DNA of 64,000 nucleotides from Siniperca chuatsi (taxonomy: Eukaryota; Chordata; Actinopteri; Centrarchiformes; Sinipercidae), in the NCBI RefSeq assembly GCF_020085105.1, contig NC_058053.1:20053388-20117387 (forward strand), given 5' to 3'. A program made the position numbers and the translations under genes. Positions 1 to 64,000 of the stretch are shown one piece after another (within the stretch, counting starts at the first letter, position 1; every line of letters begins with the position of its first letter). The notes below the pieces were generated by a model. That model was not told the origin of the DNA, searched no databases, and saw only the letters and a list, made by a program, of their open reading frames with translations.

Positions 1-310
1 AGTGAGGCACAGCAGAGAGAAACAAGTTTCACCAGGGAATGTACCACCTTATATTACTAATATATGAATAACACATACAGTACATGCTGCTTAAGATGTA
101 TCATAATGCTACATTTCAGATTATGGTTTGTTACATAACTTTTTTATATACAGTTAATGTCCATTAATATTATCTACAATAGTCCAGTGTTTGCAAAGTA
201 AACTAAGTCCACAAAATGACACCCCCTACTGGTGTGTTTTTGTAATCAGTACAGAAATAATCGGCAGGATCAATTTCATAACCTTTCTGATTGTGTGCTC
301 TGCTCTTTAC

Positions 311-589
311 CTTTGTTCCTCATGGTCACTGACTCCTCACGAAAACCTCCATTAACTCCGTTTGAAGCCGCATCCTGCAGGGAGACATGGCAGGGCGCAC
401 GCTAATTAAAGAGGCGCTCGGACAGAAACAAACCAGGAATAAAACTTGATCAAACCTGAGTCAACCTGAGTGATTCTGGGTAACTTACAACGGCTGGGAG
501 GGCGGGGGCCTCTTTGGACGGCAGCATTTCCATGGAAATGCATGAGGTGATATCCAGGTTGGAGTTGACAGTCTTTGTGTCAGGGGAAC
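311..589 (-). CDS. lmo7: lmo7 exons 20-21, last ones in the window
   Basis: Exon 20 (589-489) completes a Ser codon and gives [15 protein letters not shown]...[14 protein letters not shown] corresponds to SPETK just after the PDZ in human LMO7. Its donor is GTAAGT. Exon 21 (374-311) follows a CTGCAG acceptor and gives [21 protein letters not shown], ending in phase 1 at GTAAAG. Nothing coding was recognised in 1-310, which I take as intron; the rest of the gene is off the left edge. Confidence 0.75.
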
Positions 590-3500
590 CTAGAAGTATC
601 AGATGATCCGTACTGGTCAGATTGATGGTCTTATGGCTTTTAAATAGCAGGGAAGGTTGATCTCTGTCCCAGTCTGCATGCAGACAACGCAATGGCAAAA
701 AATGGGATGTGTGTTTGCACATAAAACCACATGTTTTCTGTGCCTGTGTGTATGTAGTATTGGTTCTGTATATGTGAAACCCAACATTTGACACAGAATT
801 GCCTATTTACATAAGAACACTATAAAGCAGGCGACAAGGTTGCTGTTATGGTGTTATAGAGAGCAGCAGGGTGTGACAGAGAAACCACCTTCCCCAGCCA
901 TGCAGCCTATTAAAGCTTTCATAAAACCACACAGTGTTTGTAACAGGCTCACAACCACTGGCCTTCACTAAACTATTTCAACAAGTAGTGTTAGTTCAAG
1001 TGAGCTACTCTGGGTGGTTTATTATTTTTGTAAGATGACACTGACGTATTTGGAATAAGTAAGCCTGTTATACTAACACTGTGAAAACAGCACACTCAGA
1101 GGACCAGGAACCTGAGCTGGACCTGAGCTGGGTTAGTTCTCCACAAGGAAAACACGCATGGATACAGAGAGGAATGCTGATGAGACAGAGAAGGCAGCAA
1201 AAAAGAAGAAACAACCAGTAGGAATAAAAGGAGAAAGAGAAGAATATGGAAAAGACAAGACGAGAAAAACGCACACAGAAAGAAATAAAAACCACTGAGG
1301 TGAACACAATAATAGTCTTCCCTTGTCAGATGAGAAAAAAAATTACAGGTCCTTCACCAGCTGTCATGAGATCATTCATGGATGATTTCACAATAGTTTA
1401 CGGACCAATTTAAAGTGTCAAAACTGTTTAGCAACGCAAGCAGCATAAGCAGCACTGTCAGTTCAGGAATGCAACCCTTTAAGTGGTTCAATTCAATCTC
1501 ACGCAAGCAAACACACACACATGAAACACACATACACACTCAGATCACTCACTGTTCTTGCCATGACGGCGTATATCCATGACCAGACTGCCCTCCTGCA
1601 GAGACTCCTCCATGCAGGACTTCCAGTCTGTGTAGCTCATTTCTGCCACCTGGTGCCCGTTCACTGTCAGCACCTCGTCTCCGGCCTGAAGCTGGCACAT
1701 CTCTGCCGAGCTGCCTGCACGAGACAAAAACGTCATTAGCAGCAAAGAAACTACCAAATTCTACCACTGCAGTGGCCTGGTTGGTTATCATAAGAGCCAT
1801 TATTCTTGCATGAAACAGTGGTTGTTGTAATTTCACTGAAATTGAATTTACAAGAAATTATGAGAACATGTAGGACTGACTTCTAATACAGTTTTTATTC
1901 TCACCAGTATAATCCTCCACATATAACATTCACAGTTAGACAATTCAATTCTATATCTGTGGCTTGACATGAGAATCTTCATTCACTGATGTAAAAGAAT
2001 CATATTACAATAATACAACAAGAATTTTGATGAAAAAACCTAGAGCAAAGTGATTATTTTGAGCTTTTTGACAATGACATTTTTACTTGCACGTTACTCT
2101 TTTATAAAAGCAGTTTTTCATTTGGATTATTTTAGATAGAAATGTAAGCTACTAAGAGTCACAAACTTCTTTTCTTTTCACTACCACCAAGTGAAACAAG
2201 ACAGGACATATATTACATATTTACTATATTTCTTTTATTAACAATGTGGTATACAATTTTGATTATGATTTTGTGCTGCATGGCTTACTGTTCATGTTTA
2301 ACGTGCGATATAACCATTTTACCAACTTTTAAACTATTTCTATTAACATCCTATTAAGATATAATTACTATTACTCATTGCTCTGCATGGCTGATGTGTG
2401 CAAAAGGTTCTGTTGCTCTATACTGCTTTGCATAGTGCGTGCTGAATATGGTCATTGAACTGTTGCATTTGCTTCTTCCTGCTGCTTTGCATGATATGGC
2501 CTATGCATGCTGATTTTGTTGCTTTTGTTGTCATTTGGGCATCTAACTGTCTTACGGTTATTTTTCTTAACCTGTCACTTCACTGGTTTTAGAACATCTC
2601 TCGAGGGACTGCAGTTGAAAATTAGCCAGCTGGCTAACACTGACACATTTACAGAAACGTTGATTAATGTGTGTTGTCCTTATAAATAAAGAAAATATAC
2701 ATAACACAATGGGTGATTTGATAAGGTTGACACGATACATACAACGACTATAGCGGACAAAGTTATGCTTAAGTAAACTTTAGGAAACTGGTGTGACAAA
2801 GCTAGAGTTCATGTATTGATGTGGGGTGTGTGTGAAACCTTAGTAAATTTCACGAGACACTGTGAAAGTGGGAAAATCTCAGTAGAAAGAGAGGCTCAGA
2901 CCCAGCAGATCTGACCCAGATAGATGCTGCCCTACATAGGTCTGGCATCGCCACTGCAATGGACTCGAAACCTTGCTGACGACTAACCAGCAGTGCAAGG
3001 CTGTAAAATATAACAGCACTGGTTTCCATTACATACTGTATCCATACCACTGTACTATATCTGTGAATACGTCAGTCAGCTTTAGTGAAAATATGACTAA
3101 GTGATCTTTTTCCACTGGTTTAACCACTGAGAATGTTGGAGTTTAAGGTTGCCAGTTTGGCTGACCAGCACACAGTATATTTGGAAGGTGAATAAAGCTC
3201 TACCCATACAATTCAAATCCCATTGAAGGTATTTTTCTCAACTGTCTCTGCTGTTACCTGGCTGGATGGACGTGACGCGAGCTCCTGTCGAGTCCCAGGA
3301 CGCCTGGAAGCCAAAGTCTCTGCTGCTGTTGGGCTTCTGGTTCAGGCTGATCCGCATCTCGCATTGGTTCTCCTAGAAAACAAACACCAACACGGGAATA
3401 GAGATGAACAACAACTATTCACATACACAAAACAGCTTTAAGTGCAGAAATGTGGTCCTGACTTTCCATCGCTCTGGATCAGCATGTCAGGTTGTGTGCC

Positions 3501-6500
3501 TGTGTGTACGCAGGCCTGCTTTGGCAAGAAAGCCTTGTATTAATCATTTATGGCTGTTGATTAAATTCCAACCTGTTGCTATTCTTTAATTCCTGCAGTA
3601 CAGCACACATTTTTAGGCAACTTTTACATAAGAAAAGAGGTTGAAGCAAAAATCTGATTTAATGACACATTTGGGTTCACTAATTATTTACCACAAAGCT
3701 ACAAATACATTCACTGACTGTTCATATTGTCAGTATTTAATATGATTTGTGTAACAAACACATTCATTATTTTTCAATGCCTTAAATATACAAGCTGATC
3801 TGTTCAGTCAACAGTAGGTAACTTGAGTACCTGGCTGGTTTCTTTGGCTGGGGCAGGAATGACTGGGGCTTCGCTCTTGACCTGAGGAGCGACAGGTGAA
3901 ACACTCTGAATGGAAGTGATGCTCTTTGCTGTGGTCTCGTCTTCTTCCTCCTCCTCTTCTTCACTGCTGCGGGCCGAGCTGGACTGAGAGTGAGTCTCGT
4001 CCTCAGAGGTCATAAACTGGTGATAGCGGCTCGGCACAGACGACTTCTTAGAAGCATCGACGCCGCCATTGACACGCTTGTGAGAGTCGTCCGTCTGTAC
4101 GGGACGAATGCAGATTTTCAAGAAATGCAGAGATTGAGTCTTAAGAATAAGATAACGTAAATTGAACTTGAATAACACAGGGCTGTTGATTACAAAATAA
4201 TCAATTTAAATCTGTAAAAGACCTTAGAATGGGGGGAAATCAGCTAGGGAACATGTCAACTCTTTAAGTGACTGTGAAACTGTTTCAAGAGTCTTCACAT
4301 TCTTCACCTGACAGTCACTAACTGATCTGATTAAACAAAATGTATTTTCTTTCATTTACTATAACAGTAATGATTGCTGATGAGGGAGGCTGAAAATAGC
4401 AGCCCTTGTAGTTGAGTTAGCATTATAAAAACAGTAGCTTCATCCATTATTCACACAGTAATCAGATCAGACTCTTGGGTAACATTGATGTACTCAAAAC
4501 TATTAACACTGTACCTGACCAACAAGACAAAGATTTCTTACTGCCCAACGAACACTGTCTCCTCCTGCCCTCTAGATGTCCTCCAGCCCCTTGTGCTGCA
4601 CTAGTAGTTTGTATTTAGTTGTAGAATGATCTAGTACTCACTGTAAAGGCTCTGGGAAGTGAGGTGAGGCGGGACGACTGGGTCCCGAAGGGCCTTGGCG
4701 TGACAACTGAGGTTAGACGTGCGCTATCCGATCTCTGGTAGCTCCTGGGGAGGGAGGTGGAAACCTGAGACACCCCGGGAGGCTTGGGTTCCATTGAGCT
4801 GAGCTGTGGTTGTTGTTTGTACAGAGAACCAGAGGAGGGGGCCCCCACCTCAGTCTGTGTGCCCGACAATGGGCGCCTTGGCTCGGGCACCTTTTGCATG
4901 GAGCTAGAAGAGGGGACAATGGTTGTGGTCTTCTCTGTCTTGACAGTGCTAGTGTGTTCTAAGACTGGACTCCTCTGTGAAGGTGCAGCTGCTGGAGACT
5001 GGGATCTGTGGAAAGATCTGCGGCTGGTGGGAGTGATGGCGGTTGTGGCGTCGCTGCCTGCAGGATGGTCCACAATGTCAACTTCCTGTGAGGTGGGAGG
5101 GGAAGCAGCCCTGCCAGTAGCTGGGGAAGCAGCGGGGGGTTTGTCCTCTTTCAGAGGGCATTCAAAGGAATAGTAAGGGGTGTCAATAGTGTAGCTCCTG
5201 GTAGGAAGGGTTTGGGTACGTGGGAAAATGACAGGTTTCTCAAATACGTCCTCACCGTCGTCCAGGTAAGAGAGAGATCCGAGACGACCACCAACGCTGT
5301 TCTTTACTTTATTTTCTCTGTGGACCGGACAGAGGAGGAGATGGGGGATGTGATAAAGAGGTAAATAAGAAAAAAGTGGACAGTGATGGGTAAAATTACA
5401 GATGACAAGTGAAGTGGAGGAAAAGAGAAAGAAGAGCACAGGTTGAAAAGAGGAGGGTAGAGAGAGGTGGGGCAAAAAAAGGGGAGGCAGGTTGTAAGCC
5501 ATGATTAGATTACACTTTCACACTGACTGAAGGCACATTCACTCCTGCACAAATAATCCTGTAGTCTCTGTGTTTAATACCGCAAAACTTCTCATGTGCA
5601 CTTTTTCTTTTATTACCTTAGCAAAGGATCTCCCTCCGTGGGTAAAAAAGGGTAACAGAGGAATAAATTCAGTGTGTCTTGCTTTTCAATAAAAACCATG
5701 ATCATAAAATAAAATAAATTCTATAGCATTAAATTGCTCTTACCTCTCCTCTTGCATCTCCTTGAAGGTCTTGGAGATTCTGTTGCTGCTGTACGTGATC
5801 TGCTCTATCTTCTCCCTTTCCTCTTTCTTCTTCACTATATCAGAGTTGACACTCCTGCGCCGGCTCTTCCATTTGCTCAGGTCCTGCAGCAAAAGTAAGC
5901 CCAGATCACCTCATGCACCATTTCGTAACAATTCAGCTTGGAGCTAGATAAAGCAGACTGGTTGTGTTGCATGGCTAACTGTACAGCTGAAGGGAATGAA
6001 GTTGGGAAGGAGAGAGAAAGACAAAAAAAAAAAAGAAAGTGCTACATTTGAAGGTGTTCTATTTGTGTGCTTTAGGCTCCTCCCGGCTCACCTCCCCTGT
6101 GTATTGGGGACTGTGTGACCTAAATGCTGCTTTAAGACTCCATTATTTTGCCATGACACCAATCAGACTGCTGACAGATGCCCCACTGTCACGTCCAGTC
6201 ATATATATTATGTGGATAACTTTTCATCACTCTTAATCTTTCTACCTAAGAATGAACACTTAGATCACTGGTGTTCAAAAGTGGAGCACCACTGCCCTGT
6301 GAAAAGTATTTTCCAGGAATAACTTACACCTCGAGTTTTATATGGATTAAGTCTAGTTATTTTTGTTCTGCGGTCTCTGTCTTGCATCTGACATCTGACT
6401 GTATAACATCATAACACCACTTCACATTAATTATATTATTAGTATTTACAGTATGTGGTGTTTCCTGCCACAAACACTGTGATTTGCAAATGAGGACAGT

Positions 6501-9500
6501 CCATTGCCAGAGGGCAGTGCTGCACCAATCAGTGTCTGCCCCCGTCTCTGGCTTCCATCTAAACAGCTCTCTTTTCACCCTGTGACTGCACCACAACACC
6601 TGCTTTCCTGATTGTCGCACAGATCCCATAGATCATGTGCTCACTTTTCACTGCTGTGTTGGGAACAAAACTTCTTTCTGCCATCTTTCTGCCAGAGTCA
6701 GCTTGTCTTGATTCGTATAACGAAAATGGTGGGGAGCAAACCGATATCCTCGAGCGTATGTGTGCAGTACACCTATCAGTTATACTCACATCCTGCCACT
6801 TATCCTCACTGTTCTTTATCTGCTCACGATACTTCTGCAGCTCTTCGTAGCGAGCCTGCCGGATGATGGTAGGGTCGACCTGGATATCGCTTGTTGATTT
6901 ACTCCTGTGGAAAGAAAGAGTTTTTAAAAAATGACCCGGGCATCAGCAGCTCAAATGAGAAGTTGAGGGGACCTTTAGTTTGCACATCCGGGTAGGAGCT
7001 TTACACAAGGTAAAAAAAGTTTGCAAAATCCAAAATTTTTATTCCACTCCAAGTATGAATGCACCATTTCTGTAGTCAGGTCTCACTTGAGACCAATGAG
7101 ATCTCGATCTCAATGTATCTTCCTGATTAAATAAAGTAGAAAATATTTGTTGCTGATGCTGAAATTAAATTGGATTAAACCTTTAACCTGTAAGCATTAT
7201 TAGTTTGCAAACACAGCACACGGGTCAACGTCAACCACAAAAAACTCAGTGGAGTGATTTAAGCTCAGTGGGTTAGTAACAGGTATCACGCCGTCATGCA
7301 AAAGAGCAAAGTCACTCAAAGCAAACAGCCTTTAGAAAAATACACTCTTCGTTCTCACTTACCTGTTAAGATTTACAGTATCAGTGTCTGATATTGCTAT
7401 CAGGGTGCTTAGGCCAGTGCTCAGCCATAACTCTGACTGGGACACAGTACAGTTTAGGTAAATGACCCAGCGTAATGCCTTTGTGTGCATCTTTTCACTT
7501 TGTTGCTTAGTCAATAGAGCTTTGTGGTGCAACAAGCCCCCCACCCCACACCCCAACCCTGAACTTGGCCCTGTGCCATACAATACACTGTGTTGTGTGT
7601 CAGCATTTAGCAGCTAGAGGGTGAGAACAGCAGCACAAAAGCGGGAGGCGGTGAGGTGCGACTGTAAGAGGCCAGAGCAAATGCAAACGTGCCACATTCC
7701 TGGGAGCTCGTATCAACTCACCCGTCGATACTCTCTTGCATTTGCGGCTGTCTAGGAAACCAGAGAGATCCACAGACAATAAAGTCACATTTCTGCAGGG
7801 CATTTGACAGTGAGTCTGACAATGGTCTGGTCAAGAGCTTGAGGCCAATTAGTGAATCTCAGACCAGGTCATCCCCAGGTGGTGGGCTTCAAATGTTTGT
7901 ATACATAGCTAAAACATGACTCTGCTGGTTTTCACGTTATACGATGAATTTATTAGAGTTTAAGGTCTGTATATAGTAGGCTTAGGCGTAGTATCACCTT
8001 TCCTTTCCCTGACATTTGGCTGGGGAGGTGTGTAGACATGTATCTTTTTCTAAACAATGCTGCCTTTCTGGAAACTCCAACATGATGTCACTGGAAACAT
8101 GGCTTTACATATGGAAGTGAAGTAAATCCAGATGGCCTTGACTCAGGTTAAATGGTTGCTTTGTGCGTCCTTGTGTGTGTCTTTTCATGTGCAAACACTG
8201 CAATACAGATTTGTGTTCAGGTTACTATGGAGTCTACAAGTCGCATCTTCTTTCAGAGCTGTGGGGAATTTCTATAGGCTTTCATGTCGACTCAACAGAC
8301 AAGACTACATTTAACAGCCCTGCTTGGTGCTGTCAGTGTGTTCAGGACGTTATGTTTAAATATTACTCAGGCTTGAACCTTTCCACACTCTCATACTGCT
8401 GCACTTTGAGCTTTACATGTCAGTGTGAAGTTCCTTCTGCTGAGAAAAACAACATTGTACTGGTCAGATCCATGTTACTGTAGGTGTTAGGTGAGGTCAA
8501 GGAATGGCCAATTCAAGGCACTCCATCACAAGGTCATGAAGTCTCTTATTTTCTTTATTAAGCTTGAATATTTTTTCCATTCACAGGCAAACTCGGTCTG
8601 ATAGGAAAACAAAACCAAAGATAAAATGCAGAATTTGGGTCTGTTTAACAGTGCTCATGATGTACCAAACAATTTGTTAATGATGTCGGGGATTTGTGTA
8701 GTTTTGTTCAGAAATCACACTTCAAAAACACAGTAGCAGTAAGTTCAATGTACAGTCTGACCATCCACTCAGCATTTACATACCATGTGTTGCTAAGGTA
8801 AAATAAACCATATAGCCATCATGGCATAGGGCCTTTCATTACAGTTTTTTCTGACTGGAAAAATACTCTTTCAATCTTGAGGTAACACCAAACATTTAAA
8901 ACAAGTTCTGAGCTGTTGCTGCTCCTTCATTGCAGTTTGTGTTGAAATACTCATGACTGATCCAATGAATGCAGACGGCTTAATTGGATAGAACTCCCAT
9001 CTGTGACCACTTCACTATCAGACAGAAAATATTTCAAGACTGAAATGGCACTTGTGAGTTTTCACAGAAACAATAAAAACACAAAAAATGGAAGAAAAAG
9101 TCTAACAGGCACTGTTACAGCAATCTGCTTTATTACAACTTCAGAGCAGCCAGTCTCTCCACCATAAGCCTCTTCTTATATCTTAGCTGACTGGCTTCCC
9201 TGATAGCCTGCCATCTCTGCAGGTCATCTTCACTACAGGAAGAAGGTACTGAGATCTGATTGGCTGATGGGCCTCTCTGGGAGCTCTGATCAGAACTAAC
9301 TCCAAATTTCCGGACAAGCATGTCGTCTGTTTTAGGACGCGTCTCCTTCTCAACCTGATTCTGTTTATTTGCTGCTGCTTCCTGGGTCAGAGGACATGGG
9401 GGGCACAAGAGTCTGGCCTTGAGATCAGGAGGCAGAGCCCATGGCTCTGGGATGGGCATAGGGGCATAGTTGTCAGGGGCTCCTGAGAGTGGCCGCTGTT

Positions 9501-12500
9501 GCTGAGCCTGCAGGGTTTTCTCCTTACGATAAACCACATCGTCCTGCTCGATATCAGGGAAATCGCTCTCCTCAGTGCTGCCACGGCAGTGTTGTTGGGT
9601 GATGATGTTGAGCTGCGGCTCGGATGTGTAGAGACGGCGGTTGGCAGACAACTGAGTCTTCATCATAGCCAAATCTATGTTGGACTGGAAGGCCAGGGTT
9701 CGCCTAGCAAACATGTCATCATTCTCCAAGTCAGGGTTAATGCTCTCATAATCAAAGAGGTCTGGGGACTCCCGGGGGTCTTGACGCCCCAGGAGGGGCC
9801 ACCTCTCACATTTGACCAGTCTGGGACCCGAGGTGGGGTCCACTGGGGCGAACACCAGAGGGGGGGTCTCTAACAGAGGGGGCTGTATCTTGGGGAGCTG
9901 TGGGAGATTATGAGGTTGGATATGAGGACTGCAGGGTGGGCAAAAGGAGAGAAAAGGACAGAGAGGTGATGAGTGCATGCATGTGAACCGGATCAAAGAG
10001 CAAGAAAAGGAGGAAGAGATACGTCAAGCAGCCATAGTGGTGATATCTGATTCAAACAGATGTTGATCAAATCAGGATTTTACAATCACCCTGATACGAA
10101 ACGAAACAGAGATGCTATTTTGCTATTAAAAAAAGTCTTCACTAGAATAAGCTGTAATAAAAATAGGATAATGCTGAGACACAGCCTATTTTCTACTAAG
10201 GTCATTGCAGGCAAACAGCGTTATAAAGCAAGTTAGGGCAACCTTCCGTAGCTTGACACTGTATTTTATCATTAGTATATTAGAAAGCAGCTTATCAGAA
10301 ATTCAGCCCTAACAGGAACCAATTATATTTCTCCTATAAAATCCGGATGTTCTAAAACATTCCTTCATTGTCACAATCATGCAGCTGTATCGACCTTTTC
10401 CCCACAACAACGGTGGTGTGATCTGAGGCCTCATGTGTGTGGGAGTGAGAGGGAGAGGTGCCGGAGGGAGAGGGGGCAGAGGAGAGCCAAGGACTGATGT
10501 CACAGTCTGAATCATCTGACGAAGAGCCCGACTTCTTATGGCTACAGCCGAGGACAGGGGACAGCAAGGTGGACGAAGGACAGGGGACAGAAGCAGAGAG
10601 AGGGTAAAAGGGAAAGATAGAAGGCAATAGTAGGGAAAGAGAAAGAAAAGTAAGTGGGAAGAAACGATACAGAAAATGCAGTGAATGACAGAACACCAAA
10701 TGTTGAATTTTAGGACCTAAATGGTTAAATTGGCATGCAAAATCCAATGTGTCTGGTAGAAAAGTAAGAAAAGATTGTGCAAGAAGCAGGGAATAAATTT
10801 CATGATATTGCTACTCTGTAGAATATTATATACACAGATTTAAAGTATGCTGGATTTGAATGCCCTCACACACCTGAAGCCTTGCATCTTCTTGTACCAG
10901 GGTCTCCTCTGAGAGCCCAGTTTGATCTTCTGTATGTGAATGTCTTCTTCGGGGGTCCAAAACTTTGGTAAGAACTTGTCATGAGATACACTGCCAGCAG
11001 GCTGGGGTTTGACGCCCATCTTGCGGGCGTAGACATCATCTTGGATGGGGTCAGCATAGCCCACCTCATCGTCTTCATCCTCAGAGTCATGGTATATCTC
11101 CCTGAACAGGCTGTCAGTGGGCACGGCCTGGTGGTGGTTCAACCTCACACAGCCGTCCTGGGGGGGCTGCATTTCCCCACTGTTGATCCCGCTGCTGCTC
11201 AAGAGAGACAGCCAATCATACGTGTCAAAAGAATTTTTCAGCAACAGTACAGCACGCCAGTCACGCAAAGAGGAGCATATTCCTCGAGCACAACAAACTC
11301 AAATGAGATGACGCAAGGATTAGCAAACCAATGCAAGCTCAAAACCAAACTGTAAAGGAGGCAAAAATTGATTTGAGGAGTTATGTTGCCAACTCAAATC
11401 ACTCCTCCAAGCTCATAAAATTCAGAAGGTGCAAATAAGGACGTGCTGCAGCTAAAATCTCAAAACAATTCAAACAGAAACCAACAAACTGAAGACTTGT
11501 TAGAGGCAGCATACTACGACCAAAGATGTAGCTCATGGTTACAATTAACCATGCAAACTGAGGGTATGAGAAGCGTTCTAGTTTGCTCTCTTCAGGCAGG
11601 CACATCAAAGTCACACTGTTGCTTCATGTTCTCTGACCTGAGGAAGGTCACATTATGTTGAGGGGCAACATTGGGAGTCATAGTGACCTTAGGCCAGGGG
11701 CCCCCTCTACCCCCAGATGCCCTTCCCGCTGCCAGGGGACTGATAGGCACGGCAAAGTTGGTGGGAGGAGCTGGGGAGGGGCTGTGGAAGCGTCTGCTGG
11801 CCAGGTCATCCAGAACAAGGTCAGGGTCCGGTCGATCTGCGTCCGAGTCACTGCCACTTTCATACTCGTAGGCCCACTGTAGATGAGCCGCAGGCGAAGC
11901 ACTCTGGGACACTTGACTGTCGCCATAGCGGTCAGAGGAACGCCTTGTTTCACTGAGGTTGTCATTCCACAGCAAAGCAAAATGAAACAACACCAGTACA
12001 CACCACCATTGACCATTCGCAGACAACACAACAGCACCACAAACATCAACAGTGATGAGAGAGGAGACAATGTAAACTTCAGGCATTGGAAGCACAAACC
12101 AAGGATTTGGGTATGTGGACAACACTACAAAAAATAAAAGGCATAATAACTTATTAATTAGCCAAGATAAGAAACAGCACAGATTAAAGTGTTTACTGTT
12201 GAGTGTAACAGTACTGTACCTAGTGAGTGTGCCTTCATCCTCTGTGTATGTGGGGTTGGCCCAGCTGCGCCGACTGTCCTCAGTGCGTTCAGCTCGTTTC
12301 TTCCTTAACGGAGCAGGCACGTAGCCTGAGGGTTTGTCTTTAGTGGGCAGGAACTGATTAAACTGGATGCTGGCCTTGGGTGTGATGCTAACCGACCGGC
12401 GGTAACTGAGAGAGTCCTTGTTCTCAGCCATCCTCAAGACAGAGTCTGCCTCAGTATCACTGCAACAACCTGGAGCATAGACAGAACAGGAGAGGAGGGA

Positions 12501-15500
12501 GCACAAACAGGGGTCAGATTATGGGAAATTAAGAAAGTGGCAGAAGAAATGAAAAGGAGGAGAAGACAGAGGTCTGATAAGGGTAATGAAGTAGCAAAAA
12601 GGACAAACGACGTGAGAATAGAGAAAAGAGTGAGGGGAGTGTTTTGTGTGTTCTGGCGTGACTTTGAAGGAGTAACAGAGGGGTGCAGGGTGGGGAGCGG
12701 AGGCCTCCTCATTTACAAGCCGGTGTGGACGGCTGTGGAATGTCTCACTGCTGTCTCTTACAGGGGGGACAACCACTCTGAGATCACTAACCAGCAATTC
12801 CCTCTCTCAAAGCATACCACACTTTTGTCATGAAACAAGATCACAGACGGGCCACCCTCCTTGGAGAATTGGGTGGATTTCACTGAAAATATTCACTTTC
12901 AAAAGCATACCACTAGATGGCAATAGGTATTTGTTTTCACAAATGGGAGGCAACATTCTGGCTCTGATGCAGCATATCTTCCCCGTTCACAAATATTTGA
13001 AGTTATAGACAGATGAACTTGATTATACATATTCATGCAGAGATACAATTTGAGAAAATCTGAACACTTTGATGACAATCTACTGTTAGGGTGTGAGAGG
13101 CCATCTCAAATAACACACAGAAAAAAGCTTTAGAAGGGTAAAAAGAAAAAGGTCAAGAACAGAATGTGTTACAGGTTTTGTCAGAATAGCACATGTGTCT
13201 GATTATGAGTGTGTGTCTGTTTGTGTTTAGATGCAAATGACATGACGTCTCCTACCCTCGCTGCTGCCTTTAAGAGTAGTGTCAGATGAGATGCTGTGGG
13301 GTCGGGAGCCCAAAGAGTCCAAACTGTCCAGGGAGTCGTCTCTCCTGTGTTCGCCTTCTCCTCCTCCTCTCAGTTGGTAGAGCTCCTCTTGCTCTGTGTA
13401 CCAGTTATCTCCAAAACCGCTGTCTCTGACGTTGTTGCCTTTCTGACTGGATGATTCCTGCAGAGCCTTTCATACACACAAAAACACACACAGTCAGATA
13501 ATGGGTGCCAATTACAATATTTAGCTCCACTGTGTGTGTGGTGTGTGAGAGATCTCCCAGGTAGAGTGTGAAGTCTGTACTATCTGGCCTCTCATTCTTG
13601 CAGATTTAGTTACTGTAAACATACACTCCTATACTGTTTATAAGGGGTGATGAATGCTGCAATTTAAATGGAATAACTTCATTGTTTTCTATTCACTGCC
13701 ATCTCTGTCAAAACAAACAGTGCCATGTTCCATGTGCCCTTGATGACCCTGTTTACTGCATGAAGAAAATGTTATTGCACATAAACACATAAGCAAGACC
13801 TGGAGCCACTTTAACCAGCATGGCTACAAACAAGCAAAAACTTGTCAGCCACTTTAAAAAGAAAATTATTTTCAGATCTGTAATCCACTGAATCCTACCA
13901 GACAATACAAGTCCACAAACTAAACCCAGCCTAACCCTGCGCCAGTGAACTTGGATTATCATAGCTAAACGTACAAGACACGTAGTAACCAACTGCTATT
14001 ACTGAAAATCCCTGTAGTCAGTTGAATTATAGAGGCCTTGCACACCACCACCTATAAATCTATGTGAAAGCAAAGTGCCAAATTCAACACTAGAATGAGC
14101 AGGTGGAGGAAACAGGCTTCCTCAAGAAAAGAAGCAGCTATTTTCATATACAAACTATGCGAACTGTGTGCCGTGCTGTAAACAAGATTAAAATAGCTGA
14201 GTCAGGGGACCAGGTCATTTATGACTTAGCGTAGCTTTGGTTTTGGTGGCCAGCGATCTGATGCCCCTCGGCCTTTAACGGTCTTCTTCTGCACATAGTC
14301 TACATACCAGGGTGGATACAGAAATGTACTGGGCAGTGGCTGTAAAAGAGGATTTCATTCATGCTATTTCTGGTTTCCACAAGAAAATTAAGCTTTTGTT
14401 TCATGGCAGCACATACAAAACAGTGTGCAAACAGAGTGCATAATTACCCACTTAGTGAGTTTTACCTTGTATAGTGCTGTGCCCAATAATCCCTCGAATG
14501 CCTTAAAATTCAGGTAAGGTCCATCATAGACACGGTCACACTGAGCTCTTCTACCCAGCCAGTAAATGGTGATCAATACCTGGAGAGAAGAATAGCTTAA
14601 TACACAAACCATACATGCTTATATGTGGAAATTCAATATCATTACCAGACAGAATACATCAGATTATAGCTAAACCTTTACCCTAACTGATGAATGTTCT
14701 GTGCAGTGCTAAAGATTGTTTTGATAGTTGTAGCCCTACATTGGCACACAGCGATATCACCTGGTACCATGCTCTTGTTTCCAGGCTCATCCAGAATACT
14801 CTGCTGCTGTTTGTGTGTGCATTAGCAAGCTGGACGACAGGTAAATGTGCTGCACTAAAGCAAACAATCATCGCTACATCAATGCTGGTCCCCTATTACA
14901 CATGATACAGTTCAAACTGATATGTCAGCTCTTTGGTTTTATGTCATCAAAGTTAGAAATTTATTATTGTTACAGTTGGAGTGTACAGTGGCCACATGCA
15001 GGAAAATAATGTAACAGGATGTAGCTGTGGTGAAAAATACTATGTTTTCAATTGCACTTGAAAATGAAAATGAAAATCTATGACTAATATTACATCTATG
15101 GGACAAACATTACCTCAAAAAGAGCAATTTAAACATTTACATTTCCTCCTTTAATGCCTTTATGCTTACTGTTTAAACTTACAGGCAAGACCTTGAAATA
15201 TATCTCATATTTAGTCTGGGATTAATGTAAGGATAAACTAATTAATTTTGTGTTACATGTTTAGTGTCTGCCTGTATTTGTAGATCCATAAATAAATCAA
15301 ATAAAACAAAATAAAATAATGTAGAGGCGTCCTGGTGGCCTAAAGGTTTAAGATGCTGACATGTAATTGCTACGTCCTTGGGAACCCTTGTTGCCTGTCA
15401 TCATCCCCCATGCCCAAAAAATACTGCCCCAAAAAAGCGAGTGTAAGCAATAAAGCTAAATTTTATGTTACCATCCCATATTTAGTTGTTCATATCACAT

Positions 15501-18500
15501 TAATGTCATCTTAACAATGGTACAAAATGTTTAAGGGACTATTGAGGTATAAAATTAAAAGAGTACTTCAACGATTTAGCATTATACCCTAGCATTGTTG
15601 GACTCACAATGGACAGTTAAAAAAGAAAGTCTAAAAATCAGAAACATATTTTTTATTCCATGCATTCTTCTTCCTTGTCAAAACCTGGCGCATACATTAC
15701 CCACAATACAACGTGATTGCCGACAGTTTGGTTGGAGATTTGGGTGTGTTATGCTAGTAGCGGCTAATTCTATTCTCCAGTGACATCTGAACAGGACTGT
15801 AACTGAAGCTAAATTATGTTTTACATTTTATTATTGGTGAATGATAGGCCAACAAATTAAGCTCTCAGAAAAAAAACATTGCAACATTGCTTGTATTTTT
15901 CCACTCACATTTTTCAGCCTTCTGTTGGTCTCTTGATGCCTGCAAGAGAAAGAGCAGAAAACAGAGGTGTATGTGTGAGAGAAAATGACAATAAAAGAAC
16001 AGAGGGCATGCTTGTTGGGTCTCTGTGTTGGGCAGTGAAAGAGCTGGAAACTGAGAGTACAATCCAGACTACTGCCAGCCCTTCACTCACTTTCACACAA
16101 CAACACAAAGGCTGAGAGGAAAACAAACACACATTTAAAAAAGAAATCATTGCAAGCCATAAAGTAAAGTGTTACATGTGCGTCTATTTTTTCCACTAAT
16201 CACAAAATGAAGCAGCTGTAAAAATATTTAGTTAAAGTTTAGGGACACAAAAGGGGTTTTTGTTTCTGATTTCAAATAATGATTAAACTAATATCTGCTA
16301 ATTTAACATCTGAATACCAAACAAGGTTCTACTGTTGGAGCAACAAAGCCCCAAGCATGCTACCCAGGTAATGCAAAATGTCAGTTATATTTCTGGGGTT
16401 TCCCAGTTGACCTGGCATTCAGTAAATCACTTTCCCATTAAAATGCCAGCTCATTCTTGCTCCTGTGAAACCAAACAAAGCTTACAGTGTCAACCTACAA
16501 GCCTGATATTACCTTTTTCTCATGTACATTGTGTACCTGTCACCTAAGTTGAATATAGTGTCTCTTTAGAAAGGTCAATAAACAGTGATAAATGGCTACA
16601 GTACATACAGTAACCATAACGGTGACATAGGAAGATTTACAGTCTGCTTCACAGCCCTTGTGCATGCTACACATTCCTGTTATCATGTGGTAATACAATA
16701 GTCACACATGCCTCTCTACCCAGGAGCACTTGAATTTCTTACAGCCCCTTCCTATAGGTTGCTTGGTTCAAGTGGAGGAAACAAGGAGTTATAATTAAAC
16801 ACTTAATTTCAATTCTTTAAAATCAGGACTGCTATTAGATGGGGAGAACTGAACTGAGACATTAGCACTGATTGTCCAATGTAGCATTCAGTGGTACTTA
16901 AGTCTAATTTTGAGGTACTTGTACAGAACTTGAGCAATTCCATTTCTGTTACTATATATTTCTACTTCACTGCAATTCAGAGAGAAATATTTATTTAGAG
17001 AGAAACATTTTTTACTCTACTACATTTATCTGACAGCTATGGTTACTTTTCAGATTAAGATTTTACTTTAAAAACATTGGATCATATTATAAAACACAAT
17101 GAACTGTTGAAGAGTAAACAAGTGGTTCCCAACCATTTTAGCTTGTGAATTTTTACAAAAAAGTTGTCATGTTTTGGATGTCTATGAGTTGAAGCCTCTA
17201 AACTTCTCAGATGATTTCATTTAAGTAACTGTTTGAGGACCAAAGAGGTAAAGAGGTATTATTCAGTATCTCACAAAAAAAAGCTAAGATTACAGAAAAA
17301 TCTAAAAATGAATTCAAATATTTGTAGCAGAACTTTGACCCACTTGGAGGCACTGGACTGTATATAAAGTAGTTGAAACCAGCTCCACCTCGACCAGCTA
17401 CAACAATAAAATGTTACTTACGCATTGATGCATCAGTATTAACAGCCTAATAATATAACACATTCACATGGGACATTTTTTTGTAGAATGAGTATTTTTA
17501 TTTTGATACTTAATACCTGAAATACCAGATTTTTTGTCCACTTGGGGGCAGCAGAAACAAGTGAACACAACACTGATATATTATCACCTTTTAAGTTGCA
17601 ATTTACACATCCAGCACTTACGGAACAACATTATAATTCATTTGTAGTTGTGTTTCTGGCCACCTGGTGAATGTAAGTCCAATATTCACTCTCTTTTAGC
17701 ATAATTTTATACATTGTTATTATAAAAACATCAATTATAGCTGCTTTAAGTATAAATTGCTTTTAATACTTAAATACTCTTTAATATTTAATACTCTTAT
17801 ATTTTATTAACATTGTGAATGCAGAACTTTTACTTGTAATGGAGTATTTTTACATTGCTGTACTGGTACTTTTACTTAAGTAAAGGATCTGAGTACTTCT
17901 TCCACCACTGACAGCATTTAACTGGTTGGGAAGCAGATCAGCTTTCTCACCACTATGCGTCATCTCACACCTGGGGCTTCCAACATGCTAACTTGCCAAC
18001 GGTGAAAACTGAAATGGACATTTACCAATTTGACATATTGCAAATTTATAGGCCCAATAAAAGAGGCTGGAGAAAAAAAATGCCCTCTCTTGTGTGGCTT
18101 GGAACACAGTCACAAAGTCTAGCAGTGGAAGCCAGATCCAGAAAAAAAGAAGCTGTATACCAAAACTACAACCACACCGCTTCTCGTAATGCTCATTTAT
18201 GGCTGGTGGTAATAGCTGAACAGAGGAAAAAATATATAAGGGCTATTTTCAGGCCCCCAGAGCCTCAGGACTTTGCTGCAGTCTTTTAGAATCAGCTGAG
18301 CGCTCATATGACTGAGCATAATCATCGACAGAACATCACCAGTCTGTGTCTGAGTTCTGCACAGAGAGTACAGGCTAGGAATAGCTTTCGTGAAGTAGTA
18401 TTATCAGTTCAAATAATCAGATTGGGTTTTTTGTATTTAATGTGCCAAAAGGAGAAGGAAGCCATTTGTGTTTGTGTATCTTGCACACAGACAAGCAATG

Positions 18501-21500
18501 AAGGCAGCCTGGACATTCTAAACACCGCATTGCACTTTTCAATTTCAATACATATCATGTCAGACAAATGGCATCAGAATAAAATGTAGTGTTTTTGACT
18601 TGTGAAGATGTGATCATCTTTTGTTAGATGTCCCTCCTAAGTTTCTTTCTCATGTTACGGGTAAAAAAGTTCTAATTTAGGAAGTAAAACAGGACAGTTC
18701 ATGGTCCTTAAAACAGCTGACCCCATCAGACAATGTATATGTGCTGTACAATAAGTATACAGAGTTCTGACAGGAAACCCTCCATCACTTCCCACCAGAG
18801 CCATAGCCAGTCATTTAAGCCATAAGACTCAACTTCTGCATGCTTACACAGACTTTCACATCAACACTCTCTTGCCGAGGTCCAAGGGTGAGAGACAACC
18901 AATCTTCCACCAGCCAGGGACATCCTTCTTTTTTTAACTTCTAGTGGAAATGCGAAGATACAAGACACTATGCTTGTGCAAGTTAGCCACTTGCTGTATG
19001 CTAAACAATCATCAACCACACAATGCAATACAGGGGAACAATATCAGACAAAAGATAATTATTAGAGACAAATCAAAACCATAATTTATATGATAACGTG
19101 ATAACAAAACAGGTTTCTAACTGATATTGTTATTAACCTGATTGAGTTCTATCTTGTCAAATTGTGACACTATTGTGCCAAAACATCAAATTAATTTCAT
19201 TTGATTTGAAGAAGTCGAAGAGAGCGTGTTCTGCCAATACAAACCAGAGACAAAAAGAAACACATACAACCGAAGAAACATCAGCCACTATTCAAATGTT
19301 AGACAAATAACTTCTTAACATTAGCCAAAGTAAATGATCTTTGCAATTCAGTCAATCCCTTCTCTTTGCTGCAACTGAGGCAAAATTACGTTTAGATCTC
19401 TAGCAAGACAAAGATCTACAGGTGCGAGCTGTACATGAACCGCACTGAGACCACAGGATGTGTCTGTGTACAGCCACCAACAAGATCAAGGCAGCCCTGC
19501 TTCCTTGAGACAATAACATCCGAAAGACAAACAAACTCAGTACCAAAGCCTTAAATTAATGGGTGTGCACGTATGATCAGAAGCATACCTCTGCAATGAA
19601 GATCACTTGCTCTGCAGTATTCAACGCCACATGTAACATCCTACAGCTATGTTCTTTCATTCTAATAAAACACTCCGGATTTAAAGACACACCCAGACGC
19701 TCTCATGCATCAGGAGTCCAGAAAAATGTAGACACAAGGAGAGTTTGAATAGAGGAATCAGCTGTGGGTGAGACAGTGTCGGGCATCATTGTGTCGTACT
19801 TATCAGAGACACTGCAGCCTCTGTGAATGAGGAAACTGGGTGAGGCTGGCATTTCTCTCTCCAAGTCAACTACAGAGCACAAATATAACGCTTGTGTTGG
19901 CCTTTTACAGCCAGGGCTGTGTCCAGGGTGTAGAAACTTTATTGGCCTTTCACCATCATCACTCGTTTGGTTTCACAATCTGCCCACAGTTATCACAACA
20001 CTGCAACAAGAAGTGACGGCAGTGCCATATATTAAACCATGAAACCAGAGCATGAAGTGCCAGTTCAGTGAACCACACCCCAAATACTAACACACAGGGC
20101 ACTTGGTTTGTGTCCTTTGCATTATGCACTTCACTTAAGAACATGTAGAATTGTCACATTAAGTTTTAAACATAAATAATAGACAAACATGGCATGAGGT
20201 GCAATATATGGTGAGTGTTGAGTAAATTCTGATAACAAGCTGTGTAGTCAGTCCAAATTTGTTTGGGAAACAACACATTCCTTCAGTTAGTTCAAACATT
20301 TGGTTTGATCTACAGCCACAGATGCCATTGCATAATCCAAATCATGTATTCATACCACACAGCCACTCCTCTTTATCTATTGTTTAGAAAGAATTATTGA
20401 CATTCCTCAAAGGACAATGAATTTTTGATGTACCTGCTGATCTTGAGCAGTTTCCTTTTTTTCCAGTTTGGAGAGCAGTCAACCCTTGTCAATAATTTGC
20501 TTAATCAAACGGCGGCAATGAGTGAGACTTTGGACCCCTCTCAGCGGGGGATGTGTTCTGTCAGTTACTGGAGGTCACAGAGCAAGAGCTGGAGCCATAG
20601 ACATAGATTCTTTACTTCAGTGTAAGTAGTAATACTACAATGTTAAAGTACTCTATTACAAGTAAAAGTCCTGCATTAAAAATTTACTCATTTAAAAGTA
20701 CAGAATACTATCAGCAAAATATACTTTAAACCTGGAATTCCTGATTTTTTGGCCACTTGGAGTTGTGAACACAACATTGACATATCACCTTTTAAGTTGT
20801 TATGGTGAACTTGTTTGCAAACAGTTTTACACACCCAGCAGATACAGAGAAACATTATCATTCATTTGGAGTTGTGTTTCTGTCCATCTGACAAATGTAA
20901 GTCCAATATTCACTCTCTTTTAGCTCTGTTTTTGGTCTCCACCAATTCTTTAGGGAAATATCTGGCTCTTTATCTGCTAAATGCACTATGTTCACCAGTG
21001 AGTCGACAACTGTGCCTGTCTGCTGTTTGGTGCTGGGAAGGTACTGTACAGTGGGTTTTTAGAGCTTTTTCACTGAAAACTGCTGCCTGTTGCGGCTGAA
21101 AACAACGCTATGAGAGCAGTGAGAGTGAACCAAAACAGTAGATTTACAGTAAACTGTTATTCACAACTAGTAACTATAGCTGTCAAATAAATATAGTGTT
21201 GTAAAAAGTACAATACCTCCCTCTTAGATGTAGTGGAGTATAAAGTGGCATAAAAAGGAAATACTAAATTTAAGTGTAAATACCTCAGACCTGTACTTAA
21301 ATACAGTACTTGAGTAAATGTACTTAGTTAATTTCCAACACTCCTTATAGCTTGTTCTCTTAGGCATCTGATTTTTACAACATCTACAGTATAGAACATC
21401 AGATATGCTGTAATTCCTCTTAAACTTATTATGATATACAGTAGGTATGAGGAGGTAGCTTACACACTGAAATAAGCTAAATAGCACGAGAGTCCCTCAG

Positions 21501-24500
21501 CAACTACAGTGCAGTATAACAGCACAATGTGTAATGTTACAGTATAATGACTGCGCATCCCTGGTTCCACACACTTCAACTTCTACCCTCTAAAACAGAT
21601 ATCCTGTTTAAGTAGCTCTGTGACAAATGTTGTCACTTGTTAAAACATTCATAGAGGTCAAGTGTAAAGCAATCAGCTGACATTTAGTGTCATTAGGGAA
21701 AACCCTGCATGTTCTAGCCTTTTCCTTTATGTTAACTCAGAGTTGTGGTCCTAGTCCGATCTGGACTCCATGCTGCTGAATTTCCAAATGGCAGCTAAGG
21801 GTCTAAAGGAAGTGGCTGAAGTTAAATAGAGCACTTTCAGATACCATGATTCATCTGCAGCACTCTAATGCCCTGATTTACTGGGCAGCTGTTAGAAACT
21901 GACAGAGTTGGTCTAAAGTAGCCAGTGAATCATACCTCCAACGATGAAGTGAAGTTGCACTCTGTGGTTAAACGACATGTAGATGATGTGAGAAAATCTT
22001 CCAGAACACATCGAACAGCAGCACACCGTCCCCTCTTATTAGTCTGTATCTCTATTACAACAGTTTGTCATGCTATTTGACAATTTTGATATTGAATGTG
22101 TTTCTGTCTTTATCAGAAAGCACAATTTTACAACATAAGGCAATAAGCTAGAGCAATATGCACTCCAGATGGTGGTAAGGCCTGCAAAGAACTGCAAAGC
22201 TCAAAGGTCAAAATAGACATCCAATAATCTTTTATGGCTGTTGTGATGACACAGATTTGTATGAATTAAACTGTGTTCTAAGCACATGTTGCTTCAGCCA
22301 ATATCTGACTTCAGCTTCATGCCAAAAGAAAGATACTGGCCTTGCTAATAACTATATTTCAAGCACAAACTATTAACGTGTGAAATCCAGCATTTCTCAT
22401 GGAGGTGTAGGTCAATAAGACTAATCAATCCTAAATCAATGGGAGGTTCCTTTTTCAGTGCACTAGTGCAATAGTGTTGTTTTTTTTTTAAATATCAATC
22501 AATTCCTTTTGTTGTGTAGCATCTTTCAAACTAGTTAGTGTTGATTAGGGCTGCAAATAATGATTCTTTTTATTATTGATTAATCTGCTGATTGTTTTCT
22601 TAATTGTTTGGTCATTTAAATGTCAAAAAATAGTAAAATTATCACAACTTCCCAAAGTGCAAGGTGACATCTTCAAATGTCTTGTTTAGCCCAAGCAACA
22701 GTAAAAACAGAGGAAAGCAACAAATCCTCACATTTGAGAAACTGGAATCAGAAAATGTTTGCTATTTTTGCTAGATAAATGACTGAAACGATTAATAAGT
22801 TATCAAAATGCTAAAATTTCTGTTGATCAACTAATCGATAAACCAACTAATCATTGTAGCTCTAGTGCAGAAACAAAACTATAGGGAAACTAATGCACAC
22901 ACAAAAGTTAAAGTTATACTATAACTTTGTCTATAAAATGACAAATTGAACAAAAAATTATAACAAAACATGAAAGGCAGCTGATTGCTTCATGTATTAG
23001 TTAACGGTTTTGCTGGAAAAAATACAACAAAATACAACACCAACAGATAACAACCTTATTGCTGCTGAAACAGGAAAGCTGAGTAAAGCACCTGTCAGAC
23101 TGGGTTTAAGGGAGTGGGGGTTGGACACACACCAGGGGCAAAGACAGCTGATAGAGACAACTTTCTCTCTCTGTGTGCTCTGCTCTCTGTGGTTAATTTG
23201 CCTAGGCTCTGATAACACTGGAAAAAAAAAAACATTGGTTGCTTGTCTGCAGCCTTGTTTGGGATCATCTCCTCTGTGTGCCATCTCTCACTGTACGAGT
23301 TAAAAATACTGCTGTTGGGGAACCACATAATTGTGCCCACAAACACAAATACACCAGCAAAAATAACATTTAACCCAATGGAAATATGCTGCATTTAAGA
23401 ACAAGGGTGACTAAGAAATCAATTTGAAGAAATTCCCTCCGTACAACTCATCAAGACTGACTCATGTACAAAAAACACTTCAGTGGGAACAGTAGGAGCA
23501 GCTGAAGGTTCATCTAAAAAAATGAGAACCTGTAACTGTTGAGCATGGTTGAGGTGAGCAACAGTGTGCTGCAGCAGCAATCGAAGACACAAAAATGCAT
23601 TTTCCTCTTCCATATGAGTACAGTGACAGTGACAAAACCACAACCTCACACACGTGTACTTTCAAGATCACATGCAGGGGGAGAATGTACCAGGAGGAGA
23701 CAAAACACTATTAAAAGATCTTCCTCTGAGTCCTGATACCATTCCAATCAATCCTGCTCGTCAAAGTGACCCCCAGGTCCTAAAAATAGGATAGTGAGCG
23801 CCCTCTGACCAAACCCCCCTGCACACAGGCAGACGTGGTGGCAAAAAGCTGAGCTACAGTACACTCAGCAACAACAGAACAGTGGGAATAGGATTTGGTG
23901 TCGCACATTTGAAAGATTTCTTGCAAAAAGTGGTTGATCCGGAGAAAAAACAAACTGAAATTCAAAAATCTGTGAATGAAGCCTTAAATATGCCTAATTT
24001 TTCCACACTGTGAATGTCATTTTGAAACAAACATTTACCGCCAATATCATGGAAAAAGGTTGTGCAAGAAATGTCTGATAACGCACAAGGCATTATGTCC
24101 ATAAAATAATTATCTCTATATGACACAGAATCAGACATTTTGTGAATAGTATTGCTTTATCTTTATCAGCATATCTTCTGCTGTGGGGAAAGGGTGTGTC
24201 TTGATAAAAGGCAGGCAGATTTCTTTATTCAGAGGTCATATTCCAGTGTATGTACAGTACATCTGCCTCTGTATGTGTCTTAGTAACGACTGTGGTTTCG
24301 ACATCATTGTCAGTGTTACTGAAGAATGACTGAGTCTTGGGTGGATCATGGGAAAAATGTTCCTAGAGGTTGTGGCAACATCTCAAAGGAACATCCAATC
24401 TGAGCTTAATTGCACAACTAAGTGACAGAGTGACTGAGTGTCAGAGTTGTAGGAAGACAACTTTATGACATCACCTTGCATTATTTTGTCACCTAAAGTG

Positions 24501-27500
24501 ATGTATTTGTTATTGAGTGCCTATCTACTTTTTAAACATCCTGCAGGCATTGCTGCTAAAGCACTTTTCTTTGTGCTTGCACAGCAGTGCTGTATAGCCA
24601 CATAGAGTGTGTCACAGTGGATGGACTGCTCTGCCTTGCCTCGCTCCCTTCTGAAGGCACACCTGTATAAAAACCGAACAGGTTGTTCAACATACATATT
24701 TGCCCGGAACGAAAATGACATAAGAACAACTGTCTAAAACTGAAAAATAATAAACACTGTGGCGGTGTCTGGAAATGTTTGTCCTGCTCGCTAACTCATG
24801 CACCAACTGAAGTTGAACTTCTTTCTGTTCACACTATCAGAAAATCATTTCTTTAAGATGTATAACCTGTGCCTGACAGTAAGCAAATACTTTCATGACA
24901 ATTTGTTTGTGACTGAGGTCATGATTTACCAAAAGGAAATTCATTTGATCAGATATTTTTTAAATCAAACCAGAGCACCAGACATGTTGATTAGCATGTT
25001 CTTTGTTCTTCTCGCCTGTGTGGTTTCATCAGTTGTTCCCTCCATCATATTTTAAGGAAACACATAGTGTTGTGCTTAAGCAGGTGCCTACCAACACACG
25101 AATACACGCACACTGAAAATAGCACTGACCTTTTTTAACGGCAGCTTGAATCATGCCTCACATGAGGAGACAAGTGCTCTGAAATACTGTATAGTGTGAA
25201 AGTTACATTTAAACCTTCATCCTTTCTGTGCCTATCAACGGCAGCATAAACAGAAGCTAAGAATTGGTTCAATCAAGGAAGAGTTGGCCTCAGCTTACAG
25301 GAGGACCTCAACTCTGTGAATGGAAAGGACAGGTCTCAAACTATCATCGTAGTACCAATATTTAGAACTTACTTGACTGTAACTCTTGTGGATAAGTCCT
25401 GAAGATCTCCGGAGTGAAATAGCTGTGCTTCCTTTAGTCCAAGCTTCCCACAGGCCTTGAGGAAGACGTTTAGGTTGTCCTGGACAAAGAACAAAGCAGG
25501 GATGAGGGTCCACCTTCAGAGGCAAAGAATAATCACTCAAGAATTCTCTGGCAGGGACACAGCCTACAACTCATTGCTTCCAAAGTTCATATCACCAGAG
25601 AACAGAGACGGACGGGGAGGAGCATGTGTGTAGCAAATAAGAAGCGACCCAGTGCAGAACACACACAAACACTCATGCAGGGGGGAGAGGCTGCGTGACA
25701 GAAGCTGACTGACAGGAGCAAAGCTACCTGTGACTGGGTTAGGGTGGGGACAAAACCAAAACCAGGAAGAATGACATCAGAGCTGCGCACAAGTCCCACC
25801 CAACCGGCCACGCGAGTGCAAACTGACACACAGGAGCACAATGCCTGCCGCAGACTCCCTCACACCCTGAAACTGTCCCCTCCCCTCCTTGCCATGCCCT
25901 TTACTCGTGAATACCTGTGAAATACCTGTGGGGTGGTGGAGTATTTTGGAGACATTTGGTTGCTATGAAACATGAGGTCGGGTGACAGAAACTGACAAAT
26001 ATTTTTCCAGAGGCAACTCAAGAGGACATGGGAGTGGAACGACTGTTTCTCCTCCTACACTATGTCAATCATTTTATATTGCATAACGTTTATATGTGTG
26101 CACATGATTTGCACAGATGTATGAGTGTAATGCAAGATAGCAAAAAGACATTTTGGTCTATAAATACACACGCACCTCGTGCATTTTAAACAAATCTTCA
26201 ACCATAAAAACACCATTCCTTTCTGGGGTTATGACTTTTCCACTTGTAATCCCAAGTGTCTCGTTTGTAAGTCTGCACTTCCCATTGGGACAGCACTGCT
26301 TAAGAGGGTTTCATGTGATGACACATCGCTTCAACATGGGCTGGAATAATTAAGGGGTAGCTAGTTCTATATTTAAATGGCAAACATGCTTATTAGCAAA
26401 TGGTAGGAGAGAGCTGACCTCTCTGTGCAGGAATCGCTTACTAACAGCTTTGCTTGTCCCTTAACGGCACTTTGCCGGGCCCTACAGGTCACTGTGGGCC
26501 CCTACAGATCAAAGATCAAACCCCTCCCTACTTTGTATGCAGGCACTGGGGCTACTCTTTGTTCATTATAACACAGATGAAATTTTCTCTTCTTCTGCTG
26601 TGTCTTGGTAATAGATATGATAATGTAATTTTCCAGAATGGCACAGAATAGGATTGAGTAAATGAGTTAATTACATAGGTTTTGAATGGTAAATTTTATC
26701 TCACACAGTATGTAAGACTTTCTTTTCTCTCATCATTTGTCCATGTAACACATTTCACATGTACATTTTTCAGTGACACAAAATTTATGACCTTGTTATT
26801 CAATGCTTACAGCATGTACAGTCAGAAGTATACATGACATCTTGCCTACCTCGCCTCACCTTAGCATGAACAGACAGCACAAACAGCATTACATGTAACT
26901 TTCAAGTACCGGTACTCTGCATATTAGATATGATTATAGCCTGACCAATACTGAATTTTTAGGCGTATACTGATATTGTTTTTCTATAGTTTATAAAACT
27001 TGATAATGTACTGGCCGATGGTCATATATATATTTTTTTTATATATTTTTTTTACGTACGCATTTAACATAGACAAAGAATTGTGACCATCAGTATGTAC
27101 TAATCAGAACATTTTATAGTAAACATAATCGTTGGTATTTCTCTACAGTAATTTCTTGTTACTTACTGACCGACATATGCTACTAAATATCTGCAATAAG
27201 CTAATAATGTCCGATATATCCGACCAGATAATTTATCGGTCTAGCTCTAGATATGATTTTTATATTCTGAAAGACTGCAGGCCATAAAAGACAACTGAGC
27301 TTTATTGCTGCAATGTAGACAAAAATCTCTCAAAGGATCTCTCACTGTAGACCCTGGTCTTCCCCTTGTGAAGCAAAAACTCACCTTAAGCCAATGTAAT
27401 GAAGGCCAATGTATAAGGATAATTAATATCACTAAGGTATGAATTCCCTTTGACCTCAAGGAGCATTATGAACACACTAAAAGCCTCTTTAACAATCAGT

Positions 27501-30500
27501 CCCAGAACATGCAGAGATAATGATGCTGAAGGAATGTTATGCTGACTTGTGCCTGCACATAATCCTGCTAAATATGCTGTACCCATCCAGCAGCCTCTAA
27601 TCCTCTCATGCAGACTTGAGGACCCTGATTTAAGCACTTCACACCAAGACACGGAAAGATTTGACTCATAAGGTGTCTGATTTGGTATAAAAGGATCTTC
27701 GTTCCTACTGGTCACATTGTGGTCACTCTATTTCTTCCACTGCATTCTTTGTCTAAGATGGGCATACTCTACAATTACCCTCAACTGACCCCAGGCAGTG
27801 CTTCAAACACCAGGCAAAGCTATGGTTAAAATATCAGGCTACACATTTTTAAGTCCTGTGACAATAAACCGAGAGGAGATGGAATACTTGAAATGTTGCC
27901 TCTCCTGAAACCGGCCCAATAAAAGACCTTCCTGTCCCTCCAGTCTGATCCAGTCATAACATGCACCCATACAACACAAACACAGTAACAAAAGATGGTC
28001 AAATGCCTGTCATTGCACAGATGATTACACAGACATTTAGATGAGTAAAGACACCCTCAGGGACATTGGAACTGATTGTTTATCTCCTCCCACTGCTACC
28101 TCAACTCACTATGGAGTTGGTGTATCCAGGAACATCTAGCACCATGTCAATTACAGTGTATTTACGGTGGAGCAGAGGCCGATGGAGTCATCTTTAACTC
28201 CGATCCCTCTGGATTCAGCCCAGTGGGCCTCAAACCCGGGCCCCTGCTCATGTAGCTGGCTGCCCCACCGCACAACTGTCGGCTTCCTGCCCAGCACTGG
28301 TAAAAGCAGAACCAGGCCTGAACCAGGGTGCCATGACCCAAACCCACAGCTCACTGAGTGCTCAGCAACAGGCAGAGAAGTGTGCTGACATGGGAAACAT
28401 TCCCTTGGACACAAGTGAAGCCAAAGAATAGGCCTGGATCTGGAGCCAATGTTGCTAAATATTCCACAAAACCAGAGATTTCCGTTTTTTCCCCTTTTCC
28501 CTCCCTGGGCTTTATATTCTGCAGAAGCCTGGTACTGATTTGAGTGCTGAAATCTTTCAGATAGCAAAACTAAAACGACAGTTAGGACCAGAATGGTAGA
28601 AAATGTTCATATTCGAGTGTTAATGAGGCGTGTTTGCAAAGAGCCTTTCATTCAGCAGTGATCAAATTTATAATCTACTTTAAAAACAAACAAAAAAAGC
28701 ACCAACAACATTACTGCATTTTTCTTTTACATGCCATTTTGGAAGTTAAGCATACTAGAAAAGCAACATTTTTCCAGTTTCCTCTTCTTTGACAACATTC
28801 AGTGGAGATGGATAGCATACATGAAGACAAACCCAATGCAAAAATCCTTTAAAAAAAACAACTAAAAAGTGGCTAAACATATACATTTAATGCTTAAATG
28901 TTTTCACAATTTCAGAGAACACAGCTAACTTCCATTTCAAACACTTAATTCCAACACTTAAACAACAGATGTGTTACTATTTATAGGGATGAGAGATAAA
29001 GGACAGAGCAATCTTAACAACACTACTTGACTACTTTGGGAGAAAAGCTATTCTCACAGCAGAGTGAGAGTGAGTAATGTTTGTTTGGGAGAGCTCTCCA
29101 CTTTTCTCCATGTGGTTGGCAGTAACTGATAGCCGCCCGCAGGCCAACACGGAGCCTTCACATTTGTTGGAGAATTTATGATCAGGTGGTTTCAGGTTTG
29201 TGTCCAAGTCTCGGAAATACCACACCACTGCTACTGATGGAAGAGATACTTTACCTCATTACCTCAGCAGGTGCCCAGCCAGTTATATTACTAACAGTCC
29301 AAAACAAATTGGCAGGGAATTTGATTTATGTCACAACACACATATGATGGTATAGTGTTTGGTACTGCAAATACTGTGTTTACTTTTTACATCCAGCCAG
29401 CCTGTTTCTGCTACTGCAACTCTACTTGTCACTGTCTTGCCAAACATGTTGAGTGTTACTGAGCGACATTCACTCCTGCCTGGACTGCCTGTGTTAGGGT
29501 TCAGGTTCTCTATAATTCCTCTAGACAGCTGGACTCAATTACTCCCACAAGAGAGAGCTTTGTGAGAGATGAGTTTAAGGTAGGGGTTTTCAACCCTCTA
29601 CTTCCCGAGCACTTGTATGCAGACACTCCCAAAACATTTACTTCAACTGAGCCACTGTGCCCCAACAGACCTCGGCCACATGATGCTTGAATTTGAAGAC
29701 GTTGCCAGGTCTAAAAAAGGTGAAAAGATTGAGAAACACTGATTCAATAATAGGTTATTACGTAAACCAAACTCTGACCCCTTCTGACCCCCGTCACTCA
29801 ATCAAAAACCTAATTATCATACCAGTACAAAAACTTTTTGTCTTAAATGATTTTGATTGAACACAGCCTCAAGCATGGCAGACATCACATTTAGGGTGCA
29901 CTCAGATGCGGCCAGTGGCCTTTCAAGCAGCTCCACGTTCACTGAACTTATTAGCGTGGATGGATATGAGGAGCGACGAGTCACTGAGGCAAACACCTCT
30001 TTCTCATTGGCAGCCGTGCCTCAGACCTGTCACCAGTCAGCTCAACTGCTGCTGCTGCACCTCGCAACGCTTCCTCTCACAGCTAAACATGTACTCTCTA
30101 CAACACACATCACCCCGACATGAAAAAACTGTAATAATGAGACAAAACTGTGTATGAAGAAAACTAGGATGAGCTGTTGAGGCTATGTGTAAACAAAATG
30201 TACATGCAACGTCTTATGTCTCACATTTAAGCTGAATAAAAAGAGAAGAAGACTTACCAGTCCAGCAATAGGTGTGGGCAGCCTGTTAACCCTCTTGATA
30301 ATACTAGGCTTGATCTTGTTGATCAGACTGTGAGCAAAAGAAAGAGTGAGAGAACATCAAGAGGGTAAGTGAATACACTCGGTCATTGGCTAGACTGGCC
30401 TAACTAGCAGGAAATGAACAAAAAGTGTTGCAAAGTCTCAGTGTTGTGTGTTTACGACTTTGTTTAATGGTGGCCACCTGGCTTTAGTTTAGTAAGTGGC

Positions 30501-31992
30501 CAGTGCTGCACCCTGATGTAAAACACTGGGTCCTCTGCTCCTAAAACATACCTTCATCTACTAAAACAAAACCAAACAAACCTGGAATCACCACATATCA
30601 GCTTAGAAAAACAGAAATGGTTTTTGATAGATGACAATGCATTTTTGGTGTTATTAAAAGGGATTCTTTAGTCTAAGATGTAAAAAATCCTAAATCCCCC
30701 AAATAAGAAAAAAAATCAATAAAATTCTATTCAGATCTTCTGCTTAAGTAAAAGTAGGAATTACACTGTAAAAATTCAAGTCTTGCATTCACAAATAAAA
30801 TTACAGAAGAATTAGGAGCAAAATATATGATATTATAATATTTTTATTACTGATTAATTGCTTAGTCTATAAAACATAAAACACCAGCACACAGTGAAAC
30901 ATGCCTGTCACAATTCTCTAGAGCTCAAGGCAATGCCATCAAATGTCTTGTTTTGTCCAACCAACAGTCCAAAACCTAAAAACATTCAATTTACTAAAAT
31001 GTAAAACGAGAAACGGCAGGAAATGTTCCCATTTGAGAAGCTGGAAGAGTCAAATGTTTGGCATGTTTGATGAAAAATGACTCAAACGATGAATCGATTA
31101 TCAAAATAGTTGCAGATTAAATTTCTGTTGATCCACTAATTGATTAATTGACTAATCATTGCAGCTCTAACTCAAAGCATCAAAAGTGATAGTACTCATA
31201 TGCAGAATGGCTTCTTTCAGTGTGTTATATTATCACATATATTATTCGATTGTTATTACAGATGCACTAACGAGTGAACAGTATTTAATGACATAGTTGG
31301 TAAAGCTAATTTTAAGCTATTTTTGTATGTAAAATCTTAATCTGCAAATAAAAAAGTATAAATATCACACCTAATGTTTGTTTTAAGAAAAACTCAACAT
31401 GAGACTAAATGACTTGTTAAGGTGGATGTTTTTGCAGTGTGTATCTTCTGCTCTCTCAGCAGACAGACTGGGGGTGGATGAATGTAAGACTTTGCATAGG
31501 TTGACAACAGATGTACAGAAAGAATGCTATGGAATTTGGGTTTAAATTAGTCCTTTAGCAGTGAAACAATAGAAAGCTGTAGTGATTTAATCAGATAACA
31601 CACACTGTAAGCCAAGTAGGATGTAATCATGTGTGTGACCCACACTAAACATTCCTTTCCAAACAGTTGTGATAACCACAACACAATGGTAATGGAGGCT
31701 GAGTTTGTAGGTGAAAACGATTTAATCTGTCTTCCTCTTCCTCACGCTGAGAAAACATGGACAGCTTTCTGAATTTAAGTGTCTGTTGTTCTCTGAGAGT
31801 GAGCAAACAGTGGAGTCAGGCTCAAATCAGCACAATGAGGGGCTTCTTCCTTGAACCGATGCCAATAGAGGTTTGGAAGATTCTGCATGGGCTGCTGGTA
31901 ATTATGGCTTCCTGCTGATTCGTGCAAATCACATCACTGTGTCCATCTACCAGGGCTGCCCACATACACATGGATAAAGGGACATGATACTA

Positions 31993-32037
<45 letters not shown>

Positions 32038-35000
32038 CTGATCTGAGAAAAGCCACAACTCCACAACTCTTAGAAGAGCAGTTGGGGAATCAATGCAAAA
32101 GCCAATTCTGCGTAGATAAATTTGTTCCTCTAGCTCATCAAAACTTGATGCACCCCGGGCTAATGAGAAAGCAGGGTGCTCTGGCTCTCCGATGTGGTTT
32201 CAGCTTGAGGCTTTCCCTTCACTACATGGCTTCTCACAGCTCTCATTAAAGTAAGGATGGCACTCTGCCCATCCACAGATCTGTAACATCTGTCAAACAG
32301 GCAACACAACTCCTCTTGAAATAGATCACACTTCATATTCTCAAACAAGACCACAGAGGGCAAATCTGACACTGGACACATCAAATAACTACATAATACA
32401 ACCTCTATTGAGCTGTCTGGAAAAACTGGCTCACTTTATGTGGCTGACAAACAAACAGTGACCCGGCAGGGGGTCTGCCTGGGAAATATCAGTAACACTT
32501 ACGTTGGAGTGCAGACCTGGAGGAGAGCAGAGGGCTTCCATATGAATGAGTGGCTTAAGAGAGGTGCCTGGGAAAAGCAGAGTACTTACTCACACAGCAG
32601 AACGCCATTCTCCAGCGCTGATCGGAAGTCATTGCTCCCAAATTTTTTCTTGGTTACTGCCTGGAAAAAAGGAATACAAAAACAGTGAGCAAAATAGCGA
32701 GAGGGGTTGGGTGAGGAGAGGAGGCGGGGGTTTGTGTGTGTGTGGTTGGGAGGTGGGGAGGTTGAAGAAGAAAGGTAGGATGTTGAGAACAGTAGCAGAG
32801 GAAGTCAGAGGTATTTCCTCCTTAGTTCCTACAGTGTGTCTGGGACAGAGTTGAGCACAGTTCTTCAGGTATTCCTCAGGAGCTCTCGAGTGGCTCACAT
32901 TAATGCTAAAAGCCACTGGTAAACAGGAGAGCTGTGCTAAAACTGTGCTGGAGCCAGGCTGCCCAAGCCGCAAGGCTATGGGAGCATCTGGAGTGCTGGA
33001 GGAACACAGTGCTGTGTTAGAGCCTCATGCCTTTCCCATGATCTCAAACCACCACTGCAGGAACACCAAAATACAAATTTACATTTCCTCTAAAAGGCAA
33101 TAATAGCATTGTTTTTTATGTTTTCATGTGAAATTGCAACTTTGTTATGGGATATCAAATTCATGTTGATGGCCACTCCTTAACAGAGCTTCCTGTTATG
33201 TTTTGTTGGAAAGTTTCCACCATCAACGACTTGACCAATCAGTGCCTGAGTTACTGAATCCAACACAAAGTTAGAAAACAATTAGTGTATACTTACACCA
33301 ATTATGCACAACCCTCTATATTTGTTATTTTATGATTTTATGAAAATGTCCATAGTTTTTTTAATCTACATCTGGATGTGCATCAAAATACATAATTATA
33401 GACAATTATACATGGATACATACATTTTTTGCATTCTAGTTAGTGCAGTACTTCATAAGTATATAGCAAAAATGCTCAAAAAGGCCTTCCAATGCCTAGA
33501 AAACATTTTAAAACATCCTGGAGCTGGATCTGTACCAAATGCTAATAAAACTGGGCTGACAACCTTACCTCATTGGCTGGGGTTATGGCTACACTGGCAG
33601 CCACATTTAATCATATTTTGTTGCAGAATTAGTTCAATAATAGTCTCTGTGGGATTGTGGCATTTATGACTGTATGGACATTTTGGGTGATGTAGTTTGT
33701 GGTGCTGCTGAATTGTATTGCATTATACTGACAGGTGTTTCTATTATTTTGTCCAACCTTTTATATCAATGAGGGTAGACTAAATCACAGAAACACCTCT
33801 CTGTATAGTGCAGTAGAGTACAACAGCACCACAAACTACATCCTCCAAAATTATCAGAAAGTTGAATCAACACCTCTCTAGTAACACAAGCTGAACATTA
33901 CAACCTTCATGAGAGCTGGATTTATTACAGGGCTGTTGGATTAGACTGCATTCGTTTTAGCTAGGTGTACCTAATAAACTGGCAACTGAGTGTATGTTAT
34001 GAATTATGAACACTTTTAGCTCCACTAACCTCACATATTGTAATGTGTTTGATTTCAAGTCTGCATGGAAATCAATTAATTTACAATACCAATAGGACTG
34101 ATGAGCACACATAATACACTGTAAGTATACAGTAAAGTAAGACAGCTGGTATTAACCAGATTGCACACACACACATACTCACGCACAAGGCAAAACAAGT
34201 CAAACGGGTCTCACCAACAAAATTGGTCAGATGTGCCCTGCTTCAAGGCTTTTGTCCCTTTTACTTTCAAGAGAAAGGGACAAAAGCAGGGACAATTACT
34301 GTCATAACTAATAACAGGCCATCATTTTGAGGAATGCAGTTGTGGCACCTGGAGCAATTAGATAAAGTGGCTGGAGGACACTATTATCATTTTCGAAAAA
34401 AATCATGTTACCCCTCAGACCACACTCTGGGTAACCTGAGATGGCCAAGGCCAGAAATACCCATCATTCCAAGAGAATTAGATCATGTTGTAGAAGATGA
34501 ATAAGACTGAAGTTTTGACGCAGCAGTCGTCTGCAGTCTTTCAGTGTTTGCACAAGGTGATCAAGCTATTGTTGGGAAATACTTGTTTTGTTTACAAAAC
34601 ATGCAGAAATCGTGGCCTACTCCTCCTTCATTGACAAAAATACAATCATAACCAGACACTGAAAACAGAAAACAGGAACACAGACTGACACGCAAAGCTG
34701 CAAACACACACATTCACACACAGAGCAAAGAAACTTTACAGTACAGTGTATAATACGTCAAGCACTGCAGTTGGCATATGAAATCCTGACCCCTACTGTT
34801 CTATGTATGCGGGGCCAGCAGCTGGGATTCATGTATGCAATCAGACAATACAGTTAGAAAGAGCATAATAATTTGGATTCACTCTTTCATTGTGACTTAC
34901 TTAAGGTGTTTGGTACTTTGATGTTTTTCCCCCCACACATTTTCTTATCAAAGTTACATCAGCCCAACAGACTGAATGGGATAATTAAGATATTATCTCC

Positions 35001-38000
35001 TAGTCCATGTGTGGAAGGTGGGACCTACCCTGGCACTGAACCTAGCACTAAGCTGGCTGTAACAGAATAGTTTTCCCCTCTCTATCGTCATCATTAGAGG
35101 TATTACATCCCCTTAGATTTGGCCTACTGTGCCCTCTCTCTCCTGTTGAACCTGCCATGCGGGATAACAACTCTAATCTGCAACAACATACAGCTACTCT
35201 GATTTAACAGGGAGATTTAAGGCAGGAGCAGAGATTTCAAAAACAGCTTGCCTTCCCGCAAACCCACCCTCGCTCCCCTCAAGAATGTGCTGCTGAATGT
35301 GTTGAAGAATGGAGTCTCATGACGACTTTACCCCACTGTAAAAGATAGAAATGTGGTCCTCAGAATTCATTATGGACTCTTAAAGTGTTCTGATACATGT
35401 GTGAAATGAATTATTATTCTTGCAGTGAACCAAGAATGGTGTCTTGGTAGAACACAAATAATCAGGGGAATTGAGGAGTCTCTGGGTCCATGACCACAGC
35501 TATTGTTTATTCATGCAGGGCACTGAGGCAAATCAGTATTAGGTTTGCACGGATGCAGCCCCCCACCACTAATTGTTCCTAAAATTCTTTGTTCCTTCTT
35601 CAGAGGAGAGAGGCATGGGTCATCAGAGGGCAAGTGGAACATTATCCAAATATTTCAGGGATCTGACTCAAGAAAAATATACTACTGTGGAAGCCATTAG
35701 TATCGACACCATCAACATATCAGAATAATAGAACTACATCAACATGTATCAGCAAGTGAATGGCTTCATGTGAGTACATCTGAATGATAGTTCATAGAAA
35801 TAATAGTTTCTAATTGCTCTCTATCAAAACTGTCAAAAACCCAGAACGGTGCTACAGTGAGGTGACCACTCACACAGTTCCTGGTACGAAAAACAACACA
35901 GCAACATAGGTCACGGAAGGCCTATCCACCCCTGAGATTTCAGCCATCACCTCAGTCCAGTGGAGATGAATGGAATTTGTTTGTGTTGATCACATGATTG
36001 AAAATATATTAAAAATATTTTTGAAATTTGATATCAACATTTGTTTCTAGAAATAATGTCCCTGACAAGATAATTCACAGACCTCACTGAACAGATTAAC
36101 TGGAACTACTACTTTCTTTCTACCAAAGAAATGGTCCCTATGTTACAGTAATTTTTCAATTTTGTGAGCACCGCATAAATAAATAAATTCCATTCACCTC
36201 CATTGTATTGGGGTGGCGGCAAAACTCATAGATGGATATCTCCAAACCTCTCCAAAATAAAACCCAAACTATCTGGATGGTTTAATAACACTAGAGGGAA
36301 TATCTTTTAGCTTGTAATCTGGGTGAACTGTGGGGTGAACCCCTTAAAAATATGCCATATATAGTATCTAACATTCAGAACAGCTGAAACAATTAGTCAA
36401 TTTATCAATTAGTTGGTCAACAGAAAATTAATCGGCAACTATTTTGATAATCGATCGATTAATCGTTTCAAGCAAAAATGCCAAACTTCATCTGGTTCCA
36501 GCTTCTCAAACTTGCAGATTTGCTGGTTTCCTCTGTTTTATTTCATTGTAAATTAAATATCTTTGAGTTTTGGACTGTTGATCAAACAAATCCCAGAGCC
36601 CAAGGCGGCATTTTCCATTGTTTTCCTGAAATTTTACAGACAAAAACAATTAATCAACAACATACACCAAAACCTGAAGGAGGTTGGTTCAGTTTTACAT
36701 GACTGCAACAACAGGATAAGTAACAAAACGTCAAGAAATCCACAGGCTTGTGTTACCTTTGATTGGCTGCTTGGTTCTTAGTCTTTTTCAACCAGCCACA
36801 CACAAACGCAGAGAGTAAAATACTAGAGCTGCAATATAATACAGATTATAGCCTGTGTTGTTACATGACCTTAAAGCAGACCAATGGCTGTAGTGAAGCT
36901 CTACCGAAAACTTGTTTAAAGAGGTATTCTAAGTATTCTGGGTAACACCTTCCTGGCTCTTTGGGAAAATACATTCTTGTCCATCAGAACCTAAACAAAA
37001 GAGGTAACAGAAAAACTGGCATTAGTCTGACACTGTTACCTATGTTTGTGATTTATTAATATAACAACCTACATTTGCTAAAACATCATCAGTGAAACCA
37101 TAAAAAGAACTGAAAGAGACAAAATCTAATAAATAAGAACTTATTAGATTACTAACCGCAAACTTAGTTATTATTCATAACAGACTGTGTTTGTGTTTAC
37201 AGACGGCCACATACATGATCTTCTGACCTGTAAGTTGCATAAAGACTGCCACTTGTTCTTGATTGTCATAACAGTCACACTTACAACCCTTTTATCGAAT
37301 TAACAAGGACTTTTATTCTACTAGGCCCTGTGGTTGTAGGACGCAGCGCCCTGTGCTGACAGCTGGCCAGCTCTGAGGGGGCTATGTTCACAGCCATGGA
37401 AGCTAATGCAGGAATGCGTCCATGTGACAGGCTCCAGACCATTTAGTCTAGTTTTTAACAATACCACCAACCTCGCCTTGCACACATGCCTCTGTTTAAA
37501 GTGCTGTGAAGCCAAGCAGCTTGTTAATCATTCAGTGGCAGAATCCAATAGCCACAAAACTTTCTCTTTGAAGGGAAACTGTTTGCCCCGTGCCAGAACT
37601 TGGCCCCTGATTACTATTGTATTTCGCCTACGCCAAACCTCTCATACCTATCCTGTTATAGTCCCATGGCCTATACCTTTACCTATTCAACTTATTCAGC
37701 TTATTCAGTCTTCCTGCCCCTGCTTGAGATCATGCCCCCACCACAGTCCACGAGCTAAGCCACTACAAAGGGCCAGTGTGCAAGTGTGAGAGACACTGAT
37801 GTCACATCACAAGCATTCAGATTCACCCCTCATGAAATTAGAACAATATTTGTTTAGTTACAGCCTTGCAGCAGCTCCACACAACCCTGCTGGGAAGAGA
37901 ATTTGCGAGATGAGGAAACACAGTTTTACCCGCTTGTAAAGAGAAAAGAAAGAATGAGAGTCTGGCTGGAGGTCGGATGGAAACTTTAGATAATTTGACA

Positions 38001-39025
38001 TTTTGGAAATAAAAAGGGACTGTTTTTGAAAGTGCTGGTGGATAGTTGTTTTTTTTTTGGGTTGGTAGCTATTTTGCATTTTGATTACTGCACTAGAAAA
38101 AAGGGGCACATTATGACCGTAAAAATAGCATTCTTAGCCTTAGAAAAGCAATCACTTGTTGAAACCTCTTACACATTTCCCAGAAATTGTCATAAACATT
38201 ATATATAATATGTGACTGCTTTTAGTAGTTTTGGATTCATTACTGACACCTGAAATAGCTATTATATCAATATTCTGTAAATGACTAAGAGTATTACTTT
38301 TTATAGCAAGTGACATAAACCCTAAACCCAGTCAATTTATCAATCTGGGTTGATCTGCTTACAGTAGGTGTGTGGTACAATAGTTTGGATCATTCATATT
38401 AGTTTTTCTTAATTGCTCTGCTGATTTTCTCACTACATGCTGGCAGCTGCAACCTCAAAGCCCTTAAAAAACGGATGAACAGGTCTAGGCAAGATCTGAC
38501 AAAGGAAGCAGAAAGAAAACAATAATGATGAATGGGGTCAAATCCATGTACCTGTATTCTGAAGAGCCATCTGATCTCTGGTAGTTGAAATAATAGACTG
38601 ATTCTATCTTACCAGTTACCTGAGACTTAAGTTCAAGGGTGTTCACCTGAAGCGTTCAGCCATAAACTCAAGCAAATTCTAAATCAGGAATCCATAACCT
38701 CACCTTTACACCTTTTATGCTCATGTCAGTCTTTCTTACGTAATCTCAGAGTAGCCAAATACTATCATATCTAAGGGTATAGTCTTTAAACTGAAAACAT
38801 CCACAGAAAAACACTTTCCTGAAGTGCCATTTGGTGATCACAACAAGCAGTTGCCAATTTTTTTTCACCTTTTTGTCGCCTTGCCTAGGATTTCCAATGC
38901 TAAACTCCTGCCACTAACTATGAAGAAAGTTGAGGTAGTTTCATGTTTTTACTCACCTCAATCCACCTCTGCGCCTCCAAATAGGCTTCGTCGCAGCTGA
39001 CAGCGGACTGCTCACGCCACTCCAT
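311..39025 (-). CDS. lmo7: lmo7, LIM domain only protein 7 (partial, 3' end outside window)
   Basis: Scaffold protein of cell junctions, actin cytoskeleton and nucleus in vertebrates. I assembled 21 coding exons on the minus strand, all with GT-AG ends and matching phase: 39025-38957, 32660-32590, 30327-30258, 25479-25373, 15939-15909, 14579-14466, 13466-13256, 12469-12220, 11952-11638, 11194-10874, 10541-10395, 9928-9140, 7751-7722, 6904-6790, 5883-5744, 5317-4642, 4094-3831, 3372-3258, 1714-1553, 589-489, 374-311. Together they code about 1387 residues: an N-terminal CH domain (about 17-130), a long low-complexity linker, a charged helix (about 840-930) and a PDZ domain (about 1245-1330). 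The last exon ends in phase 1 with a good donor, so the LIM domain lies beyond base 1. The PDZ domain and linker blocks such as SLPRSY and [11 protein letters not shown] match LMO7 rather than its paralogue LIMCH1. Whether this is teleost copy a or b cannot be told. The least certain joins are the donors of exons 11 and 12 and the acceptors of exons 7 and 10. Confidence 0.93.
1553..3372 (-). CDS. lmo7: lmo7 exons 18-19: PDZ domain
   Basis: Exon 18 (3372-3258) gives [17 protein letters not shown] then [21 protein letters not shown], holding the first PDZ strand and the carboxylate-binding loop, here DFGF rather than GLGF, as in other LMO7 PDZ domains. Exon 19 (1714-1553) gives [20 protein letters not shown] then [17 protein letters not shown] and [12 protein letters not shown], the canonical LQ-GD-IL-VNG core, second helix and last strand. 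Join phase is 1/2. The domain should bind C-terminal peptides of junction partners (family knowledge). Confidence 0.93.
3831..5317 (-). CDS. lmo7: lmo7 exons 16-17: Ser/Pro-rich linker
   Basis: Exon 16 (5317-4642, 676 nt) begins [10 protein letters not shown] and ends SLPRAFT at a GTGAGT donor; it contains [18 protein letters not shown] followed by TPRPFG, a block strongly conserved in vertebrate LMO7. The open frame continues past the donor for a few codons only. Exon 17 (4094-3831, 88 residues) starts [10 protein letters not shown], carries a run of seven glutamates in [14 protein letters not shown], and ends KETSQ. Both are probably disordered and phosphorylation-rich (inference from composition). 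Confidence 0.9.
5744..7751 (-). CDS. lmo7: lmo7 exons 13-15: charged helical region, with 30-nt microexon
   Basis: Exon 13 (7751-7722) is 30 nt and gives QPQMQESID, flanked by a pyrimidine-rich TTTCCTAG acceptor and a GTGAGT donor. Exon 14 (6904-6790) gives [10 protein letters not shown]...[22 protein letters not shown]. Exon 15 (5883-5744) gives [15 protein letters not shown]...[11 protein letters not shown]...[12 protein letters not shown]. This is the KWQD-DL-KWK-RRRS region shared by LMO7 and LIMCH1, highly charged and predicted by eye to be helical or coiled coil. Joins are phase 2/1, 0/0 and 2/1 and all work. Confidence 0.9.
9129..9134 (-). terminator. possible poly(A) signal for a short lmo7 isoform
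   Basis: Minus-strand AATAAA overlapping the TAA stop (9135-9133) that is reached if exon 12 is not spliced at CTGAA/GTTGTA. A T- and GT-rich stretch follows about 30-60 bases downstream (minus strand, about 9100-9050), as expected for a cleavage site. Reading on would give ...ERLAALKL then stop. Confidence 0.4.
9140..13466 (-). CDS. lmo7: lmo7 exons 7-12: linker with repeated DD-R motifs
   Basis: Exons 13466-13256, 12469-12220, 11952-11638, 11194-10874, 10541-10395 and 9928-9140 encode about residues 155-831. They are rich in Ser, Pro and acidic residues and look disordered. Family landmarks are [74 protein letters not shown] and [19 protein letters not shown] short motif of acidic or polar residue, DD, three residues, then R-R/K occurs about six times (see findings). 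Exon 10 has a tandem acceptor (11197 or 11194). The donor chosen for exon 11 (AAAAG/GTCGAT) and for exon 12 (CTGAA/GTTGTA) are the ones that keep phase; both are weak sites. Confidence 0.85.
14226..14339 (-). CDS. candidate alternative terminal exon of lmo7
   Basis: After a pyrimidine-rich acceptor (CCTCTTTTACAG), the phase required by exon 6 opens a 37-codon frame starting [20 protein letters not shown] and ending PPKPKLR, then TAA. It lies 126 bases downstream of exon 6. Use would give a protein of about 191 residues with the CH domain but no linker, PDZ or LIM. The composition (aromatic and basic residues, few Ser) is coding-like. No clear AATAAA follows, only a CATAAA close to the stop, so a transcript end is unproven. 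I do not recognise the peptide from mammalian LMO7. Confidence 0.4.
   Translation of the reverse strand, partial: PLPSTFLYPPWYVDYVQKKTVKGRGASDRWPPKPKLR
14466..39025 (-). CDS. lmo7: lmo7 exons 1-6: calponin-homology domain
   Basis: Six exons (39025-38957, 32660-32590, 30327-30258, 25479-25373, 15939-15909, 14579-14466) encode residues 1-154. The start MEWREQSAV is the first ATG of an exon with donor GTGAGT, and matches the short N-terminus of this family. The CH fold is recognised from [66 protein letters not shown] and [15 protein letters not shown] domains of this type usually contribute to actin binding or to protein contacts; activity cannot be judged from sequence. Exon 5 is only 31 nt and bridges VK to KNVLI. 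Introns are large (up to about 9.4 kb) and hold the repeats listed separately. Confidence 0.93.
15323..15462 (+). mobile_element. tRNA-derived SINE remnant
   Basis: Begins GGCGTCCTGGTGGCCTAAAG and continues GTTTAAGATGCTGACATGTA; this resembles a fish SINE whose head is a tRNA relic with an A box of type TGGCCTAGTGGTTAAG. The tail holds GTTGCCTGTCATCATCCCCC and a few A-rich runs. The B box is degraded. Within lmo7 intron 5. Confidence 0.55.
16890..17912 (+). repeat. fish interspersed repeat, 'TACTTAAGTAAAAGTA' type, composite
   Basis: Left part reads TTTTGAGGTACTTGTACAGAA with CTACTTCACTGCAATTCAGA; the right end is TTTTACTTAAGTAAAGGATC then TGAGTACTTCTTCCACCACT. This is the common percomorph element with those ends. 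About 17520-17710 it carries a block also present at about 20735-20930 (CAATATTCACTCTCTTTTAG). Confidence 0.6.
20595..21345 (+). repeat. second copy of the same composite repeat
   Basis: Starts with AAGTACTCTATTACAAGTAA then AAGTCCTGCATTAAAAATTT; ends with GACCTGTACTTAAATACAGT and ACTTGAGTAAATGTA. The middle shares the CAATATTCACTCTCTTTTAG block with the copy near 17.6 kb. In lmo7 intron 5. Confidence 0.6.
22547..22866. mobile_element. non-autonomous DNA transposon with TAGGGCTGCAA ends, copy 1
   Basis: Outer ends are near inverted: left TAGGGCTGCAAATAATGATT, right AATCATTGTAGCTCTA. The middle has CAAGGTGACATCTTCAAATG and GTTGATCAACTAATCGAT, typical of an abundant fish MITE-like family. Diverged copies occur at about 30832-31170, 36381-36710 and 46993-47343. 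Confidence 0.65.
26936..27250. repeat. interspersed repeat, 'gaccgatac...atcggtc' type
   Basis: Contains GCCTGACCAATACTGAATTT, a run with TACTGGCCGATGGTCATATA, and ends ATTTATCGGTCTAGCTCTAG. It resembles a fish element with CCGATA/TATCGG-rich flanks. Strongly diverged; in lmo7 intron 4... the span between exon 4 and exon 3. Confidence 0.4.
30730..31170. mobile_element. two adjoining repeat fragments in an lmo7 intron
   Basis: About 30730-30830 is the head of the TACTTAAGTAAAAGTA-type repeat (CTGCTTAAGTAAAAGTAGGA). From about 30832 follows copy 2 of the TAGGGCTGCAA family, ending ACTAATCATTGCAGCTCTAA near 31170. Between exons 3 and 2. Confidence 0.55.
31997..32035. repeat. (CA)n microsatellite
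   Basis: About 19 uninterrupted CA units, seen directly. A shorter (CA) tract lies near 50209-50223. Confidence 0.95.
32661..38956. other. lmo7 intron 1, 6.3 kb, no gene recognised
   Basis: Between the first and second coding exons. Contains a repeat at about 33688-33992, a short perfect hairpin at 34248-34287 and copy 3 of the TAGGGCTGCAA family at about 36381-36710 (opposite orientation to copies 1 and 2). Remaining sequence shows no exon-like signal that I could support. Confidence 0.6.
33688..33992. repeat. fish repeat with 'CACTCAGTTGCCAGTTTATT' end
   Basis: Minus-strand end reads CACTCAGTTGCCAGTTTATT then AGGTACACCTAGCTAAAACG; the other end has GTTTGTGGTGCTGCTGAATT GTATTGCATTATACTGA. 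Another copy, plus orientation, is at about 60101-60267. Confidence 0.65.
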
Positions 39026-40724
39026 CACACAACCTTATTATCGGAGCTGCACCGGCGGGCCAAATCGGTTCCTAGTCGCCCGCATTTAAAAGTCCAGTGA
39101 CATCAATGTGGGCCGGTTCAAACAAGCAGAAACAATGAACGCACTTAAAACTGGTCAAGCAGTCTAGACGAGCACAGGTGAAATTGTATTCGCACTCCTC
39201 ATTCATGAAATATGCCTCCTATTGTTCATTTCCACCAGCTCATCGGTGAATGAATGCAAGGTGAAACAGTATTGCCTTTGCATCACCTTGCTGCTGCTGC
39301 TTACCTGTTCTTTCATCCGACACACCTGTGGTTTGTTTCTTTTTGGTATTTTCACGCAGCGCTCGGTCTACTCCGCCTATGCAGCGATCAAACGAGTTTT
39401 CAAAGTTGACCCGGGCTCACCGCGTCTGGTAGAGGCTCTGGCAGGAGAGATTCTCTTTTCATCAAGTTTAAGCTGCATGAGGTGGGGGCTGTGGCAGGAG
39501 GGTTTCCAAAGTGGGGTCCGAGAACCACCCACGGGTCCTTGAGCGGCTTCCAGGTGTTAGTACGCTGTTATTTTCCTCTGTGGAAGACCGTTTTGATCCC
39601 AGGTTTTCACTGATGCCCATATATTAGGCCTAACATATTCTCACATTACAATTCCTCTGGACACAATCATATCAATTTGAAGTATGTGGACTGCTGAGCA
39701 CCAAACAGATAAATGTTAAAATATTTGAGTCCATGGGTAAACTCTTCTACTTTTGATGGAGTTCGGCTCTCTTTTTAAAACAAATCTCTTTCCTGCAACG
39801 CCACACAGCGGCGGATAGGGTGCATTGCAGGGCCTGAAAAAAAAAGGAAACGTAACAGCAGCTGTGGAAAGCAACTACTGTATAGTACAATTTTGAGGTA
39901 CTTGTACTTGAGTGTTTCCATATTCTGCTACTTTATACTTCTGTTCCACTACTATTCAGAGGGAAATGCATGTTTCTCCGCTACATTTCTTTGACAATTA
40001 TAGTGACTTTGCAGATTCAAATTTTACATAGACTACATAACCCATCATCTTATAAAATGCATTGCTATAGATTAAAATACCCAACAGTATATAGAGTTGT
40101 TAAAATGAGCTCAACCTTGACCAACAATATTAAAATGTTGCTTACATGTTAATGGATCAATGATAATAATCCACTGATGTAATATACTGTATATACTAAC
40201 ACAACAGAATGAAAGGGGGTATTCTGCATGAGTACTTTTAATTTTGATACTTTAATGATATTTTGCTGATAATAATCCAGTAAGTCAGTTACCCCTCTAG
40301 CATCTCCTCATAAAAAGGCAAACAAGTATCTGTCTATGTACAGAATAATTACTTTTTGTGAACATTTCTGTAGCTTCTACAATAACAAGAATCTACACTT
40401 TTCAATTTAAAGTTGCTTTCACATCTGCTCCAAGTGCAGACTTACAGGAATCACAGATTGGATGATCTTCCATCTAGAAGCAGTGAAGTTTACGGACCAA
40501 AGTTTTAATCACAATGTAAACCGCAGCAGTTAAGCACCTGGTCAAGTGTCTATAATGATTTGTGTTCTCCTGAGAATGTATTTTCTGGTTCATCTGAGGT
40601 ATGGCCTACATTACATAAACAAGACAGACAAGTCAAGACTTTAGATGCAGTTTGCTTAATGTTCAGATGTAGGGCACAAGTTTGGCAAGTGACTTAGCAA
40701 ATCATGAGGCCTCCTCTAGTGTTT

Positions 40725-41242
40725 TTAAAGGATATGTTAAGTCTGTCTTAAAACAATAGTCAGGTGTCCATATGAACATTGCAACAGGTTTTGCTTGCTG
40801 TAATCTTTCCATACTGGCCCTTAAGAGATCCGTTCCCAAATCTATTGTTAGATAAAGCAGGTTATGTTTCAAAGTTTCAGTCCTTTTAGTACAAAATTTG
40901 TCTTATTGTTCCTGCACCACAGCTTAGCAAGGAAACACTGTCCGGGTAAACAAAAAGGGGGAAAGGCTGTAACTTTGGAAGATATCCACTTGATTTGTCT
41001 AACTAAGACTGCTAAAGTCTCATATTGGTTTCAGATAAAGTGTGGAATGTATTTTTGCACAGAATGAAGACTGTGGATTTTGTCCCCCATCACTTACATT
41101 GAAAGTGCATTAGGAAGAGATCTTTTAATGGCCAGTATGAACATGAGGAATGATTACAGCAATCAAATCCTGTTTCAATGTCCATATGTACACCTGAGTA
41201 TTGTTTTAAGACTGACTTAAAAATTGTGAACCTATCCTTTAA
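40725..41242. mobile_element. palindromic MITE-like element with about 110-bp inverted ends
   Basis: Left arm 40725-40830 (TTAAAGGATATGTTAAGTCT ... CATACTGGCCCTTAAGAGATC) is the reverse complement, with scattered mismatches and small gaps, of right arm 41119-41242. Arms share CAATA-TCAGGTGT-CATATG and GCTGTAATC. The 290-base centre includes TTTTGTCCCCCATCACTTAC. I recognise it as a common fish repeat; no coding capacity. Confidence 0.75.
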
Positions 41243-41663
41243 GTTTTGAGAAAAAACATACTCCTTGCAGAGGTATTTTGAATATCTTTCCATTTTATGG
41301 AATAAATTGGTAGAGTGACATACTAATGAAAATGAGATTCAGTAAAATTAGGATGATTTTTGCAACATTTGGAGCAGGTTTCTGGTTGCATTCAAATCAA
41401 TAGCTTTTTGTATTTCCAAGGGAGAGGCCTGTTTCACACTTCTGATTTCTAAATAGCATTTAATTTTCCATTGCTGAGATTCTACACCAGTGTGCCAGAA
41501 TATTTTTTAAATTCTCTTCAGTAGGCCTGATCAAGTTGTATACATCTGGCAATAAACCTGTCAAAGTCTAATTTACACAAAAGGTAAAAAGATGAACATT
41601 TCCACTAAGATGTGTTTATGTTACAGAGAAGATCCACAAGCAAAGTGTTTAATAAATTTGCCT

Positions 41664-41686
41664 TTTATTTGACAGAATCTTTTATT
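41664..41686 (-). terminator. candidate uchl3 poly(A) signals
   Basis: Two minus-strand AATAAA hexamers (41686-41681 and 41669-41664) about 570 bases after the uchl3 stop. They would give a 3' UTR of about 0.6 kb. Position only; no transcript evidence. Confidence 0.4.
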
Positions 41687-42255
41687 CTTATTACAAAAAT
41701 GTAGGCACCTTCCACATGGACGTACAGTCTGCATTTTTCAGTTAGCCTCACTTACAGGAGACATCTTTTTTTGATAAGCTTTTCGTAACATCATTACTGC
41801 ATACAACAGCATTAAGCTGTTAGCATCTGTTTTTTTCAAAGCCATGACTGAAATTAAAGCCTTGCAAAACATGTTTCTTCAACCGGTTTTGACCATGTGG
41901 TTAGACATATGATCAAAAACAAATCACTATATGCATCATTTAACCCAGAGTAAAAAAGAAGTTGAGTTCCCTCAGTGACGTGGACATTTTGTTAAATTTC
42001 TTTCTTAATTGAAAGCCAAACATGCCATGTAAACAAACTTTAGTGCAGTGTAGTTATTGAGACGTTTCAGCAGTGGGGAACTGGAAGAATTTGATCTTAA
42101 CAAGAAATACCTTTAGTTGCACAGCAGCACTCTAATTCTCTTCGTATTTCATCCAACTCTAACAAGTGTAAGATGTAATTTTCCAATGAAGTCAGCACTT
42201 GAGAATGTTTGGCAGTAATGTTTTCTTTGTTTTCTGGGGTCACAAGGGAGTTTCC

Positions 42256-45200
42256 TCAGTATGAATCTTTGGAGAGAGCAATGATGGTGAAACGAACCTC
42301 CTGAGGGTCGCGAGCCATGAAGCTCTTACAAACCTCTACAGCATCCTGCAGTGCAATCGAACACGTCAGGAAAATGATTATTTGCAACTCAGCTTGAGAA
42401 GATATTTTTATGAAAATCTGTCTGTTATATTCTGTGATGCCTTACCTCGAGGAAAGTATCTTCTGCCGTTTTTCCGTGGACAATAGGGAAAGGCTTCCGG
42501 CCATCTATATATAAAAAACAAACAAACAGTGTGCTTCAAATCTGTCACCACTAAATGTGGAATTAAAGTAATTACCATCAACAATGTGACAAATACTACT
42601 ATATATAAATATGCGCATACAGCAGCGGTTAACTCACCCAGTTCATATAACTGTCCTCCGACATTCACAAAACATATAAAATGCAGATTCACTTTCTCAT
42701 CTAAACTTGGAGCCTATAACAGACGAGAAATAAACACAAAGTATTGAGTTAAACACATTCTTTTAGATTGTGTAATGAACAAAGTTCAACACAAGATTAG
42801 TGGTGTTATCTTGGTCAGAAGCATCCTCAGGCAACACAGATCATCCAACACTCAATACAAACCTCAGTCTGTCCCTCCTGTGCACTGGATTCATGTGTAA
42901 CACGTATACTCTGAAATAGAAAGTAGGGAAAAAAGCCAATAATTTGGTCCCTTGTACTTTTTTTGGTATTGTACTTAACAGTAATATTAACAATCTCCTA
43001 CACATTTAAGACTTTTTATTATTTACTATTATTATTATCTAACAAATGATAGCCACAGAGCTGTTCCATAAAATTGTAAATGCTAAAGAGTTACCAGGTA
43101 ATATAGATTATGAGCGCTGGGTGACCAACAAGATACTGATATGGTGACATGGATTAAAGGTCTGGAGCCAAGACATTTTTTCATTTGTCCCCTGACTGAT
43201 TAAAAGTGCAGTCCTTCATTCGTGTGGCTATCTCTGACCGCTTCATCACCCCATCCTTGAGCAAAGATTTTCTTTTCAGTGGTTTCTTACCTCATCTTTT
43301 TCCAGGAAGGTGGCCCTTTCCTCTGGGGTCATTTTAGCGGATTGCTCAAGAAACTTCTTAAGAGGAGAATCAGGCTCTGAAGAGAAAAGGACAACATATA
43401 GTAACATTTATAGGAAACTGTCTGCAAGCAAAAATGTGTTTGGCTTTAGAGCTGGGTGATATGTCAATACACTGATATTGTAATAGGAGATTATGTATTA
43501 TGAGGCACTGAGTTATTATGATAAATGCCATCTTTTCCTGGTCTAAAAATAAAGTGATACAATCGTCTGAACTGTTCTAGCTGAGAAAAATAATGAACAG
43601 TTAATGCCTTTAACTGTTTTGCCATCATATCAACACCACTAGTTTTTTCTCAAAATGTAATAAAACCCATATTTATAGCATTGTATTGTCAATTCACAGT
43701 AATTTAAGCCCTCACACGATCAACTCTGCAATCAACAGTCGCTCTCAAGTTGTAAACATGGGAATCTTTCATATCTCTGCAATTGCATATGACGTGAACA
43801 GAATAATTATTCACCAAATTCAAGGTGTGTCTTGTTGTTTGCCACTGCGTGAATTAATCCTATTGTTCCACAGGCATTGCCGATAGTTTGCTTAATGAAG
43901 TAGATGTCAGGAGAGACCTCCTGTCGCTGATCCTTGAGTTTCTCTTCCTCTTCTTGCTTGAATGTCTCATACTGGACAGACGTAGCAGAGAAGATAAATG
44001 TTTTATGGCATGGACATGAGTCTGCACAACTACATGGAATTCTTAAGTTGGTTCATGAACATGCAGTTAATACATTTTACACCAAAGATGTTGCAAAAAT
44101 AAGTACCTTCTCTGTCACTGGGAACAGAAGTAGCACTGCACACACTGGTCTTGGTACCATGCTGAGAAGCTCTGGATCCAATCCATATACATCTCCAAAT
44201 TGCCAGGTTGGCCTCATACCCAAACAACTGACAAACTACACAAAAGCTGAGAGTAAATTTGTGTGCATACAAAGACTTAAAGCTTACCTAACAATATCTG
44301 GCAGACAAGTTTAACTCAAAGTAAAGTTGTATGTAATAGCTGTCTCCTCATTACTTTTAGAAACAACCGATTCCTACCTAACCCCAAAAATGCTAGAACA
44401 TAGACATTAAAAAAATATTACAAATGAAATGGAAATGCAGTGTCATTACTCTCCAATAAATATTCGGCCACTGCATGGCAGCATACTAAACTTCTGCCTT
44501 ATTGATCTGAGGCTTGCTGAATCGATGGTATCTTTTAAATCACTTCTCAAAACTTATCTTTTCAAAAAAGCCTTATTAATTCTAGTACTCCATTTTTATT
44601 GCATATATATATTGTATCTGCTTTATTACTTCTAATTCTCTTTATTGTGGGGTGTTTTATGTTTGTTGTATTTTATTTTATTGCTGTACTTTTATTTATT
44701 TTTTTAAATTGCCTGATTTTCTTTGCCTCAGTCCTGAAATATTTTATTCCTGGTTCAACCATGTAAAGCACTTAAATTATGTATGTTGATACTAATTATA
44801 AGGAAAATAGGAATTTTCTTAAAAGAAGAGTCCCATTAAAACCCAAACAAATATAAACTCTTTACTGATACATTATTGGAAACTTTACCGTCCATGTATG
44901 TTAAATTGTATGCTTGCCTGTTGATAAATTTCACATTTTTCATGTTCAGCTGACCTGCTGTGTATTGAATGAATGGTTACACTTGCAATAAATTGAAATT
45001 AATTAATTGGAAATATACCAATTAAACACTCTCTATGTTTCCTCATGATTAGTACCAAATTACATAGCTCCTGTGAACTTGTACAACAGAGCTTTACCAA
45101 ATTGTGCGTAAGTGTGTCTCTACTTAGGATGACATTCAACAGATGAACCGCCCTTGCATTTATAGAATGAGAAATTTTGAAACCATCCAACCTCTTGACA

Positions 45201-45906
45201 CTGTTAAAAGTGGACAGCAATTAGTCTGGTTATTATTCTGGGGTTACATCGGTAACTTTACTCACAAGTCTTGGCTTCTTCAAGTTGTAAATATTAACTG
45301 CAGGTCAGAAACTACCTTGTCAGGTAGATCTCTTAGAACATGTCATGGACAGCTGCATGAAATGTAACCAACCATGTCATTTGTTTTATGTGTGAAGCTC
45401 GTGAAACAACTTATAAAAATATATTCTCTGACATACAATTACAGCATGCTACTAGCAATAAGGTCTGTTAATGCTTATGTCAAATTCTTCGTGGCCTGTT
45501 CCCTTTCATTATGTTTATCAGACAGTAGTACATTATTTCGTAACTTTTAATCTTGAATAATAACGTTGCATTGGATGTAGCATCGCTGCTGGGTAGGCCG
45601 TGTGCCTCTGCAAGTCGCTTTGCCGCTGATTATTCAGACCCATCTGGTGTTAAATTCAGTCAGAAGAAAATACTCACCTTTGTCATGACCTGAAATGAAA
45701 AGATACAAAGAAAAATATTAATCAAATTGCTTTTGGGTTTAGCAAAGCAGTCATACCGGCTTCAGCTTTTGTTCTCTCTGCTAGCTACAAGTCAGCTAGC
45801 CCTCACATGCTTATGAATGACTTCGACAAAACCATATAGTTTGAATTTAATCAGCAATACATACTTCTGGATTCGACTCCAGAGGCAACCAGCGTGGACA
45901 GTCCAT
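42256..45906 (-). CDS. uchl3: uchl3, ubiquitin C-terminal hydrolase L3 (complete)
   Basis: Cysteine protease (peptidase family C12) that removes small adducts from the C-terminus of ubiquitin and can act on NEDD8; cytosolic and nuclear. Nine exons, all phase-consistent: 45906-45865, 45689-45678, 44235-44107, 43971-43815, 43376-43291, 42910-42863, 42713-42638, 42504-42446, 42345-42256; 232 residues against 230 in human. The start [15 protein letters not shown] matches human UCHL3 (RWLPLEANPEV), not UCHL1. Catalytic residues are all present with human numbering: Gln89 and Cys95 in [16 protein letters not shown], His169 in [10 protein letters not shown], Asp184 in YELDGRKPFP. The crossover-loop region is [19 protein letters not shown]. 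Exon 2 is only 12 nt (VMTK). The C-terminus is [19 protein letters not shown]. Divergent from commd6, as in mammals. Confidence 0.96.
44430..44785 (+). mobile_element. 3' end of an L2-like LINE
   Basis: Plus-strand frame reads [20 protein letters not shown], the usual C-terminal tail (SLKTHLFRKAF type) of L2-clade ORF2 in fish, followed by a T-rich stretch and CATGTAAAGCACTTAAATTA, the usual 3' terminus (TGTAAAGCACTTTG). 5'-truncated; lies antisense in uchl3 intron 2. Confidence 0.65.
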
Positions 45907-48900
45907 TTTGAAGTAACGTCAATTGTTGTTTTCCTTTCAACCGAGAGGTGAAACTAATTTACCAAAAGCTGTTTGACAGCTGGAAATCGCTTCCGCGTCT
46001 GGAAAGAGCACCTTGACTTTTAGGTAGTGCGCAGGGGTACTTGCTTCTTCATAAACCATAAATACACCACACCCATTACTTTACGACATGAACAGACAAT
46101 TATATATATTTATTACTTAATAACAGTATATCTTTTTTTAACCTAAATAGTTGTGTCATGGTTCTTTGTCTGCAAAATGAAGGATTTTTGAATGTACTAC
46201 CCACACCATCGGCCCCACAGTGGACCATTCCAGGGTCATGGGCGTGAGACACGTTCCCAGGGGTTGTAGTTGTTCACTCCCGTTAATATGATCTGGCTGT
46301 TCCAGTTTAGTTGTCGTTCGTTATATCAATGGTGGACGTGTTTCTAATCGTTTTTTGGAAGCCATTTTGCAATAATAATAAGATGAAGAAGAAAAAAGAA
46401 AAACAAACTTCCCCCAAATCAGGGAACTGGCTCGCCAGACGGGGGCGCTGTTGTTCTTCATTAATTTAATGCTAATATTTTCATTTAAAAAGTTTAACTG
46501 CTGGACACAAGATGTCTCCTACTCCACTGAAAAGTCCATTATCAATGTATGTGTACTGGAGGTTTCATTTTGCATATTGGTCCATGATTGGCTTTCAAAC
46601 TAGTCATTTTCTTTAAAAAATTACTTCTTTTAGTTAAAATCAAAATCTGTGAATTGTGACACAAAAACATTAGTGGGATATATGTTATGTAGGATTTTTA
46701 AATGTGTGTCATGAGCCTTATTGGGTATACAGAATGTATATGTTAATGACCAAGTTTTATTCCAGTTAATATTGTCAATTAACTGAAAAAACTTTCCTTA
46801 GCTTAGGGGGCTTGGATACCATTGCACGTTTTACAACCTGATCTATTTTGTTTTAAAGATGTCTTTTTCAAGAGTGAAACTGGGGAGTGTTTCAGGCTTT
46901 GTCTGAGGAGGCTCTAATGTCTTTTGTTTGGGTTGATGCACTTTGTAACCAATGAGCATTTTAATTTTAATTTTGTTGACTTGCACTTGTTAAAAGAGAG
47001 AACATGAATTTACAAAGTAAAAAGGGGTCAAGGGAGGCAGCGGTTTTTACTGTGAGTGTGAGAGTGTCTCCTGCACTACCAGACAAGATTTTTGTCTTAA
47101 GCTTTGAAGCAAAAAATGCAAGAAGAATTTGCTGGTTCCAGCTTCACATATGTGAAATTAATATCTTTGGGTTTGGGACTGTTGGTTGGACAAAGCAATC
47201 AATTTAAATATGTAAACTTGGGCTCTGTGAAATTGTGATGTGTGTTTTTCACTTTAATTTTATAGACCAAACGATGAACTCATTAATCAAGAAAATAATT
47301 TGTAATTTAATCGTTAATTAAAATAATTGTTAGGTGCAACCCTACTGTAAACCTACTCGGCTGTATCTCTTTCCAAAAAATTCCACTTCTCTAAACATTA
47401 TTTAAGTTATTCCTGGAATATTCTTCATTGAACCTGTCTCCCACATACAAAGACACCTTCAAGTTTAATGTAGGGCTTTTGTGAATATTTCCAGCTGACC
47501 TGATGTAAATAGATATATTTCAGTCTCTGTTGGTGTATATGTGTTAATGTCTCAGCCAACAGTATTTTGTCGTAACAGGATTAAAAGATTGCCCTGTCTT
47601 TTCTAATTCCCCCTTTTTGATAAGTTATTTGCTTATATTTTAGTATGAAGCCTAATTGTTTTCTAATCCACTCCTATTTGCCCTGTAAAATTGACTGCAT
47701 TATGCTGTTAATACAAACTCGATACTCTGTATCTGTTTAAAATTAAAAGCCCTCATTTCAGTGGACAGAATCCCTTCATTCATAACAAGGCTTTTATTGT
47801 GAAACATTTGTAGGACCCTGATATAGAAAATTCTGTGACTCATGGATGTACAGTACATGGCACAGTTCCCATACATTCAAATGTAGCTGCTGCCATCTTG
47901 TGGCACAAAATAACGTTTGGTTAAGACATTACGCAAATACTGTATACAGCCACAGTAAGTGAAATATGACAACAACACTTTAGATCAAATGCACATTATG
48001 CTTAGTTGGCATGCACATTATATGACAGGCACCAGCAGTTTATCCACCCTTGTTTTTTGCCCCCAACCACACCCCCGGCCATTATTGTTATTATTGACTA
48101 CTTACATGAGAAAACACTGTATAAAATGTGAGAAATTATTTCTGAAATACGAGTTTCAGCTCCAAAGCACCAGTACCATGACGGCAGGAATAGACGCGCA
48201 TCACAATCCAAACGGCGGCTGGCTTGACCCAAGAGGCATGTCCACTTCTCTGGACATGCAGCACACCAGCAGCCTCCTCTCCGCCGCAGCTTGGCACCTT
48301 TCTCTTGTTCCATTCTCACACGGTTTATCATTTTTCATGTGGCTTTTGTTCTCACTGTCATGGATGCATCTCGACATGTATCTAAGTACAATACTTGACA
48401 TAAAAATGGAAGGAAACAGAAAACGACTTTGTTAGCCTACAGAATGAGAGTAGGCCTAAATGCAATTCGTTACTTCGACCCCTGCTTGCAGCTAAGCAGT
48501 AACTGGAGGCCAGAAACTTGAGGAAAACCGTCGAAACATGGAGGCCAAACACAGATCAGTCAAAAAACAAAACAAAACAGCCTTGAGATATTTAGAGCTG
48601 TAATCAAATGTCTGTCGTGTGACAGTAACATGGTGCTTTCATGTGCCATATGCCAGTCGGCAATATAAAACTAGTCACAGAATTGGCATATGATACTAAA
48701 ACAAGAGTGGCAAACCACTGGTATACCAGTGAAACGTCATATCTGCCAGTGAAACATGAATGATGAGCTGTTTTTAAATCACACACAGCAGCAGCATATC
48801 ATAATCATCACTGGGATTTGTCAAAAATAATCGGTATATGTCAGTGGGAAGTGGTATAACTTATGACTCTGGAACATGAGTGAAATACCATTTATAAATA

Positions 48901-49146
48901 GCCTAAGCCAGTAGAATGGCAGCAGCATACCAAAGACCAACGGTGACATAATACTCAGAATCGACATATGCCACTAAGAGTGGCGTAGGCTACCGTCAGC
49001 CACTTTCCAATCTGAGCACTGCTGGAGAGTTAACGGTGGACTGCCACATGGAGGTTATACAGCCAGCTGCTGTGCCTTTCTCTCTGTTTCTACATCCCAC
49101 TGTGCGCATTTAACTGACCAACATGTCCTCTTTTTCTGACAGCAAA
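45907..49146. other. uchl3-scd relic intergenic region
   Basis: 45907-46100 should hold the uchl3 5' UTR and promoter; no TATA motif at a credible position. About 46510-46615 is a repeat segment (CATATTGGTCCATGATTGGC) whose inverted relative is at about 54317-54352. About 46993-47343 is copy 4 of the TAGGGCTGCAA element, ending GTTAGGTGCAACCCTA. The rest, including a 158-codon frame at 47959-48435, resembles no family that I know. Confidence 0.5.
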
Positions 49147-52100
49147 ATGACAGAAATGGAAACCTGGAGTCATCATGCTGGCAAGCAACAAAATGGAGAT
49201 TCCACTGCAGAAACATGGGAGGCACAAGATGACGAAACCTATAAAGATAAAGAGCGGCCCAGACCGCCAAATGCTGAACAACTGAATGTCTCAACTTTGT
49301 TTTCATTATTCCTCTCTTTGCAATGCTGAGCTGCATATTATTTCAGTGGGGAAGACAAAGCACAATCACCATTCCCATAGACAGAATGCTCTTTGCCAGT
49401 CGAAGTCCCCGATTCTCAAATCGTGGGTTGCCTTGTCTACGCTTCACATAGAAACACATTCAGCAGTTTTAGAAAAACAGCAGACCTGCGTACTCCCACT
49501 GTCCCATCTCCCCATCTAGATGAATTTTCTTCCAACAGAGAGGCATGGGTGTAATGGAAAGAACATGGTGTCCCAGTGACTCTGCTCTCATGGGTATAAA
49601 ATTTATGTCAGTGTAGTGGTGAAAGCTATAATATCTGTCCTTTCTTCCAGCTACAGTGCACTACATCTTCAGTATGCTTGGTGTGATTGTGGGAGCACAC
49701 AGATTATGGAGCCACAGAACCTTTAAGGCTTCTTTTCCACTGCGAGTCTTCCTCGCTATCGCCAACAAGTACTCAGAGACAGACCCAGACCCCTACAATA
49801 CCACACGGGGGTTCTTCTTCACCCACGTTGGTTGGCTGCTGGTTCGCAAGCATCCCAACGTATTTGAAAAGGGACAAAAATTGGATCTGTCTGAACTGAA
49901 GGCAGATAAAGTGGTTATGTTTCAGAGAAGGTGAGCAAACACTAACCAGAGTTTGTCTTTGGATTTACTGCTGTTGTTCTGTCAAATGTGTCTGCTGCTT
50001 CACTCAGTCACTGCAGCACCACGAGGAGTACATAAGTGGTTTTGCCACATTATTATTGTATTGAATCACCCGTTGCTAACTTTTAGTAGTATGCATCATG
50101 TAAATCTGTAACTTCTTAGTTATTCTCATTTTCTGTATGGAAATGATAGTTTTTGCTTAATTTAGCTCATATTTACCTATATGTATTCTATCCACAGAAC
50201 ACAAACACGCACACACACACACACAATTACAAATACACACCAAAGCAAGCCCCACACAGACTATACCTACCCAGACTGAGCTGGGCATCTGTTGAAATAA
50301 ACCATTCGAAAGGTATCCCTTCTCTGGAGCCTGATTCTTTAGCCAGAATCAATGTCCATATTGGCCACGTCAACCAGCATAATTTGGAGAGGAAGCGTTA
50401 CTTGCGCAATAATTGGTCCTTCGAGCTGGATTGAGAGCAACCCCTCAGACAATATGGACAGCACAGTCCCAGACATGCCAGCGAGCGATGACAGGCCATG
50501 TAGAGACCACCACTTGACTCCTAACTTGGCTGACTATGAAGTTGGTTAGAAACCTCCAGTGGGTCATCCTCCACCTTTTTCTTACTGCATTCACAGCGGG
50601 TATTCAACAGTATAGCAAGCTGCATTAACTCTCCCAGCCATAGTCATCACAGCTGACCAAACTCCTACTGCAGGACCACATGAGGAGCAGCACCTCCAGC
50701 CTCCTCACACTCTGCGCTGGCCCCTGTGGCATCGCCTCCGCTGGTGTCACATTCTGCTACAGGCTCACCACTGCCTGGGGCATCCCCAGTGACACCACAC
50801 CCAGATCCAGCACCAGCTGTGACCAACTCCACACTGTGTCACGTTGTGCTGCCATGCACTGCATGTTGTACCTCCTTTCCAGTCCAGTCTCCATTCTTCC
50901 CCTCTTTAGTCACCACCACCATATTTGACTCATAATGCCCCCTATGCTCATCAGGCATCTCCAGCCCTTACGGCTCCCCAGCCTGGTCACGTCTCACTAC
51001 CCAGAGCAGAGCTGCTGATGGCTTCCACATATGACATCCCCAGACCTATGTTGCCTGTATTTGAGAGTTTATTGTTTGTCTATATTTAATGATACTCAAG
51101 GCAAGAACGATCTGATTGAAAGAAAGAGAGTGGATGTGAGAGCGTCAAATATTAAAAAGCATTTCTTCACTTCAGGTGTTGTTTAAATGTGCATATTAAA
51201 TATACATATGGGAACAGAATCACAGCGTACCTGCGCAGTGTCCACTCAGCATTTCTACTCTTCTTTTCTACCCAATCAGATGGCCCTATCAACTGTGTGC
51301 AGTGTACTAATGTGCAAATTGTCTAAAAATATTCATGTTAATATGTTTATAATTGCTCTCATAACAATGTAGGTTTACATTTATTTCACCATGACGTAGG
51401 TACAGATTTTGATGCTGTTTTAGCAATCAAATTATGTAAATCACAAAACACATGAGATGCAATGTTGCTTTTCACTCCCATTTAGAGTGTGTTGTGGGAT
51501 TATAGACTGTATTATGTGACAATGCCAGTTAAATCTAAAAAGACAATTTTTATTATTAAAAAATTCTATTTTATTTTACTTAGCCTCAGATTGAATTACA
51601 GTCAGGTCAGAATTTATCTGTGTAAGATATAATTTGTTCTTTCATTTCAGGCACTACATGCTCTCTGTGGTGATCCTTTGCTTCCTCGTGCCCACGTTGG
51701 TGCCCTGGTATTTCTGGGGTGAATCCTTGGTTATAGGATACTTCCTCTCTGGGCTCCTGAGATACGTTCTGCTGCTCAATGCCTCCTGGCTGGTCAACAG
51801 TGCTGCACACAGGTGGGGCAACTTTTCACTATTATTTGTCCTACAGTAATGTGCTTATACCCTGTTGTGACCATGTAAGCATTTTTGTGTGATTAAGTGT
51901 CTCTTTGCGCCCAAGGGATATTTGAATGATCTTTTCATCACTTGTTGAAAGCTTGTCCTGTCAAGTCAAACACAGTGGCGGCTCTTTCAAAGCTGATTCA
52001 GTCTGGCATCTCTAGTGGGGAAGCGTGCTAATCCAGTGGCTGACGTTAATTTGGAATCAGCCACTGGAATTTTTTAAAATGGAAAAAATGTACTGGAAAC

Positions 52101-52808
52101 AATTATATTCAGAAGTCCATTTTCACCTTGTTTTTAGTCCCACTTATTGTGTCATTTGATGTGACAACATCATCTTAAGCTTGTTAATTGGATGTTTTCT
52201 ACTGCAATGCTCCATGAGATCCACAGACACCTTGTTTCCTAAAGCTGTTATGTCTTTCATGAACCAGAATGTCTATTTTCAACATATCTGCTCATTGTTT
52301 GCGGTGTTGATTCAACCTTGAAAAACGATGAATGGAACTTCTACTTGACAAATATATTTGGGGACACCTGTGCTGTTACCAACCAATGTCATAATGATTA
52401 CAAAGACTAACTTAGCAAATCTGATTTTGGTAGCTTGTAAGTTATATTACTTGACAGTCAGCCTTTAAGATTTTCTAATCCAAAAATAAGTCTCCACTTA
52501 GCATCAAATCAAATTATCAGTCACATACGGCCAATAGCTGTTAGCAAGTTATACCTGTGAACTTGTTGACATTCACTGAAACACTAAGCTTTTCTTTTTG
52601 GTTTCCAGGTGGAGGCTTCCACAACTTCCATCACACATTCCCCTTTGACTATGCCTCCAGTGAGTTTGGCTACTGGCTCAATCCCGCCACTGCCTTTATA
52701 GACCTCATGTGCTTCCTGGGATTGGCCAAGGACCGCAAGAAGGTGTCAAAGGAAGTCCTCATTGCTCGCATGCAGCGAACGGGTGACAGCAGCCACAAAA
52801 GTGGCTGA
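49147..52808 (+). pseudogene. decayed stearoyl-CoA desaturase (scd) copy
   Basis: Delta-9 acyl-CoA desaturase homologue, an ER membrane di-iron enzyme when intact. Four pieces are left. (a) 49147-49272: MTEMETWSHHAGKQQNGD ... ETYKDKERPRPPN, the cytosolic N-terminus, after which homology stops before the first membrane helix. (b) 49651-49931: HYIFSMLGVIVGAHRLWSHR ... FLAIAN joined straight to KYSETDPDPYNTTRGFFF ... VVMFQRR. (c) 51651 to about 51816: HYMLSVVILCFLVPTLVPWY FWGES ... LNASWLVNSAAHRWGN, then homology stops. (d) 52609-52808: GGFHNFHHTFPFDYASSEFG ... RKKVSKEVLIARMQRTGD-SSHKSG, stop. Histidine boxes HRLWSH, NSAAH and HNFHH remain; the HxxHH box is gone, with the intron it flanked. Piece (c) has lost its donor, so (c) to (d) cannot be joined in frame. 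Introns rule out a processed retrocopy. Not able to act as a desaturase as it stands. Confidence 0.85.
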
Positions 52809-55800
52809 GTCACACTAGCTACAAAGTCTGTCATTGACGCCAACGTATTGGACCAACACAAAACGTAGCAACAGGGATAGGAGCATTTCAGTGGTGGGGT
52901 GGTGATTACCATGCCTCTGATTGTATGTTAAACCTCTTCCTGAGCCTAATTTTGGCTTTAAAGATTTGTAGAACTTTCCATAAAATTGCATGGGTATGGG
53001 TCTCTTTAAATTGTCCTTTTAAAGTATCCTCACCAACTCTTAGGCACAGCCAGCGACTTGTCTGCATGTGAAAGCACAGCTTTTTCACCATAATCAAACG
53101 GGCACGAGGAGAACGAAAAAAGCTAATTGGGATTTAATCTCTTTTGGCAGCAGTAGGATAACCAAAGAAGTCTGTGTGAGTGGTGTGTCATTAATTACAG
53201 AATTATTTATCTCTTATTTATTAATGTGATATTTATTAAATGGTCTTTGGCACTTTGAAAGCTTTCTAGTGAGTAGTCTCTACAGGCAAGATTTAGTCGT
53301 GTCAGATGGAACTCTCTCATTGGAAATAATCAAAAATGTTCAAACTTTGGCAGAAAGTTGCACATTCATGTAGAACCCCATTGTTCATAATAAGCTGATT
53401 GAAAAAAAAGCATTTTCGGGGCTTTTAAAGGTTTAAAACCGGCATTGTTTACATGTTTACTTCCTAGCAGTATTGTTGGTAGGAATTTGTGTCCAGTCAC
53501 CCACATGAGGACAATGAAAATGATAATAATTTTAGTTTGGTACAACATTTGTAGTTGTTGGCACACCAGAGTACATACTTCACCTTGGGCCTGTTCCAAG
53601 AAGCAACTCACTTGATTGAGTTTCATGTTTGTCAGCAAAAGTTAAAGTCTTAAAAATCTTAAAGCCCCAGAATACTCTATGATAGGGGGTCTGTCTGTGT
53701 ACACCCCCCACACATCACCCCTTTACGCCCCAGGCCTCTTGCCAATAATTACACGTTCTACATTCACGACTAACCATCTTTTATGTTGTACATTCCTTGT
53801 ATCAAAGCAGGGAATATTTCAGCAAAACACATACATATGTCAATACTTGACCCTGCGAGGATGGTTAGGGATTTTGAATAAATCTGGCACAGTTCACACT
53901 TCTCTCATGTCACGTGTTACATCACACTATTAACACACCAATTTGGCGTCGCGGCTGGTGTGATCGCATCGGAAGATGGTCTCTAGTTTTGATTACTTTA
54001 TGTGATAATTATACAGTTAAAAAATACGCACTGTTCTTTTTTCCATGAGTATTTTGCAATGCCTGTCAAGGAAAGAATATTTTTTCATTTATGTCGAAAT
54101 AAATGTCCAAATAAAGTGTAACTGGAAAAAGTAGAAAATTGTTAAGTTAAAATCCCCCTCCATGAAAAAATGTGTTTTGCTTATTGTTACTTCACTTGTG
54201 CAGAATGGTGTATGTGCAGAGTTAGACACTAGAAGGCTGTTGTGGGGTGAAGGAGGAAAGTTTCTCTGTGCTCATCTTAAAGTTGTTAAAGAATGGATTT
54301 TATAACATCACAACTGGTTTGAAAGCCAATCGTGGTCCAATATGCAACTTATAAAATTGTGATGTGGAAACTTAAAACTTCCACCACACATAAACTGAGA
54401 AAAGTCTCTACAGACAAAAATATTTGCATATTCATAGATTTTGGATTTCTTAATCAGGGAGAAGGATTACATTTCTGCTATTATACATGGAATCATTTGT
54501 GATTTTTTGACCCAGGAAAAAGTTTGCATTTTGTTGCAAAGAGAAGAATTAATTTTGGGAATACATATCAAGCTTTCACAATTACAAAGGATAAGTGTAG
54601 AGGTTCAGTTTTGTTGGGTCCCTGCACCTGTGGATGCTAAAGGAAATAAACAAGCAGGTAAAATAGCAAAGAAAGCTCTAAAATTACACAATCATGAAAT
54701 AATAAGAGTAACATATTGTAGGGGAGGAGTAAAATCTAAAGCTAAGTGGGATAAATGTTTGGAATACAGCCATGATTTACGCCTGGCAGAAGGAATGGCA
54801 TGCAGATCACAGTGGGAGACATTATTACAGAATACAGAAATCTGTTAATGTGAAGCTGTTTCAGAGAGGATGTTGTACTCAGAGAGAGGGAGTGATATAT
54901 TCACAGCTTAGACTCGGACATGCAGGTTTTAATTCTACCCTCTATTTAATTTGAAAGACACCTCCAGAACCCTTAAAAGTGGCGTAATACTGTAGAAGAT
55001 GTTTAACATGTCATTATGCAATGTAATAAATATAATTCAGAAAGGGAGATATTAAAAGATATAGCTCAAGAGACAGGACACATATGGGGTTTAAAAGGAC
55101 TATTGACTGGAGGTCTAGGATAAAGAGAAATCAAAAGGGGGCTAATGGGATTTTTTATGGAGACAAGATTAGGAAATAGGTTTTGTTTTTAAAATTGTTA
55201 TGATTTTTTTAAACAATCAACATTCAGACACCACAATGTCTTAAATATTACATTCACGTGGGTCCAAGCAAATTTAGAAACAAACTTGGCAAAGGAATCG
55301 ATCAAAAAGGGAATTGTCGAAAGTAATCTGATTATGAATTAAAGTTCAAAATCAGAGGGGAAAAGCATAGTGTAAATAAAAAAATCAACAGTGGCAACAG
55401 TATTGAGATAACCCAACAAAAGGAAGACATCTACACTCTATCCGAAATAAAGTAGGTAGAAGACTCACTTATACACAGTAACATTAACAGTACACTTTAC
55501 ATTATGGGAAAACATCCAACAGGTCATTACGATCAGTGTCATTCAAAAGAGACAGTTGGGCATATCCTAGTAACATGTAGAAAATATAGCCTATAGAAAG
55601 TCAAGAACTGATCACACAATTAGGCCTACGGAAAATAGATAAAGAGTATATTCGAGTGAGTATTTGTTTTTTTGTTTTTTTAAGCACAATTTGACTGATT
55701 AGACGACTTTAGAAGAAATAGACGTCGAGGAAGACCAAATCATCCAGAAGGAGGCAGTAATGCAACGTCATGAAAATGCCAACTGCCGTAAAACGTCAAA

Positions 55801-56060
55801 GAAGAAGACACTCCGATACAGTAGAGGGCAGTATGCTCGTTTTTACTATGGTTGCGATCCGCCAGTAAACACAGCGAGTCTCTTTAAAGGAGAGGAGTTG
55901 TCTGGCCAAAAAATCGCTCTATTTGTCACTAGGCGGGTTTTTTTAATAATAATACATTTTTAAAAAAGCTAAAGGGGTCTTCCAAGTTGTCGAGCGAGAA
56001 AGTCGTTAAGTTGGTAACACTGCCACGGTGGTGAAACCTGCAGCCTAATTGAGAGAGAAG
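52809..56060. other. scd relic to commd6 intergenic region
   Basis: 52809-54120 is probably the old scd 3' UTR: two AATAAA signals occur at 54098-54103 and 54110-54115. 54190-54420 is an interspersed repeat related to 46.5 kb. 54430-55760 holds LINE fragments listed separately. 55960-56060 should hold the commd6 promoter and 5' UTR; TATA-less. Confidence 0.55.
54430..55760 (+). mobile_element. LINE ORF2 C-terminal remnants (RNase H-bearing, I/Nimb-like)
   Basis: Frame at 54441-54845 includes VEVQFCWVPAPVDAKGNKQA GKIAKKAL, the last part of a retrotransposon RNase H domain (usual pattern WVPAHVG..GNE.AD..AK). It is followed, with frame breaks, by YSQLRLGHAGFNSTLYLI, then a degenerate ETVEHV-type zinc knuckle and REILKDIAQETGHIWGLKGL. 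About 55480-55620 a second piece reads MGKHPTGHYDQCHSKETVGH ILVTCRKY, a better kept CxxC..H..C knuckle of the same family. Multiple stops; dead. The clade call is inference. Confidence 0.7.
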
Positions 56061-59000
56061 ATGCCAGCAGCAGAGGAATCACATGGTGGGTTTTAACTTA
56101 CAGCATATAGATGGCGTTATATTGTTTTCAATAGATTGTAGTTTGACTAGAGAGACGAATATGCTGGGCTTTTCACGGTAACACTGTACACCACCCAGGC
56201 AGTATATTAGTTACTCATTAGCGTTAGCTTAACACGGTAACTAAGCTAGCCGGAGGTGTGTCGAAGACCGTTTCCCTGTCGATATGTGGTTCCCCTTACT
56301 TATCTGAAGAACCAGACCATATCCCCAACCAGCTGTCTTCTAAGATGCGTAATGCCCAACTTTACACTAACCATAATTTAGCCTAGCCCCAGTTTGTGCC
56401 TCTCATGTAACTAGTTATTAACACTAGTATATGTTCGGGTCACAAAGGCAACCGTCGGTTTCTTTAACCGGCGATGTTTAAGAAATTAAAAAGGTCGTTT
56501 AATAACACTTTAATAACGTTACCGCTGTTCTGGCGGTATTTACAGATTCCCCAAAGACTCTTCTAACCATCTGGATGAAAAATATTCCGCCAACTGCACG
56601 ATGAGAAAATATTTTTGACCCGTTTCCCAAGTTGCGACCATCTTTGTTCTGACGAGGGGGGGGCTACGAGAAAAATAATTTTAACGGGAGGGAAACAATA
56701 TACGTAACTGGCTTTATGCTATAACGGTGTTAGCTGTCAGAGAACACACAAGACATGTATGTTAGGTTAGCTAGGTAGCGGAACAAGGAGTGATAAGTGT
56801 CTCAGTATTGGGGTCCGGACCTGGGCTGATCCAGACCACGGACTCGCTGCTCACATGTTCAGTTTTTGAACAAAATATCAGTGCAGTCTGATTGTCAGGG
56901 TAATCGGGACCACATACGGGGCAGACGGAGTCTGCATATCACAGGAAATATCTACTGAGCAATAACAGCATCCGAACATTATTTCAGAAAGATATTTCAT
57001 ATGTAGAATCTTATTGGAATAACGTTAATTTGGTTAGCATCCTTAACTGGAAAAATATCTGGAAAGTACCTCATAAATGTCTAATAAGTAATACAGTTAA
57101 ATACATCTCTTTCATGCTTTTACATAAATGTTATCCCAACTAACCTTTATTTAAAGAGATTCAAAAGTGATGATAATTGTACCTTTCGTGCTTTGGCTGC
57201 TGAAAGTGTTTCTGGCTTATTTTGGGGCTGCTCTCATATACATTGTTTTTGGTCTGATATTAGTTCTGTCATTGTTGATCGTATCCTTCCAGACTTTGTT
57301 TTATGTGTTGAACATATGCCATAATTAAGTCCAAGCACTACTATATTATCAACTTGTTTTATTATTTTGGCAAAATTCCTATTTATATGAACAAATTTAC
57401 TAAGGTTAAACCCTACTTTAATATACAAAAAAGTAACTCCACAATATATGCTAACACTTATTTCCAATGCGAACACAATTAAACTTACAAATGGATGTTG
57501 TACCCTCAACATTTCTGTTATGTAATTATTTTATTTTATTATATCTTGCTTTATGTTGGCCCTGCTTTTAATCCCCTGGTGTCTTCTCTTCATTCCTGTC
57601 CTGAATATGTTAGATTTTGTCTGTTTACAGAATAAAGGTCTGAGATTTCTTCAGATCAAAGAAGACTGATAATGTTAGACTGATATATTTACTCATATTG
57701 TAGTAGTTTTGTCATTTATAAAACAACATTTCTAAACATCATAAATGCTGTTGAAGTTGCTTGCCTGCTCTTGAGAAGAGAACAAGGAGGTGCCATAGTC
57801 AGACTCACGTGACACAGTGACTAGTGGGCATTTTGAGACCAGTAATGTGGTTACGGGTCCAGAAAAGTGTGGGGAAACCTGTGATAAATGGATTGCTTCA
57901 CTTCTGTGCTTCAGGAGTCAACAAAGTTGTGGACAACATCTGTAGGCTTTCTCCAGATCTGTTGGCAGAAGCAGTGAGTATATTTTATCTCTAGTTGTAT
58001 ATATCCCCATGCAGCCAGCACAAGTTACATTTTTACAAAAGGGGAACTAAGCATACAGCATAGTCATTGATTAATATTTAAATGAGTAATATAGTTAAAG
58101 TGCTTAGAAAAGAAGCACCGCACAAATCACACATCATGTTGTTATTGATGTTGTTATTGTTGGCCTGTAGTATTTGTTGGATTACCACAGGCACATAATG
58201 AATTTCCTAAATGACAATAATTCAAACAAACATGCCTCTTCACACGTCATAATATAACCTAAGATTTGCAACAGGATGAAGTTGTTGGGGAGCAAAGCTC
58301 TCAGTGAGATTAACCATTGGATGTTAAATACAAAGTAATAGTGTTCATCTAGGAATATTAGCAGCCATACTCTGCACAAGTCACGCAGGATGTGGGGGTG
58401 TTATACTGTAGTTCTGATAACTAATCTTATAATCTCCACAGTGTCAGCACATTCTGACTTATCTTCAAGGACAGACTAGAGGAGTAGATTCAGCTGAAAT
58501 TTCTGATGTGAGTCAATATTTCCTTAGAATATATTTTTTTAACTTATAGTAACCCATCTTCCAAAGTTCCTCTTTCATTACTTGTGTTTTTTTTTCTTTT
58601 CTGTGCAGAGATTTCAGAGAGCTGGAGTCAGACTTGATCATGAAGCTCTACAGAGCATGATCAGATTTCTCTTGTTAACATTCAGGTATCTTTTGTCATA
58701 TTCTTTTTGCCTCTGAATATGGTTTGTCAAAATGTAATAACTGGTGTTTCTTCTCCCATGTAGCCCATGCTTATTCCATATGTTATTCATCAAGGCCCTG
58801 CATGTCGATATGTTTGTCCAGTTTCATGTATTTGTATGTTGATTCCAAATCCCCTAGATAAGAACATGTCAATACTATTGGCTTCAGTTGTGTAATGGAG
58901 CTTTAACAGCTTTTATCCTGGATTATGGGCCTGACATAAGGCTAAATCATACATAAAGAAGCACACTGTTGTACTGTAAGGTGTGATATGGTGTAGTCCC

Positions 59001-59825
59001 TCATTCGTCCAGGAGCGTTCTATCGTAGAAAAGGTTTCAGTCGTAGTCATCTGGACACTGTTTTCAGAATCAAGGCGTTTCGGCTCCCATCCGGAAGTCA
59101 TTCTCAATTGTGCATGTGAGAATGACTTCCGGATGGGAGCCAAACGTCTTGATTCTGAAAACAGTGTCCAGATGACTACGACTGAAACCTTTTCTACGAT
59201 GTAAGGTGTGATCATTAATATTTGTATCACCAGGTCAGCTGGGAAGAACAACCTCTCTGGGGATGACCTTGTGTCGCGGCTGGAAGAAGGCAGTAGTAAC
59301 ACATGGCCTAAAGCTTCCCTTCAGGTGTTCCACAGGTTGTGGAGTGAACATGGTGCATTAGTCCATGCTCAGCAGGAGGTCCAGGCCATGCTCAGTATCA
59401 GCCAAGTATGTCCAAATGTAGTGCATTAAAGCAGTGTCAATCATTCAAATATTTTTTGATGACCTGAAGACAGATTTTGTCTATTTTCAAGGCTGATGAG
59501 ACTTACATTGTTTGTTGTTTTGCTATATCTTTCTAGTTAGTGGACATGCAGTGGAAGCTTGGCATGGCCGTGAGCTCCGACACCTGCCGATCTCTCAACT
59601 CCCCATATGTGTCTCTACTGCTGAAGATCGTTGAGCCCTCTGGACAGATTTGTCAGCGGTCTTTTGAGATGACCATTCCACAGTTCCAGGTCTACATTTG
59701 TTGATGTGAACCTAGTGTTGTTGGTGTCATTTATTTCTGGCTTGATTTTGAGATTCTTTTTTTGTCGTCTGCAGAACTTTCACAAGCAGTTCAAGGAGAT
59801 GGCAGCTGTTATGGAGACTGTATGA
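56061..59825 (+). CDS. commd6: commd6, COMM domain-containing protein 6 (complete)
   Basis: Member of the COMMD family, which forms the Commander complex for endosomal recycling and has been tied to NF-kB control. Seven exons, phase-consistent: 56061-56085, 57915-57973, 58442-58507, 58609-58685, 59234-59405, 59537-59689, 59775-59825; 200 residues. Residues 1-133 form the helical N-terminal domain (start MPAAEESHGVNKVVDNICRL; LQSMIRFLLLTFRSAGKNNL). Residues 134-200 are the COMM domain, LVDMQWKLGMAVSSDTCRSL ... FEMTIPQFQNFHKQFKEMAA VMETV, nearly identical to human COMMD6. The main human form is about 85 residues and is little more than the COMM domain; this fish gene keeps the full-length architecture of other COMMDs. 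A fold-back element ends 21 bases before exon 5. Candidate AATAAA signals follow at 60683-60688 and near 60836. Confidence 0.95.
56985..57650 (+). mobile_element. L1-like LINE ORF2 C-terminal fragment
   Basis: Plus-strand reading gives PTNLYLKRFKSDDNCTFRAL AAESVSGLFWGCSHIHCFWS DISSVIVDRILPDF, matching the region after reverse transcriptase in fish L1-clade elements (P-N-YL-KF ... C-FC ... ES-SHLFW-C....FW). Several stops; the first zinc-knuckle cysteine pair is damaged. In commd6 intron 1, same orientation. Confidence 0.7.
58976..59212. mobile_element. fold-back element with 12-bp target duplication, in commd6 intron 4
   Basis: Left arm 59022-59106 (ATCGTAGAAAAGGTTTCAGT ... GGAAGTCATTCTCA) and right arm 59117-59200 are inverted copies with about one substitution and one indel, around a 10-base loop. 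The direct repeat GTAAGGTGTGAT lies on both sides (58976-58987 and 59201-59212). 34 unpaired bases sit between the left duplicate and the left arm. No coding capacity. Confidence 0.85.
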
Positions 59826-62424
59826 TGGTTGCAAGCACACCCAAGTGCTTGTCGCAATTACACCCCAGTTTACATGCAACCAATGAAAGAACAGTTTGAC
59901 ACGTTTGTCTGCTGGCTGTCTCAATTGTCTGCGTTGCACTTCCATTTTTCCACAGATTGCTCCTAAATGATTTTTAGGACCTCCAGTTGTTAAAATAGTT
60001 GAAAATGCCTGTATTCACTTTAAATGCCAAGATTGAAGTGTACTTCTTCCCATCAACTTATCCAGGTGTCATGAATTTAATTTTAGGGACATGTACTGTA
60101 CACTCAGTTGCCAGTTTATTAGGCACACCTAGCTAAAACTAATGCAGTCTTAACACGACCGTCCTGCAATAAATCCTACCTTCATGAAGGTTAGAATGTT
60201 CTAGGTTTGTGGTGCTGTTCAACTGTATTGCATTATACAGAGAGGTGTTTCTGTTGTTTAGCCTACACTCACTTCAGTTGGCCTCTGATTTTGTACTTTA
60301 GACTGAACAGAAAGAAAATACGTTGCCACAGTGAACACAACAACTGCTTATGTTGCTGTATTTTTATCTAGGGTAAGAGATTGTGATTAGCCCACAATAC
60401 AGCATCCTGTGTACTATATAGTTTGAATATGGTGGCTAAAATTTCATATAAACTTTGCAGCACAGTTTTTAGTTTGAAAAGCTTGTGACTTAAAATGATC
60501 CATGTGAACTTTTTACAGTCCTTTTGCTTTTTGTTGATGTTGATAATAAATTATGAATACTTACTTTTACTGTTTGTGTTTGCCCTGCTAATGCTGAAAT
60601 GCATACTGTGTGGTTCTGAGGAGGCCTTTACCTTTTTTCTACTTTGGTCTGTCCTCAGTTGGATGCCATACAACAGTGATGCAATAAATAATTACTAAAT
60701 GTAAACCTTCATTTCATGGTTATTTGATCCCAACTTCACAGCTCAGAGCAAATCAAACTAAATGCAACACTACATTGATTGAATCCTGTAAATTGGTGTC
60801 ACTGTTATCTATCATCTAACTACCCTGTATATGTAGAATAAACAGAGAAATAATTCTGATCTACCTTTGGGTAGTTTTATTATATTGATATTATATTTAT
60901 TATAGTAGTTCCCCATGTGAAGTCTGAGAATCTTAACATTCTGGTGGGGAGTCCAGAGGGTCTGCAGCAGATTTAGGGATACTTAAAATATCCAGTGTGC
61001 AGATTGTATACGATTGCATATTTTAACCATGATTTCATTCATTCATGCATTTACCGCAATGCATTGTAGACAGTCAATTCAATACAATGGCAACAGTTAA
61101 AAACAAATAAAACCATATGATTTCATCAAATGAGGGTCTGGAGGCTAGTGTGTCTATTCGGTGCCCTGCAATATAAAAGTCATCTACATCTACTAAAATA
61201 TGTACACAGGTCCTCACCTGTAGTGTGGGGTTTGGTAGGCTGCAGAGCTCTAGTGGTTACTGCTTCAGTGATGAGGTTATATATGGCACAGCCACTGTTT
61301 TTGGGATAGGCAGAGTGCTTGGAATTAATGCATTTGGTAGATTGGAACTCCTCTAGTGCATAAAGTATATCAGAGATTACACATTTTCAGGACTATGAAA
61401 CAGCACAGTCTGCTTGTAAACAGTTTTGTTTACAAGTATTGCATATGGTTCATTGTGCCGCAAACATATAGCATTTGGCCAAGTCTGGTCTTCATGACCC
61501 CTGCTCGTTTTACCTGGTGAAGGCAGTTGGTAGGTAGGATTACAACCAACATAGTTATAGGCCTGGAGGACTAAAGCCATGGGGGCAGCAAACATTTTCC
61601 ACACTACCATGGAAGAGGCTTTCCAGTTATTATGCACTGTCGAGAAAGGTGGAGCCTTGTCCTGTCACGTTTCACACAGCGACTCTGCCCTGCCCACTCC
61701 TCCAGCACATGGGAAGGCTGGGCGGGTCGTCGACGCGCACACCAGCTCCGCCTCCAAGTCGTTGTGGAAGAAAGGATCACAGTCGGGAGTCTGCATTAAA
61801 ATGCGATAAACAAGCATCAGTATGCATTTTATAGACCACTGAGAAAGGAAAATGCGCCCGCCAAGCTTATATGTAACAGGATTTTAGGGCTGGGACTGTA
61901 ATGCGCCGTCCCGTTCTGCGCTCAGGAGCAACGTACAGCGCGTCAAAGAAATCAGATTTCTCAGGGCGACCTGTGTTTACACAGGAGCCATCCAAAGCCA
62001 CGTTTTAGCAAGCAAGCACGCAACTTGGTTGGGACAGTGCGGTGCAGGAGTGTTCAGCGTTTGACTTACTGCCCATGCAAACAGTGGAGGAACAGAGCAG
62101 GGAAGCAAGCTGCAAATACATGACCATATAAGTGAATTTAGTTGAAATCCTTGAAGGAAAACTGTCCATCGGAGAGATTTTTGAGATGTGGATAACATGA
62201 AGTGCTGCAGTTGATCGACAGGGCGAGCACATGTTGTGCATGTAGCTAATCGCTTCGTTGGATGAACTTTCACTATGGATGTGTACATGGAAACTGTTGC
62301 AAACTAACCACAACTACGCCCGGCCCTGGTTGCAGGGGGATGGTACATCGGCATCACTTTTGAAAGTAATCTTTAGTCCCACATCGCTGTCAACAAGCTT
62401 CGGCCGAAAGTCTGCTGGGTCGAC
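59826..62424. other. commd6-tbc1d4 intergenic region
   Basis: 59826 to about 60690 probably includes commd6 3' UTR; 60101-60267 is a copy of the CACTCAGTTGCCAGTTTATT repeat in plus orientation. 60700-61550 shows nothing recognisable. From about 61600 the base mix becomes richer in CG, and 61860-62424 is most likely tbc1d4 promoter and 5' UTR: the frame of tbc1d4 has a TAG at 62374-62376 and no earlier ATG. Confidence 0.55.
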
Positions 62425-62820
62425 ATGAAGAATCAGGATGAGAGCGAGAACAGCCCGAAGTCAGACAGGAGGTTGGCTCTGACTTATATCGGCTGGTCTT
62501 CGCTGGACAGGCGGACCACCCTTCCCATGCTGCCGTGGCTGGTGGCTGAGATCCGCAGGAGGGCTGAGAAAGGCGACTGCGGCCCCATGGTGCAGCCGAG
62601 AGAAGTTCAGCTGATCCTCAACCCCCCCTTCGTCCGATGTGTCCCCTCTAACAGCAACAACGATTCAGTCTTTATATTCGAGCACAAAGCTCAGCTCATC
62701 TCTCGCTTCATCCACAACAGCAATGACCTCACCTATTTTGCCTATCTCCTGCGGGGCCAGCCTGACAACCCTGAGTCCGAGATGTCCTGTCACGTATTTA
62801 AGGCCTGCGACCACAACCAG
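62425..62820 (+). CDS. tbc1d4: tbc1d4 (AS160), first coding exon; rest outside window
   Basis: Rab GTPase-activating protein phosphorylated by Akt, controlling GLUT4 vesicle traffic. This exon encodes 132 residues and ends CDHNQ at the donor GTAGGC. It includes [40 protein letters not shown] and [36 protein letters not shown], the beginning of the first phosphotyrosine-binding domain; human TBC1D4 has the same blocks ([28 protein letters not shown]). The start is set by an in-frame TAG 48 bases upstream. N-terminus before the PTB is shorter than in human. Exon 2 must lie beyond base 64000: none was found in 62821-64000. Confidence 0.93.
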
Positions 62821-62975
62821 GTAGGCCTGCCCAAGTATCAGACATACCTTTAAACACCTAGTACCCCTAATAGCATTGTAAAGAACAATAGACTGAGAAA
62901 ATGCAGGTCAAAAGGTAATTAGGGGATTAGTAGTGTAATCACTGAAATTAAAAAAAAAATTATATGGAGTATATA

Positions 62976-63333
62976 AGAACCAGAGGGGTGTAAGTGACAT
63001 TTGACCAACTTTGCAGGAGAGCCAAAACTAAAAATGACCATACTTTGTCCTGTCCTGACTTTGTTTATTAAATTCAATCTTTAATAATAAAGTTTCCAAA
63101 ACATGTGGAAGACAATATAATTAACAATATTTTGACATTTATTGAAAAAATATCTTTCAATCACCCTTTGCCCTTTTGGCCCCAAATAGTTCAGCGTTAG
63201 GTCGGTTTTTTGATTAATAATTGCTTTAGAATTCACATGTGCCCTTTTGGCAGTAGAAAGAGCTCCTCAAGAGCTTTCATTTCATATGTATAATTATTTT
63301 CGCCCAAAATGTAATCTACACCCCTCTGGTTCT
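62976..63333. mobile_element. MITE-like element with 17-bp perfect terminal inverted repeats
   Basis: AGAACCAGAGGGGTGTA at 62976-62992 is the exact reverse complement of 63317-63333. The 324-base interior is AT-rich and non-coding. No clear target duplication. In tbc1d4 intron 1. Confidence 0.65.
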
Positions 63334-64000
63334 CCCCCCCTCATATTGCTGTAGGCACTTAAGAAGACCTGAAGCGAGTTATTCAGTGACCTCAAAAGTC
63401 CAGTTTAAACAATGCCAATCTCTCTCTGTAATGTTTTCACAATATTCCAAAGGGATTAAAATGTAAAAATCCTCAGGATCCTTAACTGTAAATCTACTAT
63501 GATGACAGTGAGGCCCACCTATTTAAATGTTATGATGGACTGAGTTTGGCTTTAAGAGTAAACACAAGACAAAGGAATGTCCTGCAAAGCCTGAAACGAA
63601 ATATCCTTTAGGTGACAACTATGTTATTTAATCACACAACGTAGATTAGTCAATGGTCCAAACATGTTTGCTTTGGTATTAAGTATTTAGGCCACCGGTC
63701 GGTGGGAATGATAAACAGAGCACCCTGGATTTTTGGCAAAGTTAATCCATCTCTGTGCTTTCCTCTTTAGGGGATCAGACATCTCTCTGGTGACTTTAGT
63801 GCGAGAACAACTGAACAGGCACAGTATCGAGTCAGCACATTTACATGCTGATCAGCATGCCACTCTTGAGTAATAAACTGAAATGTGGTAAACAGTCCAA
63901 AATCAGGAACGTGGGAGTGTTTGAAAAATCAATGTGCAGTCATGTTTTTTGGTCTTTGCTGAAATGCAGTTTAGGTCATACTGTATGTGTAAGGCACTGT

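Follow-up and report, generated by a model that had tools for sequence, protein, structure and literature searches.

The desaturase remnant and its neighbours

The window, by which we mean the whole 64,000-nucleotide stretch of Siniperca chuatsi DNA analysed here (C12:20053388-20117387), was compared with the 719 Mb genome in 65 contigs. On its plus strand it carries the remains of a stearoyl-CoA desaturase gene (scd), which extend exactly from an ATG at 49147 to the end of a stop codon at 52808. When joined, the remnant exons match mouse SCD1 (E 7.6e-84) and human SCD1 (E 5e-80) in the PDB. The flanking genes are uchl3 on the minus strand and commd6 on the plus strand, and the scd-derived exons found between them bear out the placement proposed by the first-pass annotation of this DNA. 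Beyond commd6 lies an ORF at 62.4 kb with a PID match under the Pfam cut-off (E 0.0042), which we take to be TBC1D4. The features are collected in Table 1, where homology is given relative to an apparently intact scd gene on contig C11.

Table 1. Features of the uchl3-commd6 interval, in window coordinates
Feature	Position	Strand	Remarks
uchl3	start codon 45906	-	exon matches Peptidase_C12 (Pfam E 9.3e-15)
5' flank/5' UTR, C11-homologous	48680..49146	+	62.6% identity over 48680-49276, exon 1 included
Exon 1 remnant (MTEMETW...RPRPP)	49147..49269	+	6-nt gap, 2-nt shift and 3' deletion; TGA at 49327-49329 ends the frame
Remnant of the intron preceding exon 3	49311..49650	+	C11-homologous; acceptor TTCTTCCAG
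Exons 3 and 4, in-frame deletion fusion	49651..49930	+	exon 4 donor retained
Repeat-like stretch within intron 4	50034..50409	.	without C11 match; matches C22 and C21 at 79-87%
Exon 5 remnant	51651..51822	+	acceptor present; end gone (about 46-47 nt), donor degraded
Exon 6, whole	52609..52808	+	acceptor and stop codon present
3' UTR, C11-homologous	52809..53296	+	detected homology to C11 stops here
Dispersed repeat	53718..54003	.	matched by at least 42 rows at other genomic places; includes AATAAA at 53877
commd6	likely ATG 56061	+	two exons, when joined, match the COMM domain (E 5.5e-19)

Two AATAAA hexamers at 54098 and 54110, 1290 and 1302 nt past the scd stop, had been read as old poly(A) signals of the gene. 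The hexamers exist, but their assignment to scd is unsupported, because no homology to C11 is detected beyond about 53296 and the dispersed repeat intervenes. This repeat accounts for 42 of the 52 rows of a DNA search in which the best 40 of 265 candidates were scored, so that its count is a lower bound. In the C11 gene, the first AATAAA hexamer is found 1527 nt beyond the stop. The remnant is also flanked by two stretches, 54147-54521 and, in the opposite sense, 46469-46603, both of which have a matching sequence within intron 3 of C11; the sequence common to all three is probably a repeat.

Origin of the window copy

When the joined remnant was searched as protein against the whole genome, 13 matches came up. 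The 11 strong ones (E < 1e-7) all fall at three loci, namely the window, C11 (16.26 Mb) and C20 (9.71 Mb), which leaves two weak ones (E 1.3 and E 3.84). The C11 locus contains exons for a full desaturase, whose joined protein is recognized by Pfam as FA_desaturase (63.7 bits), and C20 contains the same kind of exons; the 212-residue joined remnant of the window matches no Pfam family at E ≤ 0.1. Each of the two other genes is located near a DnaJ (dnajb12-like) gene in matching position, the Pfam scan covering the one on C11, and a DnaJ neighbourhood is described for teleost scd1a and scd1b in the cited sections of Castro et al. 2011 (PMC3112091). The C11 and C20 genes are the canonical teleost scd1a/scd1b pair, with the a/b assignment left aside here, and since DnaJ stands beside both of them as in that pair, C11 represents the parent position. 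An ORF of the Wnt family (PF00110, E 3.3e-47) is present about 9 kb downstream of the C11 gene; in the species surveyed in the cited part of PMC3112091, SCD1 is typically followed by WNT8B.

At the DNA level, the window can be aligned with C11 in separate pieces over 48680-53296, through the 5' flank, introns, exons and part of the 3' UTR, whereas alignment with C20 in the scd stretch is confined to exons 4, 5 and 6. Judged from this difference in alignment, the window copy arose by DNA duplication of the C11 gene, and the location on C12 is the derived one. Over the 214 codons compared, nucleotide identity is 86.6% between window and C11 and 74.5% between C11 and C20, while the residue identities are 76.6% and 82.7%; 195 of 1416 aligned noncoding nucleotides differ between window and C11. 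A genome-wide DNA search with 48900-54130 returned at least 52 rows, comprising the query stretch, five pieces of C11, a single exon of C20 and 45 rows from two repeats, and no further scd copy appeared among the matches listed (best 40 of 265 candidates scored).

These comparisons bear on two other origins. The first-pass annotation had argued for DNA duplication instead of retrocopying and had placed the introns at known scd positions, and both statements agree with our results: the acceptors of exons 3, 5 and 6 and the donor of exon 4 match C11, and homologous introns and 5' flank are shared with it. A processed retrocopy would be intronless, with homology limited to the mRNA; we found no point in its support, and we reject it as having a probability close to nil. 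The same annotation had also entertained an ancestral teleost scd (or scd5) that resided in the uchl3-commd6 interval and died there. Seven of the 33 residues unique to the window copy equal those of mouse or human SCD1, which counts in its favour, but the introns and UTRs align with C11 and the coding identity to C11 exceeds that between C11 and C20, whose synonymous sites are saturated. We therefore reject an ancestral resident as extremely improbable.

Lesions and remaining coding capacity

The copy is disabled by three deletions and a 2-nt shift and, together with its parental introns and flanks, these lesions give it the character of an unprocessed (duplicated) pseudogene. In exon 1, two bases are absent after CCGCCAA, and about half a kilobase is then deleted, so that the remainder of the exon is lost together with its donor and some of the intron. 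Between exons 3 and 4, the copy lacks 807 bp that are present in C11, 57 of them exonic: the final 15 nt of exon 3, the whole intron and the initial 42 nt of exon 4. The second histidine box (HRVHH in C11) was removed with the start of exon 4, and the histidine motifs HRLWSH, NSAAH and HNFHH are retained. Functional SCD desaturases characteristically possess all three histidine boxes, of which the second is deleted here. The third deletion took the end of exon 5, and intron 4 includes a stretch unmatched in C11 that is partly repeat.

No complete spliced desaturase frame can be assembled across the exon 1-3 and exon 5-6 junctions. None of the three GTs in 49201-49360 provides an in-frame donor from exon 1 to exon 3, and among the 16 GTs listed in exon 5 and downstream of it, two (51719 and 51800) reach exon 6 in frame, both within the old exon. 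The candidate donor ACA|GTGCTG looks weak to us against the donor consensus. Given the loss of the second histidine box, of the end and donor of exon 1 and of the end of exon 5, an active desaturase should be impossible now, to judge from SCD chemistry. The deletions could nevertheless represent one allele or an assembly fault. The earlier statement that internal stops are lacking is accurate for the retained exons 3-6 (214 codons), but the exon 1 frame runs into a TGA (Table 1).

A truncated or rearranged gene that is still expressed, perhaps as a non-catalytic protein under selection, would account for the in-frame fusion of exons 3 and 4, the open frames, the two GTs that could reach exon 6 and the non-neutral replacements described below. 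Against this stand the missing donor from exon 1 to exon 3, the lost end and donor of exon 5, where both in-frame GTs lie within the old exon, and the lack of a known start codon for the remaining part, and we regard such a gene as very unlikely.

Pattern of amino acid replacements

When changes in exons 3-6 (214 codons) are polarised with C20 as outgroup, 33 residues are changed in the window copy alone and 3 in C11 alone, while 14 differ in all three. The high conservation that had been attributed to the window copy is thus wrong, as it is the fast-evolving one. Gene conversion of C11 by C20 was considered to explain the 33-to-3 asymmetry and rejected, in view of their 74.5% nucleotide identity and saturated synonymous sites.

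The contrary expectation is that the duplicate was dead on arrival, never functional and drifting neutrally since duplication, and simulated neutral runs at a series of branch times t show what this would produce. The 33 window replacements have a mean BLOSUM62 score of +0.39, where neutral runs give -0.62 to -0.66, and none of the 2000 runs made at each branch time (t 0.1, 0.127 and 0.15) had a mean as high; for comparison, the means are +0.62 for C11-C20, +0.76 for mouse-human and +0.18 for C11-mouse. Changes affect 12 of 128 positions that are invariant across fish and mammals versus 20 of 44 others (Fisher p 8e-7). Of the 2000 neutral runs made at either of two branch times, 0 and 1, respectively, had an equally low share of changes at invariant positions, and equally few changes at such positions were seen in 67, 2, 0 and 0 of 2000, from the shortest t (0.076) to the longest. 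The seven new residues identical to mouse or human compare with neutral averages of 1.1-1.3, a count that none of 2000 runs attained at either of two times.

Positions that do vary are affected more often than drift would predict. At the 79 positions variable among C11, C20, mouse and human, window and C11 differ at 36, against neutral means of 12.3-22.1, and simulations under neutrality at t 0.076, 0.1, 0.127 and 0.15 reached this number in 0, 0, 0 and 1 of 2000 runs, respectively. With polarised changes (20 of 44), the corresponding figures are 0, 0, 2 and 19 of 2000 over t 0.076-0.15. Variable codons show no excess of synonymous differences (4 of 43, against 17 of 116 in the others), an argument against a mutation hot spot. 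Taken as a whole, the changes in the window copy fit the fast evolution of a working protein, not blind drift.

Other results are compatible with neutral drift from the start. Stop-free frames were retained in 21.5%, 14%, 8.9% and 6.1% of 1000 neutral runs at t 0.08, 0.1, 0.127 and 0.15, and in 276, 188 and 116 of 2000 in a second simulation set, making the absence of stops, by itself, weak evidence. A single omega for all branches is about 30 lnL units worse than a window-specific one, which counts for a fast-evolving window copy; with equal branch times, which are reasonable because both copies are equally old, omega is 1.04 for the window and 0.15 for C11. The window value does not depart from 1 (2ΔlnL 0.03), and a neutral window branch is 1.46 lnL units below the free one, which is not significant. 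In a home-written branch-site test, the alternative is no better under the clock (LRT 0.66, p 0.21), with p 0.0023 at t 0.076, which is half of the noncoding divergence, and p 0.089 at t 0.1; the p of 0.035 with free times is untrustworthy, as omega ran to infinity, and the window omega was likewise unbounded in unclocked branch models. Positive selection on the window copy is thus suggested in a model-dependent manner. Considering the replacements as well, we judge it unlikely that the copy was dead on arrival.

Age and order of events

Window and C11 differ by a Jukes-Cantor (JC) distance of 0.152 in noncoding DNA (195/1416), at 12 of 76 fourfold sites and by a dS of 0.24. Neutral rates in teleosts amount to a few 1e-9 per site and year, and the age of the duplicate may be put, by inference, at roughly tens of millions of years. 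With a softer alignment setting, 26 indels were counted in 1416 noncoding nt versus 2 in 644 coding nt (exon 1 excluded), the latter two falling in blocks otherwise compared gap-free, and the blocks were picked between deletions, a choice that favours a low coding count. The first setting gave 45 noncoding and 11 coding indels (exon 1 included), numbers inflated by gaps in coding blocks. At half the noncoding density, about 6 indels would be expected on the window branch in 642 nt. Small indels are accordingly depleted in the retained code yet present, as the 2-nt and 6-nt gaps of exon 1 demonstrate. The few small indels and the replacement pattern together suggest that death came late in the life of the copy. 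For these reasons, the recent loss proposed at first pass is still the better reading, although the conservation on which it was based does not hold.

Interpretation and comparison with known desaturase duplicates

Our analysis strongly favours an unprocessed pseudogene of the C11 scd gene that underwent fast coding evolution under protein-level selection and was later killed. A DNA segment of some 4-5 kb or more, carrying the C11 gene with flank, introns and 3' UTR, was copied, as the alignments show, into the uchl3-commd6 interval of C12. As the replacements imply, the copy probably then evolved fast while still coding for protein, and selection would have acted at the protein level over a large part of its existence. 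The observed deletions and 2-nt shift broke it, in an order suggested by the pattern of change, with the rapid protein-like change probably preceding the breakage. Two other scd loci remain in the genome. A more specific version, in which a short-lived third scd came under positive selection that spared invariant positions and was then deleted piecemeal, draws on the excess of differences over neutral drift at variable positions; we put it forward tentatively, as somewhat less probable than its opposite.

Dead gene duplicates are common, and this one is ordinary, unusual only in its fast yet protein-like change. The remnant seems to document how a key membrane-lipid enzyme changed in this manner before being lost, a record that is testable against relatives and habitats (cold, diet). 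If the positive-selection reading is true, an adaptive desaturase duplicate was gained and lost within one fish lineage. The case also indicates that an open reading frame must not be taken as conservation. In the literature listed, which covers few subscription journals, no paper was found to describe an scd copy in the uchl3-commd6 interval.

As far as the cited sections of PMC3112091 describe them, teleost scd1a and scd1b belong to the same family as the window copy, whose exon borders match C11 and whose parent is one of this pair. Unlike them, the window copy is a third one, broken, on another chromosome and outside the dnajb12 neighbourhood. SCD5, the paralogue of SCD1, is reported in the cited parts of PMC3112091 and PMC10240347 as lost in most teleosts, and in the latter as present in salmon and trout; the window copy differs in being, by its intron homology, a C11 duplicate. 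In rodents and rabbit, extra SCD1 copies arose by tandem duplication, according to the same sections of PMC3112091. The window copy resembles these expansions in its origin by duplication but, unlike them, lies on another chromosome and is dead.
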